Notes under the pieces: model-generated | Seen by the model: only the letters and a program-made list of their open reading frames with translations | Told to the model about the DNA's origin: nothing | The model's database searches: none | DNA from: Candidatus Zhuqueibacterota bacterium | Lineage (GTDB): Bacteria > Zhuqueibacterota > Zhuqueibacteria > Zhuqueibacterales > Geothermadaptataceae | Direction of reading: 5' to 3' | Assembly (NCBI GenBank): GCA_030950365.1 | Contig: JAUZRQ010000002.1 | Location: 124,001-188,000 of the forward strand | Length of the DNA: 64,000 bases | In this document: in pieces, positions 1 to 64,000 of the stretch | How the letters are laid out: the number at the start of each line of letters is the position of its first letter | How positions within the stretch are numbered: position 1 is the first letter of the stretch | Position numbers and translations under genes: made by a program

Positions 1-536
1 AGCGCATTTGTGAAGCCATTTACACCGCCATCCTGACCGATACCGGCTCCTTTCGCTTCACCAACACCAATCCGGCGGCGCACCGCATCGTCGCCGAGTT
101 GCTGGAATCGGGCATTAATCCGCAAAAGATTTACAGCAATGTGTATGAGAACCAGAGCGTCGAGCGGGTGAAGCTGATGGCGCGGGTGCTGAGCGAGCTG
201 CGTATCGAATACGACGGCCGCCTGGCCTGGATGAAGATCACTCAGCAGATGCTGAAAGAAACCGGAGCCACGCTGAAGGACACCGAAGGGCTGGCGGATT
301 TCCCGCGCTCCATCGCCGGCGTGGAAGTGGCCCTGCTGTTTATGGAACTCGAGGATGGCAAGGTGAAAATCAGCTTCCGTTCCAAGGGCAATGTAGTGAT
401 CAACGGTCTGGCACAGGAATTTTCTGGCGGTGGGCATGCCTTTGCGGCCGGCGCTTCCACTGATGGACCGATAGAGGCGGTGATCCCGGTCGTGCTGAAA
501 CGCGCCGGCGCATTGTTTGAAAAACCGAAACATTGA
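1..536 (+). CDS. nrnA: DHH/DHHA1 phosphoesterase, NrnA-like (5' truncated)
   Basis: The 3' end of a gene whose start lies left of the window; the frame is open from base 3 and gives 177 residues. The family (bifunctional oligoribonuclease/PAP phosphatase NrnA) degrades nanoRNA and can dephosphorylate pAp in the cytoplasm. The visible part begins with the family's conserved YTAILTDTGSFRF segment (bases 27-65) from the end of the DHH domain. It then runs through a DHHA1 domain whose signature SGGGHAFAAGA lies about 35 residues from the C-terminus. The catalytic DHH motif itself is outside the window. No terminator is obvious immediately after the stop. Assignment by motif is firm; the exact substrate is inferred. 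Confidence 0.9.
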   Translation, partial: RICEAIYTAILTDTGSFRFTNTNPAAHRIVAELLESGINPQKIYSNVYENQSVERVKLMARVLSELRIEYDGRLAWMKITQQMLKETGATLKDTEGLADFPRSIAGVEVALLFMELEDGKVKISFRSKGNVVINGLAQEFSGGGHAFAAGASTDGPIEAVIPVVLKRAGALFEKPKH

Positions 537-861
537 GCCTTGTTTTAGAGGTTCCCACCTCAGATGTTTGGCGAAATGTTGGTTTAAATGTCGGGCCGCT
601 GCATTGCAGCCCGCGCGGCAACGGCGGATACGCCGGGTTTATTTCCGGCAACCACAGATTGTTTTCTGAGCGCTGTCTTTTGAGCATTCATGTATTGTAA
701 CTATTCAGCCCACTATCTGTCATTGCGAGGATCCGCCAGCCGGCGGAGGCTCGCGATGACGGATCCTTTTATTTTTTGTTACAAAGGGCTGAATAAATGC
801 CATGCATTACTGAATATTAGCACACTGAGTACGTTAGCCCTCTGAAATTCGCCATTCAAGT
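537..861. other. intergenic region with a nested palindromic element
   Basis: No gene seen. The gap holds a 42-base near-perfect hairpin (719-760) enclosed by a 10-bp perfect inverted repeat (TATTCAGCCC at 702-711, GGGCTGAATA at 786-795). See the separate repeat entry. Confidence 0.6.
702..795. repeat. nested palindrome, GTCATTGCGAG-type hairpin inside a 10-bp inverted repeat
   Basis: Inner hairpin: arms 719-737 and 742-760 (begin GTCATTGCGAG, end GCGATGAC) match at 16 of 19 positions around the loop AGCC. Outer arms TATTCAGCCC (702-711) and GGGCTGAATA (786-795) are perfect complements. The GTCATTGCGAGGA word resembles short interspersed palindromes common in some deltaproteobacterial and Nitrospirota intergenic regions. 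That comparison is from memory. It could be a miniature element or the remnant of one. No second copy was found in this window. Confidence 0.6.
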
Positions 862-2040
862 ATGTCCAATCAACCATCAGATATCCATACCCGCCTTTCG
901 GAGCTCATCGCCGGAATGGAGCCCGACCTGATTCAGTATCGTCGGCATCTGCACCAGCATCCTGAATTGGGCTATCAGGAGCAAAATACGGCCAGATACC
1001 TGACCGAACTGCTGCGCTCCTTTGGCCTCACGCCGCGGCGTGTGGCTGGCACTGGACTTCTGGTGGATATTGGCGAGGCTCCAGCCAGGATCGGCTTCCG
1101 TGCCGATATGGATGCGCTGCCCATCCGTGAAGAAACGGGGCTGCCGTATGCCTCGCAGAATTCGGGGGTGATGCATGCCTGCGGGCATGATGTGCACATG
1201 GCCGTGGCGCTGGGCGTGGCCCGGGCGTTGGTGGCGTTGCGCGAGCACTTGACGCACGGCGTGCGCCTTCTGTTTCAGCCTGCGGAGGAGCTCATGCCCG
1301 GTGGCGCCGCCGACATGATTCGTGACGGGGCCATCGAGGGACTGGAAGCGATTTACGCGCTGCACGTGGAACCCACGCTGCCAGCCGGCACGGTGGGTCT
1401 CAAATACGGCCCGTTTCTGGCTTCGGTGGACACATTCGATATCGAGCTCAGAGGCAAGATGGGCCATGCTGGCTATCCGCACCGCGCCGTGGATCCGGTG
1501 CCTGCAGCAGCCGAGCTCGTGCTGGCGCTGCAAACTCTGGTCGCCCGCAAAACCGATCCCGTTAGCCCTGCAGTGTTCAGTATTACAGAATTGCAGGCTG
1601 GCGAGGCCAAGAATATCATCCCGGCAAAAGTGCATCTGGGCGGCACTTACCGCTGTCTGGATGCCGCCGTGCGCGAACAGATTCCACACTGGCTCGAGGA
1701 CATGCTGGCCGGCATCTGCCGCGCGCATGGATTGGAATACAAGTTGTCATTTGAGCACGGTTCGCCCGTGCTGGTGAACGACGAGCACTGCACGCGCAAA
1801 CTGGAACAGGTCTGTCGCCAGGTACTCGGCGATGACCGCGTTGTGATTCTGCAGGAACCCCGTCTGGGGGCCGAGGATTTTTCGTTTTACCTGGAACATA
1901 TTCCGGGGACGCTGATGCGCCTCGGCGTGCAAACCGATCCGGCGCAAACTGTGCCGCTGCATTCGCCGCGCTTCGCTCCCGATGAGCGCGCCATGGCCGT
2001 TGGCGCGCAGGTCATGACAGCGTTGATGCTTGATTTTTAA
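862..2040 (+). CDS. M20 family amidohydrolase (N-acyl-amino acid / hippurate hydrolase type)
   Basis: 392 residues, normal for the M20D amidohydrolase group (AmaA/HipO/IAA-amino-acid hydrolase). These cytoplasmic two-metal enzymes cleave N-acyl groups from amino acids or peptides. Visible motifs: RRHLHQHPELGYQE near residue 27, RADMDALPI near 80, the metal-binding segment MHACGHDVH at 104-112 (Cys107, His109), the catalytic Glu pair QPAEE at 139-143, and a His in ALHVEP near 168. The dimerisation domain follows at about 185-300 (GHAGYPH). Start is the ATG at 862; there is no strong Shine-Dalgarno. It stands alone, so the natural substrate cannot be read from context. Confidence 0.9.
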   Translation: MSNQPSDIHTRLSELIAGMEPDLIQYRRHLHQHPELGYQEQNTARYLTELLRSFGLTPRRVAGTGLLVDIGEAPARIGFRADMDALPIREETGLPYASQNSGVMHACGHDVHMAVALGVARALVALREHLTHGVRLLFQPAEELMPGGAADMIRDGAIEGLEAIYALHVEPTLPAGTVGLKYGPFLASVDTFDIELRGKMGHAGYPHRAVDPVPAAAELVLALQTLVARKTDPVSPAVFSITELQAGEAKNIIPAKVHLGGTYRCLDAAVREQIPHWLEDMLAGICRAHGLEYKLSFEHGSPVLVNDEHCTRKLEQVCRQVLGDDRVVILQEPRLGAEDFSFYLEHIPGTLMRLGVQTDPAQTVPLHSPRFAPDERAMAVGAQVMTALMLDF

Positions 2041-2527
2041 TGATGTTAAAAAACATTAATATGTGTTTTTTGCTTGCTTTTGAGGCGGCAAAGATTTAGT
2101 TTTTAAACCAACATCGTAATTTTAGGTGTGGTTAATTTGTTAAATAACTAAATGTTAGGGCAATATAAAAATCTTAACGTTTTTTCATGATATCCAGGCG
2201 AATGCGGATGATCATTCAGGCAAAGTCGGCGCAGGCATCTTCTCCAATGCATCTCTAAACCCGTTTTATTTTTTGCCAGCAAACGTAACCACAGTCGTTG
2301 TCATTCAACTGATTGCCTTCAACATGAAATCATGATAAACTCCTTTTTACTAAAGTGTTCTTCCAACCTGTCCTAACTCAAATCTCAAAACGCATCAAAT
2401 ATCGCCATTCATGGAGGAAGGACAATGTAGCAAATCTGGATGTTTGGCGGGATTTTCGGGGGCTTTAAACCAAAGTGAAAAAGACAACTTGGACGATAGC
2501 AGCATTGGGTTGAGTCAAGGGGAAATC
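2041..2527. other. AT-rich intergenic region ahead of the kinase cluster
   Basis: No gene supported. An A/T hairpin at 2048-2071 (AAAAAACAT against a TGTTTTTT run) may terminate the amidohydrolase gene. At 2192-2222 there is a GAATGCGGATGAT word of the kind that recurs in other gaps here. At 2413-2430 a strong Shine-Dalgarno (GGAGGAAGG) is followed by ATG TAG, a start immediately followed by a stop. The stretch 2411-2527 is open in frame with the kinase but is more likely leader than coding. Confidence 0.45.
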
Positions 2528-5116
2528 ATGAATGTGAAAGACGAATCACTTTTCCCAAAGCGGGAGAACGGGCGGGACCTGGCCCGTGCTAATGGGGCCA
2601 TCTGGAATGCACTGTTGCCCGGCGAAGCGCCATCGTCGGGAGAGGCCGCCAGACACTTTTTTGACAATCTCGGCATCCCCATTGCTATTCTGGATCGTGA
2701 TTTGAATTTTGTTTATGGCAACCATGCGTTCAGCGAGATGTTTGAATTTTTCCCGGACCTGTCTTCCGGCAGGTGCCGATTTCCGACCATGTTTCGGCGC
2801 CTGAATCATGACGGTTTTGAATCGTGGTGGGCGGAGATTCAGTGGTTCGATTATCGCCAGTTCGACGGCATATTCGAGTTTGCCGCAGCCGATGGCCTGC
2901 CTCGAGTGTACAAAGTGATTTTTTCGAGGCAAGAAGATGGGGCCTATTACACGGCCACATTCATCAATATCACGGCAGAAGAACGGCAGCGCAATCACCT
3001 GCGGAAACGATTGGGGCATGCCCGTTCGCTGTTGGCCTGGCTGACCCAGCTTGGCCAGGCACGAGATGAGCAAACGCTGTTTCAGAAATTTTGCACGATT
3101 GCCAAAGATGACTGGCGCATCCAAAGCGCCGTGTGGATCCGCCTGGATGGGGCTTCGCAGCGACTGTACATACAATTCGAGTGGAAAAATGGTGAGATCG
3201 TTGTAGAGCATGCAAACCATCCGTGGAACGATCGCCTTCTTTCCTGGCTTCAGGAAACGCCGTTGTTTCGGGTGTGCCCACTCGAAGAATTGCATGCCAA
3301 CGGGTTGGATGGTTGCTGGATTCCTGACGGGGTCTCCCACGCCGTGGTGCTGCCATTGCGCCGTGATGGTCATCTGCGCGGCTTGATCGTCGCCGTGGGC
3401 GGCGACAGCCTGGATGCCGTGGCGCCGGAAGAAATACGTATCATTGCTGAGCGCTTGCAAGTGACTCTCGAACATGTGCAGCAATTTGAGGAAAACTGTC
3501 GTTTTCGCAAATTCTTGCAGCATGGACTTGACGGTCGTCATCCATCAGTGGCTCTGTATAGCGATCCGAATATCCTTGCCGATCGTATCGGCCAGCAGTT
3601 GTGTGAACTGACGGCATGCCGTGCAGCAGCCATTGTGATGTTTGAAGACGAAGCCTTAGTACTGAAACGAGCCGCAGGGCTGGACGTGGAGCCGGAAGCG
3701 GTGTTGCCCGAATGGCAGCCGGAACAATGGGAATCCCGTATGCGCGATGGCCAGCCGTTGGTGCTGACCGGGATCGCGGATTCACCGGAATTTTCCGAAT
3801 CGAGCAGGCGGTTATTCCAGGAAATGCGTGTGGGAACGCTGGCAGCGATTGCGGCGCGCGAGGACGACGACCGGCTGGTGGTCGTGGCCGGCTTTTTCGA
3901 CGACCCTCCGCCGGATGCGTTCACGCTCGATCTCTTTGCCACGCAGGCGCTGTACGGCGTGCGTGCGGTGGCCAGCGCGCTGATGATTCGAGCACTGAAA
4001 CACAGCCGCGATTTCATGGAAGGCATCCTGAAGCATTCGGCGTACGCCATCATCTGTACGGACCGCTATGGCCGCATCACCTATTACAGCCAGGGCGCAA
4101 AGCAGATGCTTGGCTACTCCGAGGACGAGGTCATCGGGCATGAGGTCAGCGAATTCTGGTTTGAGAACCCGGCGCAAATCCGAAAGATGCTGAATAATAT
4201 CGGCGAGCACGACCGGATCCTCGATTACGAAACGTATTTGAAGCACCAGAACGGGCAGTACATTCCCTTCTCACTGTCGCTGGCGGCTTTGTATGACGAT
4301 TCCGGCCGCATTAGCGGCTATCTTGGCATCGGCCGGGATATTTCGGAAAAGAAAAAAGCGGAAGAAGAGTTGCAACAGCGTCAGGAAGAATTGGAAGACC
4401 TGATTTATCTAATCACTCATAATTTGAAATCGCCGATCGTCTCCGTGGAGGGCTTCGCTAATTTACTAATTGAGGAAGCCGGCTCGCGGCTCGATGAGGA
4501 AAGTTTCAAATATCTCGATCGCATCAAGAAAAACGTCGAATCGATGAACTCGATGATCAGCGATCTGCTGGAATTTTCCAAATACGGCAAGATGGACATG
4601 GCCCTGGAACGGGTCGATTTGCAGCAGATCGTACGCGATCTCATCGAGGAAATTCAGGTGCAGTTTGCGCCGGTGAACGTGCAGGTGGAAATTCCCGAGC
4701 CGCTGCCGGAAGTGGTGGCGCACGTTGAGGGCATCAAAACCGTGTTCGAGAATTTGTTGAATAATGCGGCCAAATACCGAAAACCCGATCAGGATGTGCA
4801 CATCAAAATCTGGTGTGAAGAAAAGCCGCGCTTTTTTGCGTTTCATATCGAGGATGATGGCATCGGGATAGAGCCAGACGCGCAAAAAAAGATTTTTAAC
4901 CTGTTCCAGCGCGCGGCTAACGCCGCGGATATTCACGGCACCGGCGTCGGGCTGGCGATTTGCAAGCGTATTGTGATGCGTCAGGGCGGTTTTATCATGG
5001 TGCACTCCACGCCGGGTGAAGGTACACGCTTTTCATTTACCCTGCCCAAGCGCGATCTCGGAGCCAAAAAGGCCGCTGCCGACTGGCAGTCGGACGAAGG
5101 ACGGATTAAACCCTAA
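2528..5116 (+). CDS. sensor histidine kinase (PAS-GAF-GAF-PAS-HisKA-HATPase)
   Basis: 862 residues from the preferred ATG at 2528, which has AAGGGGAA six bases upstream. An in-frame ATG at 2411 would add 39 residues but lacks a ribosome site. Predicted order: PAS (about 45-155), GAF-like (165-325), second GAF-like (345-495), PAS with PAC tail (510-620), then HisKA with phospho-acceptor His631 (ITHNLKSP) and a HATPase domain with N-box NNAAKYRK, G1 DDGIGI and G2 GTGVGLAI. No transmembrane segment is apparent, so it should be cytosolic and sense through its PAS/GAF domains. HNLKSP-type HisKA domains occur in bacteriophytochrome-related kinases. The next kinase begins 9 bases after the stop, so they are probably co-transcribed. 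The ligand is unknown. Confidence 0.88.
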   Translation: MNVKDESLFPKRENGRDLARANGAIWNALLPGEAPSSGEAARHFFDNLGIPIAILDRDLNFVYGNHAFSEMFEFFPDLSSGRCRFPTMFRRLNHDGFESWWAEIQWFDYRQFDGIFEFAAADGLPRVYKVIFSRQEDGAYYTATFINITAEERQRNHLRKRLGHARSLLAWLTQLGQARDEQTLFQKFCTIAKDDWRIQSAVWIRLDGASQRLYIQFEWKNGEIVVEHANHPWNDRLLSWLQETPLFRVCPLEELHANGLDGCWIPDGVSHAVVLPLRRDGHLRGLIVAVGGDSLDAVAPEEIRIIAERLQVTLEHVQQFEENCRFRKFLQHGLDGRHPSVALYSDPNILADRIGQQLCELTACRAAAIVMFEDEALVLKRAAGLDVEPEAVLPEWQPEQWESRMRDGQPLVLTGIADSPEFSESSRRLFQEMRVGTLAAIAAREDDDRLVVVAGFFDDPPPDAFTLDLFATQALYGVRAVASALMIRALKHSRDFMEGILKHSAYAIICTDRYGRITYYSQGAKQMLGYSEDEVIGHEVSEFWFENPAQIRKMLNNIGEHDRILDYETYLKHQNGQYIPFSLSLAALYDDSGRISGYLGIGRDISEKKKAEEELQQRQEELEDLIYLITHNLKSPIVSVEGFANLLIEEAGSRLDEESFKYLDRIKKNVESMNSMISDLLEFSKYGKMDMALERVDLQQIVRDLIEEIQVQFAPVNVQVEIPEPLPEVVAHVEGIKTVFENLLNNAAKYRKPDQDVHIKIWCEEKPRFFAFHIEDDGIGIEPDAQKKIFNLFQRAANAADIHGTGVGLAICKRIVMRQGGFIMVHSTPGEGTRFSFTLPKRDLGAKKAAADWQSDEGRIKP

Positions 5117-5124
5117 GTGATGCG

Positions 5125-8100
5125 ATGCAAAGTGTTTCGGTTAAAGAGCTTCGGCGAGTGAGCCTGCTGGGCCGACTCGCTGAGGCGCTGATTGCCACAG
5201 ATAGCGTCAGCGAATTTTTTCAATTTTTGCGAGAAAAACTCATCGAGCTCATCCCTGCCGAGCACATTTTTATTTATTATCACGACGCCAGGTCCAAAGG
5301 CTTTGTGCTGCTGCCCGAATTTAACTCGCCGGAGTTTTTCTCCGACGGCCGTAAAACCCGGCTGGATTATGCAGAGACGCGCTTCCAGCGATTTCTGAAA
5401 AGCCGAGCTGTCATCTTGCGCGTGCACAAGCCCCAGGATGATCCTTTCACCAAACAGGAAAAAGGCCTTATCGGCTCGGATATCCAGGCTGAGATGGCCA
5501 TCCCCATTGCTACACAGGGCGGCGATCTCTTGGGCGTGCTGCAGGTGGTGCGCAAGAATCCCATTGGCTTCAACAAAGCGCAAAAAGCGGTGGCCATCGC
5601 AGCGGCGGCATTTATTGCCAATTTGTTGGAGCGCGATCTGCTGTTTGCCAAAAACGAACGCTTGCGCGCCGAACGGAACTGGTGGCAGAACCATTTTCAG
5701 TATTCATTTCAACACTTGCTCGGCCCGGCTTGCCTTGTCGAAGCCCGAAGCGGGCTCATTCAAGAAGTGAATGCGGCTATGGAAGACCTTTTCGCCGTGT
5801 CGAAGCAAACCCTCACTGGTACACCGTTGGAAGAATATTTCTTGCCGGAATCGGCTGAGGCGTTTCGGGAGGTGCTCAAAGACAGTGATCTAAGCCAACC
5901 GGTGGTGCTGAAGCTGCTGAAACTGCAGCGCAAGAATCAGGCGCCTTACTACGTGCACCTGAAACTGCTGGCCATTCCCAACACGTCGCAGATTCTGGTG
6001 CGCATTTTCAATGCGCAGAAACGCATCCGACGGCGCAAGAAGCAGTTGCACCAATGGAAAAAATTGAACCAATTTCTGCGCGTGCTACAGCCGGGATCGC
6101 AGGAAAACTTGCACGAAGATATTAAAAAGGCGCTCAAAGCGCTGGGTGAGGCCACCGGCGCGCGCTACGTCACCCTGTTCAAAGTGAAGGATAGCCGCCT
6201 CGAACTATTGAACACCATCAATCTGGTCCCCGGACAGCAGCAACAGCCGGATCAGGCGTTGCGCGCGGGATTGGCGCGCGGCCCGTACAGCGATCTGTTG
6301 AAATCCGAAGCCATCACGTTTTATCCCGATTTGCTGGAAAAAGAGGAATTTAACCGCTGGCGGCCCATCGCTAAACAGCTCGGCTTTTCAAGCTTCCTGT
6401 CGCTGCCGCTGGATTTGCAGGACAACCGCATCGGGCTGTTGTGCCTGTATTTTCAGGACAAGAAAAAGATATCGCTGCAGGAGCGCGTGCTCATCGAGGC
6501 GAGCGGTCGCTATATGGCCATGATTCTGTCGCATTTGCGGCTGCAACGCAAATCGCAGGAACGCTTTGAGCAGATCAAGATTATCGAGGAGCTCACGCAA
6601 AGCATCAATGCCAGCAAGAGCATCGAGGAGATCATCAAAGAAGTGGCGCAAGGCGTGCAAAAAATCATCCCATTCGATCTGATAGACATCACCCTGTTCG
6701 ACAGCGAGGGCGAGAACGTCAAACTGTACAGTATTTTCTCGCGGCAACTGGGCGAAAAAATCGGCGTGGAAACCTGGCGCGGCCTTGAGAATCTGCCCGA
6801 TTACGGCTGGCTTTGCCTGGGCGAAGCCGTGGACCCCGAACTGCATGCGAAAATCGAGGGACACCTCGAGGCCAAGCGCAACGTACTGCTCATGGCCTGT
6901 GATCGGTATCTGGGCACCCTGGAAATCGCCAGCATGGATAGCCGCGCTTTCAAGAAAGAGCATCTGGATTTTCTCAATCAGGTGGCGGGACAACTGGCCA
7001 CGGCGTTTGAGAACATCCGCCTGTTCGAAAAACTGAGCAGCCGGGTGCGAGAGATGAGCGCCATCGCCAAGGCGAGCTGGGCGGCGGCCAGCGAGATCGA
7101 CATCCAGGCCATGCTGGTGAGCGTGCTGCAGAACATCCAGCGCGCGCTGAATGCGCGATCGCTGCAGTTCCGGCTGCTTTTGCCCATTCCTGAGGTGCCC
7201 TCGCTGGTGGAGGAAGGTGAAACAGAAGACGCCATCGACTGGGATGAAATTACCGAAGTGATGGACCGGTTGACCAATCAGCGGTTGTACTGTATTCTGG
7301 GCCGACGGGGCGGTGCTCTGTACCTCTCCCGCAATTTCACCGGCAAATTTTTGCTGGTGCCGGTGGTGGTGCAGCAAAAGACCATCGGGTTGATTTCGGT
7401 GGAATTGCCGGAGTTGCGCAAACTGGCGCGCCGCGAAGTGGAACTGGTGCGCACCATGGCCAACCTCGTCGGCTCGGCGTTGGAAAGCGAGCGGCTGCGC
7501 CGCATCACCAGCGAACGCACCGAACAGCTCGAGAAGGTCAACGAGGAACTGGAGAAATTTGTGTACACGGTGTCGCATGATTTGAAATCGCCCATCGTGT
7601 CGATCCACGGTTTTTCCACCTTGCTGCTGGAAGATTACGAAGATCAGCTCGACGCCGATGCGCGGCATTATCTAGAGCGCATCCAGAAAAATGCGCTGGC
7701 CATGCAGCAACTGGTGAAAGACCTGCTGGAACTGTCGCGCGTGGGCCGGGGTGTGCTGAATTTTGAAAAGATCAACGCCAAAGAGATCATCGAACGGGCG
7801 CTGGTGGAATATTCCTATCAGGTGCGCGAGGAGAAAATCGAGATCAAGGTTCGGGACAACTTCCCGGACATTTATGCCGATGTGACCCAGATGACTCAGG
7901 TGTTTGCCAACCTGATCGGCAACGCCATCAAGTTCCGGCATCCCGAGCGCGAGGAGGCGATCGTGGAGATCGGATCGGAAGTCCGCGGCCGCGATATCGT
8001 GTTCTGGGTGCGTGACAATGGCATCGGTATTGCGCCGAAGTTTCATGATCGGATTTTCAACCTGTTCGAACGGCATCCGCACACCAAAAAGGTCGAAGGC

Positions 8101-8259
8101 AGCGGCATCGGCTTGACCGTGGTGAAGCGGATCATCGAACTGCACAAGGGTAAAATCTGGGTCGAGTCCGAATCGGGGGAAGGCGCGACGTTCTATTTTA
8201 CCCTGCCGAATCCCGGGGCCAAACCGCATCCCCCGGTCAATGGGGTGAAAAAGGCCTGA
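5125..8259 (+). CDS. multi-GAF sensor histidine kinase
   Basis: 1044 residues, starting 9 bases downstream of the preceding kinase. Predicted order: GAF (about 25-170), a PAS-like domain (190-300), then three further GAF-like modules (about 330-470, 490-635, 655-790), a short coiled coil, HisKA with His818 in SHDLKSPIVS, and HATPase with DNGIGI and GSGIGLTV. Its kinase core closely resembles that of the upstream gene (shared LKSPIVS and similar helical spacing), so the two look like paralogues with different sensor arms. Soluble and probably cytosolic. No receiver domain is fused to it or lies next to it. The GAF ligands cannot be read from sequence; none has an obvious bilin-binding Cys context. 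Confidence 0.87.
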   Translation: MQSVSVKELRRVSLLGRLAEALIATDSVSEFFQFLREKLIELIPAEHIFIYYHDARSKGFVLLPEFNSPEFFSDGRKTRLDYAETRFQRFLKSRAVILRVHKPQDDPFTKQEKGLIGSDIQAEMAIPIATQGGDLLGVLQVVRKNPIGFNKAQKAVAIAAAAFIANLLERDLLFAKNERLRAERNWWQNHFQYSFQHLLGPACLVEARSGLIQEVNAAMEDLFAVSKQTLTGTPLEEYFLPESAEAFREVLKDSDLSQPVVLKLLKLQRKNQAPYYVHLKLLAIPNTSQILVRIFNAQKRIRRRKKQLHQWKKLNQFLRVLQPGSQENLHEDIKKALKALGEATGARYVTLFKVKDSRLELLNTINLVPGQQQQPDQALRAGLARGPYSDLLKSEAITFYPDLLEKEEFNRWRPIAKQLGFSSFLSLPLDLQDNRIGLLCLYFQDKKKISLQERVLIEASGRYMAMILSHLRLQRKSQERFEQIKIIEELTQSINASKSIEEIIKEVAQGVQKIIPFDLIDITLFDSEGENVKLYSIFSRQLGEKIGVETWRGLENLPDYGWLCLGEAVDPELHAKIEGHLEAKRNVLLMACDRYLGTLEIASMDSRAFKKEHLDFLNQVAGQLATAFENIRLFEKLSSRVREMSAIAKASWAAASEIDIQAMLVSVLQNIQRALNARSLQFRLLLPIPEVPSLVEEGETEDAIDWDEITEVMDRLTNQRLYCILGRRGGALYLSRNFTGKFLLVPVVVQQKTIGLISVELPELRKLARREVELVRTMANLVGSALESERLRRITSERTEQLEKVNEELEKFVYTVSHDLKSPIVSIHGFSTLLLEDYEDQLDADARHYLERIQKNALAMQQLVKDLLELSRVGRGVLNFEKINAKEIIERALVEYSYQVREEKIEIKVRDNFPDIYADVTQMTQVFANLIGNAIKFRHPEREEAIVEIGSEVRGRDIVFWVRDNGIGIAPKFHDRIFNLFERHPHTKKVEGSGIGLTVVKRIIELHKGKIWVESESGEGATFYFTLPNPGAKPHPPVNGVKKA

Positions 8260-8420
8260 CGGATTGGGCGAAACTGGCTGTATGTGATTGATGAATCCAG
8301 GAAGGACTGAAAGCAGGAGGCTGGACGGAGGAAGCGTGTGATCACATCCAACCTGCCTGCGTCATCCATCTCACCCGTTTTTTGCCATTCGAATCGAACT
8401 GACAGCTGAGGGATTGCAAC

Positions 8421-9209
8421 ATGCTACTGGTGAAACGGCATCCGGTGGAAAGGGATTCGAGGGATTCTCTCCAGATTCAACTTCAGGAACTCAAGCAGCA
8501 GTTGCGCGCCCGAACGCGCGAACTGCATCAAAAAGAAGAGGAGCTGCAGCATCTGTTTTACATGATTTCCCACGAGCTGCGCACGCCCATCAGCGCCATT
8601 CGTGGGTTCACATCGATTTTACTGGAAGACGGCTCCGAGCTACCGGCCGAGTCTGCGGATTATCTGCAGCGCATCCACAAAAACGTGGACCGGTTGGAAA
8701 AAATCGTCAATGATCTGGGCCTGTTAAGTCGGCTTAACATAAATGAAAATTTATTTGAGGTGATCAATCTTCAGGAGCTGATTTCCGATATCCTTATAGG
8801 CTCCTATGATCATATCCGGTCCGGACAGGTGACGGTTTCCATTCAGCCCGATTTGCCGCCTGCATACGGCTATCGTGAAGGCTTGCACCATGTGTTCTCC
8901 AATTTGATTCTGAACGCCATCAAGTACCGCAAGCGTGCCCAACCGGTGCAAATCGACATCGGTTGTTTGCAGGATGAATTCTTTCTCAAATATTATGTCC
9001 GGGACAACGGCATTGGCATTCCATCGGCCTATCGCAAAAGCATTTTTGATATGTTCGTGCGGGCGGGCAATGTGAAGAAGGTGAATGGCAGCGGCCTGGG
9101 TTTGTACATCGTCAGACGGATAATCCAGGCGCATGGCGGTGAAATCTGGGTCGAGTCCAGGGTCGGCAGGGGGTCCACGTTTTATTTCACCCTGGCCAAA
9201 GTCCCTTGA
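8421..9209 (+). CDS. short sensor histidine kinase (HisKA-HATPase, no sensor domain)
   Basis: 262 residues: a short charged coiled coil (about 10-40), HisKA with His51 in ISHELRTPIS, and HATPase with N-box NAIKYRK, DNGIGIP and GSGLGLYI. There is no PAS, GAF or transmembrane segment, so sensing must come from a partner or by heterodimerising with a neighbouring kinase. Start ATG at 8421, after a 161-base gap from the previous kinase. The C-terminal WVESRVGRGSTFYF segment matches the endings of the two upstream kinases. Confidence 0.87.
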   Translation: MLLVKRHPVERDSRDSLQIQLQELKQQLRARTRELHQKEEELQHLFYMISHELRTPISAIRGFTSILLEDGSELPAESADYLQRIHKNVDRLEKIVNDLGLLSRLNINENLFEVINLQELISDILIGSYDHIRSGQVTVSIQPDLPPAYGYREGLHHVFSNLILNAIKYRKRAQPVQIDIGCLQDEFFLKYYVRDNGIGIPSAYRKSIFDMFVRAGNVKKVNGSGLGLYIVRRIIQAHGGEIWVESRVGRGSTFYFTLAKVP

Positions 9210-9299
9210 TGCGCCAAAAGGGCAGGAACCCGAGGAAATGGGAAGACGGACATTGACAATCATAGCAACGGCGAATCGCACACCCGGGAGATGGGCTGA

Positions 9300-10796
9300 A
9301 TGAATGAGACATTGAATGTACTGGTAATCGATGACAATCAGGATCAACTGGAAGTCTTGCGCATTGTGCTGGGCAAACGCGATCCTGATTTGAAGGTTGA
9401 GGTGTATGCGGATCCGGCGGCGGGATTGCAGGCCCTCTCGGAGAAATCGTTTGATGTTGTTTTGCTAGATTATAGCCTACCTGGCGTCAACGGCCTGGAT
9501 TTGCTGCGGCAGATCAAAGACCGGTGGCCGCATTTGCCGGTCATCTTCGTGACCGGTCAGGGCAATGAAAAGATCGCCGTGGCGGCCATGCGCGACGGCG
9601 CCCACGATTACATCATCAAAGAAGGCGACTACCTCAAGTTCCTGCACAAAACCATCCGCCATGCGCATGAAAAGGCACAACTGGAAAAGCAAATTCTGAC
9701 CAGCAAGCTGCGGCTGCAGGCGCTGTTTGACGGCATCCAGGATTTCATCTCCGTTCAGGATCGTGAGTTTAATGTGGTGATGGTCAACCGCAAGTTTGCC
9801 GACTGGGTGGAAGAAGAACCGGATGCGCTGGTTGGCCGGAAATGCTACGAGGTCTATTTCAAACGCTCCGAGCCATGCGAAAATTGCCCACTGCAAGCCA
9901 CGTTTCAGACCCGCCAGAAGGATTTCCTCGAAATGCACCACGACAACGAGGTGTTCCACATCTGGAGCTATCCCATGACCGGGCTGGATGGCCATCTGGA
10001 TTTTGCCATTGAGCATTTGCGGCGGGTAACCGACCAAAAGCGCATGGAAGAGCAGTTGATCCAGAACGACAAACTGGTGACCCTGGGCATTTTGTCATCG
10101 GGGATTGCACATGAAATTCGTAATCCGCTGAACATCATCGAGGCGGCGCGGTACTACCTCTCCGAGGTCATCCCACCCGAAGAGACTGACAAGCACGAAA
10201 AGCTGATGATCATCCGCAAGAATGTGTATCGCGCGTCGCGGATCATCAATAACCTGCTGGAATTTTCGCGCAAGAAAGACATGGATGCCCAGGAAATCGA
10301 TGTCAATGCGATCCTGGAAAAGACCCTGGCGCTGATTGAAAAGGAAATGCGCGTACGCGACATCGAGGTGGTGCGCGAGTTGGAGCCTGGCCTGATCACC
10401 TATTTTGACCCGGATGGGTTGCGGCAGATTTCGCTCAATTTGATTCTCAACGCCATTCAGGCCATGCCGGAGGGCGGCACGCTGTATTTGCGCACCCGCC
10501 GGGATGAATCCGGTAACATCTGCCTGGAAGTGGAAGATACGGGAATTGGCATCCCGCCGGAGAATTTGAAAAACCTGTTTGCGCCGTTTTTTACCACCAA
10601 GCCCATCGGCGAAGGCACCGGTCTGGGCCTGTACATCGTCAACGCGATCGTCAGCCGCAACGGGGGCGAAATCAAAGTTGAGAGCGAAATCGGCAAGGGG
10701 ACCCTGTTCCGTGTAATGTTGCCAAGGAAATCGTCGCCGGACGTGGCCAACGGCAAGCTCATTGAAAATCACCGAGCCGAAGCGATCAACGCCTGA
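9300..10796 (+). CDS. hybrid receiver-PAS-histidine kinase
   Basis: 498 residues. An N-terminal receiver domain has acidic residues near 11-12 and the phospho-acceptor Asp57 (VVLLDYSLPG). A PAS domain follows at about 135-250, with a CENCPL cysteine pair that could bind a metal or sense redox. Then come HisKA with His271 in IAHEIRNPLN and an NtrB-like HATPase (FAPFFTTK, GTGLGLYI). Start ATG at 9300 has GGGAG upstream. It is the only protein of the four-kinase cluster with a receiver, so the others could feed phosphate into it. No DNA-binding or enzymatic output domain is present in the cluster, so the final output must lie elsewhere. Confidence 0.88.
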   Translation: MNETLNVLVIDDNQDQLEVLRIVLGKRDPDLKVEVYADPAAGLQALSEKSFDVVLLDYSLPGVNGLDLLRQIKDRWPHLPVIFVTGQGNEKIAVAAMRDGAHDYIIKEGDYLKFLHKTIRHAHEKAQLEKQILTSKLRLQALFDGIQDFISVQDREFNVVMVNRKFADWVEEEPDALVGRKCYEVYFKRSEPCENCPLQATFQTRQKDFLEMHHDNEVFHIWSYPMTGLDGHLDFAIEHLRRVTDQKRMEEQLIQNDKLVTLGILSSGIAHEIRNPLNIIEAARYYLSEVIPPEETDKHEKLMIIRKNVYRASRIINNLLEFSRKKDMDAQEIDVNAILEKTLALIEKEMRVRDIEVVRELEPGLITYFDPDGLRQISLNLILNAIQAMPEGGTLYLRTRRDESGNICLEVEDTGIGIPPENLKNLFAPFFTTKPIGEGTGLGLYIVNAIVSRNGGEIKVESEIGKGTLFRVMLPRKSSPDVANGKLIENHRAEAINA

Positions 10797-10858
10797 ATGG
10801 CGTTGCCGCGGCGGTTTGGGCCCCGGCTCACAGCCCGATCGAACATCCCTTTTTAAGA

Positions 10859-10887
10859 TTGACAAATAACCTTTTTATCATTACATT
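10859..10887 (+). promoter_or_regulatory. candidate sigma70-type promoter for the polyprenyl synthase gene
   Basis: TTGACA at 10859-10864, a 17-base spacer, and TACATT at 10882-10887. It lies about 145 bases before the start codon in the gap after the kinase cluster. The -35 is a perfect consensus; the -10 matches 4 of 6. Confidence 0.4.
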
Positions 10888-11030
10888 TACCAGGTTTTTT
10901 GCAGATGGCCGGCGATTTTCGGGCTTCGGCTGGAAATACACGTCGATATCTGACTGGCCATCGGTTCCTCAGCAAGAAAATGATATCCAACTAAACCAAG
11001 AAAATTAAGCGTTGTCAGTTCGAGGGCTGT

Positions 11031-12005
11031 GTGCAACTGAAAGAAATCATAGCGCCAATAAGGGAGGACCTCAGCGCATTTGAAAAGGAATTCAAGGCAT
11101 TACTCAAGTCGGATATTTTTCTCATTGATAAGGTCGTAAGCTATCTGGTGACCCACCGGGGCAAACGGCTTCGGCCCATCATGGTGCTTTTAACAAGCCG
11201 ACTGAACGGCAATCCACCCACCCCCGTGCGGCTCAGCGCCGCCGCCATCATGGAGTTGTTGCACACGGCCACCCTGGTGCATGATGATGTCGTGGACGAC
11301 AGCTACCGGCGGCGGGGGTTCCCTTCGATCAATTCCATCTGGAAAAACAAGATCTCGGTGCTCATCGGCGATTATCTCTTTTCAAAGGCGCTGCGTTCCA
11401 TGCTGGAAATGCGCGATTTCAAGGTGTTCGATATCATATCGCGGACGGCTGAGCGCATGAGCCAGGGCGAGCTGCTGCAAATGGAGCGGAGCAAGGACTT
11501 CTGGATGGAGGAGGAGGTGTACTACCGGCTGGTCAGCGACAAGACAGCCTCGCTGATTGCCGCTTCCTGCCAGCTTGGCGCCGTGGCCGCCAATGCGTCG
11601 GAGGAAGAGATCGAAAAAATGGGTGAATTCGGCGAGAAGGTGGGCATCGCGTTTCAAATTCGCGACGATTTGCTCGATTTGCTTGGCCACGAGAAAAATA
11701 CCGGCAAGCCCATCGGCAACGATATCCGAGAAAACAAGATCACGTTGCCGCTGCTGCATGCGCTGAAACAGGCCGAAAAACGCGAGGCCAAACAGATCAT
11801 CCGCATGATCAAGCGTGGCCCGGGAAAGAAAGAGATCGAATTTATCGTGGATTTTGTGGTGAAGAACGGCGGGGTGGCCTACGCCACGGAACAGGCAGAG
11901 CGCCTCACGTCGGAAGCGCTGCAGAGTCTGTGCAAATATCCCGATAGCACGTATAAAGATGTGCTGATCAAGCTGGTGCGGTTTATCACCACGCGTGAGC
12001 ATTGA
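11031..12005 (+). CDS. ispB: long-chain polyprenyl diphosphate synthase
   Basis: 324 residues. Trans-prenyltransferase that extends farnesyl or geranylgeranyl diphosphate with isopentenyl diphosphate, giving the side chain of a menaquinone or ubiquinone. First aspartate-rich motif DDVVDD at 85-90, preceded by GKRLRP at 44-49; second motif IRDDLLD near residue 215. The start is GTG at 11031. Chain length cannot be fixed from sequence alone; octaprenyl or heptaprenyl synthase is most likely. The protein is cytosolic or peripheral to the membrane. Confidence 0.92.
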   Translation: MQLKEIIAPIREDLSAFEKEFKALLKSDIFLIDKVVSYLVTHRGKRLRPIMVLLTSRLNGNPPTPVRLSAAAIMELLHTATLVHDDVVDDSYRRRGFPSINSIWKNKISVLIGDYLFSKALRSMLEMRDFKVFDIISRTAERMSQGELLQMERSKDFWMEEEVYYRLVSDKTASLIAASCQLGAVAANASEEEIEKMGEFGEKVGIAFQIRDDLLDLLGHEKNTGKPIGNDIRENKITLPLLHALKQAEKREAKQIIRMIKRGPGKKEIEFIVDFVVKNGGVAYATEQAERLTSEALQSLCKYPDSTYKDVLIKLVRFITTREH

Positions 12006-12079
12006 CACCCCATGCTTGACAATCCTATTGCATTCGGAACAGGCAACAAGCACGAACAACCAAAACGCGAGGAACCGTT

Positions 12080-13048
12080 ATGCCCCGAACGCTAGTGACA
12101 GGAGGTGCTGGCTTCTTAGGCTCGCACTTGTGTGAATACCTTTTGAAGAAGGGTCACGAAGTGATCGCCATGGACAACCTGTTAACCGGTTCGATTACCA
12201 ATATCGAACACCTGCAGTGCGAGCAGTTCAAATTCATCAAACACGACGTCACCGAATACATTTACGTCGGCGGGCCGATCGATTACATTTTGCATTTTGC
12301 TTCGCCCGCCAGCCCGATGGACTACTTGCAACTGCCCATCCAGACCCTGAAGGTGGGCGCGCTGGGCACGCACAAGGCGCTCGGTCTGGCCAAGGAAAAA
12401 AAGGCCACCTTTTTATTGGCCAGCACCTCGGAAGTGTATGGCGATCCGCTGGTGCATCCGCAGAACGAAGAATACTGGGGCCATGTGAATCCCGTGGGGC
12501 CGCGCGGTGTGTACGACGAAGCCAAACGCTTCGCCGAGGCGCTGACCATGGCCTACCACCGCACGCACGGCGTGGATACCAAAATCGTGCGGATTTTCAA
12601 TACCTATGGCCCGCGCATGCGCCCGAATGACGGCCGGGCCATCCCGACATTCATTCCCCAGGCGCTGCGGGGCGAGCCGATCACCGTATTTGGCGATGGC
12701 TCACAAACGCGCAGCTTCTGTTTCGTCGACGATCTGGTGGAAGGCATCTACCGGCTGCTCATGTCTGATGTGCACGATCCGGTCAACATCGGCAATCCGA
12801 GCGAGATGACCATCAAAGAGCTGGCCGAAGAAGTGGTGCGGCTGACCGGTAGTCGCAGCGAGATCATTTACAAACCGCTGCCCGTGGACGATCCAAAAAT
12901 CCGGCAGCCTGATATCACCCGGGCCAAAACCCTGCTGGGCTGGGAACCGAAGGTGTCGCTTACGGAAGGCCTGAAAAAGACCATCGACTGGTTCCGCACC
13001 CTGCCGGAGTTCCGTGAAGTCGCGGCAACCGAAGTCGTGGAGGACTGA
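12080..13048 (+). CDS. UDP-glucuronate decarboxylase (UXS-type NAD-dependent SDR)
   Basis: 322 residues. Extended short-chain dehydrogenase converting UDP-glucuronate to UDP-xylose, a precursor for surface polysaccharide. Rossmann motif GGAGFLGS at 8-15, the UXS-typical segment [12 protein letters not shown] near 74, STSEVYGDP near 114, and the catalytic YDEAK near 146. The [13 protein letters not shown] stretch is characteristic of UXS rather than of GalE or RmlB. ATG at 12080 with GAGGAA upstream. The glycosyltransferase gene follows after 8 bases, suggesting a joint role in envelope glycan synthesis. Confidence 0.88.
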
Positions 13049-13056
13049 ATCCGGCG

Positions 13057-14097
13057 TTGCAGATCTATCCCGACAGCGAGCATAAAAAGATTCTTTTGAT
13101 TCGCCTGAGCGCGATCGGCGACATTATTTTGACCACGCCTTTGATTCGCGCTCTGCGGCAGCGGTTCCCTGCCGCGTGGATCGATTTCATTACCAAATCC
13201 AAATATGCGGACCTGCTGCGGTTTCATCCGGCTGTTTCGCAGATTTACGAATTCCCCGACCACGGCGGTCTGACCGATCTTCGCACCGCCCGGCAGTGGA
13301 TTCGCGAACAGCGCTACGACATCATTCTTGATCTGCACCGCAATGTACGCTCGTATGCGCTGACCTGGCGGCAGCTTCACCAGCCGGTGCCGCGGCTGGA
13401 AAAGTTTGCGTTCCGCCGGTTTCTGCTGGTGAAATTTGGCATCAATTGCTATCGCGAAGTGGTGCCGGTGTACCGCCGGTATCTGCGCGTGGCCGGCCAT
13501 CTGGGCGTGCAGAATGACGGATTGGGCACCGAGCTTTTCATTCCGGGCGAAATTTTCGCTCATGTCGATCGCCGGTTGCAGGAGGCAGGGCTGGCGGTGA
13601 AGCGGTTTTTCGCCATAGCGCCCGGCGCCGGCTTTGCCACCAAGCGCTGGCCTATTGAGTATTTTATCGAACTGGGCAGGAACCTTTTTCAAAACGGACA
13701 GGTTTTTTGTATATTGGGAGACCGGCAAGACCGGCCGCTCGCCAAGCAAATCCGGCAGGCACTGCCGGAGGCCGTGGATTTTACCGGCCGGTTGAGTTTG
13801 CTGGATAGCGCCGCGGTGCTTTCGCGGGCGCGGGCGCTCATCACCAACGATACCGGCCTCATGCACATGGCCGAAGCGGTGAAAACCCCGGTGGTGGCGT
13901 TGTTTGGCTCCACCACGCGGGAACTGGGTTTTTTCCCGATGTTGCCCGAAAGCGAAGTCATTGAAAATCCCGAGATTCTCTGTCGTCCCTGCTCGCACGT
14001 CGGGAGACATCAATGCCCAAAAGGGCATTTTTTATGTATGCGCTCACTGGAACCGAAAAAGGTTTTCGCGGTTTTGCAGCAGACATTTGGAATTTGA
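13057..14097 (+). CDS. glycosyltransferase family 9 (heptosyltransferase-type)
   Basis: 346 residues from a TTG start 8 bases after the decarboxylase stop. GT9 enzymes move ADP-heptose or similar sugars onto lipopolysaccharide core at the inner membrane. Evidence: N-terminal LLIRLSAIGDIILTTPL, nucleotide-binding PGAGFATKRWP near 189, and NDTGLMHMAEA followed by VVALFGST in the C-terminal domain. The C-terminal cysteine-rich CRPCSHVGRHQCPKG segment is typical of heptosyltransferases I/II. Donor and acceptor are inferred only. Confidence 0.87.
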   Translation: MQIYPDSEHKKILLIRLSAIGDIILTTPLIRALRQRFPAAWIDFITKSKYADLLRFHPAVSQIYEFPDHGGLTDLRTARQWIREQRYDIILDLHRNVRSYALTWRQLHQPVPRLEKFAFRRFLLVKFGINCYREVVPVYRRYLRVAGHLGVQNDGLGTELFIPGEIFAHVDRRLQEAGLAVKRFFAIAPGAGFATKRWPIEYFIELGRNLFQNGQVFCILGDRQDRPLAKQIRQALPEAVDFTGRLSLLDSAAVLSRARALITNDTGLMHMAEAVKTPVVALFGSTTRELGFFPMLPESEVIENPEILCRPCSHVGRHQCPKGHFLCMRSLEPKKVFAVLQQTFGI

Positions 14098-14227
14098 GGC
14101 CATTGGCAGACAGCCAACCTTCCGATCGGTTGGCGGGGCGCACTTGAATTCGTTGCGGACAAAAAATGCAGTCATCAAAAACAGCGTGCAGCAGCACAAG
14201 CAGCCATTCTGGAGGTGAGAACTTTCG

Positions 14228-14587
14228 GTGCAAGGTAAAGAACTCGCTCGGCGCATTGCCATAGCGGCGCTGGAGAAAAAAGCCGAGAATATTCGTATTT
14301 TTGACCTTCGCGGGCTGAGCACCGTCACCGACTTTTTCGTCATTTGCTCAGGAGTGACCGATCTGCACACGCGGGCCATCCAGGAGGGCATCGTGGAAAC
14401 CCTCAAAGAAGCCTCCATCCGGCCGTGGCACATCGAAGGCGAGAACATCGGTCGCTGGATCTTGATCGATTACGTGGATGTGGTGGTGCATATTTTTCAA
14501 CCCGAAGTGCGCGAATATTACGGACTGGAACGTCTTTGGGGAGACGCTGAAATCGAAGAGATTACCGATGAAAATGTTAAAGCCTGA
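14228..14587 (+). CDS. rsfS: ribosome silencing factor RsfS/Iojap
   Basis: 119 residues. Binds ribosomal protein uL14 on the free 50S subunit and blocks subunit joining when nutrients run down. Family signatures: VTDFFVICSG near 37-46, WHIEGE near 68 and GRWILIDYVDVVVHIF, followed by REYYGLERLWGDA. Start GTG at 14228 is preceded by GGAGGTGAG. The stop overlaps the argS start by 20 bases, implying translational coupling. It lies apart from the usual nadD neighbour. Confidence 0.94.
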   Translation: MQGKELARRIAIAALEKKAENIRIFDLRGLSTVTDFFVICSGVTDLHTRAIQEGIVETLKEASIRPWHIEGENIGRWILIDYVDVVVHIFQPEVREYYGLERLWGDAEIEEITDENVKA

Positions 14588-16226
14588 AACGTATTTGCGG
14601 GAACAAATTGCCAGAGCGCTGGCCACGGCCTTTGCGCTGGAAAACGACCTGGAGATCATTCTCGAGCGCCCACGCCAGGAAAATTTCGGCGATTACGCCA
14701 CCACGGTGGCGCTGGGACTCGCCAAAACCCTGCGCAATGCGCCCCGTAGCATCGCCGAAACCCTGCTCGAACATTTCGCTGACGATGCCGGGCTGGTCGA
14801 GAAAACCAGCATCGACGGTCCAGGTTTCATCAATTTTACCCTGAAGCCCACCTTCTGGCAGCAGTATTTGCTGCAAATTTTATCCGAAGGCGAGCGATTC
14901 GGCGCTTCAGGCTGGGGCGGTGGCGAAAAGGTGCAGGTGGAGTTCGTCAGCGCCAACCCCACCGGCCCGCTGAATGTGGTATCCGCGCGGGCCGCCGCGG
15001 TGGGAGATGTGCTGGTCAGCCTGTTCAACCAGGTCGGTTTCGACGCCAAAAGGGAGTATTACATCAACGATGCGGGCCGGCAGGTGCGCTTGCTGGGCGC
15101 GTCGGTGAGTGCGCGGTACATGCAGCTCCTGGGTCATGATGAGCCCGTCCCCGAGGACGGCTATCAGGGCGATTACGTAATCGATCTGGCGCGGGAAATC
15201 CTGGACGAGGATGGCGACCGGTATGCGGCACAGCCGAAAGAAGAGCGCGCCGAAAAACTGGCCGAAATTGCGCTGGCCAAAATGATCCGGCTGCATCAGG
15301 CGGCCATGGAGCAGTACCGCGTGCAGTACGATGTCTGGTTCCGTGAGAGCGATCTACGCCGCGACAACAAACACCAGCAAATTTTAGAAACGCTGAAACA
15401 AAAAGGGCTCACCTACGAAAAAGACGGCGCCATCTGGTTCAAATCTTCGGACTTTGGCGATGAGAAAGACCGCGTGCTGATCACGCGCGAAGGCGAGCCG
15501 ACGTATTTTTTGGTGGATATCGCCTACCACGAGGACAAATACCAGCGCGGTTTTCAAAAGATTTACGATCTCTGGGGGCCGGATCACCACGGATACATCG
15601 CGCGCATGAGCGCCGCCATCCAGGCGCTGGGGCATCCCAAAGATAGTTTCCAGGTGCGCATCATCCAGCAGGTGAACATGCTGCGTGGCGGCGAAGTGGT
15701 GAAGATGAGCAAACGCCGTGGGAATATCATCGAGATGCAGGAAGTGCTGGAGGAAGTCGGCATCGATGCAGCGCGGTTCTTTTTTATCATGCGCAAGCTG
15801 GACCAACCGCTGGATTTCGATATCGACCTGGCCAAAAAGCAGACGGATGAAAATCCGGTCTATTACGTGCAGTACGCCCACGCCCGCGTGGCCAACATCC
15901 TGGAATACGCGCGCAGTCAGGGCGTGGAAATCGCCGATGAAGCCGATGTATCCGTTCTGCGCGAAGCCGAAGAGCTGTCGGTGATCAAAAAGCTGGCCGA
16001 GTACCCGGAAGTTATCAGCAAAGCGGCCAAATTTCTGGAGCCGCACCGGGTGACCAATTATTTGATGGAATTGGCCGCAACCTTTCACAGTTTTTACCAA
16101 AAACACCGCGTGGTGAGCGACGACGTGGCGCTCACGCAGGCGCGGCTAAAACTGGTGCAGGGCACCAAGTTGGTGCTGAAAAATGCCCTCGATCTACTGA
16201 AAATTACGGCGCCCGAGCGGATGTGA
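14568..16226 (+). CDS. argS: arginyl-tRNA synthetase
   Basis: 552 residues from ATG 14568, inside the end of rsfS; ATG 14574 is an alternative. Class Ia aminoacyl-tRNA synthetase charging tRNA-Arg. N-terminal Arg-tRNA-synt-N domain (about 1-85), Rossmann core from SANPTGPLN near 130, KMSK loop as VVKMSKRRGN near 380, and a C-terminal DALR anticodon-binding domain (about 430-552). The HIGH signature is unusual: the expected HxGH is NVVS in PTGPLNVVSAR. The rest of the enzyme is intact, so it is probably active with a lineage-specific variant motif. Confidence 0.93.
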   Translation: MKMLKPETYLREQIARALATAFALENDLEIILERPRQENFGDYATTVALGLAKTLRNAPRSIAETLLEHFADDAGLVEKTSIDGPGFINFTLKPTFWQQYLLQILSEGERFGASGWGGGEKVQVEFVSANPTGPLNVVSARAAAVGDVLVSLFNQVGFDAKREYYINDAGRQVRLLGASVSARYMQLLGHDEPVPEDGYQGDYVIDLAREILDEDGDRYAAQPKEERAEKLAEIALAKMIRLHQAAMEQYRVQYDVWFRESDLRRDNKHQQILETLKQKGLTYEKDGAIWFKSSDFGDEKDRVLITREGEPTYFLVDIAYHEDKYQRGFQKIYDLWGPDHHGYIARMSAAIQALGHPKDSFQVRIIQQVNMLRGGEVVKMSKRRGNIIEMQEVLEEVGIDAARFFFIMRKLDQPLDFDIDLAKKQTDENPVYYVQYAHARVANILEYARSQGVEIADEADVSVLREAEELSVIKKLAEYPEVISKAAKFLEPHRVTNYLMELAATFHSFYQKHRVVSDDVALTQARLKLVQGTKLVLKNALDLLKITAPERM

Positions 16227-16330
16227 CGTGCGGTGGAGTTGCCATCCACTATGGAATGCATGCGCTCAATGAATGACCTCGCATGGGGCGTGGAGGAAGT
16301 CTCAGTTGTATCTGGAGGAATGGCACATTG

Positions 16331-17239
16331 ATGAATCTGCTCATTGTCGGCTCGATCGGCTTTGACACCGTGGAAACGCCGCACGGCAAATCGGAAAAAG
16401 CCCTTGGCGGCACGGCGGTGTATTGCAGTGTGGCGGCCAGCTATTTCACCAAAGTGGGTATGGTGGCTGCCGTGGGTACAGATTTTCCCAAACAGCACAC
16501 CGAATTTTTGCAACAAAAGGGCATCGATCTCACCGGCCTGATGACCCTGCCCGGAGAAACCTTCCACTGGGGTGGCCGGTATCATCCGGACATGAATTCA
16601 CGCGACACCCTGTTCACGCATCTGAACGTGTTTCAGGATTTTAAGCCGACGCTGCCGGAATCGTACTGTAGCGCGCCGCTGGTGTTCCTCGGCAATATCC
16701 ATCCCCAGTTGCAATTGCATGTGCTCGAGCAGGTGAAGGAGCCGCAGTTGGTCGCTCTTGATACGATGAATTACTGGATCGAGGGAACGCCCGACCTGCT
16801 GAAGAACGTGCTCAAGCAGGTGGACATCCTGTTCGTGAACGACGAGGAAGCGCGGCAGCTCGCAAACGAGATGAACCTACTGCGGGCGGCGCGCAAAATC
16901 TGGGCGATGGGCCCGCGGATCATTGTCATCAAAAAAGGCGAGCACGGCGCGCTGCTGTTTTACGAAGGCGATATTTTCTTTGCGCCGGCGTATCCGCTGG
17001 AGAATGTGGTGGATCCCACCGGTGCCGGAGATACCTTTGCCGGCGGGTTCATGGGCTATCTCGCTACCACGCAAAATTTTGACCACAACCACCTGCGCTG
17101 CGCCATGATTTATGGCAGTACGCTGGCCAGTTTCGCCGTGGAGGATTTTTCCATCGAAAAATTGCGCACCCTCGAGGAACGCGATATTTTCGAGCGCTTC
17201 GCCGCCTTTCAGCGACTCACACAATTTTCCCGGGAATAG
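16331..17239 (+). CDS. PfkB family carbohydrate kinase
   Basis: 302 residues. Ribokinase-fold kinase phosphorylating a sugar or nucleoside. N-terminal IVGSIGFDTVETP and LGGTAVYCS form the substrate side. NDEEARQL near 175 and the C-terminal signature DPTGAGDTFAGGF, which carries the catalytic Asp and anion hole, are complete. Start ATG 16331 follows GGAGGA at 16314-16319; upstream in-frame codons from 16283 are probably untranslated. It sits 2 bases before yjbQ. The substrate is unknown; adenosine-kinase-like or ribokinase-like are both possible. Confidence 0.85.
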   Translation: MNLLIVGSIGFDTVETPHGKSEKALGGTAVYCSVAASYFTKVGMVAAVGTDFPKQHTEFLQQKGIDLTGLMTLPGETFHWGGRYHPDMNSRDTLFTHLNVFQDFKPTLPESYCSAPLVFLGNIHPQLQLHVLEQVKEPQLVALDTMNYWIEGTPDLLKNVLKQVDILFVNDEEARQLANEMNLLRAARKIWAMGPRIIVIKKGEHGALLFYEGDIFFAPAYPLENVVDPTGAGDTFAGGFMGYLATTQNFDHNHLRCAMIYGSTLASFAVEDFSIEKLRTLEERDIFERFAAFQRLTQFSRE

Positions 17240-17241
17240 CC

Positions 17242-17661
17242 ATGGCCGTGATAACGCGATTTATCGAAAAGAAAACCGCCGGCTTCACGGATATTCATGA
17301 CCTGACGCCGGAAGTGGCCGAACTGGTGCGCGACAGCGGCCTCAAAGATGGTATCGTGACCGTGTTTGTGCCAGGCTCCACCGGCGGCATTACCACCATC
17401 GAATACGAGCCGGGTTTGAAGAGGGACCTGCCAGAGGCGCTGGAAAAAATCGCGCCCACGAACAAAACCTACCACCACGACGCCACCTGGGGCGATGGCA
17501 ACGGCTTTGCGCACGTGCGCGCCGCGTTCATCGGCCCGTCGCTCACCGTGCCGTTTTCCGACGGCCGCCTGCATCTCGGCACCTGGCAGCAGATCGTGTT
17601 TCTGGATTTCGACAACCGCTCCCGCCACCGCCGCATCGTGGTGCAGATTATGGGGGAGTAG
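17242..17661 (+). CDS. YjbQ family protein (UPF0047, thiamine-phosphate-synthase-like)
   Basis: 139 residues, the usual length. Family markers: VPGSTGGITTIEYEPG, the YHHDATWGDGNGFAHVRAA segment with clustered His, and a terminal HLGTWQQIVFLDFD. Members rescue thiamine-phosphate-synthase mutants in vitro, but their physiological role is unsettled. It starts 2 bases after the PfkB kinase stop, so the two are co-transcribed. ATG at 17242. Confidence 0.88.
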   Translation: MAVITRFIEKKTAGFTDIHDLTPEVAELVRDSGLKDGIVTVFVPGSTGGITTIEYEPGLKRDLPEALEKIAPTNKTYHHDATWGDGNGFAHVRAAFIGPSLTVPFSDGRLHLGTWQQIVFLDFDNRSRHRRIVVQIMGE

Positions 17662-18106
17662 CCGTTTTCTTATTTATCAGTTCCAAAATACCAATAAATC
17701 GGGTCCATTGATTCAGCCCTAAAAAACCGATCAAGCCGTTAGCCAGCTCCATTCGTGGCATAGTCAACTCCGGGACGATATTTCCCATCCACAAACGAAA
17801 AACAACTCTCGCAGAGCGCGCTGAGGACGCTGAGAACGGGGGGTGGGCGATGTGCAATTTCAATTGTTATCGCATCCCTGACAAAACGTCTTTCAAAACC
17901 GTTCGTCCGTCACCCGTGCTCCATCCACGTCAATCCGCGGCGTAAAAATCACGAAAACCGGTGATATCGCCGGATGTATGAATTTCAACCCAAACAGGCG
18001 AATTCATTTAACCTAAAAACATTGCCTGGCAAAGAGAATATCTTATATTTTGTCCACACGCACTGGCTTTGTCAGGACCATGGTGCCATTCAAACAAGGA
18101 GACCGT
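17662..18106. other. intergenic region with degenerate repeat words
   Basis: No gene seen. Contains a CGCAGAG/CGCTGAG-rich stretch at 17807-17837 and an ATCCACGTCAATCCGCGGCG-type word at 17903-17945 that matches the core of the composite repeat found elsewhere in this window. The last 85 bases hold a candidate promoter for the downstream secreted protein. Confidence 0.5.
18022..18049 (+). promoter_or_regulatory. candidate promoter of the Asp-box secreted protein
   Basis: TTGCCT at 18022-18027, a 16-base spacer and TATATT at 18044-18049, about 58 bases before the ATG. A reasonable but not unique match. Confidence 0.3.
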
Positions 18107-20722
18107 ATGCGCAAATTGTATTTCGCATTTCTACTGTTCGCCGGCATGGTTGTCTGGGGGATACGTCATATCGACCGGCCGGCGCCGATCCGATACAACG
18201 GCGCTTACGAAGCCCTGCGTTTCTGGACCGAGGCTCGCGCCTATCCGAACCGGGATATCCCCAATGCCGCCACCTACGCCGCCTATGAATATGACCGCCA
18301 GGTATTCCAGGCGCAAAAACTGGCCAAAATAGCCGCGAAAGATGTCTGGTATGCCATTGGTCCCCACAACCGCGGCGGCCGCACCCTCGCCATTGCGTTC
18401 AATCCGCAAAATCCCAATACGGTGTATGCCGGCTCGGCCAGCGGCGGACTCTGGCGCAGCTATACCAGCGGGCGCGGGGCGCAGGCCTGGGAGCGCATCG
18501 CCACCGGTTACCCCGTGCTCGGCGTCAGCTCCATTGCCATCACCCCTGATGATAGCAATACGATCTTCATTGGCACGGGCGAGGTGTACAATATTGAAGA
18601 CGCTCGGCCGGGACAGGTGCGCCGCGCCACGCGCGGCACCTATGGCATCGGCATCCTGAAATCCACCGATGGCGGTCAGACCTGGCAGAAAAGTCTCGAT
18701 TGGAGCTTCAACCAGCGGCGTGGCGTGTGGGCGGTCAAAATCAATCCGATGAATTCCAACACCGTGTGGGCCGCCACCACCGATGGCATCTATAAAACTA
18801 CCGATGCCGGCCAGACCTGGAACCGGGTGCTGGATGTCCCCATGGGTATGGACCTGGTGGTTCACGCTGTGGACACCAACATTGTGGTGGCAAGCTGCGG
18901 CAATTTTCAGAGTCCGGGCTATGGCATTTATCGCACCACCGACGGCGGCGCCACCTGGAGTAAAATCGAAGCCGGGCTGCCCACGGTGTACCGCGGCAAG
19001 GCCATGCTGGCCGTGTACGCCAACAATCCGGATATCATGATGGCCAGCTTTGGCAACGGCTTCTGGCCGTGGGATGGCCAGAACAAGAGCTGGCTGTGCC
19101 GCTCCGAAGACGCCGGTGAAACCTGGCAGGTGGTATCAACCCTGGATCATTCCCAGTGGCAGGGCTGGTTTGCCCATGACGTTGCTATCAACCCGGTGGA
19201 TTCCAGCGAGGTGATTGCGGTGGGCATTTACGTGTACAAATCCACGCAAGAGGGCGCTAGCCTGGTGAAAAAATCCACCGGGGTCTGGTACACCGGCGTG
19301 ATCCAGCCGGGCGCGCCGGAGGGCCCTCCATCCTATGTTCATGTGGATTTGCACGATGTGGTTTATCATCCCACCAATCCGAACATCATTTATTTCGCCA
19401 CCGATGGCGGCGTGTTTCGAAGCATCAATGGCGGCAATAGTTTTGAAGCCTGTAATGGAGGCTACCAGACCGTGCAGTTTTATAATGGCTTTTCCAGTTC
19501 ACCGCAGGATTCCAATCTGGCCATTGGGGGTTTGCAGGATAACAGCACCGTGATTTACCGTGGCCAGACGGCATGGAGCGTGGGCCACATCGGCGGTGAT
19601 GGCGGCTGGGCGGCCATCGATCCACTCCAAAAGAATATCATGTATGGGAGCTATCAGTTTTTGCGCATCTTCAAGTCCACCAACAGCGGTTTGAAATGGG
19701 ACCCAATTTCTCCACCCGGTGGCGGAAACAATGGCCGGCCGGTTATATTTATTGCTCCCTATGTATTGGCGCCGTCCAATCCGCGAGTGCTCTACGCCGG
19801 TCGGGATATCGTGTACAAATCCAAAAATAGCGGCGCGAGCTGGAGCGCCACCAACGGTGGCAAACCCGTGGATGGCCGGACGCCCACAGGCAATCCTGTA
19901 GTGGCGCTGGCGGTGTCGTATCAAAGTCCTGATGTGGTGTATGCGGCTACTGTCCCTACTGAAAGGCCGCCAGCGGGCGTGTTCCGTAGTCTGGATGGCG
20001 GCGCCACGTGGGCTGACATCACCGGCGACCTGCCCGACCGTTACGTGACGGATTTAGCGGTGGATCCGACCAATGATCAGATCGTTTACGTCACCTTTTC
20101 CGGGTTCGGCACATCGCATGTCTTCAAAACCATCAATAGCGGCCAGAGTTGGCAGGACATCGGCGGCATTCTACCGGACGTGCCCACCCAGGCGGTGATT
20201 GTTGATCCGGATTTTCCGCAGCACATTTACGTGGGCACGGATATTGGCGTGTACGTGTCCACCGATGGCGGCCAGACGTGGCATGCGTTCAACGACGGTC
20301 TGCCCGATCCAGTACTGGTGTTCGACCTCAGCATTTCACCGGCGAACCGCAAGATCCGCCTGGCATCCCACGGCAGTGGCGTGTTTGAGCGCAGCCTGCT
20401 CGAAGGTCCGCTCACGGGCGTGTCTGAAGCGCCGGTGCCGGCAGCGTTTACGCTGGAGCCGAACTATCCCAATCCGTTTAATCCGCGCACCACGCTGGCG
20501 TTTCAACTACATCGCGATGTCCGGGTAAGTCTTGATATTTACAACGCACGTGGCCAGCGGGTGCGCACGCTGCTGACCAATGCCCTGAAGCCGGCTGGCC
20601 TGCATCAGATGGTCTGGGATGGACGGGATGATCTTGGACGCGAGCTGGCCTCGGGGGTGTATGTGTACCGGTTGCGGGTCGGCAAGACCACGCAGGCGCG
20701 GCGGATGCTACTGTTGCGTTGA
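18107..20722 (+). CDS. secreted Asp-box (sortilin/BNR-like) beta-propeller with C-terminal FlgD-like sorting tail
   Basis: 871 residues from ATG 18107 (CAAGGAG upstream). N-terminal signal or anchor segment (about 4-18), then a large propeller with at least ten Asp-box loops of the form S-x-D/N-G/S-G-x-T/S-W, for example STDGGQTW, TTDAGQTW, SEDAGETW, STNSGLKW and TINSGQSW. The last 90 residues carry NYPNPFNPRTT and SGVYVYRLRVG, the FlgD-Ig-like domain that ends many exported FCB proteins. It is therefore probably secreted or surface-attached. Related proteins include the VPS10/glycosyl-hydrolase-like Asp-box families. No catalytic residues are evident, so carbohydrate or protein binding is possible but unproven. 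Confidence 0.85.
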   Translation: MRKLYFAFLLFAGMVVWGIRHIDRPAPIRYNGAYEALRFWTEARAYPNRDIPNAATYAAYEYDRQVFQAQKLAKIAAKDVWYAIGPHNRGGRTLAIAFNPQNPNTVYAGSASGGLWRSYTSGRGAQAWERIATGYPVLGVSSIAITPDDSNTIFIGTGEVYNIEDARPGQVRRATRGTYGIGILKSTDGGQTWQKSLDWSFNQRRGVWAVKINPMNSNTVWAATTDGIYKTTDAGQTWNRVLDVPMGMDLVVHAVDTNIVVASCGNFQSPGYGIYRTTDGGATWSKIEAGLPTVYRGKAMLAVYANNPDIMMASFGNGFWPWDGQNKSWLCRSEDAGETWQVVSTLDHSQWQGWFAHDVAINPVDSSEVIAVGIYVYKSTQEGASLVKKSTGVWYTGVIQPGAPEGPPSYVHVDLHDVVYHPTNPNIIYFATDGGVFRSINGGNSFEACNGGYQTVQFYNGFSSSPQDSNLAIGGLQDNSTVIYRGQTAWSVGHIGGDGGWAAIDPLQKNIMYGSYQFLRIFKSTNSGLKWDPISPPGGGNNGRPVIFIAPYVLAPSNPRVLYAGRDIVYKSKNSGASWSATNGGKPVDGRTPTGNPVVALAVSYQSPDVVYAATVPTERPPAGVFRSLDGGATWADITGDLPDRYVTDLAVDPTNDQIVYVTFSGFGTSHVFKTINSGQSWQDIGGILPDVPTQAVIVDPDFPQHIYVGTDIGVYVSTDGGQTWHAFNDGLPDPVLVFDLSISPANRKIRLASHGSGVFERSLLEGPLTGVSEAPVPAAFTLEPNYPNPFNPRTTLAFQLHRDVRVSLDIYNARGQRVRTLLTNALKPAGLHQMVWDGRDDLGRELASGVYVYRLRVGKTTQARRMLLLR

Positions 20723-20836
20723 GCGGCGCATCGAACTTGTTTTTTTGCGACAAATGTATTACTTTGCTCATATAAAATTGCGCCCGGGGCATCGCCCCGT
20801 AATCCGAAAAGATGAACATGCATGTGAGGTGGTTCC

Positions 20837-21292
20837 GTGAAATATTCAACCTGGATTTTAATTGCGTTTTTTGCGCTGGGTTGTAATCAAAACGTCGAAC
20901 AGCAGGCAAAGGCATCGCAGCCGCAAACGCTCACAGCGGCTGCAGAAGCCGAAGCAAGCGCCGGCGTGATTGACATCCCCGTTGACCAGGCGCAAGACAT
21001 GATCAAAACGCAAAGCGGCAAGCCGGATTTTATCATCGTTGACGTGCGCACCCCGCGTGAATATGCGGCCGGCCATCTGCCCGGCGCGCAGTTGATGAAT
21101 CTGTTCGATCCCGATTTTCAGCAGAAGCTGCAGCAGCTCGATCGGGATAAAACCTATCTCGTTTATTGCCGTTCCGGCAACCGTAGCGGGCAGGCAATAT
21201 CCATCATGGAAAAGTTGGGCTTCAAAAACGTGTACCACATGTACCAGGGCTTCATGACCTGGGAAGCCAAAGGACTTCCGGTGGAAAAGTAA
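20837..21292 (+). CDS. rhodanese-domain lipoprotein
   Basis: 151 residues. Signal peptide with a lipobox ending FFALGC (Cys about 16), so probably a membrane-anchored periplasmic protein. A single rhodanese domain follows: DVRTPREYAAGHLPGA, then the active-site loop YCRSGNRSG with its persulfide-forming Cys. It transfers sulfane sulfur or acts in a thiol relay. Start is GTG 20837 after GAGGTGG. A clear terminator follows. The next gene is a paralogue with the same order, so the pair arose by tandem duplication. Confidence 0.88.
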   Translation: MKYSTWILIAFFALGCNQNVEQQAKASQPQTLTAAAEAEASAGVIDIPVDQAQDMIKTQSGKPDFIIVDVRTPREYAAGHLPGAQLMNLFDPDFQQKLQQLDRDKTYLVYCRSGNRSGQAISIMEKLGFKNVYHMYQGFMTWEAKGLPVEK

Positions 21293-21310
21293 ACTTATTT
21301 TTGCGTCATA

Positions 21311-21340
21311 AAAGGCCCGGCCATGGCAGCCGGGCTTTTC
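21311..21340 (+). terminator. rho-independent terminator after the rhodanese lipoprotein
   Basis: Stem GCCCGGC (21315-21321) and GCCGGGC (21329-21335), loop CATGGCA, followed by TTTTC and preceded by AAA that extends the stem. A short but strong hairpin 22 bases after the stop. Confidence 0.8.
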
Positions 21341-21525
21341 TGTTTACAGAGAAAACACAATGATAGCGGGTCGAAGATGCAAGTCTTGCATTTTTACCAG
21401 TTCTAACTTGCGAGGTTGCAAATTCAGGCCCCGCTCTGACCGAAACCGCGGCATATTGAATCTAATATGTGAGCGCCCATAAGAAAGTGTTCCAAACATG
21501 GTTAACTATAAAGTGAGGTGACAAC

Positions 21526-21969
21526 GTGGAGATTGTTGTGTTGCTTTTTCTGCTGGGGATTTTTGCGTCCTTGAACCGTTCATCGGCCGCTGGGTCGGGC
21601 CAGACGCCCCAAAACGGGGATCGCGCCGCTGAAGAACCGGCCGGCATTGTGGACGTGAGCGTGGATGAAGCCTATGCGCTCATTCAGGCGCATCAGGACG
21701 ATCCGGATTTCGTGGTGCTGGATTTGCGAACGCCGCCGGAATATGCGGCCGGTCATTTGCCCAGCGCCGAGCTGCTCAATTTTTACGACCCGCGCTTCAT
21801 TCAAGAAATCCAGCAACTGGATCGCAATAAAACCTACCTGTACTATTGCGCCACCGGGAACCGCAGCAGCTCCGTGACTGAAATCATGCAACACCTGGGC
21901 TTCAAAAAAGCTTACCATGTGTATCAGGGGATTACCACCTGGAGCATGCGCGGCCTGCCAATCGAATAA
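21526..21969 (+). CDS. exported rhodanese-domain protein (paralogue of the upstream lipoprotein)
   Basis: 147 residues from GTG 21526 (GTGAGGTG upstream). The N-terminus is a hydrophobic segment without a lipobox Cys, so it is probably cleaved or stays as a membrane anchor. Rhodanese domain with LRTPPEYAAGHLP and active-site loop YYCATGNRSS; Cys is present, while Arg of the CRSG-type loop is replaced (CATG), which may change substrate preference. It aligns end to end with the preceding rhodanese. It has its own hairpin downstream. Confidence 0.85.
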   Translation: MEIVVLLFLLGIFASLNRSSAAGSGQTPQNGDRAAEEPAGIVDVSVDEAYALIQAHQDDPDFVVLDLRTPPEYAAGHLPSAELLNFYDPRFIQEIQQLDRNKTYLYYCATGNRSSSVTEIMQHLGFKKAYHVYQGITTWSMRGLPIE

Positions 21970-22871
21970 ATACAGAAGCTTCCAACGGGCCCGGCGAAAG
22001 CTTTTTCCGCCGGGCCACGCTCTTTGGAAGCACTATTCTTTTGCAATGGCCTGTCATTGATCTTACCGTCACTCTGAAGAATACTCCCCCGATTGGGAGC
22101 ATTCTGATATCGCAACGATTTAAATGCATCAGCAATTTCGAGAGGTAGATTGTCATTTTGATATTGTACGCCATCCCATGAAAGGGGAATGGCTCCAAAT
22201 ACTGGAGTCTCTTTCCGCTGAACAAACAAAGGATGAGATTCCAGCATTTCAGCAGCTCTTTTCCCTTTTGATCGCCGCTGAACCTCGGAAGGACAAATAT
22301 ATGTCCATACCGAATAGTTTCCATCTCACCGTCATAGAAGAGATTAAAAGATGATTAATAGAATGAATCTGATTCATGCTTATTGAGCGATTTTTACCAT
22401 AAGTTTTTCTACCTTTACCAATTAAATCCTTTAAAAAATGAGCAAGCAATCTAAACAGTTCAGCATGGAGCCCATTTCTACAACGAATTAGCCGTTAAGA
22501 CCGAATACAAATCAAACCTGGCAAAGCAATTTAGGCCGCTAACGCAATTTGGCATACCATACCAGTAATTGTCCGAAAAAGGCAACACTATTTTCATGGG
22601 CAAGTGCCGTACAAACAAGCCCTCATCCCATTAAGGTAAAAAGATCTTCCTGTTTCGCCGCCCAGATTGTTGGCTTTATGCAACAATTCCAGTATCCCAC
22701 ATCCGTTTTTGCCTGCAAATGGAGCTTTTACGCCCCCTTTCGCAAGAAAATTCGTGCATTGCTGCATTTTGTTTTTTAGATTCATACCGAAAATCTCTCC
22801 GTGTGAAAGCCCAATTTCGCCGCAATGAGCGAACAGAGCTTGACTGACCATGATCACTTTTTTTGAATTGG
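21970..22871. other. long intergenic region without a convincing gene
   Basis: About 900 bases, more AT-rich than the surroundings. A GC hairpin sits at 21988-22016 just after the rhodanese gene. Short open frames (22124-22354 plus; 22594-22857 minus) show no recognisable domain. The minus-strand frame contains FAGKNGCG, faintly like a degraded P-loop. I read this region as non-coding or decayed. Confidence 0.45.
21988..22016 (+). terminator. possible terminator hairpin after the second rhodanese
   Basis: Perfect 9-bp stem GGCCCGGCG (21988-21996) with CGCCGGGCC (22008-22016) and an 11-base loop. No good U-run follows, so termination is probable rather than certain. Confidence 0.55.
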
Positions 22872-24224
22872 ATGGATATGTTTACAATAAAGCATGTTTC
22901 CAAAAAACGCTGGCTATGGCTGGGGCTGGTGCCCCTGATGGTAAGCTGCGCGGCGCCGCGCATTAAACAGGCGCGGTTTCCCCTTGAGCCGGAGTACAGC
23001 TTCCAAAAACGCGGCGCCTTTCTTATGGTTTATTACTCCGGGCCGGACAGCCTCACTACCCAGCAAACGCGGCCGCTGCGCTACCGCACCGTGGCGGTGG
23101 ATCCGCGCCGGATTTTGCCCGGAAGCGTGCTGTTCATCCCAGAGGCGTACGGCGTGCTTTTGCCTACCGGCGAAATCCATGACGGTTTTTTCCTGGCGCA
23201 GGACGTCCGGCCGTTTGTGCGGTCGGACACGCTGGCCGTTTTTATCGGCGCCGAAGGCCACCGCCGGAACGCCTTCGCCAGAGCGGGCCTCAAGCCGGGC
23301 CAGCCGATCACGGTGTATTCCGTATACGAGCCGTATGACAGTGCGGTGAAGGCGCGGTTTGCCCACCGTTACACCATCGAACGGCGCAAGCCGCTGTTTC
23401 GCATGCTGGCGAAAGAGATTGACCAATTTATCCGGGAAACGAATCAAAAGATCAGGGATATTCGCACCCGGCTGATGGTGTACTCGGAGCGGGGCAAGGG
23501 GACGCCCTACTTGATTTTTCTGTTGGGCGAGGGCCCGGAGGCGAAGTACGATCAGGATCCGCTCATGGATTTCGCGCGTGTGGATTGCATGACCTTCGTG
23601 GAACAGTGCCTGGCCATGGCCATCAGCAATAGCTATGCAGAGATGTTCCGCCGGCTGCAGCGCATCCGCTACCGCGATGGCGTGATCAGCTACAAAACCC
23701 GCAACCATTACACCATTGCCGACTGGCTGCCCAACAACCGCTGGCTACTGAAAGATGCCACCACCAACATTGGCGGGCCGTGGACCCGGCCGATGACCAA
23801 GGTGATCGACCGGCGGGCCTTTTTCCAGGCCAGCGGACTGCCGGAAGACGAGCTGACCGACGTGCCGGGGCCGGACACGCTAACGGTGAGTTACATCCCG
23901 GCAGAGCACCTGCTCAAGATCAAAGACCGACTGCAGGGTGGGGAAATCGTGAGCATCGTTTCCAGCCAGCCCGGCATTTTTTCGGCGCACATGGGGCTGA
24001 TCGTCCGCGACCGGTACGGCAACGTGATTTTTCGGCACGGCTCCAGTGCGCGGCGCAACCGCAAAGTGGTGGATGAGCGGCTGGAAGATGTGGTCGCTTC
24101 GCTGTTGAACTCGAAAAACCGCGTGGGCATGATGTTTATGCGCGTGCGGCCGGAATGGCGCTGGCCAGATAGCCGCACCAATGGGCACAGCCCGGAGCGG
24201 AACGCATCCGAATGCGAAAACTGA
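22872..24224 (+). CDS. lipoprotein: 3D-type barrel fused to a DUF1460 amidase-like domain
   Basis: 450 residues from ATG 22872 (ATG 22878 equally possible). A signal peptide ends in the lipobox LMVSC (Cys26), so the protein is lipid-anchored outside the cytoplasm. Residues about 60-155 resemble the 3D double-psi barrel of MltA-type and SpoIID-neighbour proteins: VAVDPRRILPG, FLAQDV, SDTLAVFIG. Residues about 180-430 match DUF1460, an NlpC/P60-fold N-acetylmuramoyl-L-alanine-amidase-like family: the catalytic segment is RVDCMTFVEQ (Cys239), with His in SAHMGLIV and FRHGSS. The predicted role is peptidoglycan cleavage or recycling. The M1 peptidase gene follows after 17 bases. The fusion is worth checking. 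Confidence 0.8.
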   Translation: MDMFTIKHVSKKRWLWLGLVPLMVSCAAPRIKQARFPLEPEYSFQKRGAFLMVYYSGPDSLTTQQTRPLRYRTVAVDPRRILPGSVLFIPEAYGVLLPTGEIHDGFFLAQDVRPFVRSDTLAVFIGAEGHRRNAFARAGLKPGQPITVYSVYEPYDSAVKARFAHRYTIERRKPLFRMLAKEIDQFIRETNQKIRDIRTRLMVYSERGKGTPYLIFLLGEGPEAKYDQDPLMDFARVDCMTFVEQCLAMAISNSYAEMFRRLQRIRYRDGVISYKTRNHYTIADWLPNNRWLLKDATTNIGGPWTRPMTKVIDRRAFFQASGLPEDELTDVPGPDTLTVSYIPAEHLLKIKDRLQGGEIVSIVSSQPGIFSAHMGLIVRDRYGNVIFRHGSSARRNRKVVDERLEDVVASLLNSKNRVGMMFMRVRPEWRWPDSRTNGHSPERNASECEN

Positions 24225-24241
24225 ATCTCAGGGAGGAAACG

Positions 24242-25855
24242 GTGCCGAAACGAGGAAAGCGCATGGGGTTGTTGGTCGCGGCGTGGCTGCTAATCAGCGC
24301 GGCGATCGGACAGGCACAGGACGAACGCACGCAATGGTTTGATGTGCTGCATTACGATGTTTTCATCACCGTGCCCGACAGCGGCAAGCTGATTTCCGGC
24401 CGGACAGAGATCGTACTGCGGGCGAAGAAGCCGTTCCGGCGGTTTCGGCTGGACCTGGCCAAAATGCAGCCAACTCTGGTGGAGCGAGACGGACGACCGC
24501 TGGAGGCCCGCCAGCGGGACAATCAGCTTGAAATCGTGCTGCGCGAGCGCGCCCAGCCTGACGAGGTGGTGCGCGTGGCTGTGGCTTATTACGGCGAGCC
24601 GGCAGATGGGCTCATCATTCGCAAAAACAAATATCACCGCCGCACCGTGTTTGCCGACAACTGGCCCAACCGGGCGCACTACTGGTTTCCGTGCGTGGAT
24701 CATCCCTCGGACAAGGCCACAGTGACGTTTCGCATCACGGCGCCGCGGCGGTTTCAGGTGGTGGCCAATGGACGGTTTGTGCGCCGCATCGATCATCTTA
24801 ATGGCTGGGCCACCACGATTTATGAGGAGGGCGTGGCCATTCCGACCTACTGCATGGTGTTTGGCGCGGCGGAATTCGATATCATCGCTAATCCCGAAAG
24901 CGGGCGCGTGCCGATCCACTACTGGGTGTTCCCGCAGGATGCTGAAGATGCGATCAAAGAGTTCGATCGCTCGGACGAGATGCTGGCGTATTTCGAGAAC
25001 CGTTTCGGCCCATATGCTTATGAAAAGCTTGCGCTGGTGCAGTCGTCCACGCGCTTTGGCGGGATGGAAAACGCCAGTGCCATCTTTTTTTCCGAGCGCA
25101 GCTTCGGCCGGCCGAACAGCATCGAAGGCACGGTGGCGCATGAAATCGCACACCAGTGGTTCGGGGATGCGGTGACGCCGCTGGACTGGCAGCATCTGTG
25201 GCTGAGCGAGGGCTTCGCCACCTATTTCGGCATGCAGTTTTTTGAATATGCCGATGGTGCGGACCGGTTCCACGAGCGGCTGCTGGAAAGCCGCGAGCGC
25301 TATCTTTCGCGGAAAAAATGGCACAACCGGCCGATCGTGACCCGAGTGCCGGAGGACCTGTTCCAGTTGTTGAATCCCAATAATTATACCCGCGGCGGCT
25401 GGGTACTGCACATGCTACGGGATATGATTGGTGACCGTGCGTTCTGGAAGGGCATCCGCCAGTATGTGGGAACCTATCGCGGCCGCAATGTCCGCACGGA
25501 GGATTTCCGCCAGGTGATGGAAACCGTCAGCGGTCGGCCGCTGGACTGGTTTTTCCGCCAGTGGGTGTATCAGGGCGGGGTGCCCGAGTTGCGTGTGACC
25601 TACGACTGGAAGGAAAAAGACAAAAATTTGCTGGTGCGGATTCAGCAGTTGCAATCCAAACCGATCATGAAATTGCCGGTTGAGCTGGAAATCGTGGATC
25701 GAAAGGTCGTGCGTAAGCGAGTGTGGCTGGCGGAGCGCGAAAAAGTGTACACGTTTTATGTGAGTGAGCGCCCGACACACATCCGTATCGATCCGGAGGT
25801 GAAACTGCTTGCCAAATTTACGGTGGGCAAAGGATCAATTGCCACGGGAAAATGA
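24242..25855 (+). CDS. exported M1 family zinc aminopeptidase
   Basis: 537 residues from GTG 24242, chosen because GGGAGG lies 8 bases upstream; ATG 24212 would add 10 residues and overlap the preceding gene. A signal peptide (about 8-25) points to the periplasm or exterior. Gluzincin motifs are complete: exopeptidase loop GGMENAS near 274, HEIAH at 300-304 and the third zinc ligand Glu323 in LSEGFATYF. It is shorter than the 870-residue PepN and lacks its C-terminal superhelix, like many secreted M1 enzymes. It probably releases N-terminal amino acids from peptides. Adjacent to a cell-wall amidase-like gene. Confidence 0.9.
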   Translation: MPKRGKRMGLLVAAWLLISAAIGQAQDERTQWFDVLHYDVFITVPDSGKLISGRTEIVLRAKKPFRRFRLDLAKMQPTLVERDGRPLEARQRDNQLEIVLRERAQPDEVVRVAVAYYGEPADGLIIRKNKYHRRTVFADNWPNRAHYWFPCVDHPSDKATVTFRITAPRRFQVVANGRFVRRIDHLNGWATTIYEEGVAIPTYCMVFGAAEFDIIANPESGRVPIHYWVFPQDAEDAIKEFDRSDEMLAYFENRFGPYAYEKLALVQSSTRFGGMENASAIFFSERSFGRPNSIEGTVAHEIAHQWFGDAVTPLDWQHLWLSEGFATYFGMQFFEYADGADRFHERLLESRERYLSRKKWHNRPIVTRVPEDLFQLLNPNNYTRGGWVLHMLRDMIGDRAFWKGIRQYVGTYRGRNVRTEDFRQVMETVSGRPLDWFFRQWVYQGGVPELRVTYDWKEKDKNLLVRIQQLQSKPIMKLPVELEIVDRKVVRKRVWLAEREKVYTFYVSERPTHIRIDPEVKLLAKFTVGKGSIATGK

Positions 25856-25926
25856 TGGCATGCAGGAAAGGAATGTGTTTCAAAATGACTTTGCACCAAA
25901 AAATAAATTAGAGGAGAAAAGACGCC

Positions 25927-26388
25927 ATGAGCTTTTTTGCATCTCAGCCCATTTACCTTGAAGATAAAACGCAAGAAATCGATGGGATTACCATATTTTC
26001 GCTTGAGGATTTGCTGGAAAAGAGTCAGGCATCGGAAGCCTTCAAAGAGGCCGTGCGGCGGTTCCGCGAGGGAGAAAAAAGCGACTTGATCCGCTATTCG
26101 TCCGGATCGCCGCCGGTAAAGGTCATGCGGGTGCTCATGAAACTGCTGGAGGTCCATCCGGAGCTGGCCATTGAGCGTGTGATGATCGAAGCGGTTTCTG
26201 GCTGCTCCACCTACCGTGGGCGAATCAAAGTGGAGCCGCAAAACCGCACGTTTGAATTCATTTGGGACTGCGCCTGGCGGGCGCAGCAAAATCAGGTGAA
26301 AAACGCCTGGGGTTTTCTGGATCAGGCGACGGCGGCGCAACGGTTCGGCTACCAATGTTTTCGGTATTTCAAGGAAGTCGCCGAATAA
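25927..26388 (+). CDS. hypothetical protein, 153 aa
   Basis: Not recognised. A real gene is supported by a good ribosome site (TAGAGGAG, 8 bases before ATG 25927), codon use like its neighbours, and a compact amphipathic sequence. No signal peptide and no transmembrane segment, so probably cytosolic. Features: a helical N-half with many charged residues, VSGCSTYRG near 98, and a Trp/aromatic-rich C-half (FEFIWDCAWRAQ, AAQRFGYQCFRYF). It lies 72 bases after the M1 peptidase and 148 bases before the zf-HC2/MGMT gene. Confidence 0.7.
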   Translation: MSFFASQPIYLEDKTQEIDGITIFSLEDLLEKSQASEAFKEAVRRFREGEKSDLIRYSSGSPPVKVMRVLMKLLEVHPELAIERVMIEAVSGCSTYRGRIKVEPQNRTFEFIWDCAWRAQQNQVKNAWGFLDQATAAQRFGYQCFRYFKEVAE

Positions 26389-26536
26389 ACTCGTTGCAAC
26401 CGTTCGGCGCGGAAGGAGGCGGTGGCTCGCCGGCTGTGGGCCACCGGACGCGCTGACTTCGCGAGGGAAGGGCAAGGATGGCCTGCCCTGCGTGTATGCG
26501 TGGCCAGCGGCGCAGAGCCGCTGTAGGAGGGTAGGC

Positions 26537-27331
26537 ATGGAACTGACCGGTCATTTAACCGAAGATCGGCTCATCGCCTATTTCGCCGGTGAGCTGGATG
26601 TCGATCGCATGCGGCGTATCGAAGCGCATGCAAAAAATTGTCCGCCCTGTAAGCGCGAATTTGTCATCTACCGCACGTTGTTTTCCGGGCTGATTGCCAT
26701 GCTGAAAAAGGGGGACGAGCAAATCACCCCGGCGCGCATCCGCGAGGCCCTGAAAGAAAATCTGAAAAAGAACCAGGTTTTCTATTCGATTCTACACATC
26801 CCGAATTTTGCCTCGGTTCTGGTTGCCAAAACCACCGCAGGGCTCGCCGCCGTTATTATGGGTAAACTCACACAATTCGAGTTTGAGGAAAGGCTGAAGC
26901 GGTATTTCCCAAAGCAATGGATTGTGGAGTCTCTAGATGATACCGAAGAGGCGCGGTTGCAGTTCGAGCAGTATTTTTTTCAAGAACGTACCGTAATTGA
27001 CCTGCCTATCGATCCGGTTCTGATCCGCAGCGAATTTCAAAAACAGGTGCTGCAGGCATTGCGCGACATTCCATATGGCCACTTCATCACATATGGTGCG
27101 CTGGCCAGGCGCATCGGCAAGCCGAAGGCCACGCAGGCGGTAGGTCGGGCGTTGGGGGCTAATCCGCTGCCCATTGTCTATCCGTGTCATCGCGTGGTGG
27201 CGGGCCGCGGTCGGTTGGGCGGCTTTTCCGCTGGAGAGGTATTGAAGCTCAAACTGCTGGAAATCGAAGGCGTGCATTATCCGCACACTAGTCGTCAGTT
27301 GAATTTGTTTGGTTCATTTGGGGAGGGATAA
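26537..27331 (+). CDS. zinc-finger (zf-HC2, anti-sigma type) fused to O6-alkylguanine-DNA alkyltransferase
   Basis: 264 residues from ATG 26537 (GGAGGG upstream). Residues 1-45 look like the anti-sigma zinc finger: His6, then LIAYFAGELD, then His31-x3-Cys35-x2-Cys38. A linker of about 40 residues leads into a full MGMT/Ogt domain: N-terminal ribonuclease-like part (about 80-150), helix-turn-helix with PYGHFITYGALARRIG, and the suicide active site PCHRVV (Cys217) followed by GRLGGFSAGEVLK. It directly repairs O6-methylguanine by accepting the methyl group on Cys217. The N-terminal domain is not the Ada Cys4 zinc domain. The repair function is firm; a regulatory role for the finger is speculative. 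No sigma factor lies next to it. Confidence 0.85.
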   Translation: MELTGHLTEDRLIAYFAGELDVDRMRRIEAHAKNCPPCKREFVIYRTLFSGLIAMLKKGDEQITPARIREALKENLKKNQVFYSILHIPNFASVLVAKTTAGLAAVIMGKLTQFEFEERLKRYFPKQWIVESLDDTEEARLQFEQYFFQERTVIDLPIDPVLIRSEFQKQVLQALRDIPYGHFITYGALARRIGKPKATQAVGRALGANPLPIVYPCHRVVAGRGRLGGFSAGEVLKLKLLEIEGVHYPHTSRQLNLFGSFGEG

Positions 27332-28139
27332 CCGGGCCGATTTCGTTTCAGGCATTGTTATGGCTATACGGTTATAGGTGGATTTTTTTATTTCAAAAAT
27401 AATTCGGCACCGCGAGAAAATCTCTTGAATCACGAGGCGCCCAAAAGTCACCAAAGGATAACGGCAACTTCCTGTAGTTCCGGGGCCCTTGAGACCGGGT
27501 CGCTTATGCGCATTCGCTGCGGTCGCAATTGAAGCGAACACGGTTGATACAGATCATGCGGATGATTACGGATGGTGATGCGAAAGTGTTTTTGACCTTT
27601 CATAAAAATTTTTAGGCCCATCGATTAACAAAATCTTCCCGCAATCCGCGAAAATCTGAGTGAATCCGTGCCTCAATTTTAATTTTTGCGCATTGTTAGA
27701 AATCGGACGTCAGGGACGGCCTCTGACCAACGAAAAATAGAATTTATGATGGGATAGACGTGGTCCCTGACCGCGGCATTCTTGCAGACCGGTCAAAGGA
27801 ATCAATGCCAATCCGGAAAATGTGTGCTATCTCTGGCTCCCTGGATGTCGCGCAACAATCTTTCATTGTCTATGCCAGCGTCGTAAAGGGCGTGATTCAT
27901 CATTTGCAGCTCCACCTGCCCGCCAGAAGGCGAAAATGGCTCTTCCTCCTGTTTTTAAAATCTAATTTTTTTCAAAGACTGCCGATAACTCAGGTGTAAA
28001 GTGCGGTTTATGGCCAAAGAGCCAGATCGCCTGTCGGGTGGAATCGTATCCGAGGTTGCTTGCCCCCTTTGCAAACGATGTTTTCGATGCCAGATCTGAT
28101 TGGGTAATCATGGACTCATCAAAGAGGAATGGAGTTAGG
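27332..28139. other. intergenic region with degenerate repeat words
   Basis: About 800 bases without a convincing gene. It holds CACGAGGCGCCCAAAAGTCACC-type (27431-27457), CATGCGGATGATTACGGATGG-type (27552-27577) and AATCCGCG...GAATCCGTG words (27634-27673), plus an inverted pair around GTCAGGGAC (27709-27717) and GTCCCTGAC (27761-27769). These match the repeat words of other gaps. The open frame 27760-27999 is not supported. Confidence 0.5.
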
Positions 28140-28994
28140 ATGAACTGGGAAAACTTAATTATCAATTTGGAATGCATTGATTCGCTTCCGACCCTACCGA
28201 ACGTATTCCTGCGTGTCAGCCAGATGCTTAACGATCCCATGGTGACGGCCAAAAAATTGGCCGAGGTCATCGAAACCGACCAGGCCATCGCCATGAAGCT
28301 GCTGAAAATTGTCAACTCGCCGTTTTTTGGTTTCAGCCGTAAAATTATGACCGTGCAGGATGCCGTGGTGCTATTAGGATTCAACGCCACCAAAAACACG
28401 GTGATGACCATCTCGGTAATCCGAAGCCTCAATCACGAGAGCAAGGTGGAAGAATTCAACATGCAGGAATTCTGGAAGCATGCCATCGCCACGGGGCTGG
28501 TTGCGCGGTTCATCGCTAAAAAGACGCAAGTCGATTCTGAAAAGGCGTTTGTCGCCGGCATTTTGCACGACATCGGCAAGATTATTCTGGAGCAATATTT
28601 TCAGGAAGAAATGGAAAAGGTGTTACACCTGGTGCGCACCAAAAAAATCAGCTTTTATGAGGCCGAACTGGAAGTTTACAAAGGCACACACTGTGATCTC
28701 GGCAGCTACCTCGCAGATAAGTGGAATCTGCCGCTGCCATTGATTGAGGCCATTGATATGCATCATACCCCCGGTGAAGCCAGCGAGGAGCCAAAATTGG
28801 TGTCGGTGGTGCACATCGCCAATACAGTAGCCAAGCAGCTCGGCTATGGTTGCACCAATATCGTCAAGGAGAACGAACTGGATTCGTATGCATTTGCCCG
28901 CCTGGATATTTCGGCGTCGCAACTGGAGGAGTGGGCTGAAGATATCCAAAAGCATGTAGAAGAGTCAAAAGAACTGTTTAGCATTCTGGAATAA
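28140..28994 (+). CDS. HDOD domain signalling protein
   Basis: 284 residues from ATG 28140 (GGAG six bases upstream). Single HDOD domain (about 15-210): SLPTLPNVFLRV at the start, KLLKIVNSPFFGFSRKI, AVVLLGF, and the remnant HD dyad GILHDIGK. HDOD proteins are HD-fold members usually without demonstrated hydrolase activity; they often relay c-di-GMP or two-component signals to motility or secretion machinery. It has the same length as, and is clearly paralogous to, the HDOD gene in the pilus cluster (52166-53020), though it stands alone. A strong terminator follows. Confidence 0.88.
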   Translation: MNWENLIINLECIDSLPTLPNVFLRVSQMLNDPMVTAKKLAEVIETDQAIAMKLLKIVNSPFFGFSRKIMTVQDAVVLLGFNATKNTVMTISVIRSLNHESKVEEFNMQEFWKHAIATGLVARFIAKKTQVDSEKAFVAGILHDIGKIILEQYFQEEMEKVLHLVRTKKISFYEAELEVYKGTHCDLGSYLADKWNLPLPLIEAIDMHHTPGEASEEPKLVSVVHIANTVAKQLGYGCTNIVKENELDSYAFARLDISASQLEEWAEDIQKHVEESKELFSILE

Positions 28995-29051
28995 AGGGAA
29001 ATCACCAATGCTAACAGCTCTCTGATGAATCAGGACGGGATGAGACGCCTA

Positions 29052-29081
29052 CGCGAGGGAAACCCCCTCGCGTTTTTATTT
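29052..29081 (+). terminator. rho-independent terminator after the HDOD gene
   Basis: Stem CGCGAGGG (29052-29059) with CCCTCGCG (29065-29072), followed by TTTTTATTT. A textbook intrinsic terminator. Confidence 0.85.
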
Positions 29082-29240
29082 CATGATACCAATGTCATCC
29101 TGTTGCGTCCCAGAGATGGTTGGCCGCGACGTAGAAACAAACATTTCAGTCTATTCAACTCTGGCCCATTCTCGTCTATCCGGGGATTTTTATAAAAGCC
29201 CCCCGTATTCGCTCTTCTCTCCCGGTGAGATTTTCCTGTT

Positions 29241-30350
29241 TCAAATCTGCGCCATCGGGATCCACTCGCCGTCGAGAGTATAATACTTTTTGTGCAAATT
29301 CGCCGCCAGGCAGGAATGGACCGGGATGATGGCCACTAGATCACCAATGCGGAATTGAGCCATCTGTTCCGGGCTGAGCTGGATGATGCCGTGTTCCTGC
29401 GAAAGCGCAATAACCTGTGCATCAGGCAGAGCCGGGCCCCAGCCACCGCTCAACAGCGACGTCACATAACCAAAAATTTTGCGCCGCTCCGGCATGAGCA
29501 GAAAGTCTTTGGATAGGTGAACTGCGCCACCATAAACCACCATATGATGCCGATCGGGATACAACGCTACCACCGGACAGGCCACTACCATAGCGATGTC
29601 CGCCTCACTACAGGAGCCTAACCGCCATTGCATGGCATCATAAAACACAAAATTGCCCGGCCGCACCTCATCCACGCCGGTGAAGGTATCCACCACCGAA
29701 CAGCAGGGGGTATCGCCGATCGAAATCTCGCATTGAGTAATGCCGGCCTCCGTCAGCGCCTTGCGTACGGTCTGCATACGGTGTACCGTTTCTGCATAGA
29801 TTGTGCGGATTTCGGCAAGCGAACTGGCAGAATAGCTATTACCGCTGTGGGTGAGAATGCCGCAAAATTCGGTTTTGGATTGCCGCTGGATTTGCTTCGC
29901 CAAAAGGACGATGCTCTCGGTGTCTTTCCACGGCATGCCGGTGCGACGATAGCCGCTGTCGATTTTGATCCACAGGCCCACTGGGCTCTGCAGCTCATTT
30001 TGCAGAAATGTGACCGCTTCCGGCGACAGCGCCAGCAAATTCAGCCGGATGCGCGAAGCCAGATCGCGAATTTTATCGATTTCGCGCAGATTCACCGGAA
30101 ACGCCACAGTGATGTCGTCCCAGCCGTGTTCAGCAAAATACATCGCCATGTCCAGTGAAGATACGGTGATGCACCGGGTGCCGAAATTCCGGAACCAGTT
30201 GCCGATGACAGCGGACTGGTGGGTTTTGAAGTGGGGGCGGAAGCGGACGCCGCTTTTGTGGGCTTTTTCGCTCATGCGCGCGATGTTGTTCAAAACGCGG
30301 CGTTGGTCAATGATCGCCGTCGGTCGAATGATTTGGTTCAAATCAAGCAT
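29241..30350 (-). CDS. D-threonine aldolase / D-serine dehydratase-like PLP enzyme
   Basis: 369 residues. Fold-type III PLP enzyme: an alanine-racemase-like N-terminal barrel with the Schiff-base Lys in RPHFKTHQ (near residue 42), IDSGYRRTGM near 155, and HSGNSY. A C-terminal D-ser-dehydrat domain carries the zinc-binding His and Cys in IPVHSCLAANLH (near 346). It cleaves or deaminates D-beta-hydroxy amino acids (D-threonine to glycine plus acetaldehyde, or D-serine to pyruvate). It is the last gene of a minus-strand run; the M16 gene upstream is separated by a terminator, so it probably has its own promoter. Confidence 0.85.
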   Translation of the reverse strand: MLDLNQIIRPTAIIDQRRVLNNIARMSEKAHKSGVRFRPHFKTHQSAVIGNWFRNFGTRCITVSSLDMAMYFAEHGWDDITVAFPVNLREIDKIRDLASRIRLNLLALSPEAVTFLQNELQSPVGLWIKIDSGYRRTGMPWKDTESIVLLAKQIQRQSKTEFCGILTHSGNSYSASSLAEIRTIYAETVHRMQTVRKALTEAGITQCEISIGDTPCCSVVDTFTGVDEVRPGNFVFYDAMQWRLGSCSEADIAMVVACPVVALYPDRHHMVVYGGAVHLSKDFLLMPERRKIFGYVTSLLSGGWGPALPDAQVIALSQEHGIIQLSPEQMAQFRIGDLVAIIPVHSCLAANLHKKYYTLDGEWIPMAQI

Positions 30351-30401
30351 GGTTCTCTGGATGGTTTGATGGTAATGTCGATTGCGTTGTTTGAATACAA
30401 T

Positions 30402-30431
30402 TCAGGCCAGTCGCTAGGATGACCGGCCTGA
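30402..30431. repeat. hairpin in the leader of the PLP enzyme gene
   Basis: Arms TCAGGCCAGTC (30402-30412) and GACCGGCCTGA (30421-30431) pair with one mismatch around an 8-base loop. It lies about 52 bases upstream of the minus-strand start; no T-run. Could be an mRNA leader structure or an operator. Confidence 0.35.
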
Positions 30432-30471
30432 TATGAATACAGCGTTTCAATTCAGTAATTGCTAACAGAAA

Positions 30472-30505
30472 ACAATCCCACGCCGTCCTGGCGCGGGCTT
30501 TTTTG
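30472..30505 (-). terminator. rho-independent terminator of the M16 protease gene
   Basis: On the minus strand, stem CCCGCGCC/GGCGTGGG (30477-30484 with 30490-30497) with a 5-base loop, followed by ATTGTTTTC and preceded by an A-run. It sits just beyond the stop of the M16 gene. Confidence 0.75.
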
Positions 30506-30519
30506 GGGTATAGATCAAT

Positions 30520-33282
30520 TTATTGGATCAAATTCCCGTCTGCATCCACAAAATAAATCGGGCCGAAGCCCAGCTCCCGAATGCCGTCTTCGATTTTCTC
30601 GCGATCGCCCACCACCAGCCAGACGATTTTGTCTGGATGCAGCAAGGTGCGCGCAGCCTTTTTAATCTGTTGCAGGTTCAGCGAGCGGATCATGTCGGGA
30701 TAGCGATCCCAGTAGTCATCTGGCAGGCCGAAACGCTCCATTTGCACGATGGAGCCGGCCACGGCGCTCATGGTTTCCCAGGTGCCGGGAAGCCGCAGAA
30801 TGCGGTTCTTTTTGATTTTGTCCAGCTCGTCCTGCGTTGGCGGACGCGTGGACAGGATATCGTTCAGTTCTCTGGCGATTTCCTGCATGGATTCTCTGGT
30901 TTTGTCGGACTGCACCGGCGCATACACCAGAAACGGCCGCTGGCCGCGCGCGTCGATGAGCAGCGAGCGTGCGCCGTAAGACCAGTGCTTGTCCTCGCGC
31001 AAATTCATGTTGATGCGCGCCGTAAAGGTGCCGCCCAGAATGTTGTTCAGCGTCTCGATGGCAATTTCCTCGGGATTGGCCTTGGGCAGCGCAATGTGCG
31101 CGGCGAAGATGATCGACTGGATGGCGCCGGGTTTGTCCATCAAATACACCACCTGGCTCGTTTTGTGTTCCACCCGGCCAATGTTTTTCTTCGGCACATC
31201 GCCCGGCTTCCAGTTCTTGAAATACGTTTCCAGCTTGCCTTTCAGCTCCTTGAGCGTGATATCGCCGACCACCACCAGCGTGGCGTTGTTGGGTTTGAAC
31301 CAGGTGCGGTGGAATTTTTTGAGATCATCGCGGGTGAGTTTACTCACCGAGGCCTCGGTGCCCGATCCGGTGAAGGGATTGCCGTAGGCATGATTTTCGC
31401 CGTACAGCAGCTTCGGGAACACGCGCAGCGCCATCTGCACCGGATTGGACTTTTCGCGCTGGATGGCCGCGAGCTGCTGCTTCTTTAACCGGTTGAAATC
31501 GGCTTCCGGGAAGCTCGGGTTGAGAATCACGTCAGCGAAAATATCCAGCGAGGCGTCCAGATTTGCCTTCAACGCCGACAGTGACACTGAAGAAATATCG
31601 AGATTGGAGCCGGTGCTTAGCCGTGCGCCCAGCATGGCCAGTTCCTCGCTGATTTGCAGCGCCGTGCGCTTTTTCGTGCCCTCGTCGAGCATGTTCATGG
31701 TCAGGCTGGCCGTGCCCGGCACCGCAAACTGATCCGCCGCATAGCCGGCATCCACCAGTAGGTTGAAATTGACCACCGGTACCGTATGCCGTTCAGCCAG
31801 GATGATCTTCAGGCCGTTGGACAGCGTGGCCTTTTGCAGTCTGGGGAATTTGGCCGCTGGCGGAGGACCGGGTTCCGGCAGTTTGGAGCGATCTACATCG
31901 GTTTTGAGGGTTTTGTACTTCGGGAACGGATGCACCTCGAGCACGAACACGCCGTCGGAGAGCCACTCGCGGGCGGCCGCATGCACATCGGCCGGCGAGG
32001 CGTCTTTCACGTATTGCAGGGTAGATTTATAATAGTCCGGGCTACCACCGTACACCTGATTCATGGCCAGGATGTCCGACTTGCCGCCAAAACCGCCGAT
32101 GCGCTCGATGCCGCGGACGAAATTGGAGAAGTACTGCGCTTTCACCCGGCGGAGCTCCTTCTCGGTGGGGCCATCATCCAGGAACCGCGCTAGCTCCTCG
32201 TCCAGCGCCTTTTCCACCTGTTTCAAATCCACGCCCGGCCGCGCCGTGGCCTGAATGAGAAACTGGCTGGCAATCTCGCCGGTGTACACGTACGCGGCCA
32301 CATCCGTGGCGATCTGCTCATCATAAACCAGCCGTTTGTACAGGCGAGAGGTTTTGCCGGATGATAAAATATCGCTGGCCAGGTCGAGATACACCAGTTC
32401 GCGGTTGCCCCATTCGGGCACGTTCCACACCTTGTACACCCGCGCCTGCGGCACGCGGTCCTGCATCACCATGCGGTGCTCGCCGGTGCGTTTGGCGATC
32501 CAGGCATCGTGCTTGGCCACCGGCGGTCCGGAGGGAATATCACCGAAATACTTTTCAACTTTGGCCTTGACGGTCTCGGCATCCACATCGCCGGCCACCA
32601 CCAGCACGGCATTGGCCGCGCCGTAGTACGTCTTGAACCATTCGCGCACATCCTCGAGACTGGCCGCGTTCAGGTCTTCCATGGAGCCGATGGTGGTCCA
32701 GCTATATGGATGGCCTTTGGGAAAGGTGTTTTCGGCGATGATGTTGAACACACGGCCATAGGGCCGGTTCTCGCCCTGCCGTTTTTCGTTTTGCACCACG
32801 CCGCGCTGTTCATCCAGCTTGGCCTGGTCGATGGCGCCCAGAAGATGTCCCATGCGATCGGACTCCAGCCACAGCACCAGGTCCAGCGCCGAGGTGGGCA
32901 CGTTCTGGAAATAGTTGGTGCGGTCCCGGTTGGTGGTGCCGTTCAAGTCGGTGGCACCCACGCGCTCCAGCGCCTGGAAATAATCGTCGTTGAAATGCTC
33001 ACTGCCGTTGAACATCAGATGCTCGAACAGATGCGCGAAACCGGTCTTGCCCGGCTTCTCGTTTTTCGAGCCGACGTGATACCAGACATTGACCGCCACG
33101 ATGGGCGCCTTGTGGTCCTCGTGTACGATCAAGGTCAGGCCGTTATCCAGAACAAATTTTTGATATTGGATTTCCGGAATACGGAACGATACATCGTCCT
33201 TGCTGCTTTCGGCCGATGCTGCACCAGTGAACAGTAAACAGGCGGCCAGCAGGCCCAAAAGCGGTTTTTTGAAACGCCTCAT
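30520..33282 (-). CDS. exported M16 family zinc protease (pitrilysin-like, two-domain)
   Basis: 920 residues with a signal peptide (cleavage near AASA-E, about 24-25), so periplasmic or secreted. The inverted zinc motif HLFEH occurs at 84-88 in the first M16 half, with the distal Glu expected near 164. The second half (about 490-900) lacks the motif and forms the inactive clamshell half, as in pitrilysin and chloroplast processing peptidases. Start ATG 33282 has GAGGAGG upstream. Downstream in the same direction as the M14 gene with a 140-base gap, so possibly co-transcribed as a peptidase pair. Confidence 0.9.
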   Translation of the reverse strand: MRRFKKPLLGLLAACLLFTGAASAESSKDDVSFRIPEIQYQKFVLDNGLTLIVHEDHKAPIVAVNVWYHVGSKNEKPGKTGFAHLFEHLMFNGSEHFNDDYFQALERVGATDLNGTTNRDRTNYFQNVPTSALDLVLWLESDRMGHLLGAIDQAKLDEQRGVVQNEKRQGENRPYGRVFNIIAENTFPKGHPYSWTTIGSMEDLNAASLEDVREWFKTYYGAANAVLVVAGDVDAETVKAKVEKYFGDIPSGPPVAKHDAWIAKRTGEHRMVMQDRVPQARVYKVWNVPEWGNRELVYLDLASDILSSGKTSRLYKRLVYDEQIATDVAAYVYTGEIASQFLIQATARPGVDLKQVEKALDEELARFLDDGPTEKELRRVKAQYFSNFVRGIERIGGFGGKSDILAMNQVYGGSPDYYKSTLQYVKDASPADVHAAAREWLSDGVFVLEVHPFPKYKTLKTDVDRSKLPEPGPPPAAKFPRLQKATLSNGLKIILAERHTVPVVNFNLLVDAGYAADQFAVPGTASLTMNMLDEGTKKRTALQISEELAMLGARLSTGSNLDISSVSLSALKANLDASLDIFADVILNPSFPEADFNRLKKQQLAAIQREKSNPVQMALRVFPKLLYGENHAYGNPFTGSGTEASVSKLTRDDLKKFHRTWFKPNNATLVVVGDITLKELKGKLETYFKNWKPGDVPKKNIGRVEHKTSQVVYLMDKPGAIQSIIFAAHIALPKANPEEIAIETLNNILGGTFTARINMNLREDKHWSYGARSLLIDARGQRPFLVYAPVQSDKTRESMQEIARELNDILSTRPPTQDELDKIKKNRILRLPGTWETMSAVAGSIVQMERFGLPDDYWDRYPDMIRSLNLQQIKKAARTLLHPDKIVWLVVGDREKIEDGIRELGFGPIYFVDADGNLIQ

Positions 33283-33422
33283 AAAACCTCCTCATGTTGA
33301 TGGTCAATTGGGTTCATCCCCTGAATTGGATTTTGGCAAACAATACTTTTACGTCGATTCGCCTTCAGAGTTGCGCGGAGAAATCGATCCCTCGCCGGAA
33401 CTGATTTGGCGGCTTACTGGCA

Positions 33423-36122
33423 TCAATATCTCCCCGAGATCATCGAAAGGCTTGGGCCGATGATCAGGCTGTTCAGGAACAATTTTTCCAGCCCCCGCCA
33501 GTACGTGCGGAAAATCGGTTCCTCAGCGAACAGAATTACGTGTCCGCGTCGCATCGGCTCGTGGATCAGATACGCCTTGCCCGGGAACAACTTTTCGGTG
33601 TTCTCCCACACAAACCCGCTGACGCGCACGTCCTGGCTGACAAACCGGCCCACGTTGGCGCCTTCCTTGCTGGGGGTGAAGATATGGTTAGAATAAACCA
33701 GTACCGGAATGATTTCCTCGTAGCCCAGCGCCAGAAGATGATTGGTATCCAGTTTGATGTTCAGGATCGCGCCGGGAGTGAAATCGGGCTTAACGGATGT
33801 TTTCGCGGTGTCCGGCGCAGCACCAGGCTTTTCGCCTTTAGCCGCGGACGCTGGCTTCTGGCCCAGCAGCCGCGCGGTCGTCCACTTCACCTTCTCGCGC
33901 GTGGCAAACGCCGCCCCTTCTTTGATGCCCACGAACACACCGCCGTTTTGAATCCACTGTTTGATTTTCTGGATGCCGGCTTCGCCCAGCGCTTTCTCGT
34001 AGCCCGCGGCATTGCCCGGCGGCAGCACCAGCACGTTGTAGTCGTACAAATTGATGTGCTGAAAATAGTCCAGCCGAATGGCGGTGAACGGGATGCCGTA
34101 CTGCTTTTCCAGCACGAACCAGATGGCGCCGTAGGACGTTTGCCGGGTCGGCTCTTCGGTGATCACGGCGATTCTCGGCTTTTTCAGCGGAATGAGATTG
34201 CTGGAACCCCAGAAAATGCCCTTCGGCGTCCATGCGGTGGTCAGTGGCGTGACGCTCACGTGGAGCTCCCGCGCCCAGCGCGCCAGCCGCTCCCGCAGGT
34301 CCGCCGGATTGCGCTTGATGCGCAACAGCGCCGTGCCCGGCGGGACGGTCTGGTTTTCGAGATGCACCGGCTTGCGCGAGATGGCCACCTTGTAGTCGTG
34401 CGATAGCAAGCGGGCCAGCAGCCGCATACCGCTGACCGTATTGGCGGAGAAGGCATAGCCGTAGGTGGTCTGTTCCGTTCCGCCGGTGATGCCGCCTTCG
34501 GCCGTAGCCACACGTTCCACGCGTTTCATGGCCGCGCGCACCATCCGGGGCGCGGCGTAAGCTTCAATGCCGTAGGCCAGCGGCAGGCTCCATGCCGTGA
34601 CGTCATAAAAACCGAGCCGTTCCTTGGGCGCTTTTTCGCCCACCGAATGGTTGTACGCGTATTTTTCGCGGGCGATTTTCAGAAAGGCCTCTTCAATGCG
34701 CGTGTCGCGCTCGAGCAGGGCTTTGGCCAGCCGTTTTTGTGGCTGCTCCATGGGAATGAGGTAGCTGCCCACGGGAAGGGTTTTGCGCAGCCGCTGGCCG
34801 GTTAGGTAATCGATGGCGCGGTCGAGTGTAACAGGCGCCTGGGTTCGATAGACCTCGATGCGGTGCCGCAGCAAAAGTTCCACCAGCGCGCGCGTCAAAT
34901 CCGGCCGCTTATCCGGCGCCAGCGCCACCAGCTTAACGGGCTCCTTTCTGGCCTCTTCCATGCCGGTGCGGAAAAAGTCGTAATAATCGCGCAACAGCGC
35001 CGTGTGGTTTTCTGCCGCGGTTTTAATGGTGGTGATGCTGGCCACTACGTGATGGTGGATGCCATCGCGGAAGGTGAGAATGGTGCCGTCTGCTCGCTCA
35101 AAGCGAAGGCCTTTACGGCCGCCGCCGTCAGTTTCGTACGTCATGCCGATGGCGCCATTGAGCGCCGGATACGAATCCCAGTAGCCCGGATAATGCAGAT
35201 CGAACACCTCTCGGGCAAAATAGGTCCAGCCGTAGTGATCGAAAGCGCGGCTGTTGTTCTGGCCGAAAATGTCCGCCCACTTTTTTGTGGTAGGCGGCAG
35301 GTTCGGGTTCACCGGGATGGCGTACGGCGCGAAAAAATACTCATTGGTTTCGCCGTGATGGTCCACAAACACCTGCGGATTCCAGCGCTGCAGTTGTTCC
35401 ACCACAATCTGCGTTTCCTGCTGCGACGCGGCAAAGGCGTCACGATTGAGGTCGATTTGATAGTGGTTGTTGTTGGTGCTCATGCGCCAGTCGCCGTGAT
35501 GCTCGGCGGCGTTGCGGTCAGCGGTGCCGTTGGCGCCCACCACCGAGGCTTTCATCCAGGCGATGTAGCGCTGGTGGCTTTCCGGGTTGTGCGCGGGATT
35601 GAGCACAATCACCGCGTTTTTTAAAATAGACCTGGTTTCTTCATCTTCGCCGGCGGCAAAATGATAGGCCACCTGCAAACAGGCTTCGAACGCCGCCGAT
35701 TCGTTACCGTCGTTGGCGTAGTTCATCCAGGCGATGGCCGGGGTGGTTTCGGCGATGCGCTGCGCTTCGGCCGGCGTGGTCTGACGCGGATTGCGCAGGC
35801 GGCCAACCGCCTGTCGGATGGCTTCCAGGCGCTGCATGTTTTCCGGCGCACTGATGATGACCAGATACATGTTGCGCCGCTCCACCGACTGCCCGATGGG
35901 AATGACTTTCACGCGCTCCGGCCGCGCCTGTTCCAGTGCGCGAATGTATTGTTCCATCTGATAGTGGTCGGTGAAATACTCACCGATGGCGTATCCCAGA
36001 AGGGATTTAGGGGGCGGCACGAATGGGTTGTATTTCGCACCGGGGTAAAATGGTTCATCGGATGCGGAGAGTACAAGCGGGAAAAGGAAATATACTGTGA
36101 AAATCGATATACCGTTTTTCAT
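33423..36122 (-). CDS. exported M14 family (zinc carboxypeptidase-like) protein with altered zinc motif
   Basis: 899 residues from ATG 36122, chosen because ATGAGGAGG lies just upstream and a signal peptide (about 5-21) follows. M14 domain at about 40-400. The first zinc motif, normally HxxE, reads NDGNE (Asp138 in place of His, Glu141). DLNRD (224-228) and VDHHGE (253-258) are preserved, as is ETDGGG. A long C-terminal part (about 430-899) includes a class-I-glutamine-amidotransferase-like segment with VLPPGNAAGYE. The Asp for His change may lower, alter or abolish carboxypeptidase activity. The other M14 gene in the window has the normal HxxE. Confidence 0.83.
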   Translation of the reverse strand: MKNGISIFTVYFLFPLVLSASDEPFYPGAKYNPFVPPPKSLLGYAIGEYFTDHYQMEQYIRALEQARPERVKVIPIGQSVERRNMYLVIISAPENMQRLEAIRQAVGRLRNPRQTTPAEAQRIAETTPAIAWMNYANDGNESAAFEACLQVAYHFAAGEDEETRSILKNAVIVLNPAHNPESHQRYIAWMKASVVGANGTADRNAAEHHGDWRMSTNNNHYQIDLNRDAFAASQQETQIVVEQLQRWNPQVFVDHHGETNEYFFAPYAIPVNPNLPPTTKKWADIFGQNNSRAFDHYGWTYFAREVFDLHYPGYWDSYPALNGAIGMTYETDGGGRKGLRFERADGTILTFRDGIHHHVVASITTIKTAAENHTALLRDYYDFFRTGMEEARKEPVKLVALAPDKRPDLTRALVELLLRHRIEVYRTQAPVTLDRAIDYLTGQRLRKTLPVGSYLIPMEQPQKRLAKALLERDTRIEEAFLKIAREKYAYNHSVGEKAPKERLGFYDVTAWSLPLAYGIEAYAAPRMVRAAMKRVERVATAEGGITGGTEQTTYGYAFSANTVSGMRLLARLLSHDYKVAISRKPVHLENQTVPPGTALLRIKRNPADLRERLARWARELHVSVTPLTTAWTPKGIFWGSSNLIPLKKPRIAVITEEPTRQTSYGAIWFVLEKQYGIPFTAIRLDYFQHINLYDYNVLVLPPGNAAGYEKALGEAGIQKIKQWIQNGGVFVGIKEGAAFATREKVKWTTARLLGQKPASAAKGEKPGAAPDTAKTSVKPDFTPGAILNIKLDTNHLLALGYEEIIPVLVYSNHIFTPSKEGANVGRFVSQDVRVSGFVWENTEKLFPGKAYLIHEPMRRGHVILFAEEPIFRTYWRGLEKLFLNSLIIGPSLSMISGRY

Positions 36123-36680
36123 TGGTTGCCTCCTCATAAAGTCCTTTTGTAAGATGACTGAAAAAAAAGCAAAATGATAAAATGATTTTTTGTACCACAT
36201 TTTGTAGTACAAGCTTTTTGTAGCACAAGCTTCCAGCTTCTGATGCTCGAATTTTAGGAATTAGCCACGGATTGACGCGGATAAACACGCATTCAAACAT
36301 TGTCTCATATCTTCACGCCCTTCGCTACCTTTGAGGTTCAACCATGATTGACCCGATCCTACACGATCTCCGACCGTGTATTGCCGGGATCCTACCGGGC
36401 AGCAACCAAAACACCGTTTGAGACGATTAGATCAACCGAACTTGACGAGTTCGGCGAATGATGACGGCCAAATACGAAAAAAGGCCCGGAGCCGCAAGCA
36501 AGGATGCTTGCGCCACTATAAGCTTCCTATCCTCTAAATTTCTGGCTGGTGCACTGGATGAGCAGGCACGCCCGCTTTCAACTTCGTAAGGCACCGCGTA
36601 TTAAAAAATATTTGCATTTTCGTAGATTATTATTATTTTTAGGATTCAATTTCAACGCGGAGAAAAAGCAACGTCTTATC
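36123..36680. other. intergenic region containing the composite palindromic repeat (copy 1)
   Basis: Divergent gap between the M14 gene (minus) and the farnesyltransferase gene (plus). It contains copy 1 of the composite repeat (36219-36380, minus orientation) and a further hairpin CCGGGATCCTACCGGG-like stretch at about 36384-36399. No gene seen. Confidence 0.55.
36219..36380 (-). repeat. composite palindrome-rich repeat, copy 1
   Basis: Read on the minus strand it begins TACACGGTC-GGA-GATCGTGTA, continues to a second hairpin (GGGTCAA/TTGAACC), then an ATCCGCGTCAATCCGTGGC core, and ends AAGCTGGAAGCTTGTGCTACA. The same four parts in the same order occur at 63599-63741 on the plus strand. The first 46 bases of the two copies match at 38 positions without a gap, and the palindrome arms are kept. 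Confidence 0.7.
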
Positions 36681-37565
36681 ATGCAACAGAAAATCCACAT
36701 CCTTCGATCGCATATCGCAGCCTATTATGAGCTCACCAAGCCGGGCGTGACCTTCATGGTGCTGATTTCCGCCATGGTGGGCTACTATCTCGGGCTGGAC
36801 GCGCCGATCAACATGGGCCATATGGCGCTGACCATGCTCGGCATCGGCCTGGTGGCCGGCGGAACCAGCGCCTTGAATCAGGTCATCGAAAGTAATATCG
36901 ATGCCCGCATGACCCGCACCCGCAAACGTCCCATCCCCACCGGACGCATCTCGCGGCTGGAGGGACTGGTTTTTGGTGTGTCCATTTCCGTTGCCGGCAT
37001 CGGGCTGCTGTATGCGAAAATCAATGCGCTCACAGCGCTGTTGGCCGCAGCAACTCTGCTGAGCTATGTCTTCATTTATACCCCGATGAAACGCAAAACC
37101 ACGCTTTCCACCCTGGTGGGCGCCGTTCCCGGAGCGCTGCCTCCGGTAGGCGGCTGGGCCGCCGCCCGTGGCGACGCCGGCTGGCATGCGTGGGTGCTGT
37201 TCGGCGTGCTGTTCTTCTGGCAACTGCCGCATTTTCTGGCCATTGCCTGGTTGTATAAAGAAGACTATGCCCGCGGCGGCATTCGCGTGCTTCCACTGGC
37301 CGACCCGTACGGCGCCAAAACCATCCGGCAGATCATCCTCAATTGCGTGGCGCTACTGGCCATCAGCCTCCTGCCCACAGTGTTCGGATGGATGGGCGCG
37401 GTGTATGCCTTTGGTGCGGCAGTTCTTGGACTCGGCTACCTCTACTCTGGCTGGTTGCTGGCGCGCACCCGCACCAACCGCCAGGCCAGGCAGGTGCTGT
37501 TCGCATCCATTCTTTATTTACCACTCCTTTTGGCCCTGATGACCGTCCACAAATTGTTGGCATAG
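36681..37565 (+). CDS. ctaB: protoheme IX farnesyltransferase (heme O synthase)
   Basis: 294 residues from ATG 36681; upstream in-frame ATG 36549 would add a basic 44-residue extension that the family lacks. UbiA-superfamily integral inner-membrane enzyme adding farnesyl to heme B to make heme O for cytochrome oxidase. Motifs: LTKPGVTFMVLI at the start, NQVIESNIDARMTRTRKRP (first Asp-rich region, about 62-80), YTPMKRKT, and FFWQLPHFLAIAW with the second polar motif YKEDYARGGI. About eight to nine hydrophobic segments. No other oxidase genes are nearby, so aerobic respiration genes lie elsewhere. Confidence 0.93.
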   Translation: MQQKIHILRSHIAAYYELTKPGVTFMVLISAMVGYYLGLDAPINMGHMALTMLGIGLVAGGTSALNQVIESNIDARMTRTRKRPIPTGRISRLEGLVFGVSISVAGIGLLYAKINALTALLAAATLLSYVFIYTPMKRKTTLSTLVGAVPGALPPVGGWAAARGDAGWHAWVLFGVLFFWQLPHFLAIAWLYKEDYARGGIRVLPLADPYGAKTIRQIILNCVALLAISLLPTVFGWMGAVYAFGAAVLGLGYLYSGWLLARTRTNRQARQVLFASILYLPLLLALMTVHKLLA

Positions 37566-38050
37566 CAGCACAGGAATGCGGGATACTCCCGCGTGCGTGA
37601 CCGTACAAATGGTTAGGGCTGTGCAACGGTCGGCCGCCTGGCCATGTGGTGATCGACGTTGCTTCGCCATTCAGTCGTCTGCCTGCCTGAGCCAATGACC
37701 GAAGGGCTTCCTACCATTTTCCAAAACGTTCCGCCCGCAAGATGATCGCTTAAAAATCGGCTTGCAGCCAAACTCTTTGGCATTTGCAAGGTTAAATAAA
37801 TGGGTGAATGGAGGTTCTCAATCCTGGGAAGCGGACAAAGCCATTCCCAGTAATAAGAAAACGAGCCTCAATGGGAAGAGTTGGACTATCGCGCTTATGG
37901 TTTGATTATTAAAGAGATAGAAAGAATTTTTTCCCCATGATGTTGCGGAATGGTTGTTGCTGTATTATTAGATTGGCTAATAAAAGCATCTTTGCAGGGA
38001 TCATCATCACAAAACAGGAGGATTGTTGCCTTATGACCTAAGTCAGGGTG
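37566..38050. other. intergenic region, no gene seen
   Basis: A small hairpin GCGGGA-TAC-TCCCGC at 37578-37592 follows ctaB without a U-run. The last 150 bases are AT-rich and probably contain the tonB promoter. At 38016-38041 a perfect AGGAGG is followed by ATG ACC TAA, a two-codon frame 9 bases ahead of the likely tonB start. Confidence 0.45.
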
Positions 38051-38710
38051 ATGATTATGCGAGTACAAAAAGTTCGACATGACCCGCTTAAGGAGAACTA
38101 TCCGAAAGCGCGGGAGCTCGGACTGGTCGCGTCGCTTTGCATCAACATCCTCTTCCTGCAGGTGTTCCGCACGGAATTGCGAACTGAATTTTCTGTCGAA
38201 CCGATCGAACTGCAGATCGAGGTCGAGGAAATTCCGCCAACCGAGCAGGTTCACCGTCCACCGCCGCCGGCACGTCCTGCGGTGCCCATTCCGACCGAAA
38301 GCGAAGATGTTCCTGAAGACGAAACCATTGAACCAACCGAATTCGATCTGAGCGAAATCCCACCGCCACCGGGTCCGCCCCCCGAAGAATGGTCCGAAGA
38401 AGTTCCCATGTTTGTACCCTACGATGAACCGCCACAGATTATCGGCGGCATGGCTGCGCTGCGCAAAGCGCTGGTGTATCCGGAAATCGCCAAGAAAGCC
38501 GGGGTTGAGGGGATGGTGGTCATAGCGGTGCTGGTGGATGAAAAGGGGCGGCCGCTGAAGACCAAAGTGATGAAAGCCCACGGGGGGAATGTGGGATTCG
38601 AGCAGGCCGCCATCGACGCGCTCATGAAGATGAAGTGGAAACCGGCCATGCAGCGCGATAAGCCGGTCAAAGTCTGGGTCTCCATTCCGGTGCATTTTAA
38701 GCTGAAATAG
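38051..38710 (+). CDS. tonB: TonB-like energy transducer
   Basis: 219 residues from ATG 38051 (GTG 38048 and ATG 38057 also possible). N-terminal cytoplasmic stub and one transmembrane segment (about 26-40), a Pro/Glu-rich periplasmic linker (70-125: RPPPPARP, PPPPGPPPEE), and a C-terminal TonB domain (about 130-219: EIAKKAGVEGMVVIAVLVDEKG, AAIDALMKMKWKPA). It couples inner-membrane proton motive force to outer-membrane TonB-dependent transporters. No exbB/exbD or receptor gene adjoins it. The N-terminus is of the short FCB kind. Confidence 0.9.
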   Translation: MIMRVQKVRHDPLKENYPKARELGLVASLCINILFLQVFRTELRTEFSVEPIELQIEVEEIPPTEQVHRPPPPARPAVPIPTESEDVPEDETIEPTEFDLSEIPPPPGPPPEEWSEEVPMFVPYDEPPQIIGGMAALRKALVYPEIAKKAGVEGMVVIAVLVDEKGRPLKTKVMKAHGGNVGFEQAAIDALMKMKWKPAMQRDKPVKVWVSIPVHFKLK

Positions 38711-38898
38711 GCCACACGAGATTCTGCAACGGGGCGATTCATTTTTAGAGTAAAGGCATGCAAAAGCGTGGACCGCCGCGCAATGGGCACGCTGGAGATG
38801 GACCATCTTCCAGGCCATGTTGCCTGGCATGTGTGTCGGCGAAAATAAGGTTTTTCTGTTAAACCACAAGTAAACCCGGGGCGATCAGGAGGTGGCTT

Positions 38899-39423
38899 AT
38901 GGTGAAACCGTTCATGCTTTATCGTGGTATTGGCCTGGCGCTTATTCTGGGCCTTTGTATGGGCGTCGGCAACGCTGCGGCGCAAAAAAAGGCCGCCAAA
39001 GTCAAAAAGCTGCGCATCATCGTCGAGGAGACCGCCATTCGCAAATATCCGTCGGACATGTATAAGGCCATCGGAACGGCAAAGAAAGGCGACAGCTTTG
39101 CGTACACCGGACTCACGCAATCGGGCTGGTATCAGATTCATTATCAGGGCGATCTGGCGTATGTGAAGGCGGAGCATGCCAAACCGGTTAAAGTGACGCT
39201 GCCGAGCAAAACTGCGGAAACGCCGAAAGCCGTGGCCAGTAAGGAAGCTCCGGCACTGACGGAAGAAAGCGCGACCCCGATGGTGCCGGAGGAGAAAAAA
39301 GGTCTGCCCGTGTTCTGGATTGTGGTAACCGCCGTGGTGATTTTATTGTACATTCTGTACTTCATTCGCAATCTGCGGCAGCAGCGGGAATTCGAGGAGT
39401 ATCTGCGCCATAAACCCAGCTAA
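38899..39423 (+). CDS. SH3-domain membrane protein
   Basis: 174 residues from ATG 38899 (AGGAGG 8 bases upstream). Signal peptide (about 8-28), a bacterial SH3 domain (about 37-92: RKYPSDMYKAIGTAKKGDSFAYTG, GWYQIHYQGDLAYVKAEHA), a Pro/Ala/Glu-rich linker, and a C-terminal transmembrane helix (about 136-155) followed by a short basic tail. The SH3 part would sit in the periplasm, where such domains bind peptidoglycan or protein ligands. Specific function unknown. It follows tonB by 188 bases. Confidence 0.75.
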   Translation: MVKPFMLYRGIGLALILGLCMGVGNAAAQKKAAKVKKLRIIVEETAIRKYPSDMYKAIGTAKKGDSFAYTGLTQSGWYQIHYQGDLAYVKAEHAKPVKVTLPSKTAETPKAVASKEAPALTEESATPMVPEEKKGLPVFWIVVTAVVILLYILYFIRNLRQQREFEEYLRHKPS

Positions 39424-39510
39424 TGCCGACGCCTCTCGATAGCTTTGCGGTGTGAACCATGTGACAGGTTAGCGATACGGTGTGTAAGCAAAGCAATGAG
39501 GTGTGTCATC

Positions 39511-41781
39511 ATGATCGATCGAGAAGAGGCGTTGCGCTATCACAGCCAGGGCAGTCCGGGAAAAATTGAGATTCATTTGACCAAACCCTGCGCCACGCAG
39601 AAGGACCTGTCCCTGGCGTACACGCCCGGTGTTGCCGAGCCCTGCCGGGAAATTCAAAACAATGCCGAGCGCATTTTCGACTACACGGCGCGCGGCAATC
39701 TGGTGGCGGTGGTATCCAACGGCACGGCCGTGCTGGGACTGGGGCATATCGGAGCGGCGGCAAGCAAACCGGTCATGGAAGGCAAAGGCGTGCTGTTCAA
39801 ACGGTTCGCCGATATTGACGTTTTCGATCTCGAAGTCGATTCCACCGACCCAGAAGACGTCATTCGCGTGGTCAAACTGTTGGAGCCAACGTTTGGCGGC
39901 GTAAATCTGGAAGACATCAAAGCGCCGGAGTGTTTTTACATCGAAGAGCGGCTGCGCCAGGAGCTGCGCATTCCGGTTTTTCATGACGACCAGCATGGCA
40001 CGGCCATCATTGCCGGTGCGGCGCTGCTGAATGCGCTGGAGCTGATAGGCAAAGATATTCGGGATGTCAAGGTCGTATTCAATGGCGCGGGGGCTGCCGG
40101 GATTGCCTGCGTGCACTATTTTCTTTCGCTCGGCGTCCGCCGGGAAAATTTCATCCTCTGTGATTCCCGCGGTGTGATTTACAAAGGGCGGTCGGCGGGC
40201 ATGAATCCGTATAAGACCGAGCTGGCTGCGGAAACCGATGCGCGTACTCTGGCCGATGCCATTGAAGGCGCGGATGTGTTCGTGGGGCTGTCGGTCGGCG
40301 GGGTGCTGACCAAAGAGATGGTGCGGCGCATGGCAGACAATCCCATCATTCTGGCCATGGCCAACCCCGATCCGGAGATCACCTACGAGGACGCCATGTC
40401 CGTACGCGATGACATCGTCATGGCCACGGGCCGGTCGGATTATCCCAACCAGGTCAACAATGTGCTCGGCTTTCCGTTCATCTTCCGCGGTGCGCTGGAT
40501 GTGCGGGCGACGGCCATCAACGAGGCCATGAAACACGCGGCCACGCGGGCGTTGGCGGAGCTCGCCAGGGAAAACGTGCCTTACTCCGTGCTAAAAGCCT
40601 ACCGGTTGTCGCTGCTGAAATTCGGCCGCGATTATATCATCCCCAAGCCGTTTGATCCGCGAGTATTGCTGTGGGTGGCGCCGGCCGTCGCCCGGGCTGC
40701 TATGGAAACCGGTGTGGCGCAGAAAACCATCGATCTGGATGAATACCGGGAGGCCCTGGAGGCGCGTCTTGGCATGAGCCGCAAATTCATGCGCAACATC
40801 ATCAACATGGCCAAGCAATCGCCAAAGCGGATTGTCTTTCCCGAAGGTGAATCCCCGGCCGTGCTGCGCGCCTGCGATATCATTCTGGACGAGGGCATGG
40901 CCGAGCCCATTTTGCTGGGCAAGGAAGCGGATATTCACCACCGAATCGAGGAAATGCGCCTGCGGCTGCATGGCGGCGTGACCATTGTCGATCCGGAAAC
41001 GTTTGAAGGCAAGCAGGAATACATCGAGGCGCTGTACAAGCTTCGCATGCGCAAGGGCATGACCCAGCTGGACGCCCGGCAGGCCATCGAGACGAATCGC
41101 ACCGCCTTTGCCGCTATGATGGTGCACATGGGCGATGCCGACGGCCTGGTTGCCGGGGTGACACAGCATTATCCCGATACCCTGCGGCCGGCGTTGCAGA
41201 TCATCGGCGTGCGCGGTAGCGTGAAAAAAGTGGCCAGCATGTATGCGCTGGTGTTCAAAGATCAGGTGTATTTCTTTGCCGACACCACGGTGAACGTGGA
41301 TACCACGGCCGAGGAGCTAGCCGGAATTACGCTTCTGGTGGCGTCGGAAGTGGAGCGATTTGGCATCCAGCCGCGGATTGCCATGCTGTCGTTTTCCAAT
41401 TTTGGCAGCGTGAAGCATCCGCTGGTGCGGAAAGTGCAGGATGCTCTGAAACTGGTGCGACAGGCCCGGCCCGAGCTCAACATCGATGGCGAAATGCAGG
41501 CGGACACGGCGGTGAATCCGGACATCATGCGCGAGACGTATCCGTTTTGTGAACTCAAGGACGGCGCGAATATTTTGATCTTCCCCGATTTGCAGAGCGG
41601 CAACATCGCCTATAAGCTGGTGCAGCGGTTTGGCCGCGCTGAGGCCATTGGCCCGATTCTGTTGGGCATGCGGCGGCCGGTGCACGTGCTGCAGATTGGC
41701 AGCAGCAATGAGCAGGATATCGTCAACATGACGGCCATCGCCGTGCTGGACGCGCAGATGCTCGAAAAGCGCGCATTATAG
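39511..41781 (+). CDS. maeB: NAD(P)-dependent malic enzyme with C-terminal phosphotransacetylase-like domain
   Basis: 756 residues from ATG 39511 (GAGGTG upstream); in-frame codons from 39445 are probably untranslated. Oxidative decarboxylation of malate to pyruvate. N-terminal malic domain: [31 protein letters not shown], and the metal/substrate loop DDQHGTAI; the NAD-binding domain has [11 protein letters not shown]. The region from about 425 to the end matches the PTA/PTB domain ([16 protein letters not shown]). In MaeB proteins this domain is regulatory, binding acetyl-CoA, rather than catalytic. It opens a group of central and amino-acid metabolism genes. Confidence 0.94.
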
Positions 41782-42071
41782 CCGAATTCTGGCCTTCGTC
41801 TGGCAGGCAGCAGGCTCCTCGCATCTTCCGAAAACTATTGGAGAATTCCACCGGATTTTATATTTTCTACCGTATTCTCAATCGGAACGGGCATCTGGCG
41901 AGTGTTGCCATGCAAATCTCAAACAGGGTGCGCCAACTCTTGCAGGAAAACATCATGTGCTGTTGCGACCGGGAGTTGGCTGGTTTCATGCAAGTCCGAT
42001 GCGAATGCACTTGCAAATGGTTCTGGGAAAATGCGGTGTTGAAAATCGATCCATAAAAAAGGAGCGTGGAT

Positions 42072-43190
42072 ATGAAAACGTTTACGGAAATGATGCGACG
42101 CAATCACGAACAGGTTGTGTTTGGTTATGATAAGGAATCGGGACTGAGAGCCATCATTGCGATCCACAACACCACTCTGGGACCGGCGCTGGGCGGCACG
42201 CGCATGTGGCCGTACAAAAGCGAGGCAGAAGCTCTGAACGATGTGCTGCGGCTGTCTCGCGGCATGACCTACAAGGCGGCGGTGGCCGGCCTGAACCTCG
42301 GCGGCGGTAAGGGGGTGATCATCGGCGATCCGCAAACGGATAAAAATGAGATCCTGTTTCGCGCCTATGGCCGGCTGGTGGAAGGCCTGGGCGGACGGTA
42401 CATCACGGCCGAGGATGTGGGCACCGATGTGCGCGATATGGAGTGGGTGCGTGCCGAAACTACGTTCGTGACCGGCATTTCCGAAGCCCTCGGTGGCAGC
42501 GGCGATCCTTCGCCGGTGACCGCGCGCGGTGTGTATCACGGCATGAAAGCCTGCACCGAGGAGGTATTTGGCACCGACCGGCTCAAAGGCCTGCGCGTGG
42601 CGCTGCAGGGGCTTGGGCACGTGGGGATGCATCTGGCGGAGTTTTTGCACAAAGAGGGCGCCAAACTTTACGTCACCGATATCCACCAGGATCGCGTCAG
42701 GGCTGCCGTTGAACGGTTTGGCGCTGAAGCGGTAGAACCGGACAAAATCTATGAAGTCGAGGCCGAGATTTTTGCACCGTGCGCCCTCGGCGCCATCATC
42801 AATGATGAGACCCTGGCGAAATTCAAATTCAAGATCATCGCCGGTGCGGCCAACAACCAGCTTCAGGATGAGAAGAAGCACGGTCAGGCGGTGAAGGAAC
42901 TGGGGATTCTGTACGCTCCCGATTACGTGATCAACGCCGGCGGACTCATCAACGTGGCCAATGAAATCGAAGGCTACAACCGCGAGCGCGCGCTGACCCA
43001 GGCCGAGGGGATTTATTACAACGTCAAAAAAGTGTTGCAGGTGGCCAAAGATGAGGACATCCCGACGCATGTGGCGGCCAACCGCATTGCGGAGCGCCGC
43101 ATCGAGGAAGTGGGCCGCCTGCGCCGCAAATTCATCACCGCCCGCCCGTTGCGCTATCGCGGCGGCCGGATTGTGGACAATAGCTGGTGA
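42072..43190 (+). CDS. Leu/Val/Phe-type amino acid dehydrogenase (leucine dehydrogenase)
   Basis: 372 residues from ATG 42072 (AAGGAG upstream). NAD-dependent oxidative deamination of branched-chain amino acids to 2-oxo acids plus ammonia. Family markers: [12 protein letters not shown] near 37, catalytic Lys in [10 protein letters not shown] near 80, the Asp motif AEDVGTD, and a Rossmann fold [15 protein letters not shown]. Length and the GGTRMW sequence favour leucine or valine dehydrogenase over glutamate dehydrogenase. The transport, CoA-transferase and alanine dehydrogenase neighbours suggest amino-acid catabolism. Confidence 0.92.
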
Positions 43191-43235
43191 GAATCGGGCC
43201 GGCGAATTGAATCCGATAAGCAGCGGTCCGTGCAA

Positions 43236-43274
43236 ACGAAACACCAGGCACCATACAGGTGCCTGGTGTTTCGT
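43236..43274. terminator. CAGGCACC-family hairpin, copy 1 (after leucine dehydrogenase)
   Basis: A perfect 17-bp stem (43236-43252 with 43258-43274) around the loop ATACA, containing ACCAGGCACC. It lies 46 bases after the stop; no long U-run follows. Two more hairpins with the same stem occur at 44847 and 57046. Confidence 0.75.
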
Positions 43275-43417
43275 GTAACAAATTTCCTTTCATCAAAATC
43301 ACGTCGCAGCCGTCTGTTAAAAAGACCGGTTGACGCTCAGCGATTCGGTTCATCGGAGGCAAATCGAGCACAAACAGGGGGAGCACTGCAAAACCGGAGG
43401 GAAAGGGAACACCGCTT

Positions 43418-44830
43418 ATGAGCACTGCCAATCGCCGCCGTCCATCCTTGCTGGTCTCTCTGACGCCGTTGATCACCCTGGCGGTTTTGTTGGGGGTGGG
43501 ATACGGCCTTTTGCGCCTGCGTATTGAGATTTTGCTAATTGCCGCCGCCGCCGTGGCCGGGATACTGGCGCTGCGCCTCGGCTATACCTACAAAGACCTG
43601 GAAGCGGGCATGCTCGAAAGCCTGATGAAAGGCATGCCCGCCATGCTGATCGTTATCGTGGTGGGCGCGCTCATCGGCTCATGGATCGCCGCCGGGGTGA
43701 TCCCGATGCTGATTTTTTACGGGCTGAAGATCATTTCTCCGCAGTATTTTCTACTCACCGCCTGCGTCGTTTGCAGCGTGGTCTCGGTGGTGACCGGCAC
43801 GTCCTACGGTACCGCTGGCACCATCGGCGTGGCGTTTATGGGCATTGCGCAGGGGCTGGGCATCCCACTCGGACAGGCCGCCGGGGCCATTGTGGCCGGG
43901 GCGTATTTTGGCGATAAAATTTCGCCGTTTTCGGACACGACCAATCTGGCGCCCATAGCCGCGCGCAGCAATTTGTTCGATCACATCAAACACACCCTGT
44001 GGACCACCACACCGGCATGGCTCATTGGCCTGGGAGTGTATTTTTTCCTCGGCCTGACCAGCCAGGAGCATCAGCAGGTATCGCTCGAAAAAATGAGCGT
44101 CATCCTCGAGCATCTGCACGGCGCGTTTCGGTTTCACATCCTGCTGCTTTTGCCGCCGTCCATCACCCTGTATGGCGCCATCCGCAAGAAGCCGATTATC
44201 CCGGGCATGCTGTTGTCTGCCGGGGTGGCCGTTCTGCTGGCCATCGTATTTCAGGGCCAGAGCCTGAAACATGCGGTGGATGTGATGGTGCACGGCTACC
44301 AATCGCAGATCGGTGATGCCACGGTAGATGCCCTGCTTTCGCGCGGCGGCATGCTGGCGATGATGGACGTCACCCTGATTGCGATTTGCGCGTTCGCGTT
44401 CGGGGGCATCGTTCAAAAAGCCGGCATGCTGGATGTGATTCTGGAGCACCTGCTGACGATTGCCCGTACCACAGCCTCGCTCATTACCGCCACCGTGGCT
44501 TCGTGCCTGTCGGTGGCGCTGATGACCGGCAGTTCGTTCCTCTCCATTCTCATCCCCGGCGAGCTGTTTGCGCCGGCCTACCGGCAGCGCAATCTGGCGG
44601 CCAAAAACCTGTCGCGCACCACGGAAGACAGCGCCACGGTGGTGATGCCGCTGATCCCATGGAGCATTGCCGGTGTGTTCATGTCCGGCACGCTGGGTGT
44701 GGCCACGGTGGAGTACGCGCCCTGGGCCGTGATGTGCTACACGGGGATATTTTTCGCGTTGCTATATGGCGCCACCGGCTTTGCCATCGCGCCAAGAATT
44801 CGGGACGATGAGACCATTCCGGGCAGTTGA
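43418..44830 (+). CDS. nhaC: Na+/H+ antiporter, NhaC family
   Basis: 470 residues with about ten to twelve membrane segments. It exchanges sodium for protons in the inner membrane; some members carry amino-acid or malate/lactate exchange. Typical features: SVVSVVTGTSYGTAGTIGVAF, GAYFGDKISPFSDTTNLAPI, and a C-terminal MTGSSFLSILIPGELF followed by EDSATVVMPLIPW. Start ATG 43418 (GGAGGGAAAGG upstream). Located in the amino-acid catabolism group, where it may maintain a sodium gradient or import a substrate. Confidence 0.9.
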   Translation: MSTANRRRPSLLVSLTPLITLAVLLGVGYGLLRLRIEILLIAAAAVAGILALRLGYTYKDLEAGMLESLMKGMPAMLIVIVVGALIGSWIAAGVIPMLIFYGLKIISPQYFLLTACVVCSVVSVVTGTSYGTAGTIGVAFMGIAQGLGIPLGQAAGAIVAGAYFGDKISPFSDTTNLAPIAARSNLFDHIKHTLWTTTPAWLIGLGVYFFLGLTSQEHQQVSLEKMSVILEHLHGAFRFHILLLLPPSITLYGAIRKKPIIPGMLLSAGVAVLLAIVFQGQSLKHAVDVMVHGYQSQIGDATVDALLSRGGMLAMMDVTLIAICAFAFGGIVQKAGMLDVILEHLLTIARTTASLITATVASCLSVALMTGSSFLSILIPGELFAPAYRQRNLAAKNLSRTTEDSATVVMPLIPWSIAGVFMSGTLGVATVEYAPWAVMCYTGIFFALLYGATGFAIAPRIRDDETIPGS

Positions 44831-44846
44831 CGTGGAAATAAAAAAA

Positions 44847-44867
44847 CAGGCACCTTCAAGGTGCCTG
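44847..44867. terminator. CAGGCACC-family hairpin, copy 2 (bidirectional)
   Basis: CAGGCACCTT (44847-44856) and AAGGTGCCTG (44858-44867) are perfect complements. On the minus strand the stem is followed by seven T, giving a strong terminator for the CoA-transferase gene. On the plus strand GGGTTTCTTC follows, a weaker one for nhaC. It lies between convergent genes. Confidence 0.85.
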
Positions 44868-44892
44868 GGGTTTCTTCGTAGCCAAAGTCGCA

Positions 44893-46188
44893 TCAGAGAT
44901 AATGTTTTTCTCTGGCGAAGCGTTCCAGCTCCTCCCGGAATTTGGGATGCGCGATGTCGATGAGCGCTCGTGCGCGCTCACGGATGGTCTTGCCGTGAAG
45001 GTAGGCCACGCCATACTCGGTCACCACATAATGCACGTCACCGCGGCTGGTGACCACCCCGGCGCCCTCTTTGAGATGCGGCACAATTCGTGAAATCGTA
45101 TCATTCCTGGCGGTTGATGGCAGCGCAATGATGGGCTTGCCGTCCTTGCTCCGCGCCGCGCCGCGGATGAAATCTACCTGCCCGCCGATACCACTGTAAA
45201 ACATGTAGCCAATGCTATCGGCGCACACCTGCCCGGTCAGATCCACTTCGATGGCGCTGTTGATGGCCACCATCTTTTCATTCTGGGCAATGATAAAAGG
45301 ATCGTTGGTGTACGCATTGGGATGAAATTCGAAAACCGGATTGTTGTCGATGAAATCGTATAGCTTGCGCGTGCCCAGCACAAATCCCACGATCACCTTG
45401 CCCGGATGCAGGGTTTTCTTTTCGCAATTGACCACCCCGGACTCGATGAGCTCCACGATGCCGTCGCTGAGCATCTCGGTGTGGATGCCCAGGTCCTTCT
45501 TGTCCTTCAGGTAATAAAGAACGCCGTCCGGAATTTCGCCGATGCCCAGTTGCAAAGTCGAGCCGTCCTCGATGATTTCGGCCACATTGCGGCCGATGCG
45601 CATGGCGATGTCGGAAATCTGGCCCTGCTTGTGTTCGAGGATGTCGTCATCCACCTCGATGATATGCGTGATTTTGCTCACATGGATGAAGCTGTCGCCC
45701 AGGGTGCGTGGCATTTTCGGGTTGACCTGCGCGATCACCGCCCGGGCGCATTCAGCGGCGGTTTTGGTGGTATCGATGCCGACACCGAAGCTGCAAAAGC
45801 CGTGTTCATCGGGAGGCGACACGTGAATCAGCGCAACATCGATTTTGTACGCGCCGCTGCGGAACAGCGCTTCGATCTCGCTGAGAAAAATCGGAATGAA
45901 GTCGGCCCGGCCCTCATTAATGGCGCGGCGTACATTGGCCCCGGCGAAAAATGCGATGTGGCGAAAGTGCGGCGCCATGTCCGGTTTCACATAGTCGGCA
46001 TTGCCGGCGGTCAGCAGATGGATCACCTTCACGTTCTCCAGCTCCGTTGCCCGCGCCACCATGGCCCGCACTAGCCTCTCCGGCTCGGCGCATCCCGGAT
46101 GAATATAGACCGTATCGTTGCTTTTTATGATTTTTACCGCCTCGGCTGCGGTTGTCCTTTTGGCCTGATAATCCTGCATCCAGTTCAT
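44893..46188 (-). CDS. acyl-CoA transferase, 4-hydroxybutyrate/acetate type
   Basis: 431 residues from ATG 46188; an in-frame upstream ATG at 46224 is less likely. Family I CoA-transferase or acetyl-CoA hydrolase, moving CoA between carboxylic acids. Motifs: the IHPGCAEPERL start, SPPDEHGFCSFGVG, and the catalytic Glu in QLGIGEIPDGVL, then the oxyanion-side GGQVDFIRGA. The sequence resembles 4-hydroxybutyrate CoA-transferase (AbfT) and Cat1-like enzymes; the exact acid is uncertain. It fits energy conservation from amino-acid fermentation alongside the dehydrogenases nearby. Confidence 0.88.
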   Translation of the reverse strand: MNWMQDYQAKRTTAAEAVKIIKSNDTVYIHPGCAEPERLVRAMVARATELENVKVIHLLTAGNADYVKPDMAPHFRHIAFFAGANVRRAINEGRADFIPIFLSEIEALFRSGAYKIDVALIHVSPPDEHGFCSFGVGIDTTKTAAECARAVIAQVNPKMPRTLGDSFIHVSKITHIIEVDDDILEHKQGQISDIAMRIGRNVAEIIEDGSTLQLGIGEIPDGVLYYLKDKKDLGIHTEMLSDGIVELIESGVVNCEKKTLHPGKVIVGFVLGTRKLYDFIDNNPVFEFHPNAYTNDPFIIAQNEKMVAINSAIEVDLTGQVCADSIGYMFYSGIGGQVDFIRGAARSKDGKPIIALPSTARNDTISRIVPHLKEGAGVVTSRGDVHYVVTEYGVAYLHGKTIRERARALIDIAHPKFREELERFAREKHYL

Positions 46189-46401
46189 GGTTCTAACCCT
46201 TTGAATTTTACCTGATTCTCGCAATTAGGACGCCTCTTAAAGCTTTAAAGCAGCATAGCTCATTTTTTTGAGAACATCTGGCCCCGCTATCGGCGTCGGT
46301 TTCGCTGCTCATCGCAACATCTTTTTTCTGTTTCATGAACGGTGGCCCGCTTGAATGCCGTGGCGACCGCCAGTTTGCCCCGGATGCCATGTAGCCACCC
46401 G

Positions 46402-47520
46402 TTAGCTTAGCAGTTCACTGATGTCGGTGTAATCCATTTGAAAAAGCCCGGCGATGTTCTCGTTGGTGCACCGCCCGTCAAACAGGTACGTTCCGGCGGT
46501 GATTTCGTCGGAACTTCGCCACGCTTCGGGTTTGCCTTCGCGCGCCACATGCAGAAACAGCGGCATGGCCACATTGGTCAGAGCGCGGGACGCCGACCGC
46601 GCCACGGCCGCGGGCATGTTGGGCACGCAGTAATGAATAACGCCGTGCTTCACAAAAATCGGATCTTCATGCGACGTCGGTCTGCTGGTTTCCACGCAGC
46701 CCCCCTGATCGATGGAAATATCGATAATTAGCGAGCCCTTTTTCATGTTCTGTACATGCGATTCGAACACCAGATGCGGGGTGCGCTGGCTGTGAATGAA
46801 TACCGCGCCCACCAGCACATCGGCAAATTTGGTGAACCGGTCGATATTGTAGGGTGAGGCGATGGCGGTAGAAACCATCCGATTGGTCAACGATTCCAGC
46901 CGGCGGAGGCGATCCAGATTGTTATCCATCACGATCACGTGCGCCCCGGCGCCAAGAAAGCTTTTGGCTGCCGTGCCGCCAACGATACCGGCGCCGAGAA
47001 TCACCACGTTCGCCGAGGGAAGACCGGCAATGCCCCCCAACAAAATGCCGCGGCCGCCGTGGGTGCTTTCCAGGTAGCGCGCGGCGATGTGCGGTGCCAT
47101 GACGCCGGCGATTTCGCTCATGGCTGTCAGCACCGGATGCTGACCATCGGCGCGCTGGATCATTTCATAGCCGATGGCGCAAACCTGTTTCTCGACCAAA
47201 ATCTGACAGGCCTGTTTGTCAGCAGTACCCATATTGAAAAAGGAGAATAAAATGGACCCGTCCCGAATCTGACGGGCTTCTTCCACCGAAATGGGCATGA
47301 TTTTGACCACCAGGTCGGCGCGCTGGAATACCTCCACCGCATCGAACACGATTTCGGCGCCGCTGTTGCGGTAGTCTTCATCTTGAAAACCGCACAACTC
47401 ACCGGCTTTGGATTCAATGACAACACGATGTCCTTCTTTGAGCAGAGCATACACTCCGGACGGCGTCAGGCCGACCCGGCGCTCTGCACGCTGGGATTCC
47501 TTCGGCACTCCTATGATCAT
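46402..47520 (-). CDS. ald: alanine dehydrogenase
   Basis: 372 residues from ATG 47520, preferred because GAGGT lies seven bases upstream; ATG 47526 is the alternative. Catalyses L-alanine plus NAD to pyruvate plus ammonia, reversibly. Motifs: IIGVPKE at the start, RRVGLTPSGV, ESKAGELCGF, FFNMGTADKQ, MSEIAGVMAPH, GGRGILLGGIAGLPSANVVILGAG (Rossmann), and IDQGGCVETSRPTSH. Cytosolic hexamer. Together with the leucine dehydrogenase and malic enzyme it feeds pyruvate and reducing equivalents from amino acids. It has its own promoter region upstream. Confidence 0.94.
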   Translation of the reverse strand: MIIGVPKESQRAERRVGLTPSGVYALLKEGHRVVIESKAGELCGFQDEDYRNSGAEIVFDAVEVFQRADLVVKIMPISVEEARQIRDGSILFSFFNMGTADKQACQILVEKQVCAIGYEMIQRADGQHPVLTAMSEIAGVMAPHIAARYLESTHGGRGILLGGIAGLPSANVVILGAGIVGGTAAKSFLGAGAHVIVMDNNLDRLRRLESLTNRMVSTAIASPYNIDRFTKFADVLVGAVFIHSQRTPHLVFESHVQNMKKGSLIIDISIDQGGCVETSRPTSHEDPIFVKHGVIHYCVPNMPAAVARSASRALTNVAMPLFLHVAREGKPEAWRSSDEITAGTYLFDGRCTNENIAGLFQMDYTDISELLS

Positions 47521-48033
47521 TGCCATACCTCATGGTTTTGATAGTGGATCGATTGAATGGCCACCCTGACATGCCCCAATTGAGCAAGAGGCATGCCACG
47601 CCATTCCTTGACCCTCATTCGGCAATAACATTAATACTGTTAATGAGTTGCGAAAATTTTTTAATTTGGTTTCGAGGCGGTCTGTTCTTATTTTTGAGAA
47701 AATTTTCTTGATTTCAAAGAAAAAATTGATTGCTTTAGAGGTTGTCACGTTAGCGGCCGGAAGTGGGCGTCTTCAATAGGCCATCACTGGTTTGGCTCAG
47801 GTTGGAAACAGGATGCGGGCCAGCTACCTTTCTCGACCCCAGAAGGTAATCGAAAAGATGTTCGCAGGCAAATGATATTTTCATCAACTGCCGGCCCGCC
47901 ATGGTTCGCCATGCTTTGCATCTGCGACCATTCCAGCGTGCATGACCTTCGTCTGTGCCGGAATGCCGATCTCGTGTGCGGAAGCATATGGCTCCATTCA
48001 TCATTTGTTAGACGTAACTCAGGGAGACCGAAA
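47521..48033. other. divergent promoter region between ald and the ZIP gene
   Basis: No gene seen. A 17-bp palindrome CATTAA-N5-TTAATG (47629-47645) lies about 110 bases upstream of ald and could be a regulator site. The section 47640-47740 is strongly AT-rich. In-frame codons upstream of the ZIP start (from 47872) are probably not translated. Confidence 0.4.
47629..47645. promoter_or_regulatory. candidate operator palindrome upstream of ald
   Basis: CATTAA TACTG TTAATG, a perfect 6-bp inverted repeat with a 5-base spacer, in the AT-rich upstream region of ald. The spacing would suit a dimeric regulator. Short AT palindromes occur by chance, so this is tentative. Confidence 0.25.
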
Positions 48034-48810
48034 TTGCAATCTTCAACTATGCTCTATTGGACGGCTTTGACGGGAATCATCAGTGCGCTAGCAACTGGAT
48101 TAGGCGCCATTCCGGTGGCTTTCTTGAAAAATCGGTCAACCATGGTACGCGCGTTTTCCAGCGCCGTTGCCGCCGGCATGATGATCTCAGCATCTGTTTT
48201 CTCTCTGGCACAGGAGGGCATTGCCCTCAAAGTGACACGACCTTCGGCACCGTACGAGGTGATTATCGGACTGTTGCTTGGTGCCGCGTTTTTCTGGCTG
48301 GTGGACAAAAAATTTGGTGATAGCGATTTCGAGATCGCAGGCGTTGGGTCCGGAGCCACGCGCAAGGGCCTTTTGATTTTTATCGCCATGTTTTTCCATT
48401 CCATTCCGGAAGGCATTGCCATTGGCGTTGGCTTTGGTACTGGCGACTTCAATTTTGGTCTGGTGATGGCTCTGGCGATTTCCGTGCACAATATTCCAGA
48501 AGGCATTGCCATTTCGTTGCCCCTGCGGGCCGAGGGCGTACCCACCTGGAAATGCGGTCTATTTTCTATTGCCTCCAGTTTACCGCAACCCTTGTTGGCT
48601 GTGCCAGCCGCTCTGGCGGTGTGGGTTTTCTCTCCACTACTGGCTGTCGGGCTCGGTTTTGCCGGCGGCGCCATGGTGTATCTGGTGGTGCTTGAACTCA
48701 TCCCCGAAGCCCTCAACGAAGGCGGCCGCGACCTGACCGCCTGGGGGGTGATGGTCGGCCTCACCGGCATGTTGCTGATTACCAATCTGTTGGATTTGAT
48801 TAAAGTCTAA
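48034..48810 (+). CDS. ZIP family metal transporter
   Basis: 258 residues from TTG 48034, seven bases after AGGGAG; ATG 48049 is an alternative. About eight membrane segments. The metal-binding signatures are HSIPEGIAIGVGFG (segment 4) and HNIPEGIAISLPL (segment 5), the diagnostic ZIP pair, with ELIPEALNEGG later. It imports zinc, iron or manganese into the cytoplasm. It resembles the bacterial ZupT/GufA branch. A monocistronic gene with no visible metal-regulator site. Confidence 0.9.
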   Translation: MQSSTMLYWTALTGIISALATGLGAIPVAFLKNRSTMVRAFSSAVAAGMMISASVFSLAQEGIALKVTRPSAPYEVIIGLLLGAAFFWLVDKKFGDSDFEIAGVGSGATRKGLLIFIAMFFHSIPEGIAIGVGFGTGDFNFGLVMALAISVHNIPEGIAISLPLRAEGVPTWKCGLFSIASSLPQPLLAVPAALAVWVFSPLLAVGLGFAGGAMVYLVVLELIPEALNEGGRDLTAWGVMVGLTGMLLITNLLDLIKV

Positions 48811-49040
48811 TTCCCCCAATCCTTCCTGCCGAACATTCATCGTTCGACGTTAATGTTAAACCGATTCCTGCCGATCAAAAGAAAAGTAGAAAAGATCGGT
48901 AGTTTTCTCCCGACCTGGAAGTTGTGTGCCGTGCAGGACGGCCCAGGATTCTGGCGTTTTTGGGCTTCATTCAAATGCCGGTACGTATCTGTACCTCCCA
49001 TGTGCTTTCCCTGATAGACGGACTTCTTGAGGAACGACGA

Positions 49041-49292
49041 ATGAAAAAGGTGCAATGGTTTAGCAGCTCTGAGGTCACGCGGCAACTGAACATTAGTTTG
49101 CGCCAGCTCTATTACTGGGAGCTCAAAGGCATCGTGCGACCGAAAGTGGTCACCATGGGCTCGAGAGAATTCAAACGATATTCCATAGAAGATGTGGAGA
49201 CCCTGCGGCGCATCAAGGAATTGCTGGATCAGGGCTACACCCTGTCCGGAGCCATGAAACAGGCTAAAATCAAAACCATGCAACGGAGTTAG
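49041..49292 (+). CDS. MerR-type DNA-binding protein (DNA-binding domain only)
   Basis: 83 residues from ATG 49041 (GAGG upstream). Winged helix-turn-helix of MerR: FSSSEVTRQLNISLRQLYYWELKGIVRP, then the wing segment REFKRYSIEDVETLRRIKELLDQGYTLSGAM. It lacks the C-terminal coiled coil and effector domain, so it probably dimerises differently or acts as a constitutive regulator. The prepilin peptidase starts 2 bases after its stop. It may regulate the pilus/secretion cluster it heads. Confidence 0.85.
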   Translation: MKKVQWFSSSEVTRQLNISLRQLYYWELKGIVRPKVVTMGSREFKRYSIEDVETLRRIKELLDQGYTLSGAMKQAKIKTMQRS

Positions 49293-49294
49293 GC

Positions 49295-50059
49295 ATGGAG
49301 CCAGCGATTTTATTCGTTCTCGGTGCCATTCTGGGCAGTTTTTTGAATGTGGTGATTTACCGCCTGCCCCGCAAACAATCCATTGTTTCGCCGGGATCGA
49401 CCTGTCCGTTTTGCAGCCACCGTCTGCGGCCCTGGGAAAACGTGCCCATTGTGAGTTACCTTGTATTGAGGGGCCGCTGCTCAAAGTGTCGGCATCGGAT
49501 TCCAATTCGCTACTTTATAGTTGAGGTGTTGACCCCGGTACTTCTACTCACGGTATTTGCATTTTACGGATTGAGCTGGCCGTTTTTCAAAAATAGTCTG
49601 TTGATCCTGTTGCTCATTCCGATCGTGTTCATCGATCTCGATCACCGACTGATTTTGAACAAAATTACCCTGCCGGGCATGGCGCTTGGCCTTGCCCTGT
49701 CGATCGCGGAACATCCGCAGCAATTTTATCAGCCTGTTCTGGGGATGCTGGCCGGTGGTGGACTACTGTGGTTGATCGCCATCCTCGGTCAGATTATGTA
49801 CAAGCAGGAGAGCATGGGGGGCGGGGACATTAAACTGGGTGCCATGATTGGTGCGTTCATGAATCCGCAGAGCATATTATTGGCGTTGTTTCTGGCATTT
49901 TTTATTGCTGCGCTGTTTAGCGTGGTGGGGATGGTGATCGGCAAACTTCAACGCCATAATACTATTCCATTTGGGCCATTCATCGCCGCCGGCGCGTACG
50001 CCGTGGTCAGCTTTAAACAGCAGATTGTGATGCTTTATCTGAATTATATCATGAGATGA
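49295..50059 (+). CDS. pilD: prepilin peptidase / N-methyltransferase
   Basis: 254 residues, inner-membrane aspartyl protease that cleaves type IV prepilin or pseudopilin leader peptides and methylates the new N-terminus. Markers: GSFLNVVIYRLPR, the cytoplasmic zinc-type tetracysteine CPFC...CSKC (about 46-70), catalytic Asp in FIDLDHRLI, and catalytic Asp in MGGGDIKLGAMIG. About seven membrane segments. Overlaps the histidine kinase start by ATGA, so translation is coupled. Confidence 0.94.
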   Translation: MEPAILFVLGAILGSFLNVVIYRLPRKQSIVSPGSTCPFCSHRLRPWENVPIVSYLVLRGRCSKCRHRIPIRYFIVEVLTPVLLLTVFAFYGLSWPFFKNSLLILLLIPIVFIDLDHRLILNKITLPGMALGLALSIAEHPQQFYQPVLGMLAGGGLLWLIAILGQIMYKQESMGGGDIKLGAMIGAFMNPQSILLALFLAFFIAALFSVVGMVIGKLQRHNTIPFGPFIAAGAYAVVSFKQQIVMLYLNYIMR

Positions 50060-51654
50060 CGAAATCCAACATGCAAAACGTCGAACGGACAACCGGATAC
50101 TATTTGAGCAAACGGCGCAATCAGGCGCTTCCGAACGATGCCGCCTTACTGCGGCTATTGATTACCCATGCCGCACAATTCGAAGTTTGCGTGGCTACCT
50201 ATCATCAGAATGCCAGCACGATTTATGTAGATACTCGGCATCCTATTCCATTGAAGGAAATCAAGCGTATTCGCCATAAAGTGCATCAGACGGCCCAGGA
50301 GCTTGGTTGGGCAGTATCGGCTGCAGCAAGCGATTTGGAGTTGTGCATCAATGGTATTTTGGCTAAATATGTCCGCCATACCCGGCAAAACCATCGCCTA
50401 TCCAATTGCTCCTGCTTCGGTGTGAACCTGTTCCATCAGGAGCCGCTGATCGTGTGCGTGTGCGGCGTGGATAGTGAGATTGACGAAGAATTCATGATGG
50501 AATTGCACGCACTGTCCACGGCGCCAGAGGTGGGCTTCCGCGCGTTGCTAGCGAAGGTGTTGCGCAAGACTGAGGATTTGAGCAATATCCTACTGTCGAT
50601 GATTGACGGGGTGATTCTGTGCGATGAAAAAGTGCGTATTCGGTTCATGAATGAGAAAGCGCGCAAACTCTGCGGCTTCGAGCAAGTGCCGCAATTGGGC
50701 TCGCCCCTCGAACCCACCCCCTTGTGCGATCTGACGCAATTGTTGTACGAAGCCATGGAAGACGGCATCACGCAGTTGAATCGCGTCATTCCACTTGGCA
50801 ACAGCAATTCACAGCTTTTGGGCGTGAACATTCAATTTGTGAAGAATTTCATGGGCCAGCCTGTGGGCTGGCTGTTGATTTTGCGCGACATCACGGCAAG
50901 TTGGCAGTCGGATCAAATCCGGTCGATGATTTCCATTGCCAGCCATGAACTTAACACGCCACTGGCCTCGATGAAAAACACCCTCGATTTGTTGCTGGAC
51001 CGCGAGGTAGGCGAGCTAACGCCCAATCAAGAGAAATTTTTGCGCATCATTCAGGATGACATGACCCGGTTGCAAAGGCTGCTGCACGATCTGCTGGATT
51101 TAAGCCGTCTCGAGGATGGCCGAATGGAGCTGGATCGCCGCCGTCACGTGCGTATCGAATTCGTTGCCAATAAAGTAATCGAATCCTTCCGCGTGTTTGC
51201 CGAATCACGTGGCATAACGCTGCGCACAGATATTCCGTCCGGCATCTCTGGTATCAACGGTGACCGGGACCGCATCACGCAAATTTTGGTCAATTTGGTG
51301 GACAATGCCATCAAATATTCGCACTTTGGCGGTGAAGTCATTATTGCCGCGCGGGAAACCGAGGACGAAGTCATCGTTTCGGTGTCCGATCAGGGGGTGG
51401 GGATTTCACAAGAAGACCTGAATTTTATTTTCGAGCGGTTCGTGCAACTTGATAACCTGCCAGAAGGTGTGCATCGAGGATTTGGCCTTGGGCTTAGTAT
51501 TGCCAAAGATATTGTGCAATCCCATCATGGGCGAATGTGGGCAGAAAGTGAACCGGGCAAGGGCAGCACCTTTTATTTTTCGCTGCCGAAAATCGCGTCA
51601 GACGCCAGCAAAGCTGATCCGGCCACAGACGACCGAGCAGAATCAGCGGCTTAA
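50056..51654 (+). CDS. PAS sensor histidine kinase in the pilus cluster
   Basis: 532 residues, coupled to pilD by an ATGA overlap. Residues 1-165 are an unrecognised sensor with several Cys (LSNCSCFG, VCVCGVD) that could bind metal or sense redox; PAS at about 175-290 (GVILCDEKVRIRFMNEKA). HisKA has His297 in ASHELNTPLAS; HATPase has N-box NLVDNAIKYS, DQGVGI and GFGLGLSI. No transmembrane segments seen. The adjacent single-domain receiver is the likely phosphotransfer partner. Confidence 0.88.
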   Translation: MTKSNMQNVERTTGYYLSKRRNQALPNDAALLRLLITHAAQFEVCVATYHQNASTIYVDTRHPIPLKEIKRIRHKVHQTAQELGWAVSAAASDLELCINGILAKYVRHTRQNHRLSNCSCFGVNLFHQEPLIVCVCGVDSEIDEEFMMELHALSTAPEVGFRALLAKVLRKTEDLSNILLSMIDGVILCDEKVRIRFMNEKARKLCGFEQVPQLGSPLEPTPLCDLTQLLYEAMEDGITQLNRVIPLGNSNSQLLGVNIQFVKNFMGQPVGWLLILRDITASWQSDQIRSMISIASHELNTPLASMKNTLDLLLDREVGELTPNQEKFLRIIQDDMTRLQRLLHDLLDLSRLEDGRMELDRRRHVRIEFVANKVIESFRVFAESRGITLRTDIPSGISGINGDRDRITQILVNLVDNAIKYSHFGGEVIIAARETEDEVIVSVSDQGVGISQEDLNFIFERFVQLDNLPEGVHRGFGLGLSIAKDIVQSHHGRMWAESEPGKGSTFYFSLPKIASDASKADPATDDRAESAA

Positions 51655-51695
51655 GATAGAGCGAAGCGGGAGTGGCCATAATAGATAAATTAGCC

Positions 51696-52103
51696 ATGAA
51701 AAAAACGATTTTAATCATCGAGGATTATCCGAACGTGGTGGAAGTGCTGCGCATGAGGCTGCAAAACGCCGGCTATCATGTGCTGGTAGCATTCGATGGC
51801 CAGGAGGGCCTGAAACTGGCGCGCAGCCAGCAGCCAGACCTCATCATTCTTGATATCATGCTGCCCAAGATGAACGGCTACAAGCTGGCCCGTCTGTTGA
51901 AATTCGATGCTAAATACAAACATATCCCGATATTCATGCTGACTTCCCGGACCAAGCCGTCGGATATGCAACTCGGTAAGCAGACGGGAGCTGACGAATA
52001 TATCACCAAACCGTACGATCCAATCGAACTGTTGCGCCTGATCGATAAGCATCTGCGGACCCCCCGGCTTGCTTCGTCCATGGTCGGGCCGAAACGGGCA
52101 TAG
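51696..52103 (+). CDS. single-domain response regulator (CheY-like)
   Basis: 135 residues from ATG 51696; GTG 51672 would add 8 residues. Receiver domain only: acidic pair in IIEDYPN, phospho-acceptor Asp53 (LIILDIMLPKMNG), Thr/Ser switch MLTSRTK and Lys in ITKPYDP. No DNA-binding domain, so it acts by protein interaction, plausibly on the HDOD or PilB-type proteins that follow. It shares the LARLLKFDAKYKHIP segment with the second receiver at 54953, so they are paralogues. Confidence 0.9.
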   Translation: MKKTILIIEDYPNVVEVLRMRLQNAGYHVLVAFDGQEGLKLARSQQPDLIILDIMLPKMNGYKLARLLKFDAKYKHIPIFMLTSRTKPSDMQLGKQTGADEYITKPYDPIELLRLIDKHLRTPRLASSMVGPKRA

Positions 52104-52165
52104 ATAAACCACAATTCTCCGAGAACCAGAGGGATGGGCATAAACCGGGTGAAAGGTGTTGTTTT

Positions 52166-53020
52166 ATGAGTCAGGAGAATTTGACCAGGCTTTTGCAAAC
52201 CATTGCAGACCTGCCGACCCTGCCAACCGTGTACATGCGGCTGAACCGTTTGCTGCAATCGCCAAATTCTAGCGCCTCGGAAATTGCCAAAATCATCGAG
52301 TCGGATCAGGCGTTATCCTCCAAGGTGCTGCGGTTGGTCAATTCTTCGTTTTTTGGATTCAGCCGCCAGGTGACACAGATCAGCCATGCGGTGGTGTTGC
52401 TGGGTTTCAATACTGTACGCAATACCGTCCTTTCCATTTCGGTGTTCGAATCATTCAAAACAACCAGCAACCATATCTTTGACCGGCGCCAATTCTGGCT
52501 CCACTCCATCGCAACCGGCCTCATTGCCCGGGCACTGGCACGTAAGTTAAACATAGAACAGGATGAAGAGGCATTTTCTGGCGGTATTTTGCACGATCTC
52601 GGCAAGCTCGTTCTGGATCAGTTCCTGCCGCAGCAATTCACCCAGATTCTCGACATGGCTCGCGAACAGAACTGCTCACTGTTAGAGGCGGAACGTATCA
52701 TTTTGGGGACTGACCATACTGAAATCGGTGAATATCTGATGGAACGGTGGAATCTGCCGCATATGCTGGTAGAGATGGTAGCATTGCACCACACACCTTC
52801 GGTGATGCGCAGCCATCCAACCCTGGTTAGCCTGGTGCATATTGGCGATGCCCTGGCAAGAAGACTCAAATTGGGGTTCGGCGGCGATCATCTGGTACCC
52901 GATATCGATCCTTTTGCACTGGAGGAACTGAGTTTAACTCCAGATATGCTGGAAAACATGCTCGATGACATCCGCGAACAGATACATCAATCGGATGATA
53001 TTTTAGCGCTCGTGAATTGA
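52166..53020 (+). CDS. HDOD domain signalling protein in the pilus cluster
   Basis: 284 residues. Single HDOD domain: DLPTLPTVYMRLNRLL, VLRLVNSSFFGFSRQV, AVVLLGF, HD dyad in GILHDLGK and a later LHHTP segment. Ends 3 bases before pilB, implying coupled expression. It is a full-length paralogue of the HDOD gene at 28140. HDOD proteins act as non-catalytic hubs downstream of two-component systems and c-di-GMP; here the neighbours are a kinase, a receiver and a secretion ATPase. Confidence 0.9.
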   Translation: MSQENLTRLLQTIADLPTLPTVYMRLNRLLQSPNSSASEIAKIIESDQALSSKVLRLVNSSFFGFSRQVTQISHAVVLLGFNTVRNTVLSISVFESFKTTSNHIFDRRQFWLHSIATGLIARALARKLNIEQDEEAFSGGILHDLGKLVLDQFLPQQFTQILDMAREQNCSLLEAERIILGTDHTEIGEYLMERWNLPHMLVEMVALHHTPSVMRSHPTLVSLVHIGDALARRLKLGFGGDHLVPDIDPFALEELSLTPDMLENMLDDIREQIHQSDDILALVN

Positions 53021-53023
53021 AGC

Positions 53024-54727
53024 ATGCTCAAGAAAAATGACCAAAAGCTCGCCAATATCCTCCTCGAAAATCAGGTACTGACGCAAGAGCAACTGGAACA
53101 GGCAGAGCACGAACGCGCCTCCACTGGCGAAGACCTGGCCACGATCCTGATCCGGCGCGGTTTTGCCCGAGTGGATGAGGTGTTGCGTTGCGTGGCCGAA
53201 CAACTGGAACTACCATACATCGACCTGGCCGATTACAGTATTGATCCGGAGGCGCTGGCGCTTTTACCCAAAGAGGTGGCCTACAAATGCAATGCCATCC
53301 CGATTTTTCGCATTGGCAATGTGCTCACCGTGGCTATGAGCGATCCGGGGGACGTCAGCGTGATCGACACCCTGCGGCGCACCACCAAGCTGGAGATCGA
53401 GCCGGTCATCAGCAGTCCTGAGGAGATTCGCGATGCGCTGGAGCAGCACTACGGCCCGCAGGCGGTGCTCGATGATTCCATCGATGAGATGATCCAGAAA
53501 ATTCAGGACGAGCAGCCGGAAGAAAAAGAAGAAGAAACCGAGAAGTTGAAGCAGATCGCCGAGGATGCGCCGGTAATCAAGCTGGTGAATCTGATCATCG
53601 AGCAGGCCATCCGCGACGGCGCTTCGGATATCCACATCAATCCAGATGAAGATTCCCTGCGCGTGCGCTACCGAATCGACGGTATTTTGCATGAAGCGTT
53701 TTCCCCACCGAAAAATCTGCAAGCGGCGATCACGTCGCGTATAAAAATCTTAGCAGAACTGGACATCGCTGAAACCCGGGCGCCACAGGACGGCCGATTC
53801 CAGGCTTCATTCGAAGGGAAAACCGTGGACCTGCGCGTTTCCACCCTGCCAACAGTGTATGGCGAAAACATCGTCATGCGCATTCTGGACAAGAGCAGCC
53901 TGATGCTCAATCTGGAAGACCTCGGCCTCGGCGATGCCATGTTCAAACGGCTGCGCAGCATTCTTTCCAGCTCGTATGGCATCATTCTGGTCACCGGGCC
54001 CACCGGCAGCGGTAAAACCACCACCCTGTACTCCTGCCTGAACTCCATGAACACGCCGGATAAAAACATCATCACGGTGGAAGACCCGGTGGAATACCGG
54101 TTAAAACTGATCCGCCAATCGCAGGTAAATCCGAAGGCCGGCATGACTTTCGCCTCCGGCTTGCGCGCTATTTTGCGGCAGGATCCGGACATCATCATGG
54201 TCGGCGAAATTCGCGATTCCGAAACAGCCAAAATTGCGGTGGAGGCCGCTCTCACCGGGCATTTGGTGCTGTCCACCCTGCACACCAATGACGCCCCGGG
54301 GGCCATCACCCGACTAATCGAAATGGGGGTGGAGCCATTCCTGGTGGCCTCGGCGACGATCGGCATCATTGCGCAACGGCTGGTACGGCGCATCTGCCCG
54401 AAATGTAAAAAGGCTTTCACCCCGCCACGAGAGTATCTCCTCGATCTTGGATTCAATCCCGAGAAGCGCAATTGGGTGTTTTATAAAGGCGAAGGCTGCA
54501 ATAATTGCAAGGGCACCGGCTATAAAGGCCGCGCCGGTATCTACGAGATCATGACCGTGGACGAAGATATCCGGGCGCTGTGCCTGCGTAACGCCTCCGG
54601 CGATGAAATCAAAAAGGCGGCCGTGAAACACGGAATGCGTACCCTGCGGCAGGATGGTTTTTTAAAAGCGCTTCGCGGTATCACCACCATCGAAGAGGTC
54701 ATCCGAGTCACCAATGTGGATGGCTGA
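53024..54727 (+). CDS. pilB: PilB/GspE-type assembly ATPase
   Basis: 567 residues. Hexameric motor that powers pilus extension or type II secretion at the cytoplasmic face of the inner membrane. N-terminal MshEN/T2SSE-N domain (about 1-150; its RLG-x2-L consensus is poorly kept here: STGEDLATILIRRG). The ATPase domain has Walker A GPTGSGKTT (325-333), Asp box ITVEDPVEY, Walker B IIMVGEIRDSETA, and His box LVLSTLHTND. The zinc tetracysteine CPKC...CNNC near 465-490 marks the PilB/GspE branch rather than retraction ATPase PilT. A terminator follows. Confidence 0.94.
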   Translation: MLKKNDQKLANILLENQVLTQEQLEQAEHERASTGEDLATILIRRGFARVDEVLRCVAEQLELPYIDLADYSIDPEALALLPKEVAYKCNAIPIFRIGNVLTVAMSDPGDVSVIDTLRRTTKLEIEPVISSPEEIRDALEQHYGPQAVLDDSIDEMIQKIQDEQPEEKEEETEKLKQIAEDAPVIKLVNLIIEQAIRDGASDIHINPDEDSLRVRYRIDGILHEAFSPPKNLQAAITSRIKILAELDIAETRAPQDGRFQASFEGKTVDLRVSTLPTVYGENIVMRILDKSSLMLNLEDLGLGDAMFKRLRSILSSSYGIILVTGPTGSGKTTTLYSCLNSMNTPDKNIITVEDPVEYRLKLIRQSQVNPKAGMTFASGLRAILRQDPDIIMVGEIRDSETAKIAVEAALTGHLVLSTLHTNDAPGAITRLIEMGVEPFLVASATIGIIAQRLVRRICPKCKKAFTPPREYLLDLGFNPEKRNWVFYKGEGCNNCKGTGYKGRAGIYEIMTVDEDIRALCLRNASGDEIKKAAVKHGMRTLRQDGFLKALRGITTIEEVIRVTNVDG

Positions 54728-54830
54728 ACGGCGGATGGAAATCGAAATTGGTCAGTTTTCGCAGAATAGGATTGGGCAACCGAAACGGTAGAAATATCGA
54801 TAGAAATATTGTAAAATGGGTGCTAATGTG

Positions 54831-54884
54831 CCTTCCTTGTCAATCACTAAGAATTTTTCCGCCATAAGGAAGGTTTTTTATTTT
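54831..54884 (+). terminator. terminator downstream of pilB
   Basis: CCTTCCTT (54831-54838) pairs with AAGGAAGG (54866-54873) across a 27-base loop, followed by TTTTTTATTTT. The long loop is unusual, but the U-run is strong. It separates pilB from the receiver and pseudo-ATPase genes. Confidence 0.55.
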
Positions 54885-54952
54885 GAAAAGAATCCGATAA
54901 TTATTAAAGAAAAAATCAGGTATCCAACCCAGACAATGAGGAAGAGGCGACC

Positions 54953-55357
54953 ATGAAGCAACATCAGATTCTGGTCATTGAAGATGATCGCGATATGGCC
55001 TATCAACTGAAGCTACGTCTGGAGGCGAAAGGCTATGCAGTAGAAACGGTGCAATCTGGTAGCGAAGGACTGGCCAGAGCGCGCGAATATAAGCCGGATG
55101 CCATTGTGATGGATGTGATGCTGCCGGAACTTGATGGCTATCGCATTTGCCGCCTATTGAAATTTGATACCGAATATGAACATATCCCGATTATTGTGGT
55201 TACAGCCCGAACGCTGGAAGAGGACAGGGATATGGCCCTTGAGGTAGGGGCCGATGCTTACCTCACGAAACCGGTGGATTGGAAAGCATTGTATAGTACT
55301 TTGGAAAATTTTCTCGCACCCCAGGCGGAAGAACCGGAAACGGTTGCGAAGTCCTGA
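54953..55357 (+). CDS. second single-domain response regulator
   Basis: 134 residues. CheY-like receiver: VIEDDRD, phospho-acceptor Asp54 (IVMDVMLPELDG), VTARTLEED and Lys in LTKPVDW. No output domain. Paralogous to the receiver at 51696, with a matching CRLLKFDTEYEHIP segment. Start ATG 54953 (GAGGAAGAGG upstream). The pseudo-ATPase starts 48 bases after its stop, so the pair probably forms one transcript and may act together. Confidence 0.9.
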   Translation: MKQHQILVIEDDRDMAYQLKLRLEAKGYAVETVQSGSEGLARAREYKPDAIVMDVMLPELDGYRICRLLKFDTEYEHIPIIVVTARTLEEDRDMALEVGADAYLTKPVDWKALYSTLENFLAPQAEEPETVAKS

Positions 55358-55405
55358 ACCTCGTTGGAATCGAAAGAGCGCCTGTAACAGCATAGGAGAA
55401 CGATC

Positions 55406-57031
55406 GTGGCAAGAAAAAGCTGCCTCCTTGGCGATTTCCTGGTGGAGCAGGGAATCATTACTCGAGAGCAATTACGAGAAGCGCTGAAATATCATCATGA
55501 AAAGGGCATTCGGCTCGGCCGAGCATTGATTGCCCTGGGCTTTGTCAATGAAGATCAGATCATTCGGGCACTCAGCGAGCAGTTGAGTGTACAGTATGTG
55601 AAATTAAAGACGTACAAGGTGGATCCGGAGGTGCTGAAGCTGATCAAAGGGGACATCGCATGGAATTATCTGGCGCTGCCGCTATTCCGGATCCGGGACC
55701 GACTGACTGTGGCTATGGTCAACCCACTGGACATTTTTGCCATCGACGCACTGACACGTGCCAGCAAGATGAAGATCGAGCCGGTGGTGTGTTCGGAAAC
55801 CGACATGCATGAAGCGCTTCGCAAGTATTACCCGAAGCGAACCACCGTGGTGGCAAAACAGGACATCACCGAAGCCCGCCAGTCGGCCCCTGTAAAGGAG
55901 AACGCAGCCGCGCCGCAAAATGGTTACTGGCAAAAAATTGACGACTTTCTGGCGCAATTGGCCGAGAAAAAGGCGCGGCAGGCCTTCGTGCTGGGCGAGA
56001 AAATCCGCGTGGATTTTGGCGAATATTACGAAGATTGGAACCTGCCTGAGAATCTCGATAAAAGCAGTTTCATCCGCATGTTGTGCAGTCTGGGCGATGA
56101 AGTGAGTACTTACGAGCGGTTGCCGCACCGGTTCCTCATTGATAAAAAATACACCGATGGCCCATGCCGTTATCACGTGCTGGCCGGCAGCGGCGTGAAA
56201 TCGGAGACGGCGATGATCACGCTGCAAATGCCGCGCGAGCTGAATCAGAACGGGCTGGCCAAAGATTCGCTGCTAGCCCGTTTGCTCGAAGCGCTACCGC
56301 ATTCGCCGGGCCTTGTGATTCTCGCCGCATCTGAGTTTTATTTGCTGGATCAGGTGTTCTATACCACATGGCAGGCTATCAGCGGCAAATACCGGTATCC
56401 GATCGCCATTGAAAATCAGCCAACGGCCTTTCTGCCAGATGCAACTCAGCTCATTTCCTGCCATCCAGCGGAGCAGCTCGCCATGCTACGCTACGTGCAG
56501 GCCGCCAACTGCGATTGCCTGTTCCTAAAAAATATTGTCGATCCGACAGTGCTGGAGCAAGTGGTGCAACTGGCCGAAACCGGGCTGCCGATCGTTCTGG
56601 GCCTGGTAACGGCAAAGCCCTGGATGGCGCCCGAGCTTCTGTTCGGCGCTGGCGATGGCAATCAGAAATTCACTCGGTTAGTGCAACAGATGTATTACCG
56701 TGCGTCTGTTGCCCGGCTGTGTCCGGAGTGCCGCAAGAAAGTGCCACCGCCGCAGCCTTTAAAGAAACTGCTCAACGGCAAAAGTGAGCTTACCGTTTAC
56801 GACGATTCTGGCTGCGAAGCCTGCAAGCAACAAAACCGTCGTGACCGCGAAATTGTTGAGTTTCTATGGCAGGCGCACCGGGTTGGCGAGCAGCAGAATG
56901 GCCGCAATGGTCGCCGTAATGGACACGTGGCCCGAGAAATCCGCAAAGCCCTCGAACAACAACTCCTCCCGCGCCTGAAAAAAGGAGAGATTGGCCTGTC
57001 GCAGGTGCTGCCATTGCTGACTGCAGAATAG
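55406..57031 (+). CDS. PilB/GspE-like pseudo-ATPase (MshEN domain plus degenerate motor, zinc motif retained)
   Basis: 541 residues from GTG 55406 (AGGAGA upstream). Residues 1-150 form an MshEN/GspE-N domain with the consensus c-di-GMP-type motif RLGRALIALGF (about 36-46) and QIIRALSEQ. The rest aligns along PilB but every ATPase motif is gone: Walker A is AASEFYLLD, the Asp box is IAIENQPTA, Walker B is CLFLKNIVD, and the His box is IVLGLVTAK. The zinc tetracysteine is kept: Cys439, Cys442, Cys470, Cys473. An inactive paralogue that might cap, mix into or regulate the PilB hexamer, possibly as the nucleotide-sensing subunit. The homology is read by eye. Confidence 0.82.
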   Translation: MARKSCLLGDFLVEQGIITREQLREALKYHHEKGIRLGRALIALGFVNEDQIIRALSEQLSVQYVKLKTYKVDPEVLKLIKGDIAWNYLALPLFRIRDRLTVAMVNPLDIFAIDALTRASKMKIEPVVCSETDMHEALRKYYPKRTTVVAKQDITEARQSAPVKENAAAPQNGYWQKIDDFLAQLAEKKARQAFVLGEKIRVDFGEYYEDWNLPENLDKSSFIRMLCSLGDEVSTYERLPHRFLIDKKYTDGPCRYHVLAGSGVKSETAMITLQMPRELNQNGLAKDSLLARLLEALPHSPGLVILAASEFYLLDQVFYTTWQAISGKYRYPIAIENQPTAFLPDATQLISCHPAEQLAMLRYVQAANCDCLFLKNIVDPTVLEQVVQLAETGLPIVLGLVTAKPWMAPELLFGAGDGNQKFTRLVQQMYYRASVARLCPECRKKVPPPQPLKKLLNGKSELTVYDDSGCEACKQQNRRDREIVEFLWQAHRVGEQQNGRNGRRNGHVAREIRKALEQQLLPRLKKGEIGLSQVLPLLTAE

Positions 57032-57045
57032 AGCCAGACATAAAA

Positions 57046-57077
57046 AAACGCCAGGCACCTGCAGGGCGCCTGGCGTT
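57046..57077. terminator. CAGGCACC-family hairpin, copy 3 (bidirectional)
   Basis: Stem AACGCCAGGC-ACC-T with AGGGCGCCTGGCGTT (about 57047-57060 and 57063-57077). A run of seven A before it and TTTGCTTTT after it make it a terminator in both directions, between the pseudo-ATPase (plus) and the M14 gene (minus). Confidence 0.85.
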
Positions 57078-57104
57078 TGCTTTTGAGGGATATCGCCAAT
57101 ATTC

Positions 57105-59981
<2,877 letters not shown>

Positions 59982-60212
59982 GGCACACCTCCGTGAATCA
60001 TGCAACGTCAGTTTTATGAAATCCATGTTCAGGATACACAATCGGCGGGGGCGGTTGCAAGCCAATCGGAACGAAAGGGGCGAAAAAGTGATCCATACGG
60101 AATGCGGGGCGGGTGAGCGCATGCGCCGGGCAGATGATGCACACAGCCAGTGGAAATGAGGTTCCCCCCTCAGAAGTCTGGCAGGCGGATGGTGATCGGC
60201 GCCGTGAGGGCC

Positions 60213-61052
60213 TCAGGGCAGGTCGTCATGATTGTTTAGCAAATGCCGCAATTCCTGCGAGCGCCGCGTGGCGGTTTCCACAGCGCTGATGAGCATGTTG
60301 CGCAGGGCGTGCTCTTCCAGCTCATGAATGGCAGCGATGGCCGTTCCGCCCGGAGTGGTGACTTCATCGCGCAGCACGGCCGGATGCTGGCCGGATTCCT
60401 TCATCAGTTTGGCCGCGCCCAGCACGGTCTGTACCGACAGGCGCGTGGCAATGTCCCGAGATAGGCCCATTTTTACCCCGCCCTCGATCAGCGCTTCGAT
60501 CACCATGTAAATATAGGCCGGTCCGCTGCCGGACAGACCGGTCACGGCATCCAGTTGCGACTCCCGAACGACCACGACTTCGCCGACCGCCTCGAAAATG
60601 GCCCGGGCGATGCGCAGATGGCGTTCTTCGGCCGTGCGGCCCGGCGCAATGGCCGTGGCGCCAGCGTCCACCACCACCGGGATATTGGGCATGGCCCGAA
60701 TCACCGGGCTGGGCTGATTCAGCGCTTGCTGAATGGCGCGCGTGGTGATGCCGGCAGCCACCGAGATGATCAGATGCTGGTCGCTGATGACCGGTGCGAT
60801 TTCCAGAAGCACCTCGCGGATGTTCTGCGGCTTGACCGCCAGAATGATCACCTGGGAGTGTTGCACGGCATCGCGGTTATCGGTGCGGGTTTGTACCGGA
60901 AAGCGCTGCCGGATCCGCTCCAGCGTGGTTTCGCTGCGCGCCGTGGCCGTGATTTTTTCCAGCTTCACCAAATCGGCTTTGATCATGCCGCCCATCAGGG
61001 CCATGCCAATGCGCCCTGCGCCAAGGATGGCAATACGTTCGGTCAGTCTCAT
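60213..61052 (-). CDS. proC: pyrroline-5-carboxylate reductase
   Basis: 279 residues from ATG 61052 (GAGGGC upstream); upstream in-frame codons to 61127 look untranslated. Last step of proline synthesis: NAD(P)H reduction of pyrroline-5-carboxylate. Rossmann start IAILGAGRIGMALMGG, AVKPQNI, SVAAGITT, RAMPNIPVVV, and the C-terminal substrate segment LSGSGPAYIYMVIEALIEGG followed by TTPGGTAIAAI. Length and motifs are standard. Confidence 0.94.
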   Translation of the reverse strand: MRLTERIAILGAGRIGMALMGGMIKADLVKLEKITATARSETTLERIRQRFPVQTRTDNRDAVQHSQVIILAVKPQNIREVLLEIAPVISDQHLIISVAAGITTRAIQQALNQPSPVIRAMPNIPVVVDAGATAIAPGRTAEERHLRIARAIFEAVGEVVVVRESQLDAVTGLSGSGPAYIYMVIEALIEGGVKMGLSRDIATRLSVQTVLGAAKLMKESGQHPAVLRDEVTTPGGTAIAAIHELEEHALRNMLISAVETATRRSQELRHLLNNHDDLP

Positions 61053-61362
61053 TTTGCCCTCGAATTTTCCGTTTGCAGATGGTTTTGCGAAAATATTTAG
61101 CCCTATGAATTGTGAATCGCGAGTCACCGTTGAGTCGACATGGTTGCAGGCATAAATAAATTGTGGCTAATTTAATCAATTTTTATGCGGAAGCAACGAA
61201 AAAATCATTAAGTTTGGCTATGCGGTTGGTGTAAAAGATCGGCAGGACGCTGACCGCGAACGCGAGCGTCAGCGGGTATTATAAACAGGTAAAACCGCAT
61301 GGCAAATGGCTATTCAGCCCAGAGCCCTTTGGGGAATAAACTTTAAGGAAGGAGAACGAAGG

Positions 61363-62340
61363 ATGGCGTTTCGGGTGTTTCTCACCGGATCGGGCATCGC
61401 CCGGCCGGCGCTGCACATTCTGGAACAGGAGCATTGCGAGTACCGCGTGGGCGATCCAAAAGATACGCCAGACGACTTGATCAACAAGCTCCGCGATTTC
61501 GATCCGCATGCGCTTATTGTGCGGCAAGGCAAAATTACAGCCGAGGTTCAGGCGGCGGCGCCGAGTTTGCGCGTGATTTGCAAACACGGCGTCGGCCTCG
61601 ATAACATCGATGTGGAGGCCGCGACGCGCCTCGGCATCCCGGTGCTGTTCACGCCGGGGGCCAACTTCGAGTCGGCTGCGGAGCATACCCTGGCGCTGAT
61701 GCTAGCCCTTCTGCGGCGCATTCCCAGCTACGATCGCCGTATCCGGCATGGGGTGTTTGATAAAAAAACCTACGACGGCCAGGAACTGTTCGGCCGCACG
61801 CTTGGCCTCATCGGTTTTGGGCGCATTGGCCGGCGCGTGGCGGAGCTGGTGGCGCCGTTTCGGATGCGCGTGCTGGTGTACCATCCTTCGGCAACCCGCG
61901 AACCGCTGCCAGAGTATATCCGCAAAGTGAATCGCCCCGAGGATCTGTATCCGGAGGTGGATATTTTGAGCCTGCACTGCCCGCTGACGGCGGAGACGCG
62001 GCACATAATCAACCGGGATATGCTGCAGCGAATGAAGCGCGGCGCGTACATCATCAACACGGCGCGCGGTGGACTGGTGCAAGAGCACGACTTGCTCGCA
62101 GCCTTGCAGTCCGGGCAGGTGGCTGGCGCCGCGCTGGATGTGTTCGAAGAGGAGCCTTTGCCCGCGGAGCATCCGTTTTACAGGCTGGATAACGTCATCC
62201 TCTCGCCACACGTGGCCGGCTCGTCGGACAACTCACTGATCAACATGGGCACGCAGTCGGTGCGGCAGGTGCTGGCGGTGCTGAAAGGCGAACCGGTGGA
62301 TCATGAGGTGATGGTGAATCGAATCGAGCGATCAAAATAA
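61363..62340 (+). CDS. D-3-phosphoglycerate-dehydrogenase-like 2-hydroxyacid dehydrogenase
   Basis: 325 residues from ATG 61363 (AAGGAG upstream). NAD-dependent D-2-hydroxyacid dehydrogenase. Markers: CKHGVGLDNIDVEAA with FTPGANFESAAEHTLALMLAL, Rossmann loop GLIGFGRIGRRVAEL, INTARGGLVQEHDL, and catalytic His with Glu in DVFEEEPLP...LSPHVAGS. It lacks the ACT domain of long PGDH forms. Serine synthesis is possible, but glyoxylate or hydroxypyruvate reduction is not excluded. Confidence 0.88.
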   Translation: MAFRVFLTGSGIARPALHILEQEHCEYRVGDPKDTPDDLINKLRDFDPHALIVRQGKITAEVQAAAPSLRVICKHGVGLDNIDVEAATRLGIPVLFTPGANFESAAEHTLALMLALLRRIPSYDRRIRHGVFDKKTYDGQELFGRTLGLIGFGRIGRRVAELVAPFRMRVLVYHPSATREPLPEYIRKVNRPEDLYPEVDILSLHCPLTAETRHIINRDMLQRMKRGAYIINTARGGLVQEHDLLAALQSGQVAGAALDVFEEEPLPAEHPFYRLDNVILSPHVAGSSDNSLINMGTQSVRQVLAVLKGEPVDHEVMVNRIERSK

Positions 62341-62766
62341 AAATGGGACGTATTGGCAATTTGCAGCGATTCCCACGGATCGGTTCTATTTGCCGGTTTT
62401 TTAGAACCACACGATGGCCACGAAAACAGGCACAGCGTGGTTCGGTTCTCCATCCTCATCAGTGCCAATCAGTGAAATCTGTGGTTAATAATGGATGTCT
62501 GCTCACGGTGCGCGGGAATGAGGGCTACATGATCCCATCTATTCGTCACTTCCGAATTAGCATGTCTGCAGTCCATGACAGGCCGTACAGGACTCACTGT
62601 GTTCTGAAAGAGGAGTGGAACTAAGCCCCGAAAGTTTGGTGAAAAAATTGATTGCCGAATGGTTGAATGACCCGGTTTTTGAGAATGAATAATACGGCAG
62701 AGAATAGTTGAAATCATTACCCAAAATGCCTAATTTAGCGCAAAAGCATTAACAAAGGGTGATAAT
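62341..62766. other. intergenic region with repeat words
   Basis: Contains an ACCACACGATGGCCACGAAA stretch and a CCAATCAGTGAAATCTGTGG word (62401-62490) of the same kind as in other gaps. A short frame ending at 62692 (VKKLIAEWLNDPVFENE) may be the relic of a gene end, but it is too short to call. Confidence 0.45.
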
Positions 62767-63015
62767 ATGAAAACGACTGTTGGGGAAATTGAAGCTCAGA
62801 GCCGGTGGGAAGAGTTGCTGGATATGGTGCATCAGGGAGCCGAGGTGATCATTACTCGTACAGGCAAACCTGTGGCAAAATTGGTCCCTGTGCAGGAAAA
62901 TGGCAAACGGACCAGCAAGCGAACCCGAAAAATCTTTAAAGAGTTCGCCAGCATTCGAAGAAAGGTCAAGCATCCCGTTGATATCAAATCTTTGATCTCT
63001 GAGGGGCGGGCATGA
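62767..63015 (+). CDS. Phd/YefM-type antitoxin
   Basis: 82 residues. The N-terminal KTTVGEIEAQSRWEELLDMVHQGAEVIITRTGKPVAKLVP matches Phd/YefM antitoxins; the N-terminal fold binds the operator and the C-terminal tail neutralises the toxin. Overlaps the toxin start by ATGA. AT-richer than the chromosomal core, consistent with an acquired module. Confidence 0.88.
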   Translation: MKTTVGEIEAQSRWEELLDMVHQGAEVIITRTGKPVAKLVPVQENGKRTSKRTRKIFKEFASIRRKVKHPVDIKSLISEGRA

Positions 63016-63416
63016 AGTGGGTGGTTGATTGCTCTTTCGTTGCCGCACTATTCCTGCCTGATGAAGCTTCTGATTCTGTGGATCAATTCTTTTCAAAATT
63101 GTCTGCTGAAGATGAGTTAATTGTACCGACATTATGGCAATATGAATTGGCCAATGTCCTCATATTAGCGGAGAAAAAGAAGAGGCTTGATGCAAATCAA
63201 GTGAAGAAAATATTTGATCTAATTGAGGAATTGAATTTTCAAGTTGATCATAATGAAGTCGATTCTCATAAATTGTATGAATTGGGGAGACAATTTAACT
63301 TAACCACTTATGATGCGGTGTATTTAGAAGCAGCCATGAGGTATAATGCTGGTTTGGCTACGCTTGACAAACCACTCGCTCATGCTGCTCAAAAATGCAA
63401 TCTTATTGTAGTATAG
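63012..63416 (+). CDS. VapC-type PIN-domain toxin
   Basis: 134 residues. A PIN-domain ribonuclease that would cleave RNA when released from its antitoxin. Acidic active-site positions: VVDCSFVAALFL (Asp near 6), PTLWQYELANVL (Glu near 45), and TTYDAVYLEAA with the downstream LATLDKPL. Translationally coupled to the antitoxin (ATGA overlap). Phd-type antitoxins with PIN toxins are a known combination. Confidence 0.9.
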   Translation: MKWVVDCSFVAALFLPDEASDSVDQFFSKLSAEDELIVPTLWQYELANVLILAEKKKRLDANQVKKIFDLIEELNFQVDHNEVDSHKLYELGRQFNLTTYDAVYLEAAMRYNAGLATLDKPLAHAAQKCNLIVV

Positions 63417-63898
63417 ATCATTTATTCACATAATCGCTATTTGTAGCGATTTGAATCTTGATTGGCAAGCCTTCTAAGTTCACTTCGTCAATGAAAATCA
63501 TATATTTTGCTCCTCTTAAGACCTCCTTTGTCTGTTAAACGCTACCTCCTTTTGAGTCTGGTTCAGTAAGCTTGTAGCAGGAGTAACCTGTTTATGTATA
63601 CACGGTCAGAGACCGTGTAGAATCGGTTCAAATATTTTTGAACCATACGAAGAAAGAATAGCATATCGATCCGTGTTCTATCCACCTTCATCCGTGGCGG
63701 AGTTTAAAAAACGGCAGCACAAGCTTAGAGCTTTTGCTACATATTTTCCATGTCCATCCCTCGCTAATTGGCGAATTCAGGGGGGACATGCTGGAAAATT
63801 ACGCTACGGTGTTGTCCACGTAGTACGAGCATCCCCCATTTTATTGTTAGTGCTGATTTGTTACTAGCAACGAACCCGTTTCACTTCATGGCGCCCTT
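63417..63898. other. intergenic region containing the composite palindromic repeat (copy 2)
   Basis: No gene supported. Copy 2 of the composite repeat occupies 63599-63741. The open frame 63673-63867 runs through the repeat and is rejected. Confidence 0.5.
63599..63741 (+). repeat. composite palindrome-rich repeat, copy 2
   Basis: TACACGGTC-AGA-GACCGTGTA (perfect 9-bp arms, 63599-63619), then GGTTCAA/TTGAACC (63625-63644), an ATCCGTG...ATCCGTGGC core (63669-63698), and a hairpin GCAGCACAAGCT-TAG-AGCTTTTGCTAC (63714-63740). Same order as the minus-strand copy at 36219-36380. Confidence 0.7.
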
Positions 63899-64000
63899 CT
63901 AAAACTTCCTCTCCTTGATGAGGGCTTCATCCATGTGGGCCTGGCGGATGTATTGCGCCAGGATGTGCATCAAGGACTGGTGCACGTCTTCGATGATGCC
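63899..64000 (-). CDS. C-terminal end of an unidentified gene (5' part beyond the window)
   Basis: 33 residues and a TAG stop (63899-63901) are visible on the minus strand: GIIEDVHQSLMHILAQYI, then RQAHMDEALIKERKF. The segment is helical and charged with no recognisable motif. Codon use resembles neighbouring genes, so it is probably real. Function not assigned. Confidence 0.5.
   Translation of the reverse strand, partial: GIIEDVHQSLMHILAQYIRQAHMDEALIKERKF

Follow-up and report, generated by a model that had tools for sequence, protein, structure and literature searches.

A ZAS-type zinc domain, an O6-alkylguanine-DNA alkyltransferase and a clamp-motif tail in one protein of candidate division KSB1

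O6-alkylguanine-DNA alkyltransferases of the Ogt/MGMT type, such as the C-terminal part of E. coli Ada (Ada-C, 1sfe) and the M. tuberculosis OGT, have two domains, a PCHR site, a helix-turn-helix and invariant Asn, Tyr and Glu residues. The protein described here has all of these and differs by a ZAS domain in front and a QLxLF tail, both absent from the roughly 120 other alkyltransferases compared. Ada also carries a zinc domain on the N-terminal side of its alkyltransferase, and a coupling of sensing to repair is possible in both, but the zinc ligands and profiles are unrelated (HHCC in the ZAS domain of the fusion, Cys4 in Ada-N) and the fusion has no AraC helix-turn-helix. ChrR, the ZAS anti-sigma factor of R. 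sphaeroides SigE, shares with the fusion the HHCC site, with identical spacing and residue numbers, and the arrangement in which a soluble C-terminal domain comes after the ZAS domain. The C-terminal domain of ChrR is a cupin. ChrR has a known sigma partner, whereas the fusion has a DNA repair enzyme as its second domain and lies near no sigma gene.

Two other comparisons are relevant. In Ferroplasma an alkyltransferase is likewise fused to another module, but the partner there is a nuclease, endonuclease V, and no zinc domain or clamp motif is described (PMC10779285). The beta-clamp clients Pol IV/DinB and Pol II have, like the fusion, a flexible C-terminal tail with a short Q-phi-x-L-F motif; these are polymerases, whereas the fusion is a direct reversal enzyme and a candidate client. 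The initial annotation of this DNA knew of no described example of such a fusion, and this held up in the open-access papers that we searched, where we found neither a zf-HC2-alkyltransferase fusion nor a clamp-binding alkyltransferase.

Gene architecture and the alkyltransferase domains

The gene lies in a window of 64,000 nucleotides, the whole stretch of DNA that was analysed, and its features are listed in Table 1.

Table 1. Coordinates, in the window, of the fusion gene and its parts
Feature	Position	Strand	Basis or remark
Shine-Dalgarno-like AGGAGGG, 5 bases before the ATG	26525..26531	+	sequence
Whole gene: ZAS zinc domain, O6-alkylguanine-DNA alkyltransferase and clamp-motif tail, 264 aa	26537..27331	+	ORF translation, profiles, alignment, model
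ZAS/zf-HC2 domain, residues 1-79	26537..26773	+	profile, alignment, model, structural matches
Alkyltransferase N-terminal ribonuclease-like domain, residues 80-160	26774..27016	+	profile, structural alignment
Alkyltransferase C-terminal DNA-binding/catalytic domain (PF01035), residues 166-246	27032..27274	+	profile, structural alignment
PCHR active-site motif	27182..27193	+	acceptor C217 at 27185-27187; invariant in 13 homologues
QLNLF, residues 254-258, candidate beta-clamp (DnaN) binding motif in predicted disordered tail	27296..27310	+	

The presence of a zf-HC2-type domain and a complete MGMT in one protein, as first proposed for this gene, was borne out by Pfam. The zf-HC2 profile matches residues 9-38 with 29.2 bits, above the curated cut-off of 22.2, so that the N-terminus does not fall outside this family, and DNA_binding_1, the MGMT C-domain, matches with an E-value of 9e-31. 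The start of the fusion does not lie further downstream, which would remove the finger, because M1 and H6 are invariant in the 13 homologues. The initial annotation was right about the two domains and missed the clamp-binding-type tail.

The alkyltransferase is well supported. Methyltransf_1N is weak in this protein, yet it is matched in all 13 homologues, and the model aligned to Ada-C with a Z-score of 21.5 (2.0 Å over 162 residues), giving the two-domain alkyltransferase fold. Y186, N209, C217, H218 and E244 are invariant in the alignment of 13. At the arginine-finger position the fusion has Q; we rejected this change as a sign of lost function because Q also occupies the position in 14 of 94 stand-alone enzymes. 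Thus, the protein is very likely an active alkyltransferase.

The genome encodes three members of the alkyltransferase family: the fusion, a protein with a weak AraC-type helix-turn-helix in front and no Ada zinc domain (L198:3607-4455, G000:C6), and an alkyltransferase-like (ATL-type) protein with PWHR in place of PCHR (L063, G000:C102). Ada_Zn_binding (PF02805) was not among the Pfam matches of the fusion and had no match in the whole genome of the window. Across the order, the Ada zinc domain was above the cut-off in only 2 of 15 genomes, and the classical Ada sensor is therefore mostly missing from the order that carries the fusion.

A clamp-type motif in the C-terminal tail

The tail, which is predicted to be disordered (pLDDT below 50 in the AlphaFold model), carries a motif of the form Q[LMA]xLF in which Q254, L257 and F258 are invariant in the alignment of 13; the relatives have QLDLF, QMDLF, QLSLF, QMSLF, QMELF or QAELF. 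According to a 2024 review, the clamp-binding consensus is Q-phi-x-[L/M]-[F/L], with QLxLF as its best form, and it is often found in C-terminal tails (PMC11139829). Twelve of the 13 fusions fit this consensus strictly in an accessible tail; the remaining homologue, with QAELF, has at position 2 a small A, which weakens clamp binding (PMC11139829).

All 13 fusions have the strict tail pattern, which none of the roughly 120 other alkyltransferases compared shows. As a background we used the 865 long ORFs of the fetched loci and the window, ten of which had the strict clamp pattern in their last 20 residues: nine belong to the fusion family and one is a DUF72 protein, making a frequency of 1 in about 856 unrelated protein ends, in a modest set drawn from whichever loci had been fetched. 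This DUF72 protein, the only match from outside the family, ends in QLQLF (L187:5498-6040). Among the DinB proteins of the order, each of the 14 closest has Q[LM]xLF towards its C-terminus, and the DinB of the window's genome has QLNLF. Taken together, the tail of the fusion probably binds the clamp (DnaN), although a short motif may also be kept for reasons unrelated to the clamp. A clamp-binding-type tail points to replication rather than transcription.

Other alkyltransferases have ends of related appearance. Stand-alone enzymes of the same order (L077, L078 and L074) finish with QTNLF or QRSLF, which are weaker forms of the clamp motif; judging from these ends, clamp tethering of alkyltransferases may have arisen more than once. 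Many stand-alone enzymes of Actinomycetota, Sphingobacterium and others (L112-L170) end in -RLF, -TLFD or -ALF, and these could possibly be degenerate clamp motifs without the Gln.

The zinc domain and its possible partners

The first reading of the sequence had named H-x3-C-x2-C as the zinc ligands. These are present, but the set was incomplete, as a fourth ligand, H6, had been overlooked. The putative ligands H6, H31, C35 and C38 are all invariant in the alignment of 13, and their spacing, H6-X24-H31-X3-C35-X2-C38, is that of ChrR and fits exactly the ZAS motif published as H/C-X24/25-H-X3-C-X2-C (PMC6432622). The zf-HC2 profile matches 11 of the 13 homologues; searched against the whole genome it finds the fusion with an E-value of 5.6e-7, and it recovered the fusion independently in other genomes (G007, G008, G009 and G013 above the cut-off, G011 just below). 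In profile searches with the ZAS domain, RslA, RsiW, DdvA and ChrR ranked first, ChrR being matched over residues 1-39 in the same register, although weakly (E 0.3).

In the AlphaFold model the domain has helices at residues 9-16, 22-34, 36-59 and 65-78. A three-helix, zinc-capped core and a fourth helix are present in this model, with residues 2-61 of ChrR aligned at a moderate Z-score. Modelled by itself, the domain was structurally closest to ChrR in complex with SigE (Z 6.9), RslA in complex with SigL (5.3) and the anti-sigma factor that SigK binds in 4nqw (5.1), all of them anti-sigma factors, and the next chain had a Z-score of 3.9; Foldseek with the isolated domain gave no match below an E-value of 0.001. 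Since the structural Z-scores are moderate, membership of the fold rests on profile, ligands and fold together. The domain is under clear purifying selection, with a dN/dS of about 0.12-0.14 in two pairs (0.131/1.062 and 0.084/0.596). We also considered that it might be a recent copy of a local anti-sigma factor. This was rejected because the fusion has HHCC (the ChrR type) whereas Cys is the first ligand (CHCC) in every other ZAS domain of the genome that bears the motif; the best pairwise Z-score by shuffling was about 7. We conclude that the fusion binds zinc with high probability, and we think it fairly likely that its ZAS domain has a specific protein partner.

Thus, the protein has a complete alkyltransferase with its key residues, an HHCC site in an anti-sigma fold and an invariant clamp-type motif, and these have been conserved together over the long term. 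The best reading, which we hold with some confidence, is that of a clamp-docked suicide alkyltransferase with a ZAS adaptor or sensor module. A working suicide O6-alkylguanine-DNA alkyltransferase would dock on the sliding clamp through its C-terminal QLxLF tail, which would let it scan newly replicated or clamp-loaded DNA, and the N-terminal zinc domain would act as a protein-binding adaptor or sensor.

It is also quite possible, although we lean against it, that the ZAS domain has been recruited for a structural role, or for protein binding in general, unconnected with sigma factors, in a protein that is simply a repair enzyme. The genome does use the zf-HC2 module outside sigma control, because a TPR protein with an N-terminal zf-HC2-like domain (L197:3234-4001, G000:C126) has a metallo-beta-lactamase-fold gene beside it and no sigma gene near. 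The context of the fusion agrees with such a role: the neighbours are an amidase-like protein and an M1 aminopeptidase, and within its own family usually a 153-aa protein and an HDOD gene, that is, two enzyme genes and an HDOD gene that are not known alkylation regulators. However, the four invariant ligands and the clear purifying selection suggest a specific task.

Two further features of this neighbourhood were observed. The conserved 153-aa protein is encoded just upstream of the fusion (25927-26388, +), with ORFs of similar size in the same place in G001, G002 and G004 (L184, L190 and L191); it had no Pfam match over the cut-off and no NCBIfam match. Further upstream are two tandem rhodanese-domain proteins (20837-21292 and 21526-21969, +).

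From the fold, the most natural candidate for a ZAS partner is a sigma factor or an RNA polymerase component; the present data single out none, and a sigma factor in that role seems rather unlikely to us. The initial annotation had proposed that alkylation damage might be coupled to the release of an ECF sigma factor or another partner. In its full form, an alkylation-responsive anti-sigma factor would hold an ECF sigma factor through the ZAS domain, and methylation of C217 or of C35/C38 would set it free, so that a repair regulon is turned on. The domain does have the fold and ligand pattern of ZAS anti-sigma factors, its structural neighbours are sigma-bound members of that group, and ChrR combines the same HHCC ligands with a C-terminal soluble domain. 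In addition, the classical Ada zinc sensor is below the cut-off in 13 of the 15 genomes, that of the window included, and one ECF gene of the genome (P0002) has no ZAS neighbour. The closest published link between ECF factors and alkyltransferases that we found is the ECF122 group: these sigma factors lack an anti-sigma factor, and MGMT genes are reported from their conserved neighbourhood (PMC8999054).

The genomic context does not support this coupling. The window's genome has 15 matches to sigma-70 region 2, 12 of them of ECF size, and 11 of these 12 ECF genes have a zf-HC2-type gene of their own just downstream (some matches are weak). In contrast, neither the window nor the flanking DNA fetched from 12 relatives (some contigs are short) gave a sigma gene when searched with the sigma factors of this genome; the co-occurrence expected from the first proposal was not seen, and the fusion does not adjoin an ECF sigma gene as an ECF anti-sigma factor would. 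The orphan ECF P0002 (L196:5684-6268, G000:C43) is present in 72 of 81 genomes of the phylum, with 48-66% identity outside the genus. It is a candidate for a phylum-wide housekeeping ECF, and we rejected it as the specific partner because it extends far beyond the fusion; being phylum-wide, it gives no signal of co-distribution. Neither was an ECF-like -35 motif shared or conserved upstream of the fusion genes, and the HHCC site sets the fusion apart from the CHCC of the genome's other ZAS domains recovered by motif. Because no sigma gene is nearby, the orphan ECF is phylum-wide and no -35 motif is shared, we do not assign the name anti-sigma factor, and we regard such a function as unlikely.

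A combination of the two ideas, in which a clamp-riding protein would repair O6-alkylguanine once and its ZAS domain would report this to the transcription machinery by releasing a sigma factor encoded elsewhere, in an Ada-like adaptive response that joins an anti-sigma factor to the replisome, appears improbable. Still more doubtful is that the zinc thiolates themselves accept alkyl groups, as in the N-terminal domain of Ada, which would add a second activity, in repair or in sensing. Thiolates that coordinate zinc are reactive, and at the ChrR site they are quickly attacked by singlet oxygen (PMC6432622). The Ada N-domain is also missing from most genomes of the order; however, the site of the fusion is Cys2His2 rather than Ada's Cys4, there is no match to Ada_Zn_binding, and binding to DNA phosphate has no support.

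Distribution, descent and meaning of the fusion

The search for zf-HC2 and MGMT fusions elsewhere, suggested when the gene was first described, recovered the full-length protein in 13 of the 15 genomes of the order (candidate division KSB1); the two genomes without it are 67% and 78% complete. The relatives are 36-84% identical to the window protein, the gene order around the fusion is common to them, and the fusions' alkyltransferase domains group in a single clade (support 99/92), present in 100% of 200 bootstrap trees. No fusion was found in the phylum outside the order (82 genomes searched in all). In a scan of 84,980 species with strict patterns, no fusion was among the best 80 matches listed beyond two KSB1 records, and two other phyla gave no fusion matches at a strict cut-off, in a search without a positive control. 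A Cupriavidus plasmid match with 88% cover has no ZAS motif.

The conservation, the single clade and the dN/dS values therefore indicate an old, selected and vertically inherited architecture and not an artefact. A chance ORF, frameshift or misassembly joining two genes is refuted by conservation, since 13 genomes share the architecture at identities as low as 36% and within a single clade, and can be set aside. The combination of ZAS domain, alkyltransferase and tail in one order of KSB1 is a real domain architecture, apparently not described before.

With a tail that binds DnaN, the fusion would be a case of direct-reversal repair in bacteria by an enzyme attached to the sliding clamp, and would offer a concrete test of whether O6-alkylguanine is repaired at the fork. 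Should the ZAS domain bind a sigma factor, the fusion would represent a second, unrelated solution to the task of Ada. Both ideas are open to test, on a protein that is small (264 residues) and soluble.

Follow-up and report, generated by a model that had tools for sequence, protein, structure and literature searches.

The 64,000-nucleotide stretch of DNA analysed here (the window) carries, on its forward strand, a cluster of pilus and regulatory genes in which an active-type PilB is followed, beyond a stand-alone receiver, by a second PilB-like protein that lacks the motifs of a working ATPase. The genes that lead up to this second protein are as follows.

48924..49292, + strand: MerR-type regulator, head of the cluster (Pfam, gene order)
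49295..50059, + strand: prepilin peptidase PilD (Pfam, gene order)
50056..51654, + strand: PAS histidine kinase (Pfam, gene order)
51672..52103, + strand: stand-alone receiver (Pfam, gene order)
52166..53020, + strand: HDOD protein upstream of PilB, position conserved (Pfam, gene order)
53024..54727, + strand: active-type PilB with all ATPase motifs and a decayed c-di-GMP motif, 31.4 bits against a cut-off of 38 (Pfam, NF053729, alignment)
54953..55357, + strand: stand-alone receiver between PilB and the pseudo-ATPase, present in all tandem loci read (Pfam, gene order)

Our survey took in 82 genomes of the phylum (candidate division KSB1). At all loci, as far as the contigs reach, the genes run MerR, PilD, kinase, receiver, HDOD, PilB, receiver, second PilB copy (an intact form, B2, or the dead copy described below), NtrC and PilC, with extra genes ahead of PilC in the f4 loci; the tandem of PilB, receiver and B2 or dead copy keeps this order in the 15 loci, the window aside, in which both genes could be read. 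In relatives the dead copy is followed by NtrC and PilC; in the window genome this pair is found on contig C121. Because this genome also encodes PilT, a PilQ-type secretin, PilM, PilC and class III (pilin-type) leader peptides, it likely makes a retractable pilus, and the same genes rule out a broken pilus system. A promoter scan of the region returned sites no more numerous than in shuffled sequence.

The gene of interest begins with a GTG codon and comprises the following elements.

55394..55399, + strand: AGGAGA, likely ribosome-binding site of the pseudo-ATPase gene, upstream of the GTG start
55406..57031, + strand: PilB-like pseudo-ATPase of 541 aa, orthologue of the second PilB copy B2 (Pfam, NF053729, BLASTP, alignment, tree, profile, model)
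55424..55495, + strand: MshEN half-motif I, residues 7-30, LLGDFLVEQGIITREQLREALKYH, with Arg changed to Leu and Gln to His (motif comparison)
55511..55582, + strand: MshEN half-motif II, residues 36-59, RLGRALIALGFVNEDQIIRALSEQ, near-canonical, RLG...Q (motif comparison, NF053729)
56327..56353, + strand: lost Walker A, GPTGSGKTT replaced by ASEFYLLDQ (alignment with PilB)
56402..56428, + strand: lost Asp box, ITVEDPVEY replaced by IAIENQPTA, one Glu kept (alignment)
56513..56542, + strand: Walker B remnant, DIIMVGEIRD replaced by DCLFLKNIVD, first Asp kept, catalytic Glu changed to Asn (alignment)
56597..56620, + strand: lost His box, STLHTNDA replaced by LGLVTAKP (alignment)
56720..56731, + strand: CPEC, first tetracysteine pair, C439 and C442 (alignment)
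56813..56824, + strand: CEAC, second tetracysteine pair, C470 and C473 (alignment)

Comparison of these motifs in a sequence alignment of 35 relatives bears out the original prediction that the ATPase motifs are all lost: Walker A, Asp box, Walker B and His box are each replaced, with two acidic remnants. Across the dead copies, the catalytic Glu of Walker B has become Asn or Asp, and the pseudo-ATPase does not have the Arg of QDGR where the alignment would place it. The predicted tetracysteine (Cys439/442/470/473) is indeed present in the window protein; in two orthologues (G002 and G004, loci L006 and L007) it is gone as well, together with part of the C-terminus, indicating that the zinc module is dispensable in the dead form. 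The further claim of an end-to-end alignment with PilB holds for residues 8-481, which BLASTP matches to the window PilB (53024-54727) at 24% identity (E 7e-32), and does not extend to the last ~60 residues, which stay outside the pairwise alignment. Among family models, Pfam MshEN passes with 69.4 bits against a cut-off of 23.1; T2SSE (PF00437) fails at 21.7 against 24.9, its match confined to the C-terminal Cys4 part, and TIGR02538 (PilB) fails at 80.5 against 675.65, a cut-off that is strict taken alone, as the window PilB itself reaches 672.3, just below it. Judged by its sequence, the pseudo-ATPase is a relative of PilB/GspE by descent that lies outside the active ATPase family, since the motifs defining that family were tested for and are missing, and it presumably does not hydrolyse ATP.

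A profile of residues 176-541 built from six orthologues, and so excluding MshEN, matched PilF, GspE, PilB, PilT and PilU only when searched against PDB sequences to E 10 (best 2.5e-10; PilT and PilU marginal), and aligned to a PilB profile in hhalign with a probability of 97.9% over 282 columns. An AlphaFold2 model computed from dead copies only (pLDDT 67.7) likewise had PilB (5tsh, the top match, 3.6e-16) and PilF as its best PDB matches. With intact B2 sequences added, pLDDT was 78.2, PilB and GspE led the PDB matches (TM normalised to target up to 0.64 for PilB, with domain orientation uncertain), and the N-terminal domain fitted MshE with c-di-GMP at 2.0 Å over 138 columns; since active relatives went into it, this second model does not test the assumed fold independently, whereas the model from dead copies only does. 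The MshEN-free searches and the latter model rule out an MshEN domain fused to an unrelated one. As the original prediction expected of both structure prediction and comparison with PilB/GspE families, the protein outside MshEN is, by profile and model, a true PilB motor region with a predicted N2D and RecA-like CTD fold.

Orthologues adjoin an intact pilB in five of the six other species of the window family, spread over three genera, so that the pairing of a pseudo-PilB with an active PilB, for which the original prediction had suggested surveying relatives, is conserved. Their identity to the window protein is 81% in G001, ~42% in G003 and G005, and 34-35% in G002 and G004; Walker motifs are absent from all the orthologues in these five genomes (G001-G005), and purine-rich sites precede the orthologous genes too. 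Open frames are full-length in six species of three genera, the window species included. The remaining genome, G006 (67% complete, 840 contigs), has a pilB after which the receiver and the dead copy are missing, and a dead copy is absent from the rest of the genome too. By the Nei-Gojobori method, dN/dS between the window and G001, approximate given the high dS, is 0.088 for the whole dead-copy gene (MshEN 0.032, dead ATPase part 0.104, C-terminus 0.062) and 0.029 for PilB; between the dead copies of G003 and G005, where dS is low, it is 0.022. The dead copy is under purifying selection across the window family. A chance or spurious frame is ruled out by the congeneric orthologue at 81% identity and by the alignments, and a local pseudogene by the dN/dS values and the conserved orthologues.

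Outside the window family, three f4 genomes, which belong to the same class, and seven from beyond that class (f14-f17) have a second MshEN ATPase (B2) ~2 kb downstream of pilB; wherever the motifs are assembled, B2 has kept its Walker A, Asp box, Walker B and His box. An MshEN tree unites the dead copies with B2 and with two degenerate proteins (f9, f11) in a single clade (100/99), inside which the dead copies of the window family are monophyletic (100/100); f9/f11 and the window family may or may not share a single ATPase loss (p-AU 0.207). Taken phylogenetically, the survey shows the dead copy to be a descendant of B2, a PilB-type extension ATPase that was the tandem neighbour of PilB in the ancestor shared by these KSB1 lineages. 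The original prediction had taken Walker-retaining homologues in related genomes as the mark of a local pseudogene; here the outcome is mixed, as Walker motifs do persist in homologues from other families, yet in one family the dead form has become fixed and is under purifying selection.

Several further second copies were seen in the survey. The degenerate B2 relatives at L011:400-1995 (G046) and L048:768-2486 (G044) have the Walker A sequences GPSGSGKT and GPNESGRT and no Walker B or His box; because these loci have no tandem PilB and a stop interrupts the family match of the G046 copy, the two may represent true decay. Truncated second copies at outlying loci proved to be contig ends, not further decays. 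Tandem PilB-type pairs with a receiver between them, their motifs intact as far as the contigs cover them, occur at L044, L045, L046, L060, L061, L062, L063, L064 and L066, in several KSB1 families, and intact PilB and B2 in tandem apparently make up a two-motor pilus system in its own right.

We turn to the N-terminal domain, in which the two half-motifs are separated by a spacer of five residues. NF053729 is a curated c-di-GMP motif model (cut-off 38) that scores the motif and does not measure affinity. The claim that the pseudo-ATPase holds a better c-di-GMP consensus than the active PilB stands as regards this score (69.5 against 31.4 bits) and the near-canonical RLG of half-motif II; it does not extend to half-motif I, where Arg is replaced by Leu and Gln by His. 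These two ligand-contact positions deviate, and all four motif Gly and most hydrophobics are kept; in the window PilB, three of those four glycines are replaced, by Ala, Gln and Ala. The MshE variants G11L and G40I were not stabilised by ligand (PMC5013675). In all six dead copies both the canonical Arg and the canonical Gln are missing from half-motif I; two of them additionally lack one motif glycine, and intact B2 also has Leu at the first Arg. Besides the window protein, dead copies score 58.7 and 53.0 bits and intact B2 proteins 67.6, 71.1 and 58.9, whereas PilB scores 37.5 and 38.6 elsewhere in the window family (f1), 33.2 in f4, and 70.7 and 61.9 in outlying families. In f1 and f4, a PilB weak in the c-di-GMP motif apparently accompanies a B2 or dead copy that keeps it, a reciprocal split into motor and sensor that rests on a modest sample, with PilB motifs variable in outlying families, where some also miss glycines. 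From sequence and model, the MshEN domain of the pseudo-ATPase is predicted to bind c-di-GMP, and five GGDEF matches rule out a genome without this messenger.

Between the dead copy and B2, MshEN retains 52-65% identity and the motor part 13-20%, which points to the contacts made by MshEN, with ligand and docking partner, as the preserved function. The same disparity, a strongly conserved MshEN beside a diverged motor part, favours a c-di-GMP-dependent regulator working at the dock of the motor rather than a simple mixed ring. The reading we prefer, with a probability of about 0.5, is that the dead copy, descended from the tandem B2, acts through MshEN as a c-di-GMP-binding regulator of the PilB-driven pilus machine, without ATP hydrolysis. 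It would bind c-di-GMP through MshEN and dock, via a domain that PilB also carries, onto PilB or the sites that PilB uses on the machine (PilM/PilN/PilC), such that the c-di-GMP level would gate pilus extension through the docked protein; other signals would come in from the conserved neighbouring kinase, receivers, HDOD and NtrC. In order of events, tandem duplicates would have come first, a weakening of the PilB sensor motif (f1 and f4) second, and the loss of B2 catalysis in f1 last, a course that suggests the conversion of one motor gene into a dedicated regulator. Least certain is the form of action, whether as a subunit of a mixed ring, a ring of its own or a monomeric adaptor. A natural mixed motor, in which ATP hydrolysis would fall to a PilB no longer able to sense c-di-GMP, and c-di-GMP sensing, with gating from inside the ring or from the dock, to a dead PilB subunit, is a possibility that we entertain tentatively.

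N2D and CTD form the ring contacts in known PilB hexamers. A heteromeric motor, the model of the original prediction, with the dead subunit in the PilB ring or capping it and its c-di-GMP state setting the work of the active subunits, would fit the shared cluster, the paralogy and the PilB-like predicted fold; Walker-dead PilT can cooperate with PilU (PMC11656802), and reviews discuss mixed rings in pilus motors as an open question and also leave open why some bacteria have more than one PilB (PMC4471445, PMC11656802). The N2D and CTD of the dead copy, however, are only 16-20% identical to those of B2 (16-22% to B2 or PilB), compared with 61-78% among the active proteins, so that interfaces with PilB may not survive; the divergent QDGR position and the missing Cys4 of G002 and G004 also weigh against such a ring, and we regard it as unlikely. 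Alternatively, the protein might be uncoupled from the motor, serving as a receptor that passes the c-di-GMP signal to the cluster's kinase, receivers or NtrC, for instance in control of matrix or pilin expression. A receiver lies directly upstream and, in most loci, NtrC directly downstream, and Myxococcus PilB provides a precedent for an effect on exopolysaccharide: its Walker A mutants have raised exopolysaccharide and abolished motility (PMC11656802), and its substrate-free state is thought to affect exopolysaccharide production. But the whole PilB-like architecture is kept, more than a bare receptor needs, and the NtrC gene of the window genome sits on another contig; this alternative, too, we regard as unlikely. 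That the gene is a redundant second PilB in decay, with MshEN its slowest part to go, might be read from the two degenerate B2 relatives in other families (one, G046_x, with an internal stop), the loss of Cys4 in one genus and an ATPase part evolving faster than in PilB, but is very hard to reconcile with full-length frames in six species of three genera, with dN/dS of 0.09 overall, 0.10 in the dead ATPase part and 0.02 between G003 and G005, where neutral decay would approach 1, and with a conserved start region, Shine-Dalgarno sequence and gene order.

A regulator derived from a motor in this way would differ from the systems closest to it. With the PilB/PilF/GspE extension ATPases (TIGR02538, PF00437) the dead copy shares the MshEN, N2D, CTD and Cys4 architecture, predicted fold, operon position and descent; unlike them, it lacks Walker A, the catalytic Glu and the His box and falls below the T2SSE and PilB cut-offs. 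Like the MshEN receptors MshE, NfrB and Clostridium perfringens PilB2, it has two 24-residue half-motifs with a five-residue spacer, passes NF053729 and models onto MshE with c-di-GMP, but in half-motif I Leu takes the place of Arg and His that of Gln, and the partner domain, an active ATPase or glycosyltransferase in those receptors, is here a dead ATPase. Acinetobacter baylyi has two PilB-like proteins, TfpB and PilB, in one pilus system, an arrangement similar to the intact B2 and PilB tandem; TfpB is described as a second extension motor (PMC8213720), whereas the dead copy is missing the ATPase motifs, and the TfpB model NF053534 found no match in it at E<=1. PilT and PilU are likewise cooperating paralogous ATPases, and Walker-dead PilT has been studied (PMC11656802), but they act in retraction and their inactive forms are laboratory mutants, in contrast to the natural dead paralogue here. 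The PilB inhibitors CpiA and Aqs1 may be comparable in function, if the dead copy likewise restrains PilB; CpiA, reported to have no homology to known domains (PMC8213720), is not PilB-derived, unlike the dead copy. We found no description of a natural PilB/GspE pseudo-ATPase in the open-licence papers that our searches covered. With a PilB inactivated in nature and fixed next to an active one whose c-di-GMP motif is weakened, the role of a sensor domain separated from catalysis could be examined directly.

Some minor observations concern the wider genome and the rest of the window. Outside the window, L054 (G000:C49:98001-112000) holds a GspF and pseudopilin cluster with no adjacent GspE; because the window PilB is the only intact extension ATPase in the whole genome, it may serve two systems, or a gspE may be unassembled. 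Within the window, an open reading frame at 63012-63416 looks PIN-domain-like by eye, and between the pseudo-ATPase gene and a convergent M14 peptidase gene, at 57046-57078, lies a strong hairpin of 14 pairs with a T run, terminator-like on the minus strand.
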